A stretch of 64,000 nt of DNA, taken from the NCBI GenBank assembly GCA_029204225.1, contig CM055092.1, positions 88,197,666 to 88,261,665 of the forward strand. The letters run 5' to 3'. Positions 1-64,000 of the stretch are shown piece after piece. This DNA is from Diphasiastrum complanatum. Lineage: Eukaryota > Streptophyta > Lycopodiopsida > Lycopodiales > Lycopodiaceae. Both the position numbers and the translations under genes were made by a program. The notes below the pieces were generated by a model, which did not search any database, was not told the DNA's origin, and was given only the letters and a program-made list of their open reading frames with translations. Numbering within the stretch: the first letter of the stretch is position 1; each line of letters opens with the position of its first letter.

Positions 1-125
1 AATGTACTGTGATTTTCGATACTAATATAAAATCGAAGTATTGTATTTTCAGGTTGTTGCTCAGTGGAGAGAGGGGGCTCAGTTACCACAAATTGCAGAA
101 TTGCGAGACAAAAAGCCACGAAGTG

Positions 126-778
126 TGTGAAAAAAGTGGATCTTGAATGGATCCAAACTCCCAAAATACTTGGCTAAGATCTTTGCACAACAAGCTACAA
201 AAGCTAGAAATGGAAAAGCATCCTAATGCTACTTTGATACACATGAACTTGACAATGTATTCAAGAGACAAAAGAAACTAATAAAAGGTATTAATGGAAG
301 CCAAAAACAACAGCATACCAGCCCCACAACAACAGCCTGCCACTTTTGAAAACCTCTTAAGATCATACACAAAAGCTTGAAGACAATACACAAAGCAATG
401 CTCTCAATGGAGGAAGAAACTGTGACAACGATCTATTGATCTCTCTCAACAATACAATAAGTTTTTCCAACCTGTTCTCCACGAATTTCAGCCTAATATA
501 GGTGAGAGAGATGACTCTCTCTCCTCTCTCTAGAACTTAGGACCCAATTTTAGGACACCAGTAGCCTAAAATAGCCAATTTTGGCCTATATGTCCAAATA
601 ACATGATTTTGGTGTCATTTCGAAGGTCCTGAAGTTTGAGACTTCTTCAATATGAGATATATACTAAAATAAAAGTTCTAGGCCTCTTTCACATGTGTGA
701 AAGGTTAGATCCAAAACTATGTACAAAAATTGCCAATTTAGGCCTCAAACTAGCTAGGACATGTTGACAATTTTCACA
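126..778 (-). repeat. 3' LTR of the first copia element
   Basis: This 653-bp LTR ends in the perfect 8-bp inverted repeat TGTGAAAA / TTTTCACA. It matches 5526-6179 almost base for base apart from scattered substitutions and 1-2 bp indels. It sits downstream of the purine tract on the minus strand, which makes it the 3' LTR. Confidence 0.93.
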
Positions 779-791
779 CTCCCTCTTCAAC
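779..791 (-). promoter_or_regulatory. Polypurine tract of the first copia element
   Basis: On the minus strand this reads GTTGAAGAGGGAG and abuts the 3' LTR start TGTGAAAA. Its position and composition are those of a plus-strand primer for reverse transcription. Confidence 0.8.
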
Positions 792-1577
792 TTAACTTGC
801 TAGTTTTACAACACTACTTTGCTCCAACCTAAGAATTATCTCCATCATGATAATAGATCTCTTCTCAAGTGCTCTAATATGTACAATATGAAGTACAACA
901 TAATTAATATAGATAATAGTGTCCATATAGGATGCTTCACTATTTCTTACATCAATTTTACATAGAATGGTGAACAAGATACATGTAAAAGAACATAGAA
1001 TCATAATGAAAGGATTCTTCCATGTATCCACCTTTTAATTATCTATAAAACAGTATCAAACAAGTTGTAAATGAAAGTAACCAACAAGTGTTTGCATGCC
1101 TCCACATTCCACTATGCCCATAGTGAATGCACCATGTATCTCCATGAATGAACCTCCATCACCACCTTGCCTTTGTAGATCTCCAATCCATGAAAGCCCT
1201 TTGAGTGAGTGAATGCCAAAATGATGTGTTCTCTGCTCCATTTGAATGAGCAAAACCTGAACTTGAAGTATCTCCACAAGATTTGCATACAACCCTTGAT
1301 CCTACATTGTCAACAATTTGCCAATTTGCCAACACTAGGATGCTAGATCTTGAACTTTGCTCAAGAGTAAACATATTACCACTTCAATATCTTTCAAGAT
1401 TTGAATGAATGCATGTACTTGATCATAAACTAGCAATGATAACTATTCCATCTCCAAGATCCAAATGATGCAAAACTATGGAACTAGTTTCATTGAATTT
1501 TGGCAATTCCAACACATTGACATGACAATGTTCATACATGTGATTAAACAAGTAAGGTAGAATAAAAGGACACTTCC
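792..1577. other. Internal non-coding segment before the 3' LTR
   Basis: No ORF here looks like protein: the short open frames on both strands lack motifs and overlap out of phase. It lies inside the first copia element, between the last open frame and the purine tract. I see no structure in it beyond a mild AT bias. Confidence 0.6.
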
Positions 1578-2561
1578 TCATGGACCTTCAAGGACCTGTA
1601 AAAACAGATCCAAAATGCTTTGCCCATGTGGCCCCCCTTTGATGCTTTTGACTAGATTCCAATTAATACTTGCCTCTTGGTGTTGATGAAGCAATTCAAG
1701 ATCAACATCTTGATCTTCCAATAAAACATCAGGGACTTTGCATTTATAAACATCTTTGGTTTTGATGAAGCAATTCAAGATCAACATCTTGATCTTCCAA
1801 TAAAACATCAGGGACTTTGAATCTATAAACATCTTTAGATCTGAACCTCTGAAGATGCTCCCTCTCAAACACATGATTAACATCCCACAAGATCTCATCA
1901 TTGCTTGATTTCAACCTTTCACTATAGTTAGTGAAAACAATGTCACCATCATAAACCAAAAGATAGATTTCTACAATTCTATCCAACATGAAGTAGAGTA
2001 GATGAAGTTGAGTATAAAACCTAATCAAACCAGCCCATTTGAGTTCAAACCAAACCTCAATGAGCTCACCAATGAGATCTTCCTTGCCTTGAAGAAATTG
2101 CCACTTGAGTTGCTCCATGTAGTCTTCTTCATCCAACCTTTTGCCATCTTGATCATGCATGAACACTCCACCAAATCATAGCATCCTTTGAGTTGATGAA
2201 GAGATTTAAGATCCATGCCTTGGATCTTCTCAAGAGTCACTCTTCCTTTGCCCTTTCCTTCACAAGACTCCCTCTTAATAATCACACCACAAAAGTTAGC
2301 AATCTCCCTCTTGATAGTTGCATCATAAGAAATGGAAGAATCTCGAACATTAGAAGCCATGAAAAGAACACACAGTACCTTCAACATAAGAATGATTGAA
2401 GTACTTTTTCTTGTCAAACCTGGACTTTTAATCAATGATATAGGTAATGATAATGAACCCTCACTATCATTCACAAAAGCATCATTCAAGGTACATCCTA
2501 CTTTGAACACTTCACATTCATTTCTCTCTTTTGACTTGAGATCTTCCTCACCAAGTCTCAT
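1578..2561 (-). pseudogene. Unidentified 3' module of the first copia element, frameshifted
   Basis: Three overlapping minus-strand frames (2561-2025, 2166-1744, 1901-1578) look like one coding region broken by indels. None contains reverse transcriptase or RNase H motifs such as YVDD or DSDxA, which normally occupy this part of copia pol. The segment around 1672-1730 encodes the motif EDQDVDLELLHQ. At DNA level it resembles the end of the window (about 63935-63995), where the other element of this gag family encodes DDQEVDLKTLQ. I cannot assign a function. It may be a captured host fragment or a highly diverged pol remnant. The shared module makes capture before the two elements separated more likely than random noise. 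Confidence 0.5.
1685..1842. repeat. Two-copy tandem duplication, 79-bp period
   Basis: Positions 1685-1763 and 1764-1842 are direct copies differing at a handful of bases. The duplication repeats the DQDVDLELLHQ coding segment in the minus-strand module and shifts the frame, because 79 is not a multiple of three. Confidence 0.85.
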
Positions 2562-3283
2562 GATAGAACCTTTTGATGTACTTTCTTTATGAATACATGT
2601 GACACCACTTGTTGCACAAATGACTTTCTTGGACTATCACATAAAGATGCAAAAGAACCTTTTTCTTCAAACATGCTCAAAGCACCATCTTTTTCCAAAT
2701 GAGTAAATAAGTCATTAGCAACAACCATTTCCTTAGACAAGTTTTCATCACCTTTATTGATGAAGTTAGCTCTCGTCTTACATTTTCCATTTTTGCACTT
2801 GCCATGTAGTTCTATTAAAGAGCCACCAAGACTTGAAAATCTATGAGTATAAGAGTTCAAACATGATACTAATTTAGCACCACATGACTCCATTTGACTA
2901 GTAGGTAGCACTAGTCCATCTTCAAGATCCAATGGATCCAAAACATTGATCATAGATTCACCAAATGTTGCCAAGTTAACACAATAATAACTATCTCCAA
3001 GAAGCTCATTAGATCTCAACCTAGGTCTAGCATAAGGAAGCTCTTTAGAATTTGCATAAGATATACCAATCTTATTGATGCTAGGAATTGACTTTTGAAA
3101 GTTGAGAGAACCACCAACATCCATTTCATTCCTCTTGTTAGACATAAAAAATGCATCAAGCTTGTAAAGTCTACCTTGTCTATTGCCCCTAGCAATCAAG
3201 ACATCTCCCTTAGTAATGAAGCAAACATCCCCAACAAACTTTGTCTTGTACCCTTTCTTTAACATTTGACCAACACTTAGCAA
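2558..3283 (-). pseudogene. Protease/pre-integrase remnant joined to unidentified ORF
   Basis: The N-terminal 45 or so residues (LLSVGQMLKKGY, then KGDVLIARGNRQGRLYKLD) are the conserved stretch after the copia protease and match the copy at 62455-62585. The expected HHCC zinc domain and integrase core do not follow. Instead about 190 residues of unrecognised sequence follow, with a Cys-rich patch (GKCKNGKCKTR) and no stop. The join to the preceding frame at about 3290 is a small deletion with a frameshift that removed the segment usually reading LEDVLFIP. An open frame of 241 codons without a known domain, inside a young element, suggests recent coding function, but I cannot name it. Confidence 0.6.
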
Positions 3284-4401
3284 ATTTCTTGAAAGTGAAG
3301 GAATGTAATCCTATTAGTAGAAAGACAAATAGAAATTGAGCCAATACCTTTGATCATACACTCACCACCATTTGGCATGTGAACCACTTTCTTGGTTCCA
3401 ACATAAGAGATCAAAGAAGTAAAGAACTCCTTTTGACTAGTCATGTGTGAACTAGATCCACTATCTATCCACCATGAATCCTTGTCACTTCCACTTGACA
3501 TTAGACTTGAAGAACACATCATGAGAGAATCACAAGAATCTAGATCCTCATTAGAAGTACAAAAGTTGTTTTGCTTGCTACCTTCATTACTTTGCTTCTT
3601 ATGACATTCTTTTGCAAAATGACCTTTTATCCCACAATAAAAGCACTTGAACTTTGACTTATCTTTCTTTATAAAAGAAGTAGAAGAGGAGGAGGAAGAG
3701 TGATCATCATGATCCGAGTTACCACCTTTGGACCATTTCCCTTTGCCTTTACCTTTGCCTTTGACTTTGCCTTTTGTGAAGAAAGCCTCTTCACCTCCAC
3801 CTTGCAAGGATGCACCATCAAGCTTTGATTGCAACCTATGTTCTTCAGCCAATAAGATTTCTTGCAAGTCAACCACACTTGGCAAGACTCTTTGAATGGC
3901 AAAACTTTGCACAAGGTTAGCATGTTCATCTAGCAAACCATTCAACATAACCTGGACTATTTCACCATATTATATGCTTTCATCAATGCATGCTAGATAA
4001 TCACTTAAGGACTTAACCCTCAAGACAAATGCATGAGCACTTTCTCCCTCTCTTTGTCTACTAGAAAATATTTGCCTCGTTAGGGTCAATACCCTAGACG
4101 TGGACTTTGATTCAAAGAGCTTCTTCAAGGCATTCCATGCCTCACTTGCACTTTGACTTTTACCAACTTCCTTGAGAATTTCATTAGTAACATTCATTTT
4201 AATGATATGAAGAGACCTTTTAGCCTTCTTATCAAACCTTTGTTGCTCTTGAACTGTGGGTGGTCTCTCTTCAGTTCCTGCAACTATGTCCATGAGTTCA
4301 TTCAACTCAAATAAGGACTCCATCCTCACTTTCCAAGTAGAGTAGTTTGATGAACTCAACCTATCATTAGTTTCTAACATGATCCCACAATTTGAAGCCA
4401 T
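3277..4401 (-). pseudogene. gag: copia gag plus protease start, one stop codon
   Basis: The frame starts at the ATG at 4401 (MASNCGIMLETNDRLSSSNY), typical of the copia gag domain UBN2/DUF4219. It continues through the conserved WNALKKLFESKSTSRV. A single TAA at 3970-3972 interrupts it, and the same frame then continues with gag to a CCHC zinc knuckle near 3606-3655 (CFYCGIKGHFAKEC) preceded by a Lys/Gly-rich stretch. The protease motif WWIDSGSSSHMT follows, with the DSG triad intact. Gag would package the RNA and the protease would process the polyprotein. Because of the stop, this copy makes at best a truncated Gag. The frame ends by frameshift near 3290. Confidence 0.88.
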
Positions 4402-5510
4402 GAATATAATGATTCTTCAACTTTTAGGCTCTGTCCTAATGCACCTAGCACTCACTTTTCTCTCAACAAATGATGGATAAGGAGATCTCAAAAGACCTAG
4501 GACCCCAAAACACTTCTATCTTGAACCTGGTTGTTTCCAAGCATGGAAAGGAAGATTGAAACTTGCACACACTAAGAATGAATTACAAACTCAAACTAAC
4601 CTGAACACACTTTTGCTTAAGCTCTCAAACTTTCCAACAAGTGATCAAATCAAGTTATGATGTGAAGAGTTACTTGCATTCTTAGAAAATACACAAGACT
4701 AGGCTGCCAAGAATACCTAGAATTGAACAAACTTGATCAACATGTGATCAACACACTAAGATATTGATTCAAGCTGTAAAACCACATGTAAACCACACTT
4801 CTAAAAGTTTATAAACTCCAGCAAATGATAAATACAAGCTTTAGAGGTGAATGAAAGAGCACACTTAGTGAATCACAAGACTAGCTTCACTAGCTTGTCA
4901 AATCTTGGTGTTTAGATGTAGATCTAAGATCACTTCACATGAGAATGTTCCTCAACCTGTTAAGAACTTGAAAACACATTTGCATAATGGTTAAAACCTT
5001 CCAGAAAATGCTCCAATCAAATTACATAAGGAGAGTTACTTACATGCTCAACAAAGGACACCAACATTTATGCAAAAGATTGTTGACAATCTGTTCACCC
5101 AAAAGGGGATCTTTCATCCAAGTTTTGGAGAAATACAAAATCACTCAAAGAGTATTTGTCATACACTTAAGGAGAAGTCATCCACTTAAGGAGAGTGTTC
5201 ATCCAAAAGGAGAGTGTTCATCCATAGAAGTGGAGATTGTCAACAATACATTGAACTAAACATTATTAGTATTGAATATGCACAAGACTCACAATCAACA
5301 AATGATTAGGTGTTATGATCTGATCCAAAATAGCTTCTTCTCGGTATCTGATCTTCAATAGACCTGAAATATTCTTTTGATCCACAATTTCACCTCACAA
5401 AACAAAGGTTAGTAAGATTTGATCAACAATGCAATGCATTATCATGCTAGAACTTGATCAAACATCCAAATATCACCATAAATGGAAACCTTACTAAAAA
5501 TAACAGCCAA
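4402..5510 (-). other. Untranslated leader of the first copia element
   Basis: About 1.1 kb between the primer-binding site and the gag start has no convincing ORF on either strand. Such a leader would contain packaging signals in the element RNA. Around 5165-5222 there are short direct repeats (variants of ATCCACTTAAGGAGAGTGTTC). Confidence 0.6.
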
Positions 5511-5525
5511 CTAGCTCTAATACCA
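5511..5525 (-). promoter_or_regulatory. Primer-binding site (initiator Met-tRNA)
   Basis: On the minus strand this reads TGGTATTAGAGCTAG directly after the 5' LTR. It is one base from the usual copia site TGGTATCAGAGC, which is complementary to the 3' end of initiator Met-tRNA. Confidence 0.85.
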
Positions 5526-6179
5526 TGTGAAAAACGTGGATCTTGAATGGATCCAAACTCCCAAAATACTTGGCTAAGATCTTTGCACAACAAGCTACAA
5601 AAGCTAGAAATGGCAAAGCATCCTAATGCTACCTTTGATACACATGAACTTGACAAAGCATTCAAGAGACAAAAGAAACTAATAAAAGGTACTGATGACA
5701 GCCAAAAACAACAGCATACCAGCCCTACAACAACAGCCTACCACTTTTGGAAACCTCTTAAGATCATACACAAAAGCTTGAAGACAATACACAAAGCAAT
5801 GCTCTCAATGGAGGAAGAAACTGTGACAATGATCTATTGATCTCTCTCAACAATACAATAAGTTTTTCCAGCCTGTTCTCCACGAATTTCAGCCTAATAT
5901 AGGTGAGAGAGATGACTCTCTCTCCTCTCTCTAGAACTTAGGACCCAATTTTAGGACACCAGTAGCCTAAGATAGCCAATTTTGGCCTATATGTCCAAAT
6001 AACATGATTTTGGTGTCATTTCGAAGGTCCTAAACTTTGAGACTTCTTCAATATGAGATATATACTAAAATAAAAGTATCTAGGCCTCTTTCACACGTGT
6101 GAAAGCTTAGATCCAAAACTATTACAAAAATTGCCAATTTAGACCTCAAACTAGCTAGGAAATGTTGACAATTTTCACA
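5526..6179 (-). repeat. 5' LTR of the first copia element
   Basis: This 654-bp copy of the LTR starts TGTGAAAA and ends TTTTCACA. It is flanked on the inner side by the primer-binding site and on the outer side by AAGTG. As the 5' LTR it would carry the element's promoter on the minus strand. Confidence 0.93.
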
Positions 6180-6287
6180 AAGTGCAACGTCAGAAAAAGG
6201 GCCAAGATAATCTTAAAAGAAGGGCCAATGGAACAAAAAGGATATGACTTCATGATCAGAGACCAAGGTCTAGGGAAATTAGCTATG

Positions 6288-6468
6288 GGGCCTTCCAATA
6301 GCCATGTGGGAAAAAGAGCAAATCACCATTACTTCCAAGGAGGCCCATAAATGGGAGGTATGGACATTGGAACCATTAAGAGATCAAAAGGAGAAACTTA
6401 CAAAAAGCATAACAATTTGCAAAAAGTGCCCTTCTAATGGGCACATGGAAAAGGGGCCAACCATAATT
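6288..6468. repeat. Left part of an older repeat split by a copia insertion
   Basis: This segment matches 16886-17066 nearly throughout. It breaks off at the LTR start at 6469 and resumes after the element at 10218. The reading frame here has one knuckle-like CxxC...H pattern, but I see no convincing protein. Confidence 0.85.
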
Positions 6469-6860
6469 TGTCGCGGAAGAAAGGAAGAGAGACTGTTTCA
6501 TGTTCGTCTTCTCTCTTCTGATTCGCGAACAATTTTCTTAAGATAGCCAAACGTAGAATCACAAGACTAGTTAACGCCAGTCAACTAGTTAGTTAGTCTC
6601 CGTTGTTGCTATTCGTTTCAGCTGGGCGTGAAGCCCGTTGAGCTGTCAGCTGGCAGTGCAAAAGACTTCTCTTCGTGTGTTTTTGTTCTTTTTGTTTCTT
6701 TTCATAGTTTTCGTTGGAGGTGTGTTTACGATTTGCGATTGACTTGCGAATCGTTCGTTCTTTGAGTCAAAGACACGTTGACTGTCGCGAATTGTTCTTG
6801 TTCGACCTTCATGTCTTGTTCGTGCTGCGACAAAGTTGCAGGAGTTCACCATTTCTAACA
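6469..6860 (-). repeat. 3' LTR of second copia element, internally deleted
   Basis: This 392-bp copy matches both ends of the 725-bp LTR at 9493-10217. It lacks about 333 bp in the middle: the breakpoint follows the shared AACAATTTTCTT and resumes at AAGATAGCC. The outer end is TGTCGCGG and the inner end TTCTAACA. Confidence 0.9.
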
Positions 6861-6872
6861 CTCCCTCTTGAA
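6861..6872 (-). promoter_or_regulatory. Polypurine tract of second copia element
   Basis: On the minus strand CAAGAGGGAG directly precedes the 3' LTR start TGTTAGAAA. Composition and position fit a polypurine tract. Confidence 0.8.
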
Positions 6873-6879
6873 CCTTGCA

Positions 6880-7648
6880 GCTTTGATCGTTTAATCCAAT
6901 TGCCTCTCTTTGCTTGGTAAAGAGTGGCATGTCGAGCAGTTTCGTGAGGAGATCTGCAATCATACTTTCTGATTTTATGAACTGGACCTGGAGCTCTCCT
7001 TTCGAGATCAAATCTCAAATGTGATGGTACTTTAGAGGAATGGGCTTCGTCTTTGAATGGAAGACATGATCTTGGGACAGACACATGGCACTCTGAGAGT
7101 CCATCATCATCGTGCTTGGTCCGTCGTGGTATCCCGATTGCCTCCAACATCATTTGCAGCCACACTACCTCATTTGCCACTTTCGAGGCTGCGACATACT
7201 CAACTTCGCAAGAGTATTGAGCTACTAGGGTTTGCTTTTTGCATATCCAGTTGATTGCAGCTCCGCACGCTATTGTACATCCCCCAGTAATGGACTTGCT
7301 GTCATCTTTGCAGCTCACCTAGCTCGCATCACTGTAGTGATGCAACTCGAATCGTTTCTCTTCGTTTCTAGCTCTATAGGTTAATCCAATATTCTGGGTA
7401 CCCTTCAGATACTGTAGGATTCGTTTGGCCATTTGCCAATGTGCTAGACCAGGATTGGAACAAAATCGGCTCAATGTGTAAATAGAGAAGGCCAGATCCG
7501 GTTTGGTACAAATTGTCAAGTACATCAGACTCCCGATTAAGTTCTGGTAGGGTATACCTGTCATCTTATGTTTTTTCTCTTTTGTTATTGGGCAATCATG
7601 TTTTGTGAGCCATTTGTTCGATCTCTTCTGATCTCTAGCCCTAGGCAT
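6880..7648 (-). pseudogene. copia RNase H, frameshifted
   Basis: The frame 7648-7319 carries PYQNLIGSLMYLTICTKPDL and ends in HHYSDAS, the start of the RNase H domain with its first Asp. It resumes at 7318 with SITGGCTIACGAAINWICKK and the Glu-containing CEVEYVAASK. Near 7090 the frame shifts, and the conserved C-terminus (FIKSESMIADLLTKLLDMPLF) is read at 7011-6880. Domain order and motifs are those of copia. Confidence 0.88.
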
Positions 7649-8247
7649 TTTGTTGCTTCTCCAAGATCTGTGATTTCGTAGCTTTCAGAAATCTGACTCT
7701 TCGTGTCTTTGATCAGCATCAAGGAGTTCCCTATCATCAGCGAATCATCCACAAAAATGGTCAGTATCACAAAATCCTTTCCTACTCTTTTGATGTAGAC
7801 ATTGCAGTATGGTTGAGTAGGGTTGAAGTCTAGAGACTTCAGAAGACCATGAAGCTTTTTGTACCAGGCCCGTGATGCCTGTTTTAGACCGTAGATGCAT
7901 CTTTGCAATCGACAGACATATTGTCTGTTGTCGGGGTCTTCATAGCCTTCAGGTTGCTTCATGAAGATTTCCTCCTCTAGATCTCCATGGAGAAAGGCTG
8001 CTTTCACGTCAATCTGGTGAATCTCTAGATTGTACTGTGTGGCGTATGCAAGGAGTAGCCTTATGCTTGTCATCTTCACCATGGGTGAATATGTGTCGAA
8101 ATAGTCGACACCATATCTCTGCATGTAGCCCTTTGTGACAAGCCTTGCTTTGTAGCGGCCAATAGTGCCATCTGATTTTAGCTTTTTCTTGTACACCCAC
8201 TTGCAGTTGACTACTTTTTGTTTTCTAGTAGTGGCTCTAATGTCCAT
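7585..8247 (-). pseudogene. copia reverse transcriptase
   Basis: This frame has the ordered motifs of a copia reverse transcriptase: VNCKWVYKKKLKSDG, YKARLVTKGYMQRYGVDY, IDVKAAFLHGDLEEEIFMKQ, YGLKQASRAWYKK and the catalytic box FVDDSL (YVDD variant). The conserved lead-in (EEIKSMRQNEAW) is in another frame just upstream at about 8290-8250, a frameshift. Most catalytic residues remain, but there is no usable start and the polyprotein is broken. Confidence 0.9.
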
Positions 8248-8260
8248 GCCTCGTTTTGCC

Positions 8261-8765
8261 TCATTGACTTGATCTCCTCTGACATTGCCTGCTTCCAGAA
8301 TTCTCCCTTTGGACTCTAGATAGCTTCTTGGTACATTGTTGGCTCTTCAGCGAAGTTGTAGTATTCGTAACGTGTGTCTTCACTCCACTGAAGATTGTCA
8401 GAGTAGCTAAAATCATTGCTCTGTCATTTTCGAGTTCGCGAAAGTTGATCAGGATCTTCTTGTTGCAGGTTATGTGAGATGTTGCTCCTGAATCAATGAC
8501 TACATCGTAGTCGTGTTTAGAGTAGCTTGTCGAAGCTTCGGCGAGTATTGTGAAAGCTTTTTCACCTCTTTCAGCATCTTCTCTATGACTCTGCAATGTT
8601 TGCCTTTTCAGCTTTGTTTTTTCTTTTTGGGTTGAATATGCAGTCGTATGCAGAATGCCCTTTCTTCTTGCGGTGCATGCAAGGTATTGCTAGATTGAAC
8701 CAGCATTTGTTGGTCGTATGGCCTGGTTTGTGGCAGTGATCGTAGGAAGAAGATTGTTGATTCAA
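8261..8765 (-). pseudogene. copia zinc knuckle and protease remnant
   Basis: The first part encodes a knuckle-like segment (YDHCHKPGHTTNKC) in which the first Cys of the CCHC pattern is Tyr, so zinc binding is doubtful. The following frame (8596-8261) has the retropepsin motif VVIDSGATSHIT with DSG intact. After about 100 residues the frame ends and reverse transcriptase begins. The pre-integrase and integrase domains, normally about 400 residues, are missing. Confidence 0.8.
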
Positions 8766-9427
8766 AGACTTCGTCTTCTCGAATTTTGGCTTGTTTTTGT
8801 TCTTCTTCTTCCCTTTCGTGAAGAGAGCCTTCTCTTGATCACTGCTTGCTCTCCTTCGTCTCTCATCAGTCTCTCATCAGTGACAATAATGACTACTTTG
8901 TCAAATGTCATATCTGGTAGACTCAGTATGAGCATTCTCAACGGTTGATAGGACGTCAGTAGAGATTTCATGAAGTACATCAGCTGTTGTGGTGCTGGGA
9001 CCTGGTGCTCTTGTCCTGATGCAGCGAGTTGAGCAAAGATCGTTTTGATCTTCTCAACGTGCTGATCCAACTGGTTGCCATCCCACCGTATTGATTGTAG
9101 CTGATTGTGAAGGTGCATGACTGAAGCTGCAGTCCTCACTTCATACTTCTGCTTCAATCTTTCCCATGCTGCATGGCTGCTTTCGCAGTCTTCACTCTGC
9201 ATGAGTAGATCTTCATTTATGGACAAAACGATGATCGCCATTGCGCGCTCATCCTTTCTGATCCATTCAGTTCTCCTCAGGTCTCCCTCTGGAGGCTGCA
9301 CCTCTGAGCGCTCAGTCACCGACCAGATGCCTTTGCCCTTCAAGAGCGTTTTGATTTTGAATTTTCAGATTCTGTAATTTGCATCATCAAGACTGATTTC
9401 TACTCTGGTCTGGATTGTCGTAGCCAT
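8762..9427 (-). pseudogene. gag: copia gag with premature stop
   Basis: Translation starts at the ATG at 9427 (MATTIQTRVEISLDDANYRI). A TGA follows where related Gags have Trp before KFKIK. The same frame then continues through a UBN2-type gag domain (MHLHNQLQSIRWDGNQLDQHVEK at mid-length, then LTSYQPLRMLILSLPD). It differs clearly from the Gag of the first element, so two copia lineages are present. The basic tail (RKGRRRTKTSQNSRRR) leads to the zinc knuckle in the next frame. Confidence 0.85.
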
Positions 9428-9477
9428 ATTGTGTTGTCTAGAGGAATCACTGCTGGGATATCAGTAGTGATGACTTG

Positions 9478-9492
9478 CAAGCTCTGATACCA
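9478..9492 (-). promoter_or_regulatory. Primer-binding site (initiator Met-tRNA)
   Basis: On the minus strand this reads TGGTATCAGAGCTTG immediately after the 5' LTR. It is an exact match to the standard plant copia primer site. Confidence 0.92.
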
Positions 9493-10217
9493 TGTCGCGG
9501 AATCGAGGGAGAGAGACTATTTCGTGTTCGTCTTCTCTCTTATGATTCGCGAACAATTTTCTTTCTTTGAATATTCTTTTCGTGCGGAAGCCCTTACAGG
9601 ATTCCAGACACTCGACACAGCACAAGACCAAGAGATACACGAAATGGAACGACTATATTATTAGTTTGGGTTTAGAGCGAGATCGTCAGTGTCTCGCTTG
9701 TTGGCGAATTGACTCTCTGCTCTTTCGCTGTGTTCTGCTCGTTGGCAGACTTTCATGCACAGCTATGGTATTTTGCTTTCTTACTCTATTCGCTACGTCT
9801 CTCTCTATTTCTTATAGATCTTTGTATTCTCTCTCTTTTCACTCTTATCGTTATGATCCAGAGAGGATCATTTATACCTCTACTATGCGGAGTTTTTAAG
9901 ATAGCCAAACGTAGAATCACAAGACTAGTTAACGCCAATCAACTAGTTACTTAGTCTCTGTTGTTGCTATTCGTTTCAGCTGGGCGTGAAGCCCGTTGAG
10001 CTGCCAGCTGCCAGTGCGAAAAACTTCTCTTCGTGTGTTTTCATTCTTTTCGCTTCTTTTCGTGGTTTTCGTTTTGCGTCCCTGGAGGTGTGTTTACGAT
10101 TCGCGAATCGTTCGTGCTTCGAGTCAAAGACACGTTGATTGTCACGAATTGTTCTCGTTCGACCTTCGTGTCTTGTTTGTGCTGTGACAAAGTTGCAAGA
10201 GTTCACCATTTCTGACA
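9493..10217 (-). repeat. 5' LTR of second copia element
   Basis: This full-length 725-bp LTR begins TGTCGCGG and ends TTCTGACA, giving TGTC/GACA inverted ends. It adjoins the primer-binding site. A separate 80-bp fragment of the same LTR end lies at 55788-55868. Confidence 0.9.
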
Positions 10218-11075
10218 AATTTAATGCTACCAAAGGGACAAGGTGTTCATCTAGTTGCCATGGGCCTACGTAAAAATAGACATGAGGGGTCTTTGCATAG
10301 GCACATGGAGAAAAAAATCAAATCACATTCAAATGCCCTATGCAAAGCTGTGAAAGGATGGGGAAAGTAGCAGGCTGGCAATTTGAAAAGGTTTGTGGAC
10401 CTCAAACTCCATAAAAGGAGCTGAATGTAGCTGCATAAGAGGATCCTCTCGTGTCTCTAGCTACCAACTTCCTTCTACTATGCTGAGTGTTTTGCCTGGT
10501 AAAAAATGTGTTCTTTGGTTGGTCAATTAGTTTTCATCCTACAATTTCTTGTGTTGAATCTCTGCTGAAAAATTTGTGCTCTCTAGGTGGCTTTCACCTC
10601 TCTCTCTTGTCATTCTTGTGGGAATACCCAAGGGAGTTGGCTCAATTGGTTAGCTTGACATCCAAAGTTTCTTTGGTCTCAAGTTCGAGCCTTCCCTTGG
10701 AAACCAAGAAGCATTCTTGTGGGAAGGACTGGTGTGCTCAGTTTCTACTTCTACTCAAGATTTGTTTTAGAACTGTGGTGAAATTATCTTTTAATTGCAT
10801 TCAGGGATGTGTTGAACTTTGCTTTAGTTCCTAGAATCTGATCCAAAACGGTGGTGCAAAACTTCTTGTTGTGATTTGGGAGGAGTGTTCCAGAAATATG
10901 AAGTGGATTTTGCTGTCAAGGGGATGCTTCTCATTTAGGCTGATATCCATGTGTTGGTTTTTCTCAATATCACCATTTCCCTTGCCACCTTTTTGTGTGA
11001 GGCTATAGTGTTCAATTCCTTGCTCTTCACCTGCTCCTTTGTCTACTAGAGACAGTTTCCTTTAGATTTATCAAG
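10218..11075. repeat. Right part of the older repeat split by copia
   Basis: This matches about 17067-18310, but with one tRNA-like unit instead of five. It starts directly after the 5' LTR of the second copia element. The small ORFs here (for example 10487-10834) run through the tRNA-like unit and are not conserved as protein between the copies, so I call no gene. Confidence 0.85.
10628..10700 (+). repeat. tRNA-like unit (SINE head or tRNA pseudogene), single copy
   Basis: These 73 nt start CCAAGGGA and end TCCCTTGG, a perfect 8-bp closing stem. An A-box-like TTGGCTCAATTGG and a B-box-like AGTTCGAGCC stand at tRNA spacing, and a CCAAAG/CTTTGG stem occupies the anticodon-arm position. It is not a functional tRNA: the anticodon loop is irregular and the B box lacks its first G. 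It looks like the RNA polymerase III promoter head of a tRNA-derived SINE. Confidence 0.65.
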
Positions 11076-11840
11076 ACACTGTTTTTGATGGAAAGGTCCT
11101 GTTCTGTCACTTTCATATCTTATTCTCAATATCACACTCTCTCCTGTCACTCTCTTGTGAAATTTGGTGTGCTGAGTTCTTATTGTGCTCTCAAGAATAT
11201 AATCTGAAGGCTGAGCAAAAGCACCTACTATGGCCTGGGGGAGGGTGTGGGCTCAAAAATTTGATGATGCTCTTACTATCAGGAGGATGCTGGTCTTATG
11301 TTGCTGAGTCTCTACAAGATAGAAATTATGAGAAACCTTGGAGTTACTTGGGGAGGGGCCAAGAGTCACCATCAACCAACTGAAAGGAAGGAGATACAAG
11401 CAGCATCCTGGCTTCCAATGCACTCAGCCAATGAACCTCATGAGAATGTCTGATATCTGTGAGCTGTAAGGGGTGAGCTATAAGAGAACCAGCTGAAATC
11501 ACCAGGGCATCGCTGCTACGGCTTTATCAGCTCCACGGATCTGCTCAGAGATGTTTGTAATGAACTCTGTCTGTAGAAGATGTGCCACTCTACAATTCCC
11601 CCATGGCTATGACAGAGGGTGGGCGAACCTCCAGCAGCCCATCTAAACATTTTCCACCTCCATATCTGGCTCTGATCATTGCAAAGAGGGGCGCCCACTT
11701 CCTTCCCCACAGTCACCGCTGGCCAGCAGAGGCAACGCTCTCCCAAGACTACCTTGAAGTCGGGTGTGGAGGGATGAATTCCATCACATTCTAAATAATG
11801 TCTTGAGTGTCATTCGAGTGGTTGATATTGCGCTTAGCTG
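11076..11840. other. Gene-free spacer
   Basis: Short ORFs on both strands (for example 11516-11746) have no motifs and overlap each other antisense. Nothing here supports a gene. The segment diverges from the paralogous region after 18320. Confidence 0.5.
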
Positions 11841-11946
11841 GCGAGCAGCCCTACCATATCTCAGTCGCGATCAGAATGCGCTCAGGCCCTTTCGTGCTAC
11901 CAGTCCCAATGCGTTCAATAGTTCATTCTTGGAGGCAAAGTATTAT
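11841..11946. repeat. Short dispersed repeat, copy 1
   Basis: About 105 bp, from GAGCAGCCCTACCATATCTC to TTGGAGGCAAAGTAT, match 18333-18435 with few changes. In both places a GC-rich inverted repeat follows directly. Both copies lie just beyond the tRNA-like repeat. I do not recognise the family. Confidence 0.75.
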
Positions 11947-12070
11947 GGAAGGAGCCGGGCAAAGGCCATTTTGCCGGGTAAGGATTTTTAAGAAAATTTG
12001 GACGAGGTTGAGCCTAATTTTTTTTGGAAAGCCGAACCAAGCATAATGGCCTTTGCCCGGCTCCTTTCAT
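11945..12070. repeat. Foldback element
   Basis: GGAGCCGGGCAAAGGCCATT at 11951-11970 is exactly reverse-complementary to 12045-12064, and the match extends outward with one mismatch. The 74-bp spacer has no ORF. The structure would fold into a stem of at least 20 bp and fits a MITE or foldback element. Confidence 0.8.
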
Positions 12071-12072
12071 TG

Positions 12073-12305
12073 CGTAATGGATACCTGAAATTTTTTCAGA
12101 AGCACATTACAAAGCATAATAGGCAGGTCTGACTTTGACTGACCAACACAAATGTGCCACGTGGCAGCTGTACGGAATTCGTACGGACGGGCACAGACAG
12201 GCAAAAAAAAAAAAAAGCAGAATCTGCCTTTGAAAAAAATGCATGCATTTTCTGCTTTTTAATTTATTTGAAAATAGGCATAATATGCCACAGGTATCCA
12301 TTACG
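12073..12305. repeat. MITE-like element with 15-bp terminal inverted repeats
   Basis: CGTAATGGATACCTG at 12073-12087 is perfectly repeated in inverse at 12291-12305. The 233-bp element has no ORF and contains smaller palindromes: an AAAGCAGAA/TTCTGCTTT hairpin near 12215-12260 and a CACGTG G-box near 12158. I see no clear target duplication, so the superfamily is open. Confidence 0.7.
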
Positions 12306-12539
12306 TGTGTATAATGGTTTTTTTTTGAAAAGGGCTCCATGACTTTAAGAGATGAAGCAACAAACCAATAAGGTGATTGGTAACTGAGTCACCCACCTCT
12401 CTACTGAGCGCGATCTGACTAGTAGTGAGGTATATTTTCCCATCACCTTGAATTTTTGTATTGCTATTGCAAATCTTTTTTCTCATTGAATATAAGTTTT
12501 GAATGTGTATCTAACTAACACACAATAAGCCAACATGCT

Positions 12540-13107
12540 CCAATAAGGTCTCTCTCCCAATAACTTTTTATCTTACAAAATGATGAGCTACCTCGATGTG
12601 TTTGCTCCTTGCATGAAACACAGGATTATTTGCAAGAGCCCGAGCTGAGATGTTATCATTCTTGATAATTGGAAGGTCTTCATCTCCATAATACTTTAGC
12701 TCCAAGAGTAGCCTTTTGATTCATAAAACCTCCTTTGTTGTGGTTGTAAGAGATTTGTACTCAGCTTCACAGGATGATAAGGATATAGATGCTTGCTTCT
12801 TTGATAGCCAAGAAACTAGATTCCTTCCAAAAAAAATTGTGTAAGCACTTGTAAATTTTCTATCCAACCCGTCTCCTGCAAAATCTGAATCTGAAAAAGC
12901 AACCAAAGTTAGATCTTCTCCTTCATAGATCAATACATACTCTAAGATAGAAGATACATATCTCAAGATTCTTTTAGCCAACTTCCAATGATATATCTCT
13001 GGATCCTGCATGTGTTGGATTAGTTTATGCACACTAAAGCTTAGATCAGGCCTTGTCACAGTTAACCGTATAAGTGAGCCAATAAGACTCCTATAAAGAG
13101 TGTAATT
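12540..13107 (-). pseudogene. copia RNase H fragment fused to gypsy integrase
   Basis: The C-terminal two-thirds of an open frame (13287-12721) is copia reverse transcriptase end and RNase H: YRSLIGSLIRLTVTRPDLSF, then FSDSDFAGD and SLSSCEAEYKS with the expected Asp and Glu. The conserved tail after the stop continues towards 12540 in degraded form. Upstream, at about 13107, the same frame is gypsy integrase, so the copia piece lies directly in another retroelement. Confidence 0.85.
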
Positions 13108-13530
13108 TGCGGTAGAACGAGCGTCAGCATTGCGAATAGCTCTTGCTTCGGCCCATTTGGTGCAGTACTCGGTAGCTACTATGATGCAATGAGATTGTGT
13201 GTGTTGAGCAGCAAGACTAATAGGTCCGACATAATCAATTTCCCATTTCTGGAAAGCTTGATCAGTGGTTACGGGGTGTAAAGACATGTAGTCTGTTTTT
13301 TGAAAGCGTTTTGTGCGTTGGCAGACATCACAAGCTTTTTTAGTGTAATTGTGCGTATCCTTGAAGAGTGTTGGCCACCAAAAACCGGCTAAGAGGGTTT
13401 TCTTAGCAGTTGTTTCAGAAGAGAAATGGCCAGCACCAATACCTTCATGAGTGAGGGAAATTACAGAGGGTATTTCTCCTCCAGTAAGACATCGTCGGAT
13501 AATTCCATCTAACCCTTGCTTGTAGAGTTG
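13107..13530 (-). pseudogene. Ty3/gypsy integrase N-terminus
   Basis: The frame carries KWEIDYVGPISLAAQ and IIVATEYCTKWAEA, the conserved first part of the gypsy integrase core with the first catalytic Asp (EIDYVGP). Upstream (13290-13530) the zinc-binding His/Cys region is readable in a broken frame (HEGIGAGHFSSE, CDVCQRTKRF). The core is cut off at about 13107 before the second Asp and the Glu, so no active integrase can be made. Confidence 0.85.
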
Positions 13531-13890
13531 TCATGCAACTAACGTATAAGGTTTAGTTTTGAGGACCAACACACATTGTTCAGGTTTAGAGAAGGAAGGA
13601 TGCAACTGCCCTGAAGTTAAATATTCGATAATTTCCTTAGCCCATACAAGTGTAGAGTCAACTTGGAAAAGGATTGCATCTGGTAAATCATCGTTGACAC
13701 CTTGATCAGGGGTAGGAAGGTTAGGGATTCGGGATAGATGGTCTGCTAAAAAATGCTGAACTCCCTTACGAACCACGATCCTAAACTCAAATTCTCTTAA
13801 TAATAGGATCCATCTAGTAATACGGCCGGTGGTGCAGGTCTTGTTGATGAGATACAACAGTGCTTGATGATCAGTGAAGAACACAAAGAT
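13531..13890 (-). pseudogene. Ty3/gypsy RNase H C-terminus
   Basis: The motif FFTDHQALLYLINKTCTTGR followed by RWILLLREFEFRI and HFLADHLSRI is the conserved end of the gypsy RNase H domain. The N-terminal half and all of reverse transcriptase are missing: the frame is joined at about 13890 to the protease region upstream. The downstream part leads to the integrase zinc domain after a stop. Confidence 0.88.
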
Positions 13891-14350
13891 TTAACATAAT
13901 GACCTTTTTCGTGGCTGGACTGGTATGGCTCAAATACTGAGTTGGTGGTTGAGGATCCCTCGTCATGGATGCATGCAAGTTTGAGTTTACCCGTTGAGTC
14001 AATGGTGACAGAACTGTCACGATTTCCAAAAGTGACTCGGCCTTTGCTCCAGTCATGAACGACTTGTGCATTGGTGAGCCACGGACGACCAAGTAGTAAT
14101 TCATAAGAATATGCATTATTGGGAATATCAAGTACTATAAGATCAACAGAAAACTTGAGACCTCCTAGTTTGATCAGCACGTGCGGAAGGAAACCGGTAG
14201 GTCGGACCACACTTTGATCAGCCATCCAAAGCTGACAAGTAGGTTGGCTAGCTTGTCTCTCAGATTCCATTCCATCATGAGAGATGTGGAAATGATATTA
14301 ACCCCGGAACCTCCATCGAGTACTGCTAAAACTTCACGGGATTGATGATG
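13890..14350 (-). pseudogene. Ty3/gypsy aspartic protease
   Basis: The active-site motif LDGGSGVNII lies near 14310 in one frame, and after a frameshift near 14275 the rest follows in frame 14270 downward: MADQSVVRPTGFLPHVLIKL and YELLLGRPWLTNAQVVHDW. This is the retropepsin-like domain of plant gypsy Gag-Pol, with DGG in place of DTG/DSG. A closely related copy is at 37889-38656 on the plus strand. Beyond HEKGHYVK the sequence jumps to RNase H, so reverse transcriptase is deleted in this copy. Confidence 0.87.
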
Positions 14351-14950
14351 GGTAGCTGGGATTTTGATGTTGTCTTGTTTGCTAAGTGAATTGGTTAGAC
14401 GTAAGGATTGGTTAGACGTAAGGGCATTTCAGACACCTCGTCAATAGTGGTGGTGGTATTGGATTGGATCTGTTGTTTCCACTGGCCAGCATGCTTCCAG
14501 AGTACATGGAAGAGAAGAGTGACATTGGCTTGTAGTACATCTCCCCAAACTTTGGTACCTTCAAGGGTTTTGCTTTCAAAGAGCTTGTGAGGTACTTTAT
14601 GGGAAGAGGAAGATCGTTGGCGGCATTGCAGATTTGCTGGCGATACTCATGATGCAGCCGAATTTCTTCAGATGGGTGAGGGTAAACTATCGGGGTTGAA
14701 TCATCACTTGGAGGAACAGCCTGCGGTTGAGTTTTGCTGGGTGCAAGTGTAGGGGCTTGGTGTTGGGTTTGTGTCCGAGTCAAGACCCAAGCAGGATGTG
14801 TTTCGATTGGTAAGGTTTCTAATTGCACTGAACAGACAGGAGTGGCTGGCTTAGATCGGGATGGGCAGTCCTTCATGTGATGTTCAATACCACAGTTTTC
14901 ACAAGCTGGAGGAAAGTGGAGTTTATCTGGGCAGCGAATACTAGGATGTT
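14351..14950 (-). pseudogene. Ty3/gypsy zinc knuckle and linker
   Basis: On the minus strand a knuckle of form CxxCxxxHxxxxC (CENCGIEHHMKDC) spans about 14915-14870. A Pro/Gln/Thr-rich linker (14876-14412) with no known domain follows, ending in conserved LPLPIKYLTSSLKAKPLKVP. The equivalent linker is found at 37400-37800 in the related plus-strand element. Confidence 0.75.
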
Positions 14951-15145
14951 TACCTGCACAGATAAAGCATTCTCATATTGCGGGTAGTTGGTGTGCGGCA
15001 AAGATAGCTTGGTTTGGATTGTAAGCTTGGGCATTGGGATCCACCGGTTGAGCATTAGAATCATAGGTATAATAAACAACCATTTTAGTAGAGTATTGCG
15101 GTTAAGTATTGTCTTCCACATAGTAGGTGGCCGGATTGATGGTAT

Positions 15146-16123
15146 TCAGATCAAGATAATGGACAGCGTTTTGTGGGACAGGTTGGTTAACAACAAACTG
15201 TTGACGTGGGGATGGGTATTGATTTGGTGCAGGTGGTCGTGGTTGGTAAACCCCTGGTCGTGGCACAGGTTGTTGTGGCGGGTAAGGGTGGTAAGCTCAA
15301 TAAATGGTGGGTCTAGTGGCTGTTGGGAAATGATTTCGCAGTTGAGGACATTCATTATCAGTGTGATGCTATGAGCAGATTGGACACCAGACATTTTCCT
15401 TGCTAGAAAGGATTTCTCGAAATCGGCAGTGAGTTTATCCATATGAGATTGTTGAGCTTTTTGCCAGGTTTCCATTTGATGTAGAAGTTCAGAAGACTGA
15501 GCAATATTATCAGACTTCAGGTGATTAGGACGGTCCGGATTCTTAGATTTTTTTTCACGATGGTCAAATTCATCGTCGGAACCTTCGTCTTCTTCACAGA
15601 TAGCATCGATCATCACATCTTTAAGTTGATCATAAATGTCAACTGGTTTGAGTTCACGACGGATGTTTTTAGACAATCCAACTAAAAATAGTTTTATGGC
15701 CATTCGTTCATTGATATTTTCATCAACACATTCTACTTTGAGACGTTTAAAACGCTCAATGTAGTTTTGAACAGACTCTTCGTGACGCATCTTGATATGA
15801 GTAATTTGAATGAATGGGCTCTGAGTCAGTTTGGATGGTTTGAAACGCTTGATGAGAGCGTCCTTGAGGGTGGTCCAAGAAGCAAGATCAGGAGCTTCGA
15901 GATTCAAGTACCACTCCTTGGCGGTGCCATAGAGTACCATGAGAAATAGGCGAAGCTTTTCAATTTCAAAGGTATCTCCATAAAAACGGCATGCATTATC
16001 AAAGTCTTGGAGAAATCGGACTGGGTCAGATTCGCCATCGTACTTTGGTGCATCGATATGTGGAATTCTTCATTCTATTCGTGGAGGAGTCAGATTAGAA
16101 GATTCAGCATAGTCATGAGACAT
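15146..16123 (-). pseudogene. gag: Ty3/gypsy gag
   Basis: The probable start is the ATG at 16123 (MSHDYAESSNLTPPRIE), followed after 17 codons by a TGA. The same frame then has IDAPKYDGESDPVRFLQDF and the Retrotrans_gag core (YGTAKEWYLNLE, WTTLKDALIKRFKPSK, YIERFKRLKVEC). An acidic hinge (CEEDEGSDDEFDH) and a coiled-coil-prone segment follow before the frame degrades at about 15400. This is a capsid-type Gag. The stop makes this copy non-functional. Confidence 0.88.
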
Positions 16124-16885
16124 GATGCAGAATACAAATGAGCAGGGCAGGACTGTACTTGGCAAAAAGGGCATTTTGCTTGCAGAATGGATAGTGTAGG
16201 ACAAAACCTGGTCTTTCTGGTGGTGATAGAATTCGCGGACAGGCTGGCAAATCGTGGAGAGGTAGATAAAGCTAACTGTAATACTCGCGAATTTTGAAAA
16301 AGAGTTCTGAATGTCAGAATAGCGATTTTTTTAGATTTTCTGGAAAAAAATTGCACTTTCAGAGTTCGCGAGTAGGACAACAAAATCGTGCTCCTTGAGA
16401 ATGAATTCTTAGGCTGGATGGCGAATTCTAACAGAGAGTTTTGACTGGCAAATAGGAAATATGAAAAAAATGTGATTCTTTGATAGTAAACGGGCAAAAT
16501 ATGTGAGAGAGAATTTGCGGAGCTGCTGGAGGACTGATCTTGATGAGATCTAGCCTCAGTGAAGCCGGTGAATTCTAGGACAAAGATTTGGGAGATAAAT
16601 AAGGGATTTTGACAGTATATCAGGCTGTTTTCTCAAAATCTGACCGTGGTCAGAATTCACGGAGGTGATAAAATGAAAGATCAGGGTCTGTTAGGGCTGC
16701 AGACTGGCTGGCGAATTCTAATATACCTTTTTGGTTGTGAAAAAGGTCACTTGGGTCACTTCTTTTGAAGAAAATGCCCAAGTTGACTCTTTTGTTGCTT
16801 CCCTCCGGTTTGAAAAGTTGCTCCGCAGCTCATGTAGGACCTGGAGAGACGACGTGTGTTGGAATATCAATCCACACTCTAGAGA
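16124..16885. other. Region upstream of gypsy gag
   Basis: No supported gene. An open frame at 16497-16090 (minus) has no motifs and I reject it. This is presumably leader or LTR of the gypsy element, but I found no matching LTR in the window, so the boundaries are unknown. Short repeats of GCGAATTC/AATTCGCG type recur. Confidence 0.45.
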
Positions 16886-18320
16886 GAGCCTTCTAATAGC
16901 CATGTGGGAAAAAGAGCAAATCACCATCAATACCAAGGAGGCCCATAAATGGGAGGTATGGACATTGGAACCATTAAGAGATCAAAAGGAGCAATTTACA
17001 AAAAACATAACAATTTGCAAAAAGTGCCCTTCTAATTGGCACATGGAAAAGGGGCCAACCATAATTTTAAGCTACCAAAGGGAAAAAGGGTTCATCTAGG
17101 TGCCATGGGCCTAAGTAAAAATAGACATGAGAGGTCTTTGCATAGGCACATGGAGAAAAAAATCAAATCACATTCAAATGCCCTATGCAAAGTTGTGAAA
17201 GGATGGGAAAAGTAGCAGACTGGCAATTTGAAAAGGTTGGTGGGCCTCAACCTCCATAAAAGGAGCTGAACATAGCTGCATAAGAGGATCTCCTCCTGTC
17301 TCTAGCTACCAACTTCCTTCTACTATGCTGAGTGTTCTGCTTGGTAAAAAATATGTTCTCTTGGTCAGTTCTTTTCATCCTACAATTTCTTGTGCTGAAT
17401 CTTTGTTGGAAAATTTGTGTTCTCCAGATGGCTTTCACCTCTCTCTCTTGTCATTCTTGTGAGAAACCCAAGGGAGTTGGCACAATTGGTTAACGCTTGA
17501 CATCCAAAGTTTCTTTGGTCTCAAGTTCGAGCCTTCCATTGGAAACCAAGAAGCATTATTTTAGGCTACCCAACGGGGTTGTCTTAGTTGGTTAGCTTGA
17601 CATCCAAAGTTTCTTTGGTCTCAGGTTCGAGCCTCCCCTTGGAAACCAAGAAGCATTCTTGTGAGAAACCCAACGGGGTTGGCTCAGTTGGTTGGCTTGG
17701 CATCCAAAGTTTCTTTGGTCCCAGGTTCGAGCCTCCCCTTGGAAACCAAGAAGCATTCTTGTGAGAAACCCAACGGGGTTGGCTCAACTGGTTAGCTTGG
17801 CATCCAAAGTTTCTTTGGTCCCAGGTTCGAGCCTCCCCTTGGAAACCAAGAATTCTTGTGAGAAACCCAACGGGGTTGGCTCAGTTGGTTGGCTTGGCAT
17901 CCAAAGTTTCTTTGGTCCCAGGTTCGAGCCTCCCCTTGGAAACCAAGAAGCATTCTTGTGAGAAGGATTGGTGTGCTGGGTTTCTACTTCTACTCAAGAT
18001 TTGTTTTAGAACTATGGTGAAATTATCTTTTAATTGCATTCAGAGATGTGTTGAACTTTGCTTTACTTCCTAGAATTTGATCCAAAACACTGGTGCAAAA
18101 ATTCCTGTTGTGATTTGGGAGGAGTGTTCCAAAAATATGATTTGGATTTTGTTGTCAAGGGGATGCTTCTCATTCAGGCTAATATCCATGTGTTTCCGGC
18201 TGGGTTTTTCTCAACATCACCATTTCCCTTGCCAACCTTCTTGTGTGAGGCTATAGTGTTCAATTCTTTGTTACCAAAGCTATTCTGATGGGAAGAAGTT
18301 GCTCTTCACTTGCTCCTTTG
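16886..18320. repeat. Uninterrupted paralogue of the repeat split at 6469-10217
   Basis: The order and sequence match 6288-6468 followed by 10218-11075, without the copia insertion. The empty site reads CCATAATTTTAAGC at about 17061-17075. The main internal difference is the tRNA-like unit, which is present five times here. No long ORF is shared by both copies. Confidence 0.88.
17468..17939 (+). repeat. Tandem array of five tRNA-like units
   Basis: Units start at 17468, 17570, 17670, 17770 and 17867. Each of the last four is exactly 73 nt, and the first is 75 nt with a small insertion. Units are joined by 24-28-nt spacers (AAACCAAGAAGCATTCTTG type). Each has an A-box-like TTGGCTCAGTTGG, a B-box-like GGTTCGAGCC, a CCAAAG/CTTTGG stem at the anticodon position and pairing ends. 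Units 2-5 have a canonical GGTTCGAGCC, while unit 1 and the single copy at 10628 have AGTTCGAGCC. The higher similarity of units 3-5 suggests recent expansion. The irregular anticodon loop argues against working tRNA genes. Confidence 0.8.
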
Positions 18321-18332
18321 TCTACTAGAGAC

Positions 18333-18435
18333 CGAGCAGCCCTACCATATCTCAGTTGCAATCAGAATGCGCTAAGGCCCTATCGTGCTACCAGTCCCAA
18401 TGTGTCCAATAGTTCATTCTTGGAGGCAAAGTATA
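18333..18435. repeat. Short dispersed repeat, copy 2
   Basis: Matches 11841-11946 over about 105 bp. It directly precedes the GC-rich hairpin at 18436. Confidence 0.75.
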
Positions 18436-18465
18436 GGGGAAGGCCCCCGCCCGAGGGCCTTCCCC
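18436..18465. repeat. Perfect GC-rich hairpin
   Basis: GGGGAAGGCCC (18436-18446) and GGGCCTTCCCC (18455-18465) are exact reverse complements around an 8-nt loop. In an AT-rich background this 11-bp stem stands out. It occupies the same position relative to the dispersed repeat as the foldback at 11945, so it may be a shrunken member of that family. Confidence 0.85.
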
Positions 18466-18649
18466 GGCGTAAAGCAATATCAAAAAAATTTTAATCCTCT
18501 CAAACTTTCTGGATTTTACTCGTCTTTGTAGATTTTACCCCGCCATTTTCTCTTCGTCTATGTTTACCCCGCCATTTCCTCTTCGTCTATGGAGGTGCTC
18601 ATTTTTTACACTTGCTATCTTGTTTTTGCTTGTTTGCTTGTGTTCTGAA

Positions 18650-18870
18650 GCCGCAGTGATGGAGCTCCATGGCTCTGTAGGAGCACTATTGTTCAGAACA
18701 TGTTTAGGCTTTAGATATGGATCTGATGGAGGCGCTATGGTTCAAAACAGTTTTATGCTTTAGTTGTGGATGTCATGGAGGCGCTATGGGTCAGAAACAT
18801 GCTTTAGCTATGGTTCTGGTGGAGGCATTATGGTTCAAAAACGTTTTTTGGCTATGGTTTTTGTTCTAAA
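18650..18870. repeat. Degenerate minisatellite, about 47-bp period
   Basis: Variants of GGAGGCGCTATGGTTCAAAAC recur at about 18728, 18776 and 18822, with a more diverged unit near 18660. It lies 350-550 bp upstream of the recombinase gene start. No ORF crosses it convincingly. Confidence 0.7.
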
Positions 18871-19221
18871 GGTGCAGGAGTGGATGATGTGTTTGTGAAG
18901 GAACTATGGAGTGCTATTGTTCTGATGGAGTGTTCTGGTTCTGTAGGAGCGTTGGGGTTTTGTATGGGCTTGAAGGAGTGATGGTGCATGGCTTTATGAG
19001 GAGAGCACGGTTTGGAGCACTATTAATGATGCACATTTTACTGTATGTTTGATGAGGGTAGTTTGCTGAGCATTTATTGTTGTTTATGTAGGTGTGTTTT
19101 TTATACATTTCTGAGGTTGTTTATGGTTTTGTTTGCATCTTTGCCAATTATTTTGTTTTGAACAAGGTCTCTTGTGATTTTGCTTTGAATAATATTTCCA
19201 ACATTTCATTTCTAGCTGAGT

Positions 19222-21001
19222 ATGGCAGACTTCATGGATGTTGATTGTGAGGGTGGAGTGATTTGTTGTCCTTATTTTGATCTTCATTTGTCTATGATAA
19301 TAATGTAGTGGAAGATATTGCTTCCAAGTTGCAGGTTGTTTGCAATGCCTCTATGTCCACTGAAGCAGATGTTGTGGATTCCTCTACTCTATTTTGTTCT
19401 AGTCTTGTTTCTAAAAATGTGTGTTTTAATGATTGTGGTACTGATAATGTGAATCAAGATTGTGCTGTTGAAAGATGTAGAATCTCTCGCTTCAGAGATA
19501 TAGATGTAGTTGAGCTTAATAATGTGAATAGTGGTGGTCGTCGTAGTAGTAAGCATGCTGAGATGTGGGCCCGTAAAGCTTTTGATGAATGGAGGCAGTT
19601 TCGAGGCTATAGTACTGCTGAAAGTATTGAAGATCTTTCTGAACATGGAGATATTAAAGATTTTGTGGAGATATTAGCTTTGTTTTTATTGCAGATTACT
19701 AAGAAAGATGGACAGCTGTACCCTCCTGGAAGGTCCAGCTAAATTGTTTTTCATGTGGTGTCATTACATTTCATGTTTCATTACTATTATGATAGCATGG
19801 ATTATGATTTTTTGAGATGTTTTTTATTATTTGCAGTATTCAAGCATTATTCAGAGGCGTTGGTAGATTGATACGTGCTCGTCAAGCTCAACTTGTACTT
19901 GAAACCGGGGTTAATGTTATCCCTTTTAACATTCTTACAGATCCTCGATATAATCGTGCCAAGCTTGCTGCTAATGAAGCTGTCATTCGTTCATCTATTT
20001 CTGGTTTGGGCAAAAGTGTGAAGAAAAGTGTTGTGTTGACAATTAACAAGGAAAGCAAAATGCTTGCACAAGAAATATGTCAACCGACTAGTCCCTCTGG
20101 TGTGAATCTTAGATTTGGCTACTTCTGTACTCGGATTTTTTTCATTCGAGGTGCTTCTGAGCTTTGCAGGCTTGATGATACTGATTTCAGTATAATATCT
20201 GATTCAAGTGGTCGAACCATTCTAAGGTAATTGTGATATACGTGTTGTGTTTTTGGTACTATTTTGAGATTATGTTTTGTGTCTTGACAATTTATTTGGA
20301 GGTTTTTTTAATTTTTTGTCATTGTTCTAGAACAGGTACAATCATGGTATCTCAAAGAATTGGCATTTTGATGTTTCTTGTTGTGGTCCTGAATATCACC
20401 GTCCTGTAGTTGATTGTGGTATCAAGGATGTTTTGGATACGTATAATGTTCTTATCACTCATCGTCCTCAATGGTGTGTTGAGGAATGTGGACCGCATCC
20501 TTTATTTTTGACACCTCGCTTGAAATGGAAACCTTCAGATGCTATATGGTTTTTGAAATGTCCAGTCGTGAGGAATATGTTGAGGATTCTTACGATGCGG
20601 CTTACTAGTGACCTTCCCGTGAAAAATAAGATAATCAGTAACAAAACTGGTAGGGGTGTTGGAATTACTAGGATGGAAGAAGCATTTGTACCTGTGGAGT
20701 ATGGAATGCTATTGTCGGGTCATCGTGATGCAAAGTCATACGGGAAGTATGATCTTTTGATTGTAATGTTTTTTTTATGCTTTGTTTCATCTGTGTTTTA
20801 ATTTTACTGATGTTATTTTGGTTCATATTTTAATGTCCATGTTGTCTTTTATGTAGGTACAATTGTAGCGAAAAAATGATACGTGATCGAGCTCTGCAAC
20901 GTATAATCTTAGGAGAGACATGGAATGGGAAGGCATTGCGGTTTGAGGATGCATTACAGCAGGAGCGAGAGAAGTATTCTGAAGCTAAAGAGGCTGACTA
21001 A
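19222..21001 (+). CDS. Crypton-type (DUF3504-like) tyrosine recombinase, spliced
   Basis: Model: exons 19222-19252, 19309-19732, 19837-20226, 20336-20746 and 20857-21001, giving 466 residues. All introns are GT-AG, the four junction phases agree, and introns 2-4 are 104, 109 and 110 nt. Intron 1 is only 56 nt and tentative; without it, translation could start at the ATG at 19353. The N-terminal part (KHAEMWARKAFDEWRQFRGY, then KKDGQLYPPG) resembles the core-binding region of the DUF3504/QRICH1/ZMYM family derived from Crypton recombinases. The catalytic part shows Arg I in FIRGASELCRL (20147-20149), Lys in GISKNWHF (20355), box II NKTGR with Lys (20643) where His is usual and Arg (20652), His in LSGHRDAKS (20721), and Tyr after GK (20858). 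Lys at the box-II His position is tolerated in this superfamily. Expected role: DNA strand exchange for a Crypton element, or a domesticated DNA-binding protein. I identified the family from motifs, not a search. Confidence 0.75.
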
Positions 21002-21465
21002 TTTCTAGCAGCTCTGATGATATTGATTGCAAGAAAGAAGTAAAAGAAGTTAATTATGTTTCTGGTGTAGGAACTCAGAATGTTTTTGTTGAAAATTCTG
21101 TTGGTGTTGAATCTGCTGGAAACTGTAATGCAATTAAAGCTGTTGTAGCAGATAACGAGGCAATGAAAGCTGCCACAGTGGAAAACGAGAATGATTGGTC
21201 GTATTTCAAAGAAGATGTTGATTTTTGGAATAGCATGGATGGGCAAATTGCTATGGAAGAGGAAATGAGAAAATATCAAGATAAATTAGATTCTATATTT
21301 TTTGTTGTTGGTAGATCGAGTTCTATCCAAATTGGTCATCAATTTCACAATTTGAACAATTGCAACATTACACTTAGTCTTGGTGATTCTGGTTCTGCTT
21401 CTGATCTGTTGGCGAGCTTGAAAGCTTTTATTTCTAAAAAAAAGGTAGATATTTTCTTAAAGTAA
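21002..21465 (+). pseudogene. Out-of-frame C-terminal tail of the recombinase gene
   Basis: After the TAA at 20999-21001 the +2 frame is open from about 21000 to the TAA ending at 21465 (about 154 codons). It begins ISSSSDDIDCKKEVKEV and includes ENENDWSYFKEDVDFWNSMD and QIGHQFHNLNNCNITLSLG. Acidic, low-bias sequence of this kind looks like true protein tail. A one-base deletion near the stop would explain the break. A 35-nt GT-AG intron (20974-21008) would restore the frame but is very short for a plant. A CTGACTAATTTCTAG acceptor-like string sits at 20994-21008. Which explanation holds decides whether the gene is intact. Confidence 0.6.
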
Positions 21466-21477
21466 ATAGCGTAAGGA

Positions 21478-21554
21478 CATTGATAGTGGCATATTTTCTT
21501 GAAGAAATTAGCATTGACAATGGCATAAATTGATGTCAATTTTTTGTGGTTGGA
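21478..21554. other. Spacer with imperfect direct repeat
   Basis: ACATTGATAGTGGCATA (21478-21494) and GCATTGACAATGGCATA (21510-21526) are imperfect 17-nt direct repeats, and a short inverted ATTGA/TCAAT pair follows. The segment separates the recombinase tail from gypsy sequence. If the recombinase belongs to a Crypton, its right end should lie here. Confidence 0.4.
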
Positions 21555-22260
21555 TCAACCTGCTCCGATATGGAGGACGCTACTTGTTTCTTCATAACCC
21601 GTACAATATATGGGCTCAGGCGCTACTGGCTCCTCGTCCATTTTGGCCCATTCAGCCAAAAGGCTTTTAGCTTGTGGCGCAATCTGCAATAATTCCCTGA
21701 GAGGTAAACTAACATGGCTCGCTAGTAAGATTGTGAGCCTTTCAATGCGTGGTTCCTCGGGCTCCACCATGTGAAAAGCTGGTTCATGACGATGCAACCG
21801 ATCGTTCTGATCAGTGCGCAACGGTGAGCCCGTTTGCGGTTCCCGTTTGCCGTCAGCTTGAGGTTCCATAGGATTGTCCTTTTCTTGCTCTTTCTCCTCC
21901 GCTTGTGCTCTCTATACCCAGTGTCGTATTTTCTGGTACTATCTTCTTTCTTCCATCACATTCGGATATGGCGCTGAAGTTGAGGGCTGGTCATCAATGA
22001 CTAATGGTGCTAGTGAGGGAGCCACTTCCTTCCTCTTCTGTGCTCGCGTAATGGCTAACATAGGGGCATGGAAATGTTGCCCTTTCGGTGGCATCCCCGT
22101 TGGAACTGTTGGTTGTTGTATTGCAATCAAGTTTAGTGGTGCACTAGTTCTAGGTCTTAATGAACAATTCTTGAAGCAGTGTCCATAACCGCATTCTCGG
22201 CAAAAGGATGTATATTGTCCTTTGTAAGGACATTCCGCAATTCTGTGTCCTTCACTTTTT
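21555..22260 (-). pseudogene. Ty3/gypsy gag-protease fragment
   Basis: On the minus strand a Cys/His motif (FCRECGYGHCFKNC) near 22200-22150 is followed by PTSAPL-type linker, PMLAITRAQKRKEVAPSL, and then IAPQAKSLLAEWAKMDEEPV to SSVLHIGAG. The last part matches the plus-strand gypsy element at 34580-34920, where it continues into the protease. Here it is cut at 21555 next to the recombinase tail. No enzyme domain remains. Confidence 0.8.
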
Positions 22261-22261
22261 T

Positions 22262-22620
22262 ATAAATGGGAAAGGCCCTTGCCCCAAAATCCTATTGGCT
22301 AATATTTACATTGATCTTATCCATTCATCTTGGACCCAACTTGATCCAAGGGTCCACAGAAAGTACATTGGAAATCACAAGATTGATGTGAGTCCAAAAT
22401 TGGACCCAACTCTGAAAAAGTAATAAGTTTAAAATTGACTTTGGGCCTCAAGTTTTATTCTAATTACGAAGGGCCCAAGTCTATTATTTTATTTATAATT
22501 CAACTTGCGTGCTCATTGGGCCATGGACTTATACGTGCAGGATGCCATGCCCTCGCAACACATTTTATTGGCCAATATTATTTATTTACAATTCGTCGAA
22601 CACCAACATTCTCCCCGACT
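22262..22620. repeat. LTR-like dispersed repeat, copy 1
   Basis: The string GGCCCTTGCCCCAAAATCCTATTGGC and, further on, GTGCTCATTGGGCCATGGACTTATACGTGCAGG (in parts) recur in diverged form at 51420-51690 and 52190-52560. No ORF is shared. The copies have the size and composition of an LTR fragment, but I found no terminal TG...CA pairing with certainty. Confidence 0.55.
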
Positions 22621-23122
22621 GATCTGCTTTGCCATCTTTGTCGTCACGTATCTCCATCAGGTCCGCAATATTAAAATATGTCGAAGTGTCCATGAGAATG
22701 TGGACTTGCTGGGCTTGTTCTTGTTGGGCTACTTTTGTATCTTTGGAAATGTCATTCCCATCTCCCCCCCTTCCCAAAACTTGTGCCTTTGGTGAAGTTG
22801 GCGGCGTTGGTGTTGTAAGTATGATGGGGGGAGTTATCACTGAAACTGATTGGGCAGCTTGTGAATCTTTTTCAAGATCTGCTGCTACAGAGGTGCCAAC
22901 TCCATCACCCCCATCGATGATGTGTGTGGGTGAGGAGTGCTGCTGGGATGCTGTATCGGAGGTGGAGCTTCCATCTTGAGAGTTTGTCGAGGTCAAGGAT
23001 GTCGAATGAGACTGTGTGGCTTGTCTCGTTGCTCTTGGTTTCCTCTTGAGTGGCTCTCCCTCTAATCCTGACTCATCTGACTTCGTTGCATTTGGAGATC
23101 TAAAAATAGATAAAATGTTCAT
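22586..23122 (-). CDS. Unidentified Ser/Thr-rich ORF
   Basis: A 178-codon open frame with an ATG at 23122 is rich in Ser, Thr, Pro and Gln (LKRKPRATRQATQSHS, then ITPPIILTTPTPPTSP) and ends MEIRDDKDGKADQSGRM. I see no domain. A basic patch followed by a disordered acidic tail resembles hinge regions of retroelement Gag or of nuclear proteins. The C-terminal part overlaps the LTR-like repeat, which argues for a retroelement origin. An acceptor-like TATTTTTAG near 23100 could join it to the frame upstream. Probably not a host gene, but unresolved. Confidence 0.3.
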   Translation of the reverse strand: MNILSIFRSPNATKSDESGLEGEPLKRKPRATRQATQSHSTSLTSTNSQDGSSTSDTASQQHSSPTHIIDGGDGVGTSVAADLEKDSQAAQSVSVITPPIILTTPTPPTSPKAQVLGRGGDGNDISKDTKVAQQEQAQQVHILMDTSTYFNIADLMEIRDDKDGKADQSGRMLVFDEL

Positions 23123-23474
23123 TCCACATGAACATCAGAGTAGTTGAGATCCCAAGAGGTGATAGATCAACAAAATGCCTTGTATACCACCTCTGAATTC
23201 TAGCTTGAGCCTTTCGAAACATTTTGTTTATTAGGTCCTTACATTCTTGGTCACCACCAAGAACCATGATAAGGTCTTCCTCTTCTTGGTCCACACCAAG
23301 ATCCACCAAACACCTACCAAGAGTAGAATACTTAAAAGTAGAAGCCACCACATCAAGGTCAAAAAACAACATTTCTTTGTTCTCCAAAGGTGCACTCCTT
23401 ACATTGGGTGTTGGATATGTTAATGATTCAACCTCATTAGTATTTACAAGATCAACAACCTTAGGACATGACAC
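23100..23474 (-). CDS. Unidentified ORF with acidic central segment
   Basis: A 124-codon frame starts with ATG at 23474 (MSCPKVVDLVNTNEVESLTY) and includes VDLGVDQEEEDLIMVLGGDQ and MFRKAQARIQRWYTRHFVDL. I recognise no family. It lies upstream of, and overlaps by 23 bases in another frame, the Ser/Thr-rich ORF. The composition looks coding rather than random, and both may be exons or frames of one retroelement protein. Low confidence that it is expressed. Confidence 0.3.
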   Translation of the reverse strand: MSCPKVVDLVNTNEVESLTYPTPNVRSAPLENKEMLFFDLDVVASTFKYSTLGRCLVDLGVDQEEEDLIMVLGGDQECKDLINKMFRKAQARIQRWYTRHFVDLSPLGISTTLMFMWNEHFIYF

Positions 23475-26400
23475 TACAAAATCTTCTCTTTTTCACTCTC
23501 ATTTTCACTCCTCTCACTCACCAAAGGATGACATCTATAAAAGGAAATACATTCTTCTTTTCTTAAAAAACACACCTATTCCCCCCCCTTTTTTTTCCAT
23601 CACAAACTACAAAAATATTCTTAGTAGTTGTCACATCCTCACTAGACACATCCTCTAGAAAAATGTGTGCATAACAAGTACTAATAAAGTCATGGATCAA
23701 ATACTCTAATCTCAATCTCTTTCCAAAACATGAAAGATGTGATATCTTTCCAACTAAGGCCTCTCTTGGCATACTCATCACAGCCAATATCCTCACCAAA
23801 GTAAGACAAATACACAATCTCACAAAATGTCCTACAATTATTCTCGTCTACCTCATCTAGAAATATGCTTGAGTGTGAGAATTGGTTAGCTCTTGTGCAA
23901 CAAATGTTTGAAAGTGTTCCAAAGATAATCACCATAATGTAATATCTCAACATGGTATCAAAACTTCATGAGAAGCCTCTAATTTTCTACTTCCATTATG
24001 ACTCTAATGTCTAGAAATACATGAATATTTTATACATCTTTTATCCAACCAAAATCTTACCCGAACCTTGAGAGCATGTATTTTGGGGCGACCACAAGGT
24101 AAGTGATAGATTTTGATTGCGCCTAGTAACATGTTTTCTTGCAGTGCTCAAGTTCTTGTTAAGCAATTTGAAAACTAAAAAACAATGTAAAATGACATGG
24201 TGTAGAAAAGATGGCAAGAGAAAGAAATCTTGACAAATAACTACATGGCAAAGTGCAAAAACAAAAAACAAACAAAAATCTTACAACGATAGGTGTTGAA
24301 TATCATGAAATCTAGAATAAATTGATGAGATGTAAAGTGTAGCGGAGGCATCTTAATGCAAAAAAAAAAAAAGGAGTGCCCCACAATGCTTCCAAAATTG
24401 ACACAAAAAGTATGAGAAAGATGAAAAGTCAAAACTAGTGAATACTAGAGAAGAAAGCTAAGCACTAAGTGTCAAATTTGGGAGTCACAAAGTGTAGTAG
24501 AAGGACTTTTCTATAAATGGTATGATGTATGGATTGCCAAAAAGCCGAGGAAAAAGTTAAAAAGTTTCAAAACAAACAAATGTTGCAATTTGTCACACAA
24601 TACCTTTTGAAATTCATAATCATAAAAAAAAATGTTTTATTGGTCCTTGGAGGCCTTATCAAAAGGAATTAGATGATTCAAACATTTTAAAATTTGAACC
24701 AAATAGAAAACGGGTTCTCTCTTCAACACTCAAATAAACAAATGATTTCAAGCACATAATTCAAACAAGGATGTCCCTTAGATCCCAAGTGATTGCCAAA
24801 GCAACATAAAGAACATTCACAATATGAAAGTCTATTCTAGTCTATGATAGCACCTTTCATAACAACACCAAATCAAAGAGATTTGTGAATGTTACATCTA
24901 GGATGAATAACAAAGGAGATGTGCAATTTTCAACTTCATTCATTTCACCCACAAAGTCTTACGCCAAAGATTTCATCAGGAATAATATCGACCAAATGCT
25001 ACATCCTTTGTCAACTCCCAGGACATGCAAAAACATATGTGGAGTAGATGTTAGTCACATGCAAAAACATGTGTCCACATTAGCTTCCATATATGTGTGT
25101 AGTTGACTAATGTATTGAATTTCTATAACATTTCCAAAGCATACTCGATCACAATTAAGGCTCGCACTCAAGAACAAAGGCAGTAACAATAAAATCTCTA
25201 CTTCATCATAGATTCAATTTGCTCAAAACCACAAAAATAGCATAGTATAGCCAATGGGCATAATGAAGTCCTAGAGAAAGAAAGAATTAGCAAAACCCAA
25301 TTGGCTGCAACATAGACAAAGATCTCAAACAAGAATTGCATCTTCATTAATACCAAAAAAAAGGACACATTGATGTTTAAGTCCAAGATAGTACCCCAAA
25401 TAATAATAAATGATAATTTATGGAGTTTGACCAAAGTCTTAGACCATCAACTCCATCGTACATAACATGGACCAAATGCTACAACATATCTACTCACTTT
25501 ATCAGCACACCAATATGTGCAAGTCAGATGCCCAAACATGCATCTACATAAGCTTTCATATATTTTGTATTGTTGACCAAGGTACTGGAATCAAAACACT
25601 TTTCCAAAGGTGAAGGGCAGACTCAATTATGACGAAAGAGAGCACTAAAGGATAAAACCAATCAAAATTTAAATTTCTTCATTTCAACTTGCACTACCAT
25701 TAGCGAAATAGCATAGTTGGTGGGCAAAATGCACTACTAAAAATAGAGTAGATAGCACAAATAGCTTGGCCAGAACTTGGACGAAGATCTCAGAACAAAA
25801 TTGCATGCCTTCTAGTACAAAATTCCACATCCATGTTCAATCTAGAATATCACTCAACTTACAAAAAAGGCAACAAATGCATAAATGTAAGAATGACACG
25901 ATAAAACACCCTTCAAAACGTTGTTGCAAAAACGGTGATGACAGAATGAAAGAAACATCCAAGGTGTTATGATATGGAATTCTTGAAGAAATCATCCCAT
26001 AAGCAAGACCAGTTTGCAATAGCCAAAGGGCACTGCCATATGAAGGCTAACCTGTTGGTTTCAGCAACCAAGATTAAGTCCACAAGATGGCAACACTGAA
26101 TCAATATTTGTATGCCATTATATAACACACAATGTTGATTTAAAGAACCAAAATATAACTACGCTGCTTAAGATACGCTTGCAATCAGAAAAGGTGGCTT
26201 CCAGCACAATTCCTGGCAAAGCTTACTAAAATACTCATTTTTGCTGATTAGATCCTCTTAAAGAGCTCGTCCAAAATCAAAACAAGGAAAAAATGGCACC
26301 TAGTCTAAAAAAGAAGCTATCCAGATAAACACAGTAACAATACCAGGGTCCCTCCGTAACCCTGGCAGAAATAAAGATCAATAAAGCTTCATAGATCATG

Positions 26401-27076
26401 TGCAAACAGCCTAGAAAAATAGATGCTTAAAAACACAAACCATTTTTATGACCAACAGCAAGCTGTATGCTAAAATTTGTTATCAATTTGTACCCACAGC
26501 TTCTTAGAGATTCACTAATATAGGCCCTCCCACCTCATAACTGATACTCCATATAAAACTGTAGAATCTCCAAAAAAACGTGTTTGGAAAATGTCAATTG
26601 TCACTGAAGGAAGTCCTCATCACTTAATAAAGGCAGTCAAAGATATCAAGGAACAGGCAAACGGAAACTCTAGCAGCATACTGCAAACAACACAATGGAT
26701 ACACTTTTAAGTTAAGCCCTAAACTCAGCACTTCCAGATCATTGAGCGCCCAAGTGCCAATCATCTTCATTTCAGCTTAATTCCCAGCAAAAAGGGAATC
26801 AGCACTAAAAGAAAATTAGGCCCCATATGGGCCAGATAGGTTTTTATTTTGTATTTATGGCAACTGTACACTCACAACTAACAAACAAATGCATGTATAC
26901 CCATGCTAAATGTTATATTGAAGATCATTAGGTGCCGTAAACTAGCTCCTATTTTACTAAAATTTTCAGCTACAGTGAACTCTTATAAAAAAAATTGTTC
27001 CCTACCTTCACATCCCTGTCTTTTACTATCCATGCATGATACTCTCAACAACTTGCAAAACTCCACATGTTAGCAA
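23475..27076. other. AT-rich region without supported genes
   Basis: No ORF over 110 codons and no recognised motif. A TGGTATCAAAAC string at about 23954, preceded by CTCAACA, resembles a primer-binding site after an LTR end, but no LTR pair was found. Homopolymer A tracts are common. A diverged duplication occupies 24957-25910. The last 700 bases lie downstream of the F-box gene and should hold its 3' UTR. Confidence 0.5.
24957..25910. repeat. Diverged tandem duplication, about 478-bp period
   Basis: Blocks starting GTCTTACGCC (24957) and GTCTTAGACC (25435) share an ordered series: ACCAAATGCTACA, then CAAAAACATG or CCAAACATGC, TTCCATATAT or TTTCATATAT, GTTGAC, TTTCCAAAG, and a CACAAAAATAGCATAG or CGAAATAGCATAG segment. 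Divergence is high, so the duplication is old. Confidence 0.55.
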
Positions 27077-28228
27077 TCATGCCGCCAGCACCTGACAGCT
27101 AACTACCTCTTCATTATCATAAGGCCCAACTTGCATATCTTGGTATGAAAGACATCCTTGCTGGCACTCTCCATCCAGCTCTACAACCAAGATTTCAAGT
27201 CCTCTTCTGACCACATATAATTTGCTTCCCACGCCAGCCATACGTGGATTTGCCATCAAAATGGATTCCCAACGAAATTCTCTTAACGAAAGACCTCTCA
27301 AGTAGATCCAACCAACTCCAGAAACATCAGCTACTCTAACTCTACCTGCTGCCCAGTCGATTGTGTGAAGCTTTCCACCCATAACTGCACTCAAGCCATA
27401 CCTCAAAAGAGCTTTCATTTTGCTTGTTTTATATTGCCATTGACCAGTAACTGGATCATATAGCTTGACAAATGCCCTGGCATCATCCTCCTCTCGATAA
27501 GAACAATAGAACCTGTCATTTGCAAGTGTAATACACAGCCAATCAGGTTGCCAGCCAACATCAAACCATGTGGGAGATGGAAGTTTGGGGTGTCCTTGAC
27601 TTTCAACACTTGTCCACTCATCTTTCTCGAAGTCATAGCACTCTGAAACATGTAGTGGATGGTTAAAACAATCAAAGCCTCCTAAAACAAACAACTTCCC
27701 AACCAAAACACTGATTAGAGGACTGTGTCTGGTGTTGATCATGCTCCTGCCTTTCATCCATCGATTTGATATCGGAGAGTAAATATAAAGGTTTCGTAAA
27801 GTTGGACCTGAAATACCGGCCTTCCCTCCCACTACGTAGAGGTTGCCTTTTGAAACAGCTGAGACTCTTCCAAATACCTCTGCGGAAAGGCCTCTCCTTT
27901 TCGGGATAGGAGGAAGAGGTCGCCATTTTTTTTCTTGCGAATCAAATGCATACCATGAAACTCTCTTTGAATTAGGATTCCAAGTTTCAACATAGAGCCA
28001 TTCTTCTGTCACACCAAAAACCCTTCTAATATCCTGCAGTAGAGGATGCTCCAAAATACTTCTCCATCTCTTTGAGACAAGTCTCAGAGAAAGTAGACAT
28101 GTTCTGGGGAGTCGTGCAAGACATAACATGGCAACATCATCAGAGAGACCAGGAATGATTGGAGACGGAAAATCTAAGGAGAGGGAAGCTGACGGAATTC
28201 CAGGAGAAAGGGATAATGCGCCAGACAT
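27077..28228 (-). CDS. F-box/kelch-repeat protein
   Basis: The 383-residue product starts at the ATG at 28228. The frame is open 17 codons further up but without an ATG. An F-box spans about residues 25-68 (IPGLSDDVAMLCLARLPRTC, then LRLVSKRWRSIL), after which RVFGVTEEWLYVETW leads into kelch units with paired glycines: NLYVVGGKAG, KLFVLGGFDC and GKLHTIDWA. The C-terminus EEVVSCQVLAA closely follows that of plant F-box/kelch proteins of the At1g22040/At1g55270 type. By family, the F-box binds SKP1 in an SCF ubiquitin ligase and the kelch propeller recruits a substrate, which is unknown here. The coding part is in one exon without stops, unlike the surrounding transposon debris. This is the clearest host gene in the window. 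Confidence 0.92.
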   Translation of the reverse strand: MSGALSLSPGIPSASLSLDFPSPIIPGLSDDVAMLCLARLPRTCLLSLRLVSKRWRSILEHPLLQDIRRVFGVTEEWLYVETWNPNSKRVSWYAFDSQEKKWRPLPPIPKRRGLSAEVFGRVSAVSKGNLYVVGGKAGISGPTLRNLYIYSPISNRWMKGRSMINTRHSPLISVLVGKLFVLGGFDCFNHPLHVSECYDFEKDEWTSVESQGHPKLPSPTWFDVGWQPDWLCITLANDRFYCSYREEDDARAFVKLYDPVTGQWQYKTSKMKALLRYGLSAVMGGKLHTIDWAAGRVRVADVSGVGWIYLRGLSLREFRWESILMANPRMAGVGSKLYVVRRGLEILVVELDGECQQGCLSYQDMQVGPYDNEEVVSCQVLAA

Positions 28229-28290
28229 AATGAAGTCTGTATCATGAGCGCAGGAACAACAAATATTTTCAGTAGCCAAACTGGAAGAGA
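28229..28290 (-). promoter_or_regulatory. 5' UTR and likely 3' splice site of the F-box gene
   Basis: On the minus strand a pyrimidine-rich TTATTCTCTTCCAG ends at 28281 directly before TTTGGCTACTG, 52 bases upstream of the start codon. It looks like a splice acceptor, so the transcript probably has an upstream non-coding exon in the 28600-29400 region. Confidence 0.5.
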
Positions 28291-28750
28291 ATAATCAACT
28301 TTCCACCTGAGCATAGCATATAACAGAGATTTAGAACTTTGAAAATGAAGGCACATAAAGCCACGTTCAGTTAGCAAAAGTATGCCTTATATTCAAATGT
28401 AAGGTGATGGTATGCCAAATTTTCAAATCTCTATTCACCAAAAACTGCACAAGGAAAACTTTCTCATAAATAGCGAGCCAACAGGCCAATAAGCTTCACT
28501 ATACTTGCAAACAAACACAGAAGTTGCATCATGTTAAAAGGATTCAAATGTCTCAATAGACGCGTAGGAGCTGCACGGAAAAATGTTAAACAGGCTTGAT
28601 CAGTTCCTATTCTTGCCACAAATATTGCAATCTAATGAATGTCTACGACATAGGAATATATCAGATCCATAAAGCAATCTCCAAGAAAACAATTCATTAT
28701 TAAAGCAAAATCCAGAAATACATAAGGGTTTACTTACCTCGGATAACATA

Positions 28751-29250
28751 ACTGCGCTCAAGAAGTTTACACCATCCATTGTCAATAAAAGATGTGAAAG
28801 GATTATGTGCAACTAATCAGTAGTAGTAACGATCCATTGCTGCATATAAGTGAAGCAGGAAAGCTGAGCAAGAAGGGGCGAGGGTTACTTGCACACAACG
28901 CACCTAAATTATCAATACCAAGCAAAACTTAAAAGATATCAAAGCAACAGAAATCGACATAATTCCAAACACGATCAAGATCTGGAAATCAACATAATTT
29001 CAAACACGATCAAGACCTGGAAAGCAATATGTCAAAACGATTCCTTACGAAAGAAAGCTCCAGAATGATTGTAACAGGTTGACTCACCTGTTAATATAAA
29101 AATAATATATGAAGATGTAGCGGCGCTCAACCAGCTTACGGCATCCATTGTCAATAGCAATTGTGGAAGGATTATCTGCATAAAATGATGAGTGGTAGGA
29201 ACGATCCATCGCCGCATATACAATGAATGAAGCAAAGCAGTAAAGGCGAG
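28751..29250. repeat. Duplicated segment upstream of the F-box gene
   Basis: About 125 bp at 28751-28876 recur at 29121-29250 in direct orientation, about 370 bp apart: CATCCATTGTCAATA, GGATTAT and GATCCATTGCTGCATATA or GATCCATCGCCGCATATA. The copies lie 0.5-1 kb upstream of the gene, in its presumed promoter or first exon. No conserved ORF runs through both. Confidence 0.75.
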
Positions 29251-29519
29251 GAAGGAAAGGCAAAAGCCATGTGAAATATTGTTTCTGTGGAAGCACTGCC
29301 TCTTGGACTGGAAGCGCTTCTACCGTGAAAGCCCTCTAAGGAACTAAGAAGAAAAAACGTGGTGCATCTATTCATAGAAAAAACTAGTAGTTACATTCAT
29401 GATAAACATATATACGTGCCGAAGGAGAAGTTTAACCAAATGTAATCCAAACACGAGCGAAGCTTGCTTTAAAATTAAGATTAATCCAGATCTTGGCATT
29501 AAAAATAAAGGTGCAAAAA

Positions 29520-30480
29520 TTATGATGATGTCAGTGGGAGTCTACCAATTGGCTGCAGTAGATCAAAAAAGTGAAGAGGTGGTGAGTCGACTAATGAAGA
29601 GAGATGAGATGTAGCAGACCCAGCCACCGTCGCCCGTTGTAGGATTGATAGGGCCTGAGGACGTTGCAGGGCAATGGAAATATGTTGTTTGAAAGAAGCA
29701 ACAAGAATAGAACCTGGAATACCTTGACACTCTACCACTTGATGGGAACACATGCGAAAAAAGTTCTCAAAGCGTCGATGCAAGGTGCCATAAGCCAGGG
29801 GAATTAAAGCATCAGTAGGGCATGAGTTTATTTCCTTCTCTTGTGCTGCCACGTCTGCCGCTTTTCCTGGTGTGGAAACAGAGCGAGGCAGTAGGTCACC
29901 ACGCGTGGGATCAGTAACAACAGCATCTGCCAAAGTATGAAGCCCATCCCGAGAGAGGACAATGTCAACACGCCTACGAGAAGAGTAGGACATGGTAGAA
30001 GAAAGGACATGAGACTGCTCTCTGAGGACATGGAATCCTCCATCTCTGGCTATAGTTGTCGCTGCATCTCTGACAACGTCATGCGTAACTGTGCGCTCAT
30101 TTCTAGAAGGACAACAGAGGAGGTCGATAGCAAGAGCATCAATAGGGTGACCATAAACACACCTGGAAAGACCCAAGGCCGAAGGATGAGGTAGCCCCAA
30201 GCGAAGACGAAGAGTGAAGATGACCAAAGACAACCGAAAGGAAGGAATAACAGGCCGAGTTGACGGCCAAGCCCCCGCACCTGGACCCACACAAGAAAGA
30301 AGTCGAGTTCAATGCAACGTCGAAGGTGCTTCAGAGAGCATGCTGGAAAGGATTTGCTTGTGCATGCGCTCCAAGAGGGTCTCTTGCAAGTGGTCTGAAC
30401 TGAAAGTGAGGAGTTGCTCAAAAGGAGGAAGACATGCTTGGGCAGAGAGGGGGAGCAGCTCCCGCACAGCGATGAGAAGG
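29520..30480 (-). pseudogene. Remnant of a reverse-transcriptase-linked retroelement protein C-terminus
   Basis: The frame 30290-29520 reads GPGAGAWPSTRPVIP, LRLRLGLPHP, CVYGHPIDALAI, then GFHVLREQSHVL, SSRRRVDIVLSRDGLHTLAD and DPTRGDLL, ending KQHISIALQRPQALSIL. I recognise this series as the segment following the reverse transcriptase domain in long proteins of moss, fern and algal retroelements. The spacing VDIVL...LADAVVTDP...QEKE resembles a restriction-endonuclease-like fold. Upstream the frame continues to about 30480 through one TGA (TLH stop TRLLSC). The reverse transcriptase itself is missing. Assignment is from memory of the family pattern, not a search. Confidence 0.6.
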
Positions 30481-30699
30481 TGCTGAAAAGGAAGTGATTT
30501 TGTTTGATTTGATGTTATGTATCTATACTAATCTTACTCTGTGTCTACATACAAAGTAACAAAGTTTATCATCTAATCAGTTCTTGTAAATGATGTGTTT
30601 GACACGGGTTTTGACAATCTACGAGTAAACTTTTTGTGAGTTTCATTCTATCCATGGTTCATTGATTGTCGGTTAAAATTATGGTTACATGAAGGTGAC

Positions 30700-30941
30700 G
30701 TAGTTGGTTCATAAGAGGATCTTATCCATTTGGAGGACTTATCTCTTAGTATTCCTTTAAAACCTGAAAAGGTACTTAGAACTAGAGATAAATAATTGGA
30801 AATCGTTCTATCTTTGAGTGTTTGCTTAGGTGGAAGCGACGGACTGAGGATGATGATTCATGGGAACGAGTCGAAAGCATAAAGAAGAATCTCCCTAGTT
30901 TCTGCTTCTGAGGACATAAGTGGTTCAAGGGGGGAAGAATG
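30700..30941 (+). pseudogene. Chromovirus (Ty3/gypsy) chromodomain end and purine tract
   Basis: Plus-strand codons read LKPEKVLRTRDK, then after a stop and a frameshift LRWKRRTEDDDSWERVE, the pattern of a chromodomain at the end of a gypsy integrase (RWK...SWE). A purine tract (AAGGGGGGAAGAA) ends at 30941 and is followed by TGTTATGTCC, a probable LTR start. Nothing upstream of the chromodomain is preserved. Confidence 0.65.
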
Positions 30942-31539
30942 TTATGTCCATGTCCAGTATGAGGGATTCAGAATAATTCTTGACGTGGATAGCCAGTCAC
31001 TCTAGTTGTATGTGGTTATTAGTTATGCCTTGTCATTTCGGGTGTGGTCGATAAAGTAAATAATAATCATATGAGGGCCTAGGCCTATATTTGGACATAG
31101 GAGCACTTGCATGGTGTTTGACTGCTTAAATGCAAGAATAGGAGATCAATAGCTTATTGTAGGATTGCATGGGGATCCTAAGGAGATTATTCTCTCATCT
31201 TAGAGAGAATATATACCATGGAAACTCGCTCATCTCCCTATTGGAATTTCAGAGTCATGAGCTGGGATCCTCTCCTCTCTTGTATTCATTCACTATGGCT
31301 TGGGGGTTGAATTGGTTAGGGTATTGACTAGCCATTTCTGTTGGTTGAGTGGTTTATACTCCACAGGTGTCCTTTTGGTTTGCATGTGACAGGATTCTTG
31401 AAGATCTTTACTTGGCGGACCAACAGAGAGAGGGAGATCAATAAGGAAGATCGAAAGGCAGGAGCGAGAACAAGCAACAAGGCGGTGAGAAGAAAAACAA
31501 CGTTTGATGCAGACATGATGGCCATACTGTGGATAGATG

Positions 31540-33246
31540 TTGCATGAATCTGAAGATCGAGTGTGTACACTGTCACAAGAAGGGTCATGCTACCATGGAT
31601 TGTTATCAAAATTCAAGGAACAAAGGAAGTAGGCAAGAAGGGGAGCTCCAATAGCTCATCATAAGTGGGAGGAGCCAGAATCCTCAAAGATGGTGAAGAA
31701 TGAGCCAATCGCAATCCATCTGCCTATCTGTGTACAAATATATGTGCTATATCTTAGGCCGATGTTCAAGACGTTGTTCTTGACTAAGGTGCTACATCAC
31801 ATTTTGTGACAACAAGATAGATAATAGTTGACTTTCGGCAGATATATTCCTCATCATTCTAGGAAATGGATCGGGACTTGAAGTGAGCGAACACCGATGG
31901 TAGAGACAGAAGGCTAAACGATGTCATGTAGATGCCTACATTACAGAATGACCTGCCATTGACACGACTGTTTGAGCTTCTGGCTCATGCGTGTCCATTG
32001 TCGACCTACTTTTTGACAGTGAATCAAATGAAGACATTGCTGCTACACAACAACAAGTCCCAGGAGTGGTTCATCAGTCGAATCCTCCGAGAAGATCAAG
32101 CCGATGGCTTGAAATAGTCTACCAGAGCTTGGTTTTAGAGGATCAACACATTCCTCATCGAATAAAGATTCAAACCAAGCATTGTTGACTGCAATGTCTA
32201 TTCCAAGTCAGTGCATCAATCCTTCATTATCATCACCTTATACGTGGATGATACGTTGCTCTTCAGCAACAATACCAATTTGGTCAAGGATTCTATGTAG
32301 ATGCTATTTTTAGAGATGGACATGACTGATCTGGACGAAGCTCACTTCTGTTTGGCCATTTAGATCCACAGAGACAGAGCGAGACGACTGATCTACATCA
32401 CTCAACAAAGGTATCTTCACAATGTTCTTAACAGATACAATCTAATGAATTGTAAGCTAGTTCACTCACCGATGGATTTAGGCCTGCGTTTGTCAAAGGA
32501 CCAATGTCCTCAGACCAAGTAGGAAGAGGAGCAGATGAGAGAGTATTCTTATCGATCGATACTTGGATCTCTCATATCTGCAATGGTCTGTACAAGACTA
32601 GATATCTCTTTTGCAGTAAGCTCACTCAGCCAATATATGACTAATCCTGGCATTACCCATTGGAAGGCTCTCATAAGAGTCATGAGGTATATTTGAGCTA
32701 CTATGGACCAGTACATATGCTATGGAGATGTCAGCAACAACAATCTTCATTAGCTCAGTGGATATTCTAATGCAAGCTGGGGAGGAGATGTAGACAATCG
32801 TAAGTCCACATCTGGATTTACATTCTTCTTCAGCGGCGATCCTATCTCATGGAACAGTCGTAAGCAAATCTCTATCGCACTTTCTTCTACAGAAGCAGAA
32901 TACATTGCTGCTTCTCAATCTATTAAGGAAGCATTTTGGTTGAGAAAGTTTTTGTCAGACATTAATTTGTATTAGTACAACCTCACAATTTTATTTTCTG
33001 ATAATCAGAGTGATATTGCCTTATCGGCCAACCCTAGATTTCACTCTAGGAGTAAGCACATTGAAATCAGATATCACTACATCAGGGGCAAGGTTCTCAA
33101 CAAGGAGATGAACTTAACGTACTACAGAATGCAGGACATGGTTGCAGATATATTCATGAAGACATTAAGTGTTAATGCACACAACAAATTTTGTGCATTG
33201 CTTAGTCTGAAGATCAAGGCATTTACAAATCTAGATTAAGCGGGGG
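31540..33246 (+). pseudogene. Degenerate Ty1/copia gag-pol, plus strand
   Basis: A CCHC knuckle (CVHCHKKGHATMDC) lies at 31561-31605. A protease remnant VVLD-stop-GATSHF near 31765-31800 has a stop in place of the Ser of DSG. Integrase is missing. Reverse transcriptase resumes near 32110 (GLK, STRAWF), has ITLYVDDTLLFSNN at about 32230-32270, and continues to RNase H (LSGYSNASWGGD, SIALSSTEAEYIAAS). The end (YRMQDMVADIFMKTL) reaches 33180 and a GCGGGGG purine tract lies before the LTR. At least eight in-frame stops show long inactivity. Confidence 0.88.
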
Positions 33247-33728
33247 TGTTGGATTTATCTCCTCTACTCTCCTAAATTCTATTTTAATCTGCCTCCATTC
33301 ATGTTGCATTTTTACTCGTGTTCTCGCACAGTCTGCATAAATACAAGTAATTTTCGACAAGCAAAAAAGATGAAAAACATGACACTGTGTTCTTACACGT
33401 GATTTGTGATAGACCAAAAAGACGATACTGCCTTACAAAATGTCGAAGGTGCCCTAGAAAAAGTGAAGGCACCCTGTAAATCAAATCCTAAGGCATTTGT
33501 CAGAGTGTGACATTTTTCGCATCCTCACCAACGTTCATTTCAGCAAAGACTGATGTTGCGGCCTTCTCACACTCATCCCATGCAACTGTGCTAACAGATT
33601 TGACAATGACAATAGCCACCCACGATCTCCTACAGACAGCACATCCACTTTGTACTTTCTTCATCAGCACACCTATAAAATTGTGTATAAATACATATAT
33701 ATATACATATGTATATATATATATATAT

Positions 33729-33814
<86 letters not shown>

Positions 33815-33991
33815 CAATATGTGAGATAAAAAAGTGTGTGAAAATAATAGCATAAAAAATTTATTAGAGATAGACGAAGTAGATGTCTTGCGCATTGATT
33901 CTTTTGTATTGTCAGGTTCATTCCTTTTACAGATTGAATTAGCTTTGTCGAGCACACGGTTTTGTCCGCTATTGTCTTGTGCTCCACAACA
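33247..33991 (+). repeat. Probable 3' LTR of the plus-strand copia remnant
   Basis: Starts TGTTGGATTT right after the purine tract and most likely ends CCACAACA at 33991, which gives matching TGTTG/CAACA ends. It contains the TA microsatellite. No second LTR copy is in the window, so the right boundary is inferred. Confidence 0.55.
33690..33812. repeat. (TA)n microsatellite
   Basis: About 120 bp of TA repeats with a few C/G interruptions at the left end. The apparent Tyr-Ile ORFs on both strands are repeat artefacts. Confidence 0.97.
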
Positions 33992-34579
33992 TTATTGACA
34001 TGCATATTTTGTTATGCTTAATCTGATAATAGCTTTGTTTTGTTCTGTGTTCATATTTGTGTCAATTTTGCTATGCTTTTCTACATTTTGTCTGACTCTC
34101 TTATTGCTCAATCTGATAATCTGTTCTTAGCAAATTATTATTAGTCTAGCTGTTGGTGACTAATATTTAGTCTTGCCTTTTGTGACTGATTATCAGTTGA
34201 GCTCAGTCTAGCTCTACGCGAATCATTCGCGACTAATAATTTGTCTAGCTATTCGCGACAAATTATTCTTCTGATGTTTTGTTGCTTAATGTTTGGCTAC
34301 ATATTCAGATCGACCGTGATTTCTATCACTGATGTTTTGTTCGTTTCTGATAGGCGTAGTCATGCTTAGGGAAAGAGTAATATAGCTCATTTCGTTGCGC
34401 ACGAACACTTTCCGTTTGAATTTGTTTCTCGTTCGAGTTTCGAGTTTGCTTCTTTTTGTGTTCATTTCTTTTTGAGCTATTTTAGTTTCTCACAGTCTCA
34501 CACTCTCTTTCAATACCCAACATAAAGAAAGAAGGATATACCATAAGTCCATCTTTGGGTACAAAAAGCACACAAAGAG
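33992..34579. other. Spacer without supported gene
   Basis: AT-rich sequence with repeated short strings such as ATTCGCGAC and TCTGATAAT. No ORF of note. It lies between a copia LTR and gypsy coding sequence and may contain a degraded LTR or leader. Confidence 0.45.
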
Positions 34580-35700
34580 GAAGCTGCACAAGCACGAGAA
34601 GCTTCTACGGAACCTCAACCTACGGAAGAACCAGCACCACCAGTGGCCTCTCCAGTGAGAATGAATCAAAACGATTGCTTGCATCATCACGAACCACAGT
34701 TCCATATGAAAGTGCCGGAGGTCCCACAGACATGTGTGCTCACTAGTTTATTGTCTAGATGGGCTAACTTATCTCTCGATGAGTTACTTTGATCTCACCT
34801 CAAGCCAAGAGCATCCTAGCTGAATGGGCCAAAGTGGAACCGGAAATAGTAGCGGAAGAGCCCTTATACTATGCAGGCTATGAAGGAACGAGCAACGTCC
34901 TCCATATTGGGGCAGCGTGGAAAAGTGAAGAACACAACATCACCCTGCCAATTCACCACCAGAGGTTCGAGGACGAAGCAACAGTGGTAGATGGAGGATC
35001 AAGTCTAAATTTGATCTCCACTACCTTGTATCAAAAATGGGGTTTGCAAGGATTGAAACCAACAAAATTTGCCATCAAATTAGGAGATCAATCATGTGTA
35101 AAACCAAAGGGTGTACTTGACGACATCCCAATGAAAATGGCAGGAATGCAGTTTGTAATCACTTTCGTGGTGATGGACATACCAGAGTCCCCTTCTGCCT
35201 ACCGTGTTTTACTAGAAAGACCTTGGTTGAGGATCGCGCAAGTGGTTCACAACTAGAAAACCAGAAAACTCACCTTCGAAAATCGAGAGCAGGCTGTAAA
35301 GGTTGATCCAACCACATGGGCAGTGAAACCAATTGCACCAAAAGCTGATGACGGATCGTCCACCATTGATCACACAATTGATCGCCCAAGGCAAACCAAG
35401 GGAGGTCACTATGACTTTGAGACGGATATTGTGAGATGGACGGACGCATTGACGACCATTGACTGTATGGATGGGCATGCTTGTCAACCGGATTCAGATC
35501 CAAAACCCAGCAGATCTTCACCCAAGTGTTATACCTTGAACATGCCAATCACTTTTGGGGTGAATATGATCAATGTGGCATGGGTATCAATGGAAGCTAT
35601 TGAGAACCCTGTGGACGATGATTTAGTCCCTTGGCAACATGCTTTTACCTACAACAAGGAAACTGAGCTGACTGATGAGTAGGTACTACAACATATGGAC
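34580..35700 (+). pseudogene. Ty3/gypsy protease region, plus strand
   Basis: Broken frames at 34620-34790 (SPVRMNQNDCLHHHEPQFHM) lead into an open frame at 34789 (SPQAKSILAEWAKVEPEIV). The retropepsin motif VVDGGSSLNLIS is near residue 65, followed by YRVLLERPWLRIAQVVHN and a stop at 35256. The frame resumes to 35682 with a linker (DIVRWTDALTTIDCMDGHA). This belongs to the same family as the minus-strand fragment at 21555-22260 and to a different subfamily from 37889-38656. Several stops inactivate it. Confidence 0.85.
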
Positions 35701-36226
35701 CCCGATCGCTATGGAATGAGGAAGATACCAACTCAGCCACCTCAGAGATTGGCCATGGCAGAAGTCTCCAAGGTGGTTCCACCAAAGGTGCCAACGACTA
35801 AGAAGGACCAGATGAAATAACACTACAGTCAACAGGTGATCCGATGGAGCGATCTACCTAAAGAAGCAATAGCCGTAGTGGATATTGATAATTGTAATTA
35901 TGAAGCGAATATTGTACCAGTTTCTAAGAAAGATAAAAAGGATGAACTCAACTACATGGGCAGGAAAGGAAAAAAGAAAGTGTATGGACTCCTTGAAGTC
36001 AAACGCAGCGTCATCATCCTCATAGATGACTGAAAATCCTAAGATTACAAGTTGCGCTAAGATCAACATGCTAAAGGAAGAATCCCGACGAACGTCAGTG
36101 CATGAGATGCCATAAACCTTCAAGAACTATACCTTAGACAACGTGATAATCATGATGTCGCAAGTACAAAGAGAATCTGATCAAAACCAGGAACCAACAG
36201 AATAAGTCTTTGAAGGACCTGCATGG
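35701..36226 (+). pseudogene. Ty3/gypsy linker before reverse transcriptase
   Basis: Short open stretches (35836-36033: NYEANIVPVSKKDKKDELNY) are separated by stops. They match no domain but lie in order between protease and reverse transcriptase of the same element. Confidence 0.6.
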
Positions 36227-36760
36227 ATGCAACCTATGAATTTAGATGAGCCAGGTAAAGAGGAGAAGATTGTGCATGTGGGAGAACAGCTAACAACCAC
36301 TCAATTCACAAGGCTACGCGCATTATTGGTGGAATACAAAGACTGCTTCGCATGGAACTACAAAGTATACCACCAACCAACATACCATACCTTTGGTGGA
36401 TGGAGTAGTCCCCAAGGTGAGCCGCTACTATTGCTGCAATCCTAACTATACAAAATTGATCAAGCAGGATTCACAAAAATTACTTGACGTTGACTTCATT
36501 TATGAAATCGAGCACAAAGAATGGGTATCACCGATAGTCATAGTATCCAAGAAGAACGACAAAATGCGAATCTGTGTGAACCTGAAAGTGTTAAATGCAG
36601 TTACCAAGAAGGATCATTTTCCCTTACCATTTACGGAACGTGTTTTGGACAGAGGCTAGCAGGAGCAGAAGCCTACAGTTTCCTAGATAGTTTCAGCGGC
36701 TACAATCAAGTGAAAATAGTGCCGCAAGATCAACACAAGACAATATTTGCCACGGAATGA
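36227..36760 (+). pseudogene. Ty3/gypsy reverse transcriptase N-terminal part
   Basis: The lead-in TTTQFTRLRALLVEYKDCFA is followed, across a frameshift, by EWVSPIVIVSKKNDKMRICV, then LNAVTKKDHFPLPF and AYSFLDSFSGYNQVKI, the first conserved blocks of a gypsy reverse transcriptase including the first catalytic Asp (FLDSFSGY). The sequence stops at about 36760 before YxDD and switches without a gap to gag of another gypsy copy. Confidence 0.87.
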
Positions 36761-36761
36761 T

Positions 36762-37850
36762 CAACTTAAAGACGTAATGACTGATGTTATCCGTGAAGAA
36801 GACGAAGGTTATAATGATAACTTTGACCATTGTGAAAAGAAATCTAAGAATCTCGAACGTCTTAACCACTTGAAGTCTGAAATTGCTGCCCAATCTTCTG
36901 AACTTCTGCAGCAAATGGAAACCTAGCAGAAATCTCAACAAACTCATATGGATAAACTCACTGCTGATTTCCGAATAGCCATGAAAAATATTGCTGAAAA
37001 TTTTTTTCCAACAAGAGAGAATGTCTGGTGTCCAATCTGCTCACAGCATCACACTGTTAATGAGTGCCCTCAACTGTGGAATCATTTTCCATCAGTGCCC
37101 AGACCCATGTATCGAGTATACCGCCCCTATCCTCCACAACAGTCCATTCCATGACCAGGGGCATTCCAACCATGACCAACTACACCAAATCAGTACCAAC
37201 CACGTCAACAATTTATCGTCAACCAACCCGCTCCACAACAAGTTGTCCACTATCTTGATCCCAATACCATCAATCCAACAACATATTATGTGGAAGACAC
37301 TACTCAACCGAGGTACACCATTGGGACCGTTGTTTATTATACATATGATCCTAATGCTCAAGCGGTTGACTCCAATGCTTAAACCATTGCCCCGATAAAC
37401 TTCGCTTTTCTCCAGCTTGTGAAAATTGTGGCATTGAACACCACGTGAAGGACTGTCCATCTCGATCTAAACTAGCTGCTCTTGTTTGTTCAGTGCAAGT
37501 ATAAACATTACCAGTCGACACTCATCCAGCATGGGTCTTGACTCATGCACAAACCCAACATTAAGCCTCTACACTTGCACCCAGCAAAACCCAGCTTCAT
37601 GTTGTACCATCACCGAGTGAAGACTTGACACCTATTATCTATCCTCACCATTTGAAGAAATTTGACTACATCATCAGTATCACCAGCAAATTCACAATGC
37701 AGACTAACAATTTGCCACCTCCCATAAAGTACCTCATAAGCCTTTTGAAACCAAAACCCTTGAAGACACTAAAGTCTGGGGGGATTTATTACAAGCCAAT
37801 GTGACTCCCCCTTTTTTACATTCTCTGGAAACATGCGAGAAAATGGAAAC
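36762..37850 (+). pseudogene. Second plus-strand gypsy: gag C-terminus and linker
   Basis: Starts at about 36762 with DQLKDVMTDVIREEDEG, matching the minus-strand gag at 15146-16123, and continues through HMDKLTADFRIAM. A Cys/His motif follows (CPICSQHHTVNEC, about 37030-37070), then a Pro/Gln-rich linker with several stops. A further knuckle (CENCGIEHHVKDC) is readable near 37415-37455. The N-terminal capsid half is missing. Confidence 0.82.
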
Positions 37851-37888
37851 AACAAATCTAATCCACTGACACCACCACCCCTAAAGAG

Positions 37889-38656
37889 TTGCCCAAAATG
37901 CCATTACACCTCACAAATCCACTCAGTGAACGGGGCAATATCAAGATTCCAGCTACCCATCACCAATCTTGCAAAGTCCTAGTTGCTCTAGATGGTGGTT
38001 CTGGTGTCAACATCATTTTCACATCCCTCATGATAGAATGGAATCTGAGAGACAAACTCACCAAACCCACTTGTCAACTTAGGATGGCTGATCAAAGTGT
38101 GGTCCGACCTATCGGTTTCCTTTCACAAGTATTGATTAAACTAGGAGGCCTGAAGTTTTCTGTAGACCTAGTTGTACTCAATATTCCTAGTAATGCCTAT
38201 TCCTACGAGTTACTACTTGGTCGTCCATGGCTCACTGATGCAAGAGTCATTCACGACTGGAGCAAAGGTCGAGTCACCTTTGGAAATAGAGACAGTTCTG
38301 TCACAATCGATTCATCTAGAAAACTCAAACCCGCACGGATTCATGATGAGGGATTATCCACTAATTCAATGTTTGAGCCATACCAGTCCACCCACAAAAA
38401 AGGTCATTATGTTGAATCTACTGATATCATAAACTGGAGTCACAATTTAGCTACCATTGATTGTGTGAATGCCGATCCTTGTGCTCAACATCAGGATAAT
38501 TGTACCTATACTCCTCTGACCGATAACGAAAAAATTCCTAATCTAGACACCCCTATCATTAATATCAATTTTATTGATATTCTTCCACACAATGATGAGT
38601 TGTTAAATGTTGCATGGCTACCTACTGATGAATCAGAAGATTTTTTTTATAGATGA
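37889..38656 (+). pseudogene. Second plus-strand gypsy: aspartic protease
   Basis: This 255-codon open frame contains the active-site region VALDGGSGVNIIFTSLMIEW, then MADQSVVRPIGFLSQVLIKL and YELLLGRPWLTDARVIHDW. It is over 85 % similar by eye to the minus-strand copy at 13890-14350 and is better preserved. After the protease a linker (DIINWSHNLATIDCVNADPC) follows. Fragments in other frames run to about 38990. No reverse transcriptase follows, so this copy is also truncated. Confidence 0.87.
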
Positions 38657-38990
38657 CAACAATTTCTTACAAATTCAGAATTGCTCAAAAGATTCAGACA
38701 TTTATGATATTCAAATCCTCAACTACATGGAGTCCCTTCCACTTAAGGCCTTTCAGCAACAATCATCCAAAGTGGAACCAGTCGCCAAAGTTACGGTCGA
38801 AAAACATGATACTAAACTATACAGGGTCAAACGACCAAACTACCCATGGGACCTCTATGAGGAGGAAACAATTTTTAAATCGACGACAAAATCCTCCCTG
38901 ATGTGCCACCACTTCCTCATCGCACACCTCATGCCCTCCGAAGGCAGAACCTCGTGGCCATAACATGAAATAAAAGATGAAGAAACCCCT

Positions 38991-40872
38991 ACAAATTCAA
39001 TCGTCTGGAGACCTTAAGTTTTCAATTGGCTTTGCCTCCAATTTCAACAGTTAGGATATGGCCTATCAAATCCGACAAACGAAATCACTTACTTCTTCCA
39101 CAAGTTAGGTTGGTGAAAGAGAAAGGCAAAGGGTATAAGAGAGACTACCACTGATACCATGCCTCCTCCTTTTCCTCTACTCTTGCTTTTTGTTGGCTTA
39201 CATCTTGTAGTTCCCAACTACGGTATGATACATTATGGCTTTCATTACTGGTTGATAGTTTCATGGTTTGTGTCAAGTTTTCAGACTGATAGAATGATAA
39301 TGGATGGGCGTTGATCACGATCCACCAACCTCTTTGTTTGGGATTTGAGAATGAAGCTTTATAGCATAAACAATTTGGTTTTCAATCATGCTTCTGCTAC
39401 TTGTTATAAATAGTGTTCTTACATACACGAAGTGGTTGGGTTTATGTGGTATAAACCACGTTTTTTAGCTAATGCTACATGTGATGGTAGTGCGCTGACA
39501 ATGCTTGAGGCTTCTGTTGTCTGCGGGCAGAAGCAACGAGAAGAATAGCTTGCATAGCTTTCAAAACCATATATTCCCTCGTTAGAACAGCGATGAGCTT
39601 GCCTCTCACTCATAGTTTGATCACATACACTTTTGGCACATATAAGTAATCAATGGCCTCACCTCCATCGTTGTCTAGACAACGTTGAAGGCATTGCAAT
39701 ACTTTATAGTAATCGTCTTCTTGACGAATATTGGTGCATCATCACCGGTAGACAGCGTGCTACGGAAACTTATGCTTACACATACTTATCTCTTGCTTTC
39801 ACTTTATCATACTTTGAAAGGAATGATATAAACAATGTTACGTCTCTTCATTCTCAACAGTCATTGGGAATACAAAATCGCTCATCGATTTGCTCTTTGG
39901 ATTCGAGGTGCATTATCACACATGTATATACATGCAAGCTTCCTCTCGAACAAACTGAAAAGATAGCGTAGCTGTCAGTATAAGCTCTACTTACGCATGA
40001 TAACTAACGAGCTAGTTTTAAATAAGAATGATAGATAGCTTTATTTCTAACACTATCATTTTTTTTGAATTAATGACAATATATAGACTTGAAATCACTT
40101 TATATTGTTCTTCAAAGGAAACGTCTCTTGTAAACAGTCACGGCTTCCTCACAAGATTCTCTTACGACATTTATTCATGTCAGTGTTGCTATACTTGTTT
40201 TGGTGTATGAATGTATAAAGAAAACGTTGACAATAAAATAAAAAGTGTAAATACTCGATGCCAAGACAAAGTAGACTGCTTGTCTAAGTTTCGATTGCTG
40301 GAAAAATAAACGTATACTTGGCTTTGCTTATAACGCTTCTGCAATTCTTCACATATGTAAAGGTTATAACCTGTAATGCAAGTATTGATAACCTATGCAC
40401 CCTTAAAGCACTACAAAAGCCTTATAGAAAGCTTATTGGTTCATTGATGTACTGGGTAGGTTTGTCACACAATGCTCAAGAAAAGATGATTGATTATACA
40501 GTAGTTGTAATGCAATGTTTTTATTTATTTTGATATCGAATGTTTTGATGTCTGATCATTGTCAGTACATGTTCAGCTATTTATTCTTATTCCGCACACT
40601 AACTCATTCTTGTTGAATGCTTAAATAAATCAATAACGTAGGTCACCAGTGTCTGTCTACACTCTAGAAGATTGTAGATATGATCTAGCAACAGTAGCCG
40701 CCAATCAAAATTGTATTCTATCCGAGTACAATGAACCCGTTGTTCATGCTAAGATACAAATCAGTTGTATGAGAGCAATCGAGGTTCGAAGAGAAGAGAG
40801 TGCGAACGTGAATCCCTTTCGGTTTTGTTTAGTGCAACAAGTGCATCAATCGACCCCCTTCTCTTTCAACAG
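38991..40872. other. Spacer with a small copia scrap
   Basis: Apart from a copia RNase H scrap at about 40410-40455 (LQKPYRKLIGSLMYW) no gene is supported. The last few hundred bases probably belong to a copia 5' LTR, because a primer-binding site follows at 40873 directly after CTCTTTCAACAG. Confidence 0.5.
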
Positions 40873-40887
40873 TGGTATCAGAGCCCT
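40873..40887 (+). promoter_or_regulatory. Primer-binding site (initiator Met-tRNA)
   Basis: TGGTATCAGAGCCCT on the plus strand is the standard copia primer site. It marks the start of a plus-strand copia internal region, with gag starting at 41017. Confidence 0.85.
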
Positions 40888-41016
40888 TGATAGCTTCAAA
40901 GCCAATTGGAGCTTATTATAACAAGAGCCAATCAGATCTCTGAAGGCTATCAGATCCAAGAGATCATACATTCAAAACAATGATCCAGAAGTAAGTTAAA
41001 AACATAGTTCACAACA

Positions 41017-41730
41017 ATGGCATCTATAAGCATCATACAGTCAAAAATCTGCACCATCCTCGACTCATCCGGGTCTAACTTCCTAGCATGGAAGGTAAAG
41101 ACCTCTATCATCTTGAAGGGAGAAAGCTTATACCCTAAGTGGACGGCCATGAAGAGAAAGATTGCGAAGCGAATCCTACAGTACCTTTAGAAAATGAATG
41201 TTACTTCCGTGATGCCGGATTCCAATGGCACTCCTATAGAGATGCAAGTTGGGCATCACTCAAGGACGACTATAAAAGCGTCTAGGGAGGTGCACCATCG
41301 CAGCAAAGGTAGCCATTCTCTAGGTTAGCAAGAAGCTTAGTCATTCTGCGAAACAAAATATGTCACAGCCGCCAAGATGGCCAACGAGATCACATGGCTC
41401 AGACAGTTCCTTGACGGACTGGGTGAAACCACCAATGAGCCTTTAATTCTACAAATGGACAATACATCTGCCATACACTTGATGAAGGATTCCATGTTTC
41501 ATTCAAGGACGAAACACATTGCAGTCAAATATCATTTGATAAGGGACCTAGTCGAGAAGAACAAATTAAAAACCACCTTCATTGGAACAAAATAGATGGT
41601 AGCTGACATCTTTACTAAGCCCTTAGACAAGGGGATGTTCGAAAAGCAGAGGACAAGTCTGGGAATCCTAAAGCTACCATGCTTTGAGAGGGAGCTGAAA
41701 AAACTTAATGTTTCTAGCCACAAATCTTTG
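41017..41730 (+). pseudogene. Internally deleted copia: gag start fused to RNase H end
   Basis: An ATG at 41017 opens a gag N-terminus (MASISIIQSKICTILDSSGS, FLAWKVKTSIILKG) that breaks down by 41200. From about 41340 the sequence is RNase H (CETKYVTAAKMANEITWLRQ) and its C-terminal part (MDNTSAIHLMKDSMFHSRTK), ending at 41730 after MVADIFTKPLDKGMFEK. Protease, integrase and reverse transcriptase, about 3 kb, are deleted. A stop (TAG) at 41593-41595 interrupts the end. Confidence 0.85.
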
Positions 41731-42130
41731 ATAGCTTTTGAGTTCATGTCTGCAAAAATGCACGGAAAGGACCAACATGTCTTTGTATCTACAGAAATAC
41801 AAAGGAACTGATCACAGGCAGAAACCGCCCCAAACAATAACCGCCCACATAACGGTGTCAACGAAGGCCAAGACCCAAAGGTCAAACGAACAAAGACTCG
41901 AAGGCGAAGACCCGAAGTTCGAAGACCGAAGGACCTCGAAAGGGAAGCCGAAGGCCGAAGGAAGGCACAAAGCCACGAAACTCGAAACACTCGAAGTCTG
42001 AAAAACGATGGATGGTGGCCGATATCCTCACAAAGCCTTTAGAAAGGCAATCTTTGAAAGGCAAAGAGCGACCTCAGAAATCAGAAAAATACCCGCTTTG
42101 AGAGGGAGCTGAAAGAATTTAAAGTTTCTA
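41590..42130 (+). repeat. Duplicated copia 3' end (RNase H tail plus purine tract)
   Basis: ATGGTAGCTGACATCTTTAC... at 41596 and ATGGTGGCCGATATCCTCAC... at 42010 both encode MVADI(F/L)TKPL, and both lead to CTTTGAGAGGGAGCTGAAA within about 110 bp. Between them lies a stretch rich in GAAGG and CGAAG (41860-42000). The copies may be ends of two related elements that recombined. Confidence 0.75.
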
Positions 42131-42225
42131 ACCATCAAAGCTTTTGTATTTTCGCTTATGTTTTTTGGATTGTTGCAATTTTGGACTAAATTTTGCACAG
42201 TCTACATATTTGAACTGTTTTTCAC

Positions 42226-42740
42226 ACAGTTCGCACTTTTTGCATTTTTCAAAAAATCGGCACATGGCCGAAATATGACTTGGAACATATTTCAAAGGAC
42301 CTTTCGATTTTTCAAAAATTTTGGAATATGCGACACTTCATCTAAAATGACTTAGAGCAAGTTTTTGTTGACCTTTGCATTCTTTGCATTTTTTTCGAAG
42401 GGTAGAAGTCCGAACCGCACCGCAGAGTCAAGGGATGCAGTTCACACATGATCTTAGTCAACGATTGTGGTTCACATATGGTCTCTCCTCTAGAAGAGAT
42501 GAACTGCCCAAGCACCGCACCAACTCCCAGTGCGATAGCTTGCCAAGCCCTCACGCTTTGAACAATGTTCATGATCGTAGAGGCACTGCAAGGAAACAAT
42601 TGAATGACGGATTGTACAAACTACTATGACGAGCACCTAGAAGCTGTTGGGATTAAGTCTAAAGCTATTCTTTTAATTCTGAAGCTTAAACTAATCATCT
42701 CTCTTTTTCCTCTATATATAGGATCAATGATAGTGATGAA
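42226..42740 (+). repeat. Left arm of a 0.5-kb inverted repeat (copia 3' end and LTR start)
   Basis: This matches 46752-47310 in inverse orientation with moderate divergence: CACATGGCCGAAATATGACTTGGA, TCATCTAAAATGACTTAGAGCAAG and the LTR start TGTTGGGATTAAGTC at 42645. A TATA-like CTCTATATATAGG lies about 70 bp into the LTR. These are untranslated 3' ends of two copia elements facing each other. Confidence 0.82.
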
Positions 42741-43320
42741 GAGGTTGCATATTTTATAGAAATACAAAGGTTATTTGACACTTCATAGAAATACAGGTGA
42801 TTGTCAAACAATCTGTAGAAATATAAGGGAATCACTAACATGTGTCTATTCGACAAAATATCGATTGGATATGGAGGAAATATCGAATATAATTGTTGAA
42901 GCCAACTATTGAAGACAATTACCAAAGGGAATTCAAACTATCGACCATTTCGATTTGAACATCTTTTGACCATGAGTGATTTTCATCCTTATCTTTCACG
43001 ATCGAACAGAATCTCTAACATAATCAAATTTTACCAGATAGCGATTGTCAACAACTGAATGGAGTGTCTTAATCCACCTTGTAAATGGATCAGTTAAGCA
43101 TTCTTTAAGTTGTACAACTACCATGTATATATATTCGAAAACACATTGCTAATCGACTAATCAATGAATCATCTGACGACTCTGTGAACTAATGCAAAAT
43201 AGAGCGCTCTCTATTCAATCCTCTCTCTAACCACCATTGTTTGAGAAAGATCGCGCATTTGCAAGCATTTAGACATGTACACTCTTTCAAACTAATAATA
43301 TTCATTTCAATACACATTGT
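42645..43320 (+). repeat. Probable copia LTR
   Basis: Begins TGTTGGGATTAAG and has a TATA-like box. It probably ends in the region CATTTCAATACACA (about 43310-43325). The start is supported by the inverted copy at 46852 (TGTTAGGATTAAG on the minus strand); the end is inferred. Confidence 0.5.
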
Positions 43321-44001
43321 TGTGTCATATCGCTTGCATAGTTTTTGTTTCATCTAAGTCGAATCTTTTGCATACAAAAAATTTGTAGATTGATTTAATT
43401 TATGACTACTAGTGTATGTTGATTTTAATGCTCTTAATCCAATCTTTTTTTTCACAGTTTTGCAATTGAATGTATTCGTGTGTGTCTATGGAATCGATTG
43501 GTTTGATACTCACAACTTTGAAGCCTGGATCAAGTAGAGCTACCATCGAATTATCGAAAGCAGCTTGAATACGATAGACATAATTCATACACCGAGGAGT
43601 CAACCAATTCCCAACATGGTATAAAGGCAATAATCTGATATAAGAGCATACAATATCAGAACATTTCTTGTTACAATACAAAGTAAGCATCCACTAAATT
43701 GTCTAGAATTCATACAATCTGTCTGGTATAATGGTAGACAAGCTCGATGGATCGAATTACTATTGTGAACATTGAAGATGAAAGTCGTGCTAATGGCCAA
43801 ATAACTTTGGGAGATAGTTGTAAGTGTCAACTTACTTTACTCATTCTATATCATGTTTGAGCAATTTCATGTGAATGTGTGCAAATTGTCAAGATATGAT
43901 GAAACTACTCACATTCTTCTTCATTATTTTGGTTTTGAGGATGGAGTCGTGTTCTTGGCTGGTTTTCATGATGGAAATGAAGCTAAGGGAGGCTCTTTAT
44001 G
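43321..44001. other. Spacer without supported gene
   Basis: AT-rich. Small ORFs on the minus strand (43409-43690, 43600-43830) lack motifs. A tRNA-like string at 43722 was rejected. Confidence 0.5.
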
Positions 44002-44665
44002 TCACTCATTCATGCACAAGTTCTCAAGTGTTGAGGATATCTTGTGGCAAGAAAATGGAGGCTCTTGCTTCTCTCCTTGATCTCTTTTCTTTGAGTTGTA
44101 GAAGATAGTCCTCCTCTTGCTTGGAGTCTCTTTTGCCACCAAGACTTCTTGCAAGCCCTCCATACTTGGCAATGTCTTTTTGAATAGCAAAACTTGCACC
44201 AAGTTAGCATATTCATCCAATAAGCCATTAAGAACTACTTGCACAAGCTCAACATCCTTAATGCTCTCTCCAATACATGATAATTCATCATTCAAAGCTT
44301 TAACTTTCAAAACAAAAGCATGAGCTCGTTCATTCTTCTTTTGAAGACATTGAAAGATTGTCCCTAGAATCCTTGATGTAGACTTGGACTCATGAACCTT
44401 CTTCAAGGTTTCCCAAGCCTCACTAGATGTAGTGCACTTACCAACTTCCTTGAGAAGTTCATTAGTCACATTCATCTTGATAGCATGAAGAGATTTCTTT
44501 GTCCTCCTATCATCTCAATTGTTTTTGAGGTCTCTCCACACCTACAACAATGTCCATCAACTCATTCATCTCAAGTAGAGACTCCTTTATCACCTTCCAA
44601 GTTGAAAAGTTGCTTGAGGTAAGCCTATCATTGCTCTTTAACATGAAGCCTCCATTTCTAGCCAT
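44002..44665 (-). pseudogene. gag: copia gag fragment, same family as the first element
   Basis: The ATG at 44665 opens MARNGGFMLKSNDRLTSSNF. After two frame breaks near 44500 the frame continues from 44475 with MNVTNELLKEVGKCTTSSEA, then LVQVVLNGLLDEYANLVQVL and LPSMEGLQEVLVAKE. This middle segment is the part deleted in the element at 61569. The frame ends at 44002 without zinc knuckle or protease. It belongs with the primer-binding site and LTR at 45247-45260 upstream on the minus strand. Confidence 0.87.
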
Positions 44666-45246
44666 GTTGCAATGATTGATTCAAATCTTCAAACCTATTC
44701 CAATGCACTTAGCACTCTCTTGATCCTCAACAAATGATATCAAGAAGAAATCACAAAGATATGGAACCTATCTATCCTCTCTTTCTCTCCAAAAAAGACT
44801 AGCAAATCTAGCACATAGAATTGATTGGCTATTGATCACACTTGCTCAAACTACAATAGAATGAATTTTCGAGATCAACCAAACTTGAAACACACTCTTG
44901 AAAAAGATCAGATCCGTTATCACAAGAGATACTATCCAACTTTTATTATTTTTATCAAAACACATACTATTAAAAAAAAACCACAAGCTATATGCATAAG
45001 CTATAATCTTGATACAAATTCTAATAGAATGCTACTTTTACAACCATGTGAAATTTTTTTCTCCAACTTCCAATAAGTAGAATAAAAAATTGGTCCGCTT
45101 CGTGATGTGACCTAAAATGAGTTTAGGATCACAAAGATCCACTTCCTATAGCTTGAGATAGTAACCACTATAACCCCCTCTAGAGTTGATGGCACCCTTA
45201 AATACTCCACTAGATTTGACAAATCCTCCAAATTTAGCATGCAACA
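44666..45246 (-). other. Leader of the minus-strand copia fragment
   Basis: No ORF with motifs. It runs from the primer-binding site to the gag start, as in the first element, but is shorter. Confidence 0.55.
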
Positions 45247-45440
45247 AGCTCTGATACCATGTGAAAAAATCAGATCCATACCATGCTTAATGGATCAATT
45301 AAATCTAGAGGTAAATTTGGTTGCACATCTAGTTTATTAACAATGTAGAAAATCATGAATTTAACATGCTAGAACATGGAAATACATAAGAAATGCTGAT
45401 AATTTTTAGAATCTAAAATCTCGAAAGCGAGTGCTTGGAT
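45106..45440 (-). repeat. Left arm of head-to-head copia LTR palindrome
   Basis: This is the reverse complement of 46055-46408 over about 330 bp. It contains the primer-binding site (45247-45259, TGGTATCAGAGC on the minus strand) and the LTR end TTTTCACA at 45260, the same terminal sequence as the first element's LTR. Confidence 0.88.
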
Positions 45441-46054
45441 AGAGTCGATCTGTGTAGTTGTTGCTAATGCTCCATAAAATACTACGATCAACCATCTTCT
45501 GGACAACATACTGACACTGCAGATCTGATTTATGAACAATAGATAATGTTTAATAACAACGGAAGTAAATCTATTGTGTGCAAGCATCAAAATCATTCAT
45601 AGATTGAACACCATAGGCAGAATGTCGCAACTCTATATTTCAAAAATAAGTTTACAACAACAATTTTAGCGATGTTTGTTTTCCATATCAGTGCGTCGAT
45701 GCAAGAGAGGTATTCTTTCTTATGAGGAACTAGCTACTGCTAATTCTATATCTGTTTGTGTGACAATATGTGTCTACTGTGAAGGATTTCAGATCATTCA
45801 AGATCCAATCCATGTCCCTAATCTTTGGTTACAATAAGGAGCAAACCAACAATCCTACCAATGTAGAAAAATCAGCATCTACATACAAAATGAGATGCAA
45901 ACTATAAGAGACAATGATCAAACATGAAATATGTTTGTTGTCCGTACAATTACAATATCCTATTGTAATTCACATGTGTGAAACCAAAAATAATAATAAA
46001 TGATCATTTTACACATAGAACTGCAAGATAACTAGATGTGCAACCAAATTTACC
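45441..46054. repeat. Centre between the palindrome arms
   Basis: About 0.6 kb, too short for two full LTRs of 654 bp. It contains a partial direct copy of LTR sequence at about 46031-46065 (CTAGATGTGCAACCAAATTT). No ORF. Probably the fused remains of two LTRs. Confidence 0.5.
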
Positions 46055-46408
46055 TCTAGATTTAATTTACCTCTATTCGAGCGCTCACTTTCAAAAGTTT
46101 AGATTCTAAAAATTATCAGCATTTCTTATGTATTTCCATGTTCTAGCATGTTAAATTCATGATTTTCTAATTGTTAATAAACTAGATGTGCAGCCAAATT
46201 TACCTCTAGATTTAATTGATCCATTAAGCATGTTTTGGATCTGATATTTTCACATGGTATCAGAGCTTGTTGCATGCTAAATTTGGAGGATTTGTCAAAT
46301 CTAATGGAGTATTTAAGGGTGCCATCAACTCTAGAGGAGGTTATAGTGGTTACTATCTCAAGTTGTAGGAAGTGGATCTTTGTGATCCTAAACTCATTTT
46401 AGGTCACA
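46055..46408 (+). repeat. Right arm of head-to-head copia LTR palindrome
   Basis: Reads in mirror image to the left arm: LTR ending TTTTCACA at 46254, primer-binding site TGGTATCAGAGCTTG at 46255-46269, then 140 bp of leader to 46408. No gag follows, so this second element is cut off just after its leader. Confidence 0.88.
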
Positions 46409-46751
46409 TGTGTCTCTCCACGAGTTATATCCTTTTATAGAGTGTCCAAAACCTATTTGGCCACTTGGCTTTCCCTCCAAAATGTAAACCCTACTATTTT
46501 TGGGTCTAGATTCAATGTACCCAAAGTTCAAATTTGAATCTCTCTCAAACTCGACTACCAACTTTCCCACACTTTCAAAAAGTGTTTATAGAATGTATTT
46601 TAAAAATATAACTTCAAAAATTTTATCTCTAAGTCTAAAATGAGTTTTGGCCTCTTATTGACAATTTACCAAAATATGACTAAACTAGACTATACTAGTT
46701 GAAATCTCTCACATTTGCTACTTCATGACTAACACTCATCAACCCAAATCA
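46409..46751. other. Spacer between two copia fragments
   Basis: AT-rich, no ORF. It includes CTCATTTTAGG-like strings shared with the leader, but no coding motif. Confidence 0.45.
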
Positions 46752-47310
46752 ACCTTCATCACTCTCATTGATCCTATATATATAGAGGAACATGAGAGAT
46801 GATTAGTTTAAGCTACATGATTTGAAGAACAACTTTAGACTTAATCCTAACAGCTTCTGGATGCACATCATAGTAGATCGTGCAACCCGTCGTTGTCCAT
46901 CCATGTGCTGGGATCATGAAGATGCTTCGCCATTGCAGCCGCCTGATAACCGCAATCGTTTTCTTGTGGTGCCTCTACAACCGTGAACATCGTTCCGAGG
47001 ATGAGGGCTTGGCAAGCTACCGCAAATAGACCACAACGGGCATTGGTGTAGTGCTCGGGCGGTTCATCTCCTTTTGCATGTGAATTGCATTCGTTGGCTG
47101 AGACCGTATGTGAACCACATTTTTTGACTTTGTGGTGTGGTGTGGTTCGGTATTCTGCCCTTCGAAAAAAATGCGAATAATGCAAAGGTCAATGAAAACT
47201 TGCTCTAAGTCATTTTAGACGAAGTGTCGCATATTCTAGAATTTGAGAAAAACCTAAAGGTCCTTTGAAATATGTTCCAAGTCATATTTCGGCCATGTGT
47301 CGATTTTTTG
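46752..47310 (-). repeat. Right arm of the 0.5-kb inverted repeat (copia 3' end and LTR start)
   Basis: Inverse copy of 42226-42740. On the minus strand the LTR begins TGTTAGGATTAAG at 46852 and a TATA-like CCTCTATATATATAGG follows about 70 bp later. Upstream on the same strand is the RNase H end of the copia element at 47390-49990. Confidence 0.82.
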
Positions 47311-47389
47311 GGAAATGCGAAAAGTGCAAACCATGTGATAAATAGTTCAAATATGCAGACTGTGCAAAATTTAGTTTATTGTTTAAGCC

Positions 47390-48620
47390 ATGTCAGGTCA
47401 TTAGCCATCTTGGCTGCAACAACATACTCTGTCTCACAAGAAGATTGGGCAATTATTGTCTACTTCTTGCTGACCCAAATAACAGCTGCATCTACTGCGA
47501 TGGTACAGCCTCCCAAAATGCTCTTAGAGTCATCTCTCATAGGTGCCTAGCTAGCATCACTGTAGGACTTCACATGAAATCCTGCATCACGAGAAAAACA
47601 AAGACCATAGTCTTTTGTCTGCTGCAGGTATTACAAGATTCTCTTGGCAATTTTCTAGTGTGTAGGTCCTAGATTAATGTTGAATTGGCTCAATCTGAAC
47701 ACTACGTAAGCAATGTCCCTGGCCATGTATTGTCTGCCAAGTAAATCAATGAACCAATAAGCCTTTTGTAAGACTTTTGTGGCATTGCTTCCTGCTCTGC
47801 ATCGTCTCTGCTGGGATAGTCTTTGTTGGTTAGTACTATGTCAGGTACCATTGGAGTGTTCACTTCCTTGCAATTTGCCATTTGAAAATTATCAATGATT
47901 TTTTGAATGTATCTTGACTGGTGTAGATACAATATTTCACCCTCAAGATCTCTGTCAATCTGCAAGCCCAAGTAGCATTTTGCTTCAGCTAGGTCTAATA
48001 TTTCAAAATGCTTTGAAATATTTTCTTTCACCTATGTAATCAGTGTGTCACTCTTTGACAAAATCAGTGTGTCATCAACGTAGACACCAAGAATAATAAT
48101 TTCACCATCTATGACTTTCACATAGACATTGTAGTCAACCATTAAAGGCTGGAAGCCTAAGGATATGAGTGCATGATCCTTCTTCTTGTACCACTGCCTA
48201 GTAGACTATTTTAATTCATAGATGCTCTTGTGCATCTTCTAGTCAGTGTCCGCAAATGACTTATAGGTAAAACCTGGTGGCTGTTCCATGTAGACTTCTT
48301 CGTTGAGACCTCCATGTAGGAATGTTGTCTTTTCATCTACAATATGGATCTTCATATTATAGGCTGCTGCATATGCGAACAATATGCATATAGAGGTATG
48401 CTTGACTACAGAAAAAAACATTTCGGTGTAGTCAACACCATACTTCTACGCAAAATCTTTCGCGACTAGCCTGGCTTTGTATCTTGATACATTGCCATCT
48501 GGTCCATATTTACACTTGTAGATCCACTTACATTTGACAGTCTTCATGTTTGCTAATACTGGTGGTACTGGTCCGAGAGTCCAGACTTTGTTCTGTTTCA
48601 TGGAGTTCATTTCGTTGTCC
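47390..48620 (-). pseudogene. copia reverse transcriptase and RNase H, minus strand
   Basis: Broken frames give, in order, KCKWIYKCKYGPDGNVSRYK (about 48540), GVDYTEMFF, FLHGGLNEEVYMEQPPG (48320), VYVDDTLILSKSDTL (about 48080) and HFEILDLAEAKCYLGLQIDR (48000). RNase H follows: LIGSLIYLADN (47740), then SQSSCETEYVVAAKMANDL at about 47440. YVDD is intact, but at least six stops occur. It is the same subfamily as the deleted copy at 41017-41730 (shared KMAN motif). Confidence 0.88.
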
Positions 48621-48627
48621 ATGGCCT

Positions 48628-49108
48628 TTATCCATTTGTCCTTTTTTGAACATTCAACAGCTTCCTAATAGGTTTGTGGTTCACCTCCGAATCCACAAAA
48701 CTCTTCATGAGTAGAAGCTGAACTGTCAGGTATATACCTGACAGGCTGTCTTTTCTCCCTTGTAGATCTCCTTGGAGATGGTACAGGATCAACGAGTGCT
48801 TTACCTTTGTCCATCCTATTGACAGCAACCATTGTGCGTTGTAGGTGTTTTGGGTACAGGCTGCATGTCTTGCTGCTCGTCATTGAACTGTCACTCAGTT
48901 CATTCACAGTTTGAACATCCTGATCTGGATGTTCAGGGTCTGCTCCCTCTGTTAGAGTGGGCAGTTCTTAATACTGCTTGTTGAGAATCTAGTAGTTGAC
49001 TGGATCGTCATTAGCCATCGTTCTTCCTTCGTCAAACCTGACGTCTCTCACAGTCTTTATTTCGTTCCTCTCCAACATGTAGATCCTATAGTATGATGAA
49101 TGTACATC
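48628..49108 (-). pseudogene. copia linker between integrase and reverse transcriptase
   Basis: Contains the usual basic motif of the linker (SPRRSTREKRQPVRYIPDS, about 48770-48720) in two overlapping frames. There is no catalytic domain, and stops interrupt it. Confidence 0.7.
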
Positions 49109-49988
49109 CTAGCCTACTAGGAATTCTTGCTCCACCTTCTCATCCAGCTTCTTTCTCTTCTTGTATGGAATGTGTGCATATGCTACACATCCAAAGATAC
49201 GTACATGAGCCAAATTTGACTTATTGCCCCACCACACCTCATGTGGAGTAGTGTGAGGAACGTATGGTTTGCCTATCCCGTTCTGCAAGTAGGCGGCCGT
49301 AGCTACTGCTTCAGCCCATAAAGATCTTGATGCCTTTGAGTAGGCCTTCATGCATCTTGTTGCTTCCATGAGAGTCATGTTCTTCTTCTCAGCAACACTA
49401 TTGTGTTGTAATGTGTATGCTGCAGTCTTCTTGTGAAGGATGTCGTGGCTGCTACAAAAATCAACAAAATGGTTGGAGATATATTCTTCGCCTTTGTCAG
49501 TTCGTATCTGCTTGACTTTCTTTTCTACCCTATTCTTAGCCCAATTTACATATTTTGTAAATTTATCAAGAGCTTCTGATTTGTTGTGGATGAAGTAGAT
49601 GACAACAAACTTAATGAAATCATCATGAATGTGATATAGTATCTTGAGCCTCCTATAGAAACCACGTTGAAAGGTCTTTGTGGCACGCATCGCAGGATGT
49701 TTGACCGGTTGCATCTTTGATGCTAACACTTGTGAATACGCTGTGTTGGTTGGCTTTATACAGGGCCAACGTGTTCATATGACATAGTCTCCTATGCCAT
49801 AGAACGTCCATGGGCTCATAGATTTGATGAGCTTGTTCTGTAGGTAGGCGTACCTTCAGATGATACAGGTTGCCTTTCCATCTGCCTTGCGTGATGAGGG
49901 TATTGATGCTGGCATCACCCATGTTGCATGCTTCATCCGTGAATGTCACACACATGCTTGCATCTGCTATCCTTGCAATAGATATCAA
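49109..49988 (-). pseudogene. copia pre-integrase and integrase
   Basis: The pre-integrase part (GRWKGNLYHLKVRLPTEQ, LWHRRLCHMNTLALYK, TSCDACH) at 49988-49653 has the HHCC residues in order. The core follows in another frame: VVIYFIHNKSEALDKF, QIRTDKGEEYIS with the second Asp, QHNSVAEKKN with the Glu, and the C-terminal VRIFGCVAYAHIP. The first Asp (HSDLxGP) is lost at a deletion near 49690. The element is cut at about 49990: no gag, protease or 5' LTR follows on this strand. Confidence 0.88.
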
Positions 49989-49990
49989 AA

Positions 49991-51160
49991 ACTTGATTTC
50001 TTCAGATTTGTTGAAAATTAACCTTCGTTGGCTTTTGGATCAGGTATGGATCTGGCTCTGTTCCAAGGGAAAAAAATTCTTTCTTATAGATCAAAAAGTT
50101 ATGGCTGTCTGGTTCAAAAGCACTTTTTTGATGACATATAAGTCATCTCTGGTAACTAATGTTCGTAGGCTTCATCGCTGATGTAAAAAGACATTTTGAA
50201 GACATTGGGATGGTCTACGAAGATTACTTCTATGAGAATTTGATAGATCTTCTAATTTTAGTGATTTTTAGGCACTCAGATCCAATTTTTTGCTCATTGG
50301 AATCAAACTAACCTTTGTAGGCTCTTATGTGTCCTTGTCTCATTGAGATGGAAACTCAGAATTCTCTACAAAGGTTTTTGGCCACTGGAACTAAAAATTT
50401 GGGTGTTTGCTAGGTGTCTAATTTTCTCGTCTTTTATAACTTGGAAACATTCGCAAGAGCACTTATACTGGGAACCAACCTTTGCAAGCTTCTATGTGTC
50501 CTTGTCTCAGATGGAACTTCATAGAGCTCTGCGAAGGTCCTTATGAAGATCTAGATTTTTTTTAATTTTCAAGAGAATTTTAAAATTTTTATGGTTTTTT
50601 TGAGATTTTCCAAGATCTGATTGGTAGGGACCTTCGCAGGCTTCTATGTAGGTCTAGGATAGTACTCTGGAGCTACTAGCAATCGTGTAAAGGTTGGTTT
50701 CCACTAGATTTTGAATAAATAAAATCCAATTGAATTTTTGTCTCTTTTCCCTCCAAAAATAGATTTGAACTATTTTTGTGGTTGTTTTAGTTTTGTGAAT
50801 GGATGCCAAGCCCTTAGAGATTGTTTTGGGTCTCCACTACCCTCTCACACCTCCTCCGCTAGCTGAGAATAGTCCAAGCACAAGAAATCACACAAAACAA
50901 GCTAAATCTATCCAAAAACCATCTAAAAACACTCTAAAAAAGCAAAACACAACTAAAAGTGCAACTAAACTAGTTAGTGAAACTTATCCCCGACAACAGC
51001 ACCACTGTAGGGTGTGTAGATTGGTTGGTGAGCAGCCCTTCCACCTGTCAAAGAGGGTTAGAACACTAGATAGGTACCTAACTATGTCAAGTTGCTAGGT
51101 TTAGATGCTTTTCACTCTTTTTTCTAACACTACTCCTTCCTACATTAACCACACACACAT
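49991..51160. other. Spacer with degenerate repeats
   Basis: No gene. Variants of ACCTTTGTAGGCTCTTATGTGTCCTTGTCTCA recur at about 50311, 50476 and 50628, followed each time by a diverged CTACAAAGG or CTGCGAAGG string. The spacing suggests an old tandem repeat of about 160 bp. A string GGTGAGCAGCCCTTCCACC at 51029 faintly resembles the start of the dispersed repeat at 11841. Confidence 0.45.
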
Positions 51161-51164
51161 GATT

Positions 51165-51245
51165 TTGAGTGAAAGAGAGAGAGATAGATAGATAGATAGA
51201 AGTCGAAAGTAGAGAAAGATGGAGAGAAAGAGAGTGAGAGGGGAG
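51165..51245. repeat. Short GA/GATA-rich simple sequence
   Basis: GAGAGAGAGATAGATAGATAGATAG followed by interrupted GA-rich sequence. Confidence 0.85.
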
Positions 51246-51419
51246 GTTAGCTCATTTGCTCATTGTGCATGCTAATGGAGAAACGTTAACTAATGAAACA
51301 AAAAATATGGTATCTAGATAGCAAAGACACAAGCACACAAAAGCATTACCAAGTATTGAATAGCAAATGAGGATGGTTTTTTTTCAAAATGGTAGAGATT
51401 CCTCCTTCTCATTAAGCAT

Positions 51420-51690
51420 CAAAATGAGTTACAAATGGTGCCTTTTTATTTTTGGGGTGGCCCTTGCCCCTTGCTTCCTATTGGCTACTTGCAAAAGATG
51501 GGATTGTAATCCACACCATCCACAAGAAACACAAATGAATCTATGGTGTAGGAAGAAACACACTCCACCTACTACCATTTGACTTTTGAATAATCTCAAA
51601 AAACTTGGTAACTTAACTAAAGCTTAACTTTGGCCTTCTAATATTATTTCTAATTACATGGCCCGAAGTCAAGTTTATGTCCATAACAAT
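51420..51690. repeat. LTR-like dispersed repeat, copy 2
   Basis: Shares GAGTTACAAATGGTGCCTTTTTAT, GGCCCTTGCCCC, CCTATTGGCTAC and CCACCTACTACCATTTGAC (in parts) with 52190-52560, and more weakly with 22262-22620. A GTATCAGGGC string at 51713 might be a diverged primer-binding site. Confidence 0.6.
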
Positions 51691-51785
51691 TTGCCCTAAA
51701 CACAAAATCGTATCAGGGCTATTGTGTCGTCAATGTAGCATAGGGTCAGAATGTTGGGAGTGTCAACCTCGCCTTCACCTGCATA

Positions 51786-52167
<382 letters not shown>

Positions 52168-52189
52168 TGGATATCCCAAGAGAGTTTTC

Positions 52190-52560
52190 TCCTTTGATTG
52201 AGAATGTCAAATGAGTACAAATGGTGTCCTTTTATTTTTGGGGAGGCCCTTGCTCCATTCATCCTATTGGCTACTTGAAGTGGCATGGATTGCAATCCTA
52301 GCCCTTCCAAAGAAACACAAAAGATTTAATGGTGTACAAAGAAACACACCCCACCTACCACCATTTGACTTTGACTCAACCTTGTAACTTAGACTTTGGG
52401 CCTTTAACTTATTTTAATTTATTTGCACCTAAGGCCCAAGTCACTAGAAAACAGCTTAAACTATTTAATTACTTGTGCTCATTGGGTTGGGCTTATACAC
52501 GCAGGAAGTCAATGCATCACACTTATTGCTCTACTGTATTGTAGCGGGGCCCACTTGGTA
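52190..52560. repeat. LTR-like dispersed repeat, copy 3
   Basis: Matches 51420-51690 in the same orientation and extends to GTGCTCATTGGGTTGGGCTTATACACGCAGG, which is also found near 22508-22540 (copy 1). No ORF. Confidence 0.6.
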
Positions 52561-52739
52561 AGGCTTGGTCCACATTAGGTTTAGTGCTGGGACCCACTAA
52601 TTTATTATTGTACAGAAAATACCCACAACAGGGTCCTCGGCCCAAAGTAGTGCAGGTCCCTCGACACTATGCCTGCTTTTGTCGTGGAGGAGCATTGTTG
52701 TCGGTTCGTTTATTGTTGGGATATGGATGCTTCACTCAA

Positions 52740-53150
52740 GACAGAAGAAAAGTTAATCTATATCATCTGAAGATATGCCTACCTGCAGATCAGGTGCATT
52801 AGACTCATGATGTTTTGCCAGACACTCTGTGGCACATGAGACTATGCCACATGAACTCAATGGCACTTTACCAAGCAAGCCATCATGGAGTGAAAATAGG
52901 GTCAGCATCCTGAATGCAACCAGTTTGACCACCTGTGATGCATGTTTGAAGGGTAAGATGTCATGCACTCCATTTGTCAAAGACTCCTATAGAACGACCA
53001 AGATTTTTGAGTTAGTGCATTCTGACCTCTATGGGCCTTTCAATGTGATTTCAGTAGGAGGCTCAAAGTATTACACAGCCTTCATTGATGATTATAGTAA
53101 ATTGGCCAGAGTGTACTTTATTCAGAATAAATCTGAGGCACTTCAACAAC
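52740..53150 (+). pseudogene. copia pre-integrase and integrase start (fragment A)
   Basis: RKVNLYHLKICLPADQ, then TLWHMRLCHMNSMALYQ and TTCDACLKGKMSC give the zinc domain, followed by ELVHSDLYGPFNV with the first catalytic Asp and FIDDYSKLARVYFIQNKSEA. Stops and a frame change occur near 52800 and 52830. It is the same subfamily as the minus-strand copy at 49109-49988. At about 53148 it is joined to a different copia. Confidence 0.87.
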
Positions 53151-53155
53151 AGCGA

Positions 53156-54174
53156 AAACTGTGATAGCTGGTACCTAGACAACGACGCTATCCAACACAT
53201 GACCTCTCACGAGGAATGGTTTATCGAGTATGCAACTTATAACAGAGATCAATTCATTTACCTCGAAGATTCAAGCACCATACACGTGGAAGGCAAAGGA
53301 ACAGTGAAGATCACCTTCAACAACGATCTATCTGTTTGTGTTCCTAACGTCCTTCATGTTTCTCAATTATCAAAGAACCCGTTATCAGTCTCTAAGATAA
53401 CTGATGAGGGCTACACTGTTACTTTCTCATCTGAGCAGTGTACAATACTCGAGGAAGATACTACTCTGACTACGTGCACTAGAGTCAAAAATCTTTACGT
53501 ACTCTCTAATTTAGTTGCATTAGCAAGTATCTCTAATGAAAATGTAAACGACAGTGTTGTTCCGTGGCATAGTCGATTTGGACATGTGAATACAAGCTCA
53601 CTTTCTTATATGCATTGTAATAATTTAGTTGATGGACTGAATTTTCCTTCTCCCTTAGATAGGAAATCTTTTTTTTGTGAATCATGCATCTATGTGAAGC
53701 ACTCTAGAAGCAAGTTTCCAAAATCACATTCCATCAAAACAAAGCATGTATTGGATCTGGTACATAGCATCTTTGTGGTCCAATGCCAACTCCGTCCTTA
53801 GGAGATGCAATCTATTTTATCACTTTAATAGATGATTATTCTAGATGGTCTACCGTTATTTTCATTAAGCACAAATCTGAAGCCTTGGAATGCTTCAAGA
53901 GATTCAAGGCCATGGCTGAGACACAAACGTCTACAAAAGTGAAGGCACTCCGAACTGATGGTGGCGGTGAATACATCTCTAATGAGATGTCTAACTACAT
54001 GGCTGAACATGGTATTAGAAGACGGTTCACCACTTCCTATTCACCTCAACAGAACGGGACTGCAGAAAGGAAGAATCGAGCTCTTCTCAACTCAGCTAGA
54101 TCCATGCTATATCAAGCACACCTACCTACAAAGTTCTGGGCAGAAGCTACTGCCACAACTTGTTATGTGTAGAA
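53156..54174 (+). pseudogene. copia protease and integrase (fragment B)
   Basis: The frame 53085-53801 carries the protease region WYLDNDAIQHMTSHEEWF, in which the DSG triad is changed to DND, then VLHVSQLSKNPLSVSKI and the HHCC domain (WHSRFGHVNTSSL, CESCIYVKHSRSK). At 53768 one G appears to be missing, which destroys the first integrase Asp (LVHS then ATCTTTGTGG) and shifts the frame. Integrase continues at 53783 with FITLIDDYSRWSTVIFIKHK, KALRTDGGGEYIS and PQQNGTAERKNR, so the second Asp and the Glu are intact. A TAG follows at 54170-54172. Confidence 0.9.
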
Positions 54175-54735
54175 CAAATCCAGCACCAGAGCTGTCAATA
54201 ACAAAACTCCTTATGAAGTTTGGCATGGACACAAGCCTAGTGTCATCCATTTAAAAATATTTGGTTGTATATGTTTTGTTCACATTCCTAAGCAGCTTAG
54301 GAAGAAGCTGGATCATAGGACAAATAAATGTATTTTCATTGGCTATCCTGATGAACATAAAGCTTATAAAGTTTATGATCCATCACCAATATAGTATTTG
54401 TCTCTAGGGATGTAATATTTCAAGAACATACATACTATGATTTCAAACAACCATCGATAAACAATGCTATGTCATTTCATCCTATTTTACGTAGCATGGA
54501 TTCTTCCAATGTTGAAATTCTTTCTACAGAACCCGCAGCTATAGCTACCGACAGTACTTGTCATCAGACCAGACCAAGCTAGCTCGAGCAGATCTGGAGA
54601 AATTCAAGAAGAAGCATCATCGCATCTTGGTCAACCAAACGTCCGCAGATCCTCATGGACTCGGACAGTTCCTGAGAGGTATGCACCGCAATCATTCTGG
54701 ACTTCATCTCAAGAACCAGAGAGCCTAGCTGAAGC
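54175..54735 (+). pseudogene. copia integrase C-terminus and linker (fragment B)
   Basis: Past the stop the frame reads NKTPYEVWHGHKPSVIHLKI and FGCICFVHIPKQLRKKLD, the conserved integrase C-terminal part, then FIGYPDEHKAYKVYDPS. After 54390 frames degrade into the variable linker. Confidence 0.8.
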
Positions 54736-55790
54736 AATTAACTCCAAGGATGTTGTGAAGTGGCAAGAAGCTATAGAAAGTGAGTACAACTTACTTTTGA
54801 CGAATCGGACCTAGACACTGGTCGACTTTCTCACTCACAGAAGAGTTATCAACAACAAGTGGATCTTCAAGAAGAAGATCAACTCTAATGGTTCTATTGC
54901 CAAATGGAAAGCCCGGCTAGTGGCTAAAGGATTCACTCAAGTCCAAGGAGTGGATTATCAAAAAAATTTCAATCATGTCGTCAAGATGCAGTCAATCAGG
55001 ACTCTGATTGCGTTAGCAGCCGCAAAAGACCTCAAAATGCACCAAATGAATGTCAAGACAATATTTCTCAATGACAATGTCGAAGAGGAACTGTACACCT
55101 TCCAATCGGAAGGATTTGAAGTCAAAGGCCAAGAGCACAAAGTGTGCAAGCTGCACACAGCAATTTGCGGTCTGAAACAAGTCGCAAGAGCATGGTTCAA
55201 TAGAATCAACTCTTATCTCATTCAATTGGGATTTGCAAACAATTCAGCTGACTGTAATGTTTATTCAAAGCATATAGGTACCAATTCAGTTCACATAGCT
55301 CTTTACGTAGATGATGCATTTATTTTGTCTAACGACACTTCTCTACTACACACTACTAAGAGTGATCTGTCAAAGGAATTTGACATGACTGATTTAGAAG
55401 CTGTCAATTCTTTGCTAGGAATTCACATTACTAGAAATAGGCTTCAGAAGAAGATCTATCTTAGCCACTAGACATATCTAAAAGGCATTTTAGAAAAAAT
55501 TCATATGTCTGATTGCAAACCCATTGATACTCCAATGGATCCAAGTATAGTATTGACTAAACCTACTTGTGCTGATTATGGTAGTGAAGTACTCGACATA
55601 GTGAAGTACCCTTATCATTCACTAATAGGATCTTTAATGTATGCAATACTATGTACTAGACCAGATTTGGCATACACTATTAACACGTTAAGTCAATTCA
55701 TGTCTAATCCTAGGATCTCTCATTGGAAAGCGTTAAAGAGAGTGATGAGATATATTCAGGGAAGTCTAGATCACATCTTATGTTTGACTT
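54736..55790 (+). pseudogene. copia reverse transcriptase and RNase H start (fragment B)
   Basis: SKDVVKWQEAIESEYNLLLT begins the domain, then WIFKKKINSNGSIAKWKARL, GVDYQKNFNHVVKMQSIRTL, ICGLKQVARAWFNR and the catalytic IALYVDDAFILSND (about 55290-55330). One stop lies at 54811 (NRT stop TLVDF) and one at 55471. The frame 55505-55790 holds SLIGSLMYAILCTRPDLAYT and HWKALKRVMRYIQGSLDHIL. RNase H proper is missing because at about 55788 the sequence switches to an LTR fragment of another copia family. Confidence 0.9.
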
Positions 55791-55868
55791 TCACGAATTG
55801 TTCTCCGTTTGACCTTCGCTTCGTGTTCGTGTTGCGGGAAAGTTGCAGGAGTTCACCATTTCTGACAC
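55788..55868. repeat. LTR-end fragment of the second copia family
   Basis: CACGAATTGTTCT...GAGTTCACCATTTCTGACA matches 10142-10217, the terminal part of the 725-bp LTR, over about 80 bp and ends exactly at the LTR end TGACA. The frame of fragment B runs into it, giving a false C-terminus. Confidence 0.85.
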
Positions 55869-58484
55869 CTTCAATTTGTTTTAAAGGCACCTTTGGCTTT
55901 CTCGAAAAGAGCGAGAGACTTGAACTGATAAAGAAATCTTTGCCTTCTTAAGGGCATCTTAAACTTGTTAAGGCACCTTCGGTTTTTTTGCAAAAACCCG
56001 AAAGGAGAGAAAAATGCCGAAGGTTGTCTGTTTTGAACGAGGAACATTCCAGCCACTTCCCATAATTTGTGAAGTGAGAGAAAATCACTTCACGTAAAAT
56101 GCAAAGTGAGAGATTTTGCGACGTCCTCGTCCGCATCAACGATCCTGATTTGTTGACTGTATATACTATGTATAGTTGTCACAAAAGCCATATACTTCCA
56201 AGTAAAACGGCTTTCCTAATCAAGTGACAAGCATTCAATGTAATTAATACACGGATGAAATCTATAAATAGATCATCCAAGCGCAGATTAGTGGTTGTTC
56301 TGTCCATGAGACGTATTAATTGAGCCTCCTAGTTACGCCATCAATTTCTGGTTGTAATTGCTATTTGTATTGTGCTTCAGTGTAATATAGCAACAACATA
56401 TTTTCTATCTGTGTATAACATAGATGAATGCTTGTTGTGATTGAATGCACTCTATTGCTATTTGATCACGCTTGTTTACTCACTCTGATCAGAACACGGA
56501 TGTCTACAACTCCTCAGTTTATGATCAGACGATGGTTGTCTTTGACGTCTAAGGAACTCGCAATATCATACTGCACTTCCATTTATTTCAGAACCATACT
56601 TCACATTGAATCTGATTTTCAGCGATACCACATACAAACCATTTCTAATCTCTTCGGTGGACTGTACTTTCATTTTTGAGAGTATGATTTAATTTTTAAG
56701 ATCCTGTTGGGCAATTAGAACACTTAAAGCTGTGATTACATTTAGCATAAGCTGTCTATTAGATTGTTTTGGCGTCTAGTAGCTAATTAGAATGGGAGAG
56801 CTATTCCGCAATATTCCTGCTCTCTTCTCCGTTTGCGTTCTTCTATCTCCATTGCCCCCATCACTACCAGATATACAATCGGTTCGATTATCAAGCACTT
56901 CAAACTAGTATTTAGGAAGTGAGTTTCAATTTTCTTGAATCACCTATGTTGCCGATTTCTTCATTAAGAGCACTCTTTAGTGCTGGTTTTTACGATTTTT
57001 TGGTTTTACATAACAGTGGTTTATGTGATTTGTTTGCTGCTTTTTTCTTTTTGTGGAACCGGTTTTACTTTAATCGACGAGAAAGGCAAGAACAGATGCA
57101 AAAATGGACCAACCACTTGCTTTGAGTGTTGGTGGCTTTTACGGATTTGCATGCGGTTTCTATTAGATTTACAGGTTCATGCTGTATTTTCCAACAAACT
57201 AATAATGTTTTGCAGGTTAGTGTGAGTCCATAAGGCCATTCTTTGAATGGTATGGATTACAGGAACGCCTATCCTGGGGTTAAGAATAGGCAATATGCAT
57301 ATCTGAGAGTTTGGAAAAATTTGGGTAGCATCTACCCTGTTTTCCAGTCATAAAGAAATCTAGTGGTTGTAAATTTGTAAATGAGGACTGAGATCCGTGG
57401 GTTGATGCAAGGGAGGAAATTCATGCTAACAATATATATTTTTTAGTTAATCTTTGGTTGAGATTTTGGATGTGAAATAGCACTCTTTGAGAAATATTCT
57501 CTCTTAGAGGATAACCAAGTTACAGGATTCTCGGTTAAGAAAGTGTTGTGTATAGATCAGGAGATATCTGTAGAGATATGCTATGTAGAGAATCTTTGTG
57601 GGATCATAAGGCCTTTTGTACAAACTTTTAATCCTGTGGATCTACAAAGTATTCCATGAACTAAGTTATTTGCATGCATCAAACTAGTCGGGTATACATA
57701 GGCATATTGATGAGAATTGTATAGAGACAATTTCTCACTGGGTTATAGTAATTTCTCATTGAGAAGTGTTATTAACCTAGGTGGAATTAGAATCAAAGTG
57801 AATGTGTGTCTTGGATCCACACCTGCACATTCAAATATTTTCTAAATCCAATACAACTAACTAAGTCAGAAGCGCTACTTCTAAGTTAGTTGTTTGAATC
57901 AATAGTATAACTTCTCTTATGGATATTATTGCTAAAATGTATTGCTTATAAGTCGCAACCTTTATGGGTCAAGTTTGGATTCATTTAAAGGTTTATGCGC
58001 ATAGAATACATGAAAACTTTTGGCCTTATCTTTTCTAGATTGGAAAGAATGCTATCTCATAAGACTCAAGAGAGTTGGATAGTTGTTGATTGCCAAAAGT
58101 TAAAACTTCACATAATGAGATTCTGGTAAATCTTAAGTTATTCTAGATTAGAACTTAAGAGTAAATTCTAGAAGTATTCTAGATTGGACCCTACCTTTGG
58201 AATGACACTTTGTGCCATGGCTAAAGTAAGGGCATTTTTTGGATTACAATCCTTATATAGGCACCGTGTGGGAGTTGGAAAAGTCTGAAACTTTCCAAAC
58301 GGAAAGGATTTTTTGAACAACTCATGTGTCTTTAAAGAATTGTGATACACTCTTATGATATGGTATGGTCTTGAGAATCCAGATAGTTGGGATTAGTGAA
58401 TCATAACTCAGACTCTAGGATATAAATGATCCATAAGAGAGGTTTGTGTTCATGATAAGAATACCCCGGATGAATAAACATGAT
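55869..58484. other. AT-rich spacer without supported gene
   Basis: Small ORFs (56919-57125, 58168-58350) have no motifs. Some strings near 55880-56030 (CGAAGGTGCC/GGCACCTTCGG types) resemble 33440-33470 and may be remains of a shared LTR. Nothing else can be supported. Confidence 0.45.
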
Positions 58485-58690
58485 AGTGGAATTTTGGTAC
58501 GACTGATCATCTTACCAAATCGACTATGTTTATTCGGGTAAAGACCAAGTAGTTATAGAGTGTCTGTTTAGGCTTTACGGATTACCAAGCGACATTATGA
58601 ACATTCGCAATTCAAAGTTCACTGGTCACTTTTGGTCGGCCGTATTCGCTAAACTAGAGATGACTCTGAGCTTATTGGTAGTTGATCATT
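58485..58690 (+). pseudogene. Ty3/gypsy integrase fragment
   Basis: TDHLTKSTMFIRVKT followed, after a frame change, by LYGLPSDIMNIRNSKFTGHF and WSAVFAKLEM is the middle of a gypsy integrase core. The second catalytic Asp region reads SDIMNIRNSKF where the family has SDRDxxF. Both sides are unrelated AT-rich sequence. Confidence 0.8.
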
Positions 58691-58951
58691 GGTAGTTGCC
58701 TATAAGACAAGAATCCAGTGAATTATGATTGACAAATCATAGTTCAGATTCTAGTTATACTTGATCGTTTAAAAGAAGGATTACTTGCATGATCAGAAGA
58801 TCAAATAAGATATGTATTTATATTTTGATAGCAATCTCCTCGGAGAGGAAGTTATCCTTGATGGAGATTGAGTTATAGTAAGAATTTGACTACCGGTTAT
58901 AGCCCATGCGAGCAGTACATTTGGGTGTACTGGGTGCTTGATGATGCTCAC

Positions 58952-59321
<370 letters not shown>

Positions 59322-59470
59322 ATCTTCATGATAAAAGAAAATTTGTATACCAAAAGAAAACAAATGTCTTAAATTTGATGCTCACATGCCTAATGCCAAA
59401 TAATATTGTAGGAAGTTTATGGTTGCCATGGTAGTCTCATGCACACCACCATCCAAGGGTGCAAAAAAAT

Positions 59471-59524
59471 AGTGGTAGCTTGAGAATGAGAGAGAATGTC
59501 GGTGTACATTCTCAAGCAACCACC
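59471..59524. repeat. Short hairpin
   Basis: GTGGTAGCTTGAGAATG (59471-59487) and CATTCTCAAGCAACCAC (59508-59524) pair over 17 bases with one mismatch around a 20-nt loop. It could be a small foldback element; the stem is shorter than that of a normal plant miRNA precursor. Confidence 0.75.
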
Positions 59525-60574
59525 CCTTTTTTGTTGGGGGTGGGCCAGAAGTTGCCTCCATGCTCTTCCCAAAATGATTTTTCTACATAGCAAGACTTTT
59601 AGGCATGTGTGACAAATTTGGTGATTTTATTAAAAATTGCTCTTTATTTGGGAGGGGATATTATTCACACAATATCTTTTATGATCTACAAATTGGTGTA
59701 TAGAAACTTCAAAGTCTAGACCATAAAGTTTTCAAATTCTTTTAGATGGTGGAAGATGGCAACTTGCTCAGTTGTTGAATACTTTTTTTCTTCTCCTCGA
59801 GGTCAGGAGTGTGACCCAATTTGGTGCACAAATGAGGACATGAGGGAAAATAATTGTAGATTTTGTATCTATGAGAATGACATTTTTCTTGAAAATACTT
59901 TGTTTGTGTTCACAAACCTTAAAACATGTGATATATGTGCAAATAGGTTGAATTCACTTATTATTCCCAAGCACACACTTGGATACACTTGAGATTGTGG
60001 GAATCTTAATTGTTTTTAAGCATTGCCATAAAAAAAACATTGAACTATTTGAGATTAGATAATAAAGTCAAGTTTCTTAGGCATATTTGGTATGTTGAAG
60101 TGGAACAAATTAATGACTTAAAATGCATGGTCAATTTGAATCATTAGTCATGATATGTATTTTCTTAGACATATGATGCCTAATAGCCCTTTTTGACTTC
60201 CCACCTACAACATGAAATTCAATGCAACTATCAAAAGGCAATATGTATAATCAATGAGAAGAGAAATAACTAGAAAGCGTGCACCTCTTGTAGCGTCACA
60301 GGAAACCCTTGGAAACCTAGTCGAATAATGCCTCCTGTCCACCCAAAATAATAAAAATCTTGTGAATAAAGGTTGCTTTTTCTTGCCTTCAAAATAACAT
60401 GAAGAAAAATGAGTATTATAAGCAAGATCCTTGAGCTTACAATCATAAACATCAATGATGATTTTGAGTGTTGTGAGATTGACTTTTTGAGTTTACTCTA
60501 ATGCAATCACATCTTGAAACTACTATCCCATACTCTTTTTCTTGAGGCAATTGGGCTATAAAACATTGGCTCCA
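59525..60574. other. AT-rich spacer without supported gene
   Basis: Small ORFs (59756-59992 plus, 60270-60455 minus) have no motifs or repeats. I see nothing else. Confidence 0.45.
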
Positions 60575-61568
<994 letters not shown>

Positions 61569-62198
61569 ATGGCAACCTCAGTTGGAGTCATGTTGGAAGC
61601 CAATGATAGGCTTACCTCAAGTAACTATTCATTGTGGAAAGTGAGGAAGGGGTCACTTCTTGAGATGAATGATGTTTTGGATATTGTTGTAGGTTTGGAG
61701 GAGAGACCATCAACACAACAAGATCAACTGAGGTATGGCAAGAGGGCCAAGAAGGCTCTACACATGATAAAGATGAATGTTACCAATGAACTTCTCAAGG
61801 AAGTTGGTAAGTGCACATCATCTTTGGAAGCTTGGAATTCATTGAAGAAGCTTTATGAATCCAAGTCTACTTCTAGAGTGTTGACTCTAAGAAGGCAAAT
61901 CTTTTCTTGTTTGCAAAAGAATGAAGAAAGTCCAAGTACTTTTGTTTTGAGAATGAAAGCATTGAATGATGAGTTAGCTTGCATAGATGAAAGCATTAAG
62001 GAAGCAGAGCTTATTCAGCATCTTCAAGTGGCAAAAAGAAGGATAGATCAAAGCTCAACTGCTTCTATTGTGGCATCAAAGGACACTTTGCAAGTGAGTG
62101 CTACAAGAAGAAGAGAGATCAAGGAGACAAGCAAGGTAATCTTACTCTTGATGAGGATGGTTTGGATGTTCAAGATGCAAATGATGATGCTTTTGTGA
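61569..62198 (+). CDS. gag: copia gag with internal deletion
   Basis: The ATG at 61569 opens MATSVGVMLEANDRLTSSNY, close to the first element's Gag, through IKMNVTNELLKEVGKCTSSL and ESKSTSRVLTLRRQIFSCLQ to LACIDESIKEAELIQ at about 62025. Related Gags then have about 60 residues (LVQVVLNGLLDEYANL and on) that are absent here. The last 55 residues are out-of-frame knuckle sequence. No stop or frameshift occurs in the capsid-like part. The knuckle itself is read in the -1 frame from about 62036, so a fusion would need a frameshift. A run GCAAAAAG at the switch could serve, but the deletion is the simpler explanation. Confidence 0.85.
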   Translation: MATSVGVMLEANDRLTSSNYSLWKVRKGSLLEMNDVLDIVVGLEERPSTQQDQLRYGKRAKKALHMIKMNVTNELLKEVGKCTSSLEAWNSLKKLYESKSTSRVLTLRRQIFSCLQKNEESPSTFVLRMKALNDELACIDESIKEAELIQHLQVAKRRIDQSSTASIVASKDTLQVSATRRREIKETSKVILLLMRMVWMFKMQMMMLL

Positions 62199-64000
62199 TG
62201 TCTTCATGTATGCTTGCTAATGATGGAGATCTAGATCCTTGGTGGATTGATAGTGGAGCAAGTTCACACATGACCTTTCACAAAGAGTACTTCACTTCTT
62301 TGTTGGCATATGGAGATGACAAGAGGGTGATCTACACGGCCAATGATGGTGAGTGTGCAATCAAAGGAATTGGCACAATTCCTATTTCTCTCTCTACAAA
62401 TAGGAATGTTCATTTGGAGGATGTCTTGTTTATTCCATCTATTACCAAGAATTTGCTTAGTGTGAGTCAAATGCTAAGTAAGGGCCTCAAGGTGGAGTTT
62501 GATGGAGATGCTTGTTTGATCAAAAGGAAGGATGTCTTGATTGGAAAAGGTAAAAGGCAAGGGAAGTTGTTCAAACTTGATGCTTGTCTTATTGCTAACC
62601 AAGTTAGATGTGTTGCAAAGGAGCAAATTTCTATTCAAGAGGTTTGGCACAAAAGGATGGGACACCTCAACTTGAAGTCATTGGAGGTAATGGCAAGGAA
62701 GAAGGTTGTGATTGGTCTTCCAAGTTCCTTAAGTAATGACAAGCATGTTTGTGAGTCTTGTGCTTTGTCTAAGTCACATAAACTACCTTATACTATATCT
62801 ATTTCTAGATCTACAAAGCCTTTTCAACTTGTACATTCGGATATTCATGGATTTACTACAATTAGCAATAGTGGAGCTAAGATGTATGTAACATTAATTG
62901 ATGATTTTAGTAGATTTTGTTGGATCTATCTACTAAAGAGCAAGGATGAAGTGTATAATGTCTTTTTCAAGTTCAAAAATGCAAGGGAGAACCAATTTTC
63001 CACAAAGATCAAGTGCTTGAGAGGTAACAATGGTGGTGAGTACATATCTAACAAGTTCAAGGCCTTTTGTGATGAGCATGGGATCAAGAGGGGGTATACA
63101 ACATCAAGGACCCCACAACAAAATGGAGTGGCTGAAAGGAAGAATAGGACTTTATGTGAAAGTGCTAAAACTATGAGGTTAAGTGCTAATCTTGACAAAC
63201 CATTTTGGGATCAAGCTTTGTTGTGTGCCAATTTCTTGTGCAATAGGTGGCCGAGTGCTATTTTGGATGGAAGGACACCTTTTGAGATGCTATTCAAGAG
63301 GAGGCCAAGTGTCAACTTTCTAAGAACCTTTGAATGCACATGCTATGTCAACATTACTCTTGATGATAGGACCAAGGAGGATCCATCTTCAAGAAGAGGT
63401 ATTTTTGTTGGATATAGTGAGGTGAGTAAAGCCTACAAGGTTTACATTCCTTCTACTAACAAAGTGATTGTTGGTAGAGATGTCATTTTTGATGAGGGGA
63501 ACATTCCAAAGGTGTCTTCAAGCATGATTAATGGTAAAGTGGATGGATCTAACATTCTTTATGTTGATGAGAAGGATCCTACTCTGGATGGTGGTGATGA
63601 TGGACCTTCATCAAGTCAAAAGCCAAGGAGAACATCAAGAGAAAGACAAGTACCTTCAAGTCTCACATATGATCAAAAGGGTAAGCAAGTAGTTTCTGGA
63701 AATTATGTTGCTTTCCTAACCTCTTTGGATGAGCCTACAAATGTAGATCAAGCAAGGAAAGAAGAGGAGTGGATCCAAGCAATGGATCTCGAGTATCGAT
63801 CTCTTATGAAGAGTGGAACATTGTTTGGAGGATTTTTTTGTGTAGATGGAGCTATGCAAGTGGATGGATGTTATCTTGCTGTAAAATCAAGTATTGGATC
63901 TGGAAAACAAAGTTTGTTCAATGACTTTGATGATCAAGTTGATGATCAAGAGGTTGATCTCAAAACGCTTCAACTAGTCAAAAGGGAAGTTGGCAATTTG
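62036..64000 (+). CDS. pol: copia knuckle-protease-integrase ORF with unidentified C-terminal module, open to window end
   Basis: This frame (codons in phase with 62042) is open for about 650 codons to the window edge. In order: CCHC knuckle CFYCGIKGHFASEC (62066-62107), protease WWIDSGASSHMT (DSG intact, about 62242-62275), LLSVSQMLSKGLKVEF, HHCC (VWHKRMGHLNLKSLE, CESCALSKSH), integrase VHSDIHGFTT with the first Asp, then LRGNNGGEYIS in which the second catalytic Asp is Asn (63026-63028), PQQNGVAERKNR with the Glu, and CTCYVNITLDDRTKED. After EEEWIQAMDLEYRSLMKSGT, where reverse transcriptase normally begins, comes DGAMQVDGCYLAVKSS and DDQVDDQEVDLKTLQ, unrelated to reverse transcriptase. The last motif resembles the 3' module of the element at 126-6179. 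Integrase is probably inactive and reverse transcriptase is replaced, yet the frame has no stop. Confidence 0.85.

Follow-up and report, generated by a model that had tools for sequence, protein, structure and literature searches.

A spliced, DUF3504-related tyrosine recombinase in a probable transposon family of a lycopod genome

A 64,000-nucleotide stretch of the Diphasiastrum complanatum genome (hereafter, the window) carries a series of open reading frames with the residues of a tyrosine recombinase, which raises the question of what kind of gene this is and whether it belongs to the plant or to a mobile element. The first-pass annotation had proposed a five-exon gene of the DUF3504/Crypton family and had left both a plant Crypton and a domesticated recombinase open. 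Here we describe the reading frame, the relatives of the predicted protein, the copies of the surrounding sequence and the readings that these permit.

The recombinase gene and its relatives

Four long ORFs (156, 155, 153 and 140 aa) lie on a single strand within 18435-21556, and the fourth-longest ORF reached 100 aa in none of 1000 dinucleotide shuffles of this interval. In the spliced window sequence, three GT-AG introns join four coding stretches in phase into one open recombinase protein. The Riccia sorocarpa protein P0001 matches the raw window in three stretches (tblastn, E=3e-89), and the alignments of P0001 and of a second relative, P0002, with the spliced window protein are continuous across all three intron junctions. 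The agreeing phases and introns claimed earlier thus hold for the following parts of the gene:

19222..19732, + strand: exon 1, with its ATG at 19222; the frame is disrupted between there and about 19310
19733..19836, + strand: intron 1, 104 nt; GT..AG in 10 of 13 ungapped copies (18 aligned, five gapped)
19837..20226, + strand: exon 2; carries catalytic Arg 20147
20227..20335, + strand: intron 2, 109 nt; GT..AG in 13 of 18 aligned copies
20336..20746, + strand: exon 3; carries Lys 20355, Lys 20643, Arg 20652 and His 20721
20747..20856, + strand: intron 3, 110 nt; GT..AG in 14 of 18 aligned copies
20857..21465, + strand: exon 4; nucleophile Tyr 20858 followed by the C-terminal tail; a 7-nt deletion near 20998, private to this copy, precedes the early stop at 21001

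They do not hold for a fifth, first exon. The small first intron that had been proposed (62 nt) is best explained as a frameshift: the frame from the ATG at 19222 enters the recombinase without an intron in copy C2, and it does so with one stop in copy C8. The ATG is present in all 11 copies with letters there (18 copies aligned), and the frame after it is shifted in the other eight copies compared. GT and AG also stand at the aligned ends of the proposed intron in C4 and C8, which counts against the frameshift reading. Because a frameshift is nonetheless the most likely explanation, we describe the gene as having four exons.

The end proposed at 21001 proved to be private to the window rather than the family's end: 7 nt are missing there near 20998 that are present in 16 of 16 other copies covering the place (two pairs of duplicated loci among them; C16b and C5 fall outside the coverage and C19b outside that run), and the protein otherwise continues into the ORF ending at 21465. 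A further intron before the C-terminal tail was considered and ruled out, as the deletion accounts for the stop. The Riccia proteins, which are of the same family, have a C-terminal tail of similar length, though not a recognisably similar one. The first-pass notion of a working gene in the window is therefore abandoned: since it has two frame lesions and has lost its right end, we regard the window copy as a relic, with a broken gene and without a right end.

The catalytic codons reported earlier were re-derived at Arg 20147, Lys 20355, Lys 20643, Arg 20652 and His 20721, and the last exon has Tyr 20858 as its first complete codon. All six positions are common to the window protein, P0001 and P0002. 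Among the copies, all 12 retain both Lys and the His, 10 of 12 the box-II Arg, and all 11 that could be mapped the Tyr; on the other side of the account, three of the 12 have lost an Arg, namely the first catalytic one in C14a and that of box II in C8 and C3.

A protein search with E values up to 10 returned five relatives, three of them from Riccia sorocarpa (R1sor_003432, R1sor_010268 and R1sor_008025, on three different contigs) with 48, 45 and 41% identity and a best E of 1e-116. The remaining two lie on an ENA contig and a JGI contig, and a profile search returned the same five. The protein search depends on shared 5-residue words and would therefore miss more distant Cryptons. P0003 is missing some of exon 3, and both P0004 and P0005 are incomplete. 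The genes for the latter two probably both carry intron 1 and were predicted without splicing: P0005 ends at the end of exon 1 and P0004 has extra residues at that junction, as expected in such a case.

Against the Pfam DUF3504 profile (cut-off 29.7 bits), the window protein scored 23.4 bits, C8 and C21 26.3 each, C3 28.8 and C2 30.2, so that one copy of five passes. The relatives P0001 (19.9) and P0002 (24.7) are both below the cut-off, and the Pfam scan gave no DUF3504 match in P0003-P0005. What stands of the earlier family assignment is thus a DUF3504-related tyrosine recombinase, with C2 above the cut-off, and not membership at that threshold for the window protein or its relatives. P0001 also matches the phage integrase family phrog_1 (E=1.1e-7), a match found in neither the window protein nor P0002.

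A profile of five family members matched ten recombinases with E=1.8e-4, with the Arg, box II, Trp and Tyr of Cre in register and the Lys two columns off, four of the ten having been chosen for their weak match to P0001. Against the six bacterial and phage recombinases taken without that choice (Cre, lambda Int, XerC, XerD, FimB and FimE), the same profile gave E 0.16, which is not significant, and against six unrelated proteins as a control E 0.37-0.65. When ten sister copies were added, the match to the ten recombinases was weaker (E 0.0027), and that to the six had E 0.053. One copy has a weak match to a QRICH1 domain (12.7 bits, E 0.13). PDB sequences and NCBIfam each gave one chance match and otherwise none, Rfam and tRNA scans gave no match, a phage tblastn gave 27 records, with none significant (20 of them listed), and scans of viral and prokaryotic contigs returned nothing informative. 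Judged by its sequence, the window protein is a predicted tyrosine recombinase related to DUF3504 and encoded in a plant.

Ends, copies and selection

Copy number and flanks, named in the first-pass annotation as what would separate an element from a host gene, point to a mobile element: the 2244-base query gives 51 match rows spread over 21 contigs (a lower bound, with some rows being pieces of one copy), and the copies have common ends in unrelated flanks. The assembly searched comprises 1.74 Gb in 5176 contigs, and 19 of the match places were fetched. Homology with copies in unrelated flanks starts at 18429-18435 (C4, C8, C21/C2260 and C16b), and homology to the window ends at 21546-21550 (C4, C8, C7a, C4085 and C16b), beyond which those copies continue together. 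The window copy is laid out as follows:

18435..21550, + strand: transposon copy with a complete left and a truncated right end; other copies extend about 390 bp more
18436..18465, no strand assigned: terminal palindrome; arms 11 nt, spacer 8 nt; in other copies it occupies the corresponding position at the left end
18469..18491, + strand: left inverted arm GTAAAGCA..., paired in other copies with the right end ...TGCTTTAC

The element is about 3.5 kb long (3501 bp in C4, 3993 bp in C8). Each end bears an inverted arm of about 23 bp, and the left one also has a GC-rich palindrome. At the left, the sequence is AGGGGAAGGCCC, 8 nt and GGGCCTTCCCC, followed by the arm GTAAAGCA...; the right end is this arm inverted, ...TGCTTTAC. 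Within the window the terminal palindrome is the sole GC-rich one with arms of at least 11; AT-rich ones lie at 33695, 33709, 34235 and 47997. Fuller left ends (C16a, L045 and L047) have two palindromes flanking another inverted repeat. Flipping of the palindrome core by recombination was considered and dropped: because some copies carry two palindromes with opposite cores, loss of one of them explains both core orientations. Direct repeats of six bases between the window's own edges were likewise rejected as a signal, two being found and about two expected by a simple calculation. An array of ~41-bp tandem repeats lies between the left end and the gene in L021-L024 (C21, C2260 and C14) and in L020 (C16).

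Ten further ORFs of at least 100 aa lie outside the recombinase frames in C4, C8 and C21, and the six of these that were scanned gave no credible Pfam match for a second gene, the one hit being a chance match (E 0.038). Shorter relatives are also present. Four such candidates, each with facing arms 0.8-1.1 kb apart, were fetched; their longest ORFs are 79-97 aa and their end sequences are common with the large copies, and they represent three distinct short copies, as L045 and L048 are one duplicated locus. The right-arm pattern, with up to two mismatches, occurs at 91 places, left arms included, and the reversed control at none. The exact right arm was found at eight loci, with a recombinase encoded within 1.5 kb at three and not at the other five (L039 and L040 look like one duplicated locus). 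At this apparently duplicated locus, the right end is joined via GTAT to a left-type palindrome, head-to-tail. Elsewhere, at least ten right-arm matches are clustered within 0.27 Mb (G000 C21:34464878-34731189), perhaps a local array of the recombinase-element family.

Ten outer left ends fit one pattern (four inner palindromes, which read from the opposite strand, are excluded from this count); these ten are preceded by GTAT in eight cases (one of them the tandem), by ATAT in C16b and by CTCA in C4. Left ends outside the pattern are preceded by GTAT in L045, GAAT in L046 and CCGG in C7b, so that GTAT precedes 9 of 13 left ends when C14a, C14b, C19a and C3 (inner palindrome only) and C2260 (a duplicate of C21) are left out. 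Among 25 right-arm matches, ten are left arms read backwards and 15 are right ends. The right end is followed by G in 12 of these 15, by GT in seven and by GTAT in three, and by A in C4, C2 and C19b. GTAT stands on both sides in L039 and L045 only; elsewhere there is mostly no clear direct repeat of 4-6 bp.

Twelve copies, giving 66 pairs, fall into four groups at dS <0.2 (window/C4/C8/C7a, C16a/C21/C14a, C2/C3/C7c and C22/C19a). In the 53 pairs between groups, dN/dS is 0.29-0.54, and in the 13 pairs within groups it is 0.60-1.05; the pairs have branches in common and are not independent. The between-group values show that the recombinase stayed functional during the spread of the family, with selection on the protein lost within the groups. 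As estimated from these alignments, the pattern is what a transposon usually shows, with source elements that work and copies in decay.

Kind of element and competing readings

What the window holds is probably one member of a multi-copy family of DNA transposons, in which the only gene recognised encodes, in four exons, a tyrosine recombinase related to DUF3504/Crypton enzymes. We favour a mobile element over a host gene because of the copy number, the shared ends and the dN/dS pattern. Of the two possibilities that the earlier annotation had left open, the mobile element has thus gained support, and placement in a described Crypton group has not, given the inverted arms. On the best reading, the family is a new group of land-plant DNA transposons with a recombinase; we call it Crypton-like and give it no named group because its ends differ from those of described Cryptons.

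In the available excerpts of PMC3212892, Cryptons (CryptonF, S, A, I and V) resemble the present family in having a DUF3504-type recombinase as the only recognised protein, introns, a length of a few kb, few gene-bearing copies and non-autonomous relatives. According to the same excerpts, described Cryptons have no terminal inverted repeats and animal Cryptons no short terminal direct repeats. The present family differs in its land-plant host, its inverted arms and terminal palindrome, a Lys replacing the first box-II His, and the lack, in most cases, of a clear 4-6 bp direct repeat. The 94 Cryptons treated in the excerpted text come from animals, fungi and stramenopiles, and the sole plant in its tree legend is Chlamydomonas (PMC3212892). 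A 2020 review states, in the portion available, that Cryptons were undescribed in Arabidopsis (PMC7385966). Titles and the starts of abstracts yielded no report of a land-plant Crypton among the matches listed, Repbase itself lying outside this scope, and the word Crypton does not occur in the excerpts of PMC9033089 or of the Riccia genome paper (PMC11735767), nor in PMC13182070. As far as their excerpts go, PMC11630846 mentions Cryptons in general terms, and PMC8869645 and PMC4455052 cover CryptonV and the Repbase list.

In such an element, the recombinase would bind the inverted arms, the palindrome or both, and its Tyr would cut the element ends. After release, the element may form a circle whose ends meet in a short GTAT-like sequence, and this circle would insert at a short GTAT- or G-type target. 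A bolder version, which we hold tentatively and with some doubt, is that the family may represent a deep and separate lineage of transposons with tyrosine recombinases, living in early-diverging land plants. The composite ends of its members, a double palindrome at the terminus together with inverted arms on either side, would form the recombination site, insertion into GTAT-like targets and onto each other's ends would produce head-to-tail arrays, and the enzyme would move gene-less relatives in trans. For plant genomes, a family with ends of its own, introns and relatives that lack the gene would mean an additional kind of transposon; annotation pipelines would gain a profile for copies now unnamed, and site-specific action of such recombinases in plants would become testable.

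The recombinase gene could instead be a passenger of another kind of transposon, for example a rolling-circle element of Helentron type, moved by an unseen helper. Helitron and Helentron ends have a hairpin at one end and inverted subterminal repeats, and the present family is alike in its palindrome at one end only and its inverted arms; the lack of an evident target duplication and the five of eight exact right-end loci without a recombinase nearby fit a passenger as well. Against this, no Rep/helicase was recognised in C4, C8 and C21 (elements found through the recombinase, so that a helper may lie elsewhere), related recombinases occur in a liverwort, and the between-group dN/dS points to an enzyme kept working during the spread. 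We consider a passenger unlikely.

Domestication by the plant host, on the model of animal ZMYM/QRICH1/KCTD1, would fit the DUF3504 relationship and the spliced gene, and ZMYM2/3/4, QRICH1, KCTD1 and KIAA1958 do carry the homologous recombinase domain. However, the excerpts of PMC3212892 describe the Tyr and the second (box-II) Arg as lost in those animal genes, and here both are kept in most copies. The many dispersed copies with common ends, the near-neutral change within groups and the broken frame in the window also speak against domestication, which is very improbable for this locus; a single domesticated copy may exist elsewhere in the genome. Least probable of all is part of a DIRS/Ngaro-type retrotransposon: such elements carry tyrosine recombinases and terminal repeats (PMC4157794, as excerpted) and the window has reverse-transcriptase genes, but these lie outside the element and none was recognised between the ends of C4, C8 and C21.

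Flanks and neighbouring genes

The Crypton-like copy in the window lies between two retroelement-like stretches:

16888..18434, - strand: left flank, LTR-like repeat of a Ty3-type element; matches 6290-6469 and 10217-11943; gag ORF at 15149-16069
21558..21911, - strand: right flank, broken retroelement-like ORF; resembles 34783-35253; no Pfam match

The Ty3-type element occupies 6290-18434 on the minus strand, with LTR-like repeats at 16888-18434 and 6290-6469/10217-11943, the left copy being interrupted by a Copia-type element (reverse transcriptase ORF at 7588-8346).

An intact-looking F-box/kelch gene lies at 27080-28228 on the minus strand. The first-pass annotation had set the locus against seed-plant genomes, a frame that this gene does not support: among 13 matches (8000 candidates scored), the named relatives are only those of a moss and two liverworts (Physcomitrium 51%, Marchantia 47% and Calypogeia 45%), with unnamed relatives at up to 65%. 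In a tree of seven F-box proteins, the window gene stands apart from the two liverworts and no other branching is resolved. By sequence similarity, the F-box/kelch neighbours suggest a land-plant host.

Inside the LTR-like repeat, at 17452-17964, are five tandem copies of a 100-bp unit with a tRNA-like look, in which ARAGORN found no tRNA. GC-rich inverted repeats (GGAAGGAGCCGGGCAAAGGCC and its complement) at 11944-12300 adjoin the other LTR copy, in the place corresponding to that of the recombinase element beside 16888-18434, and are possibly another small element.
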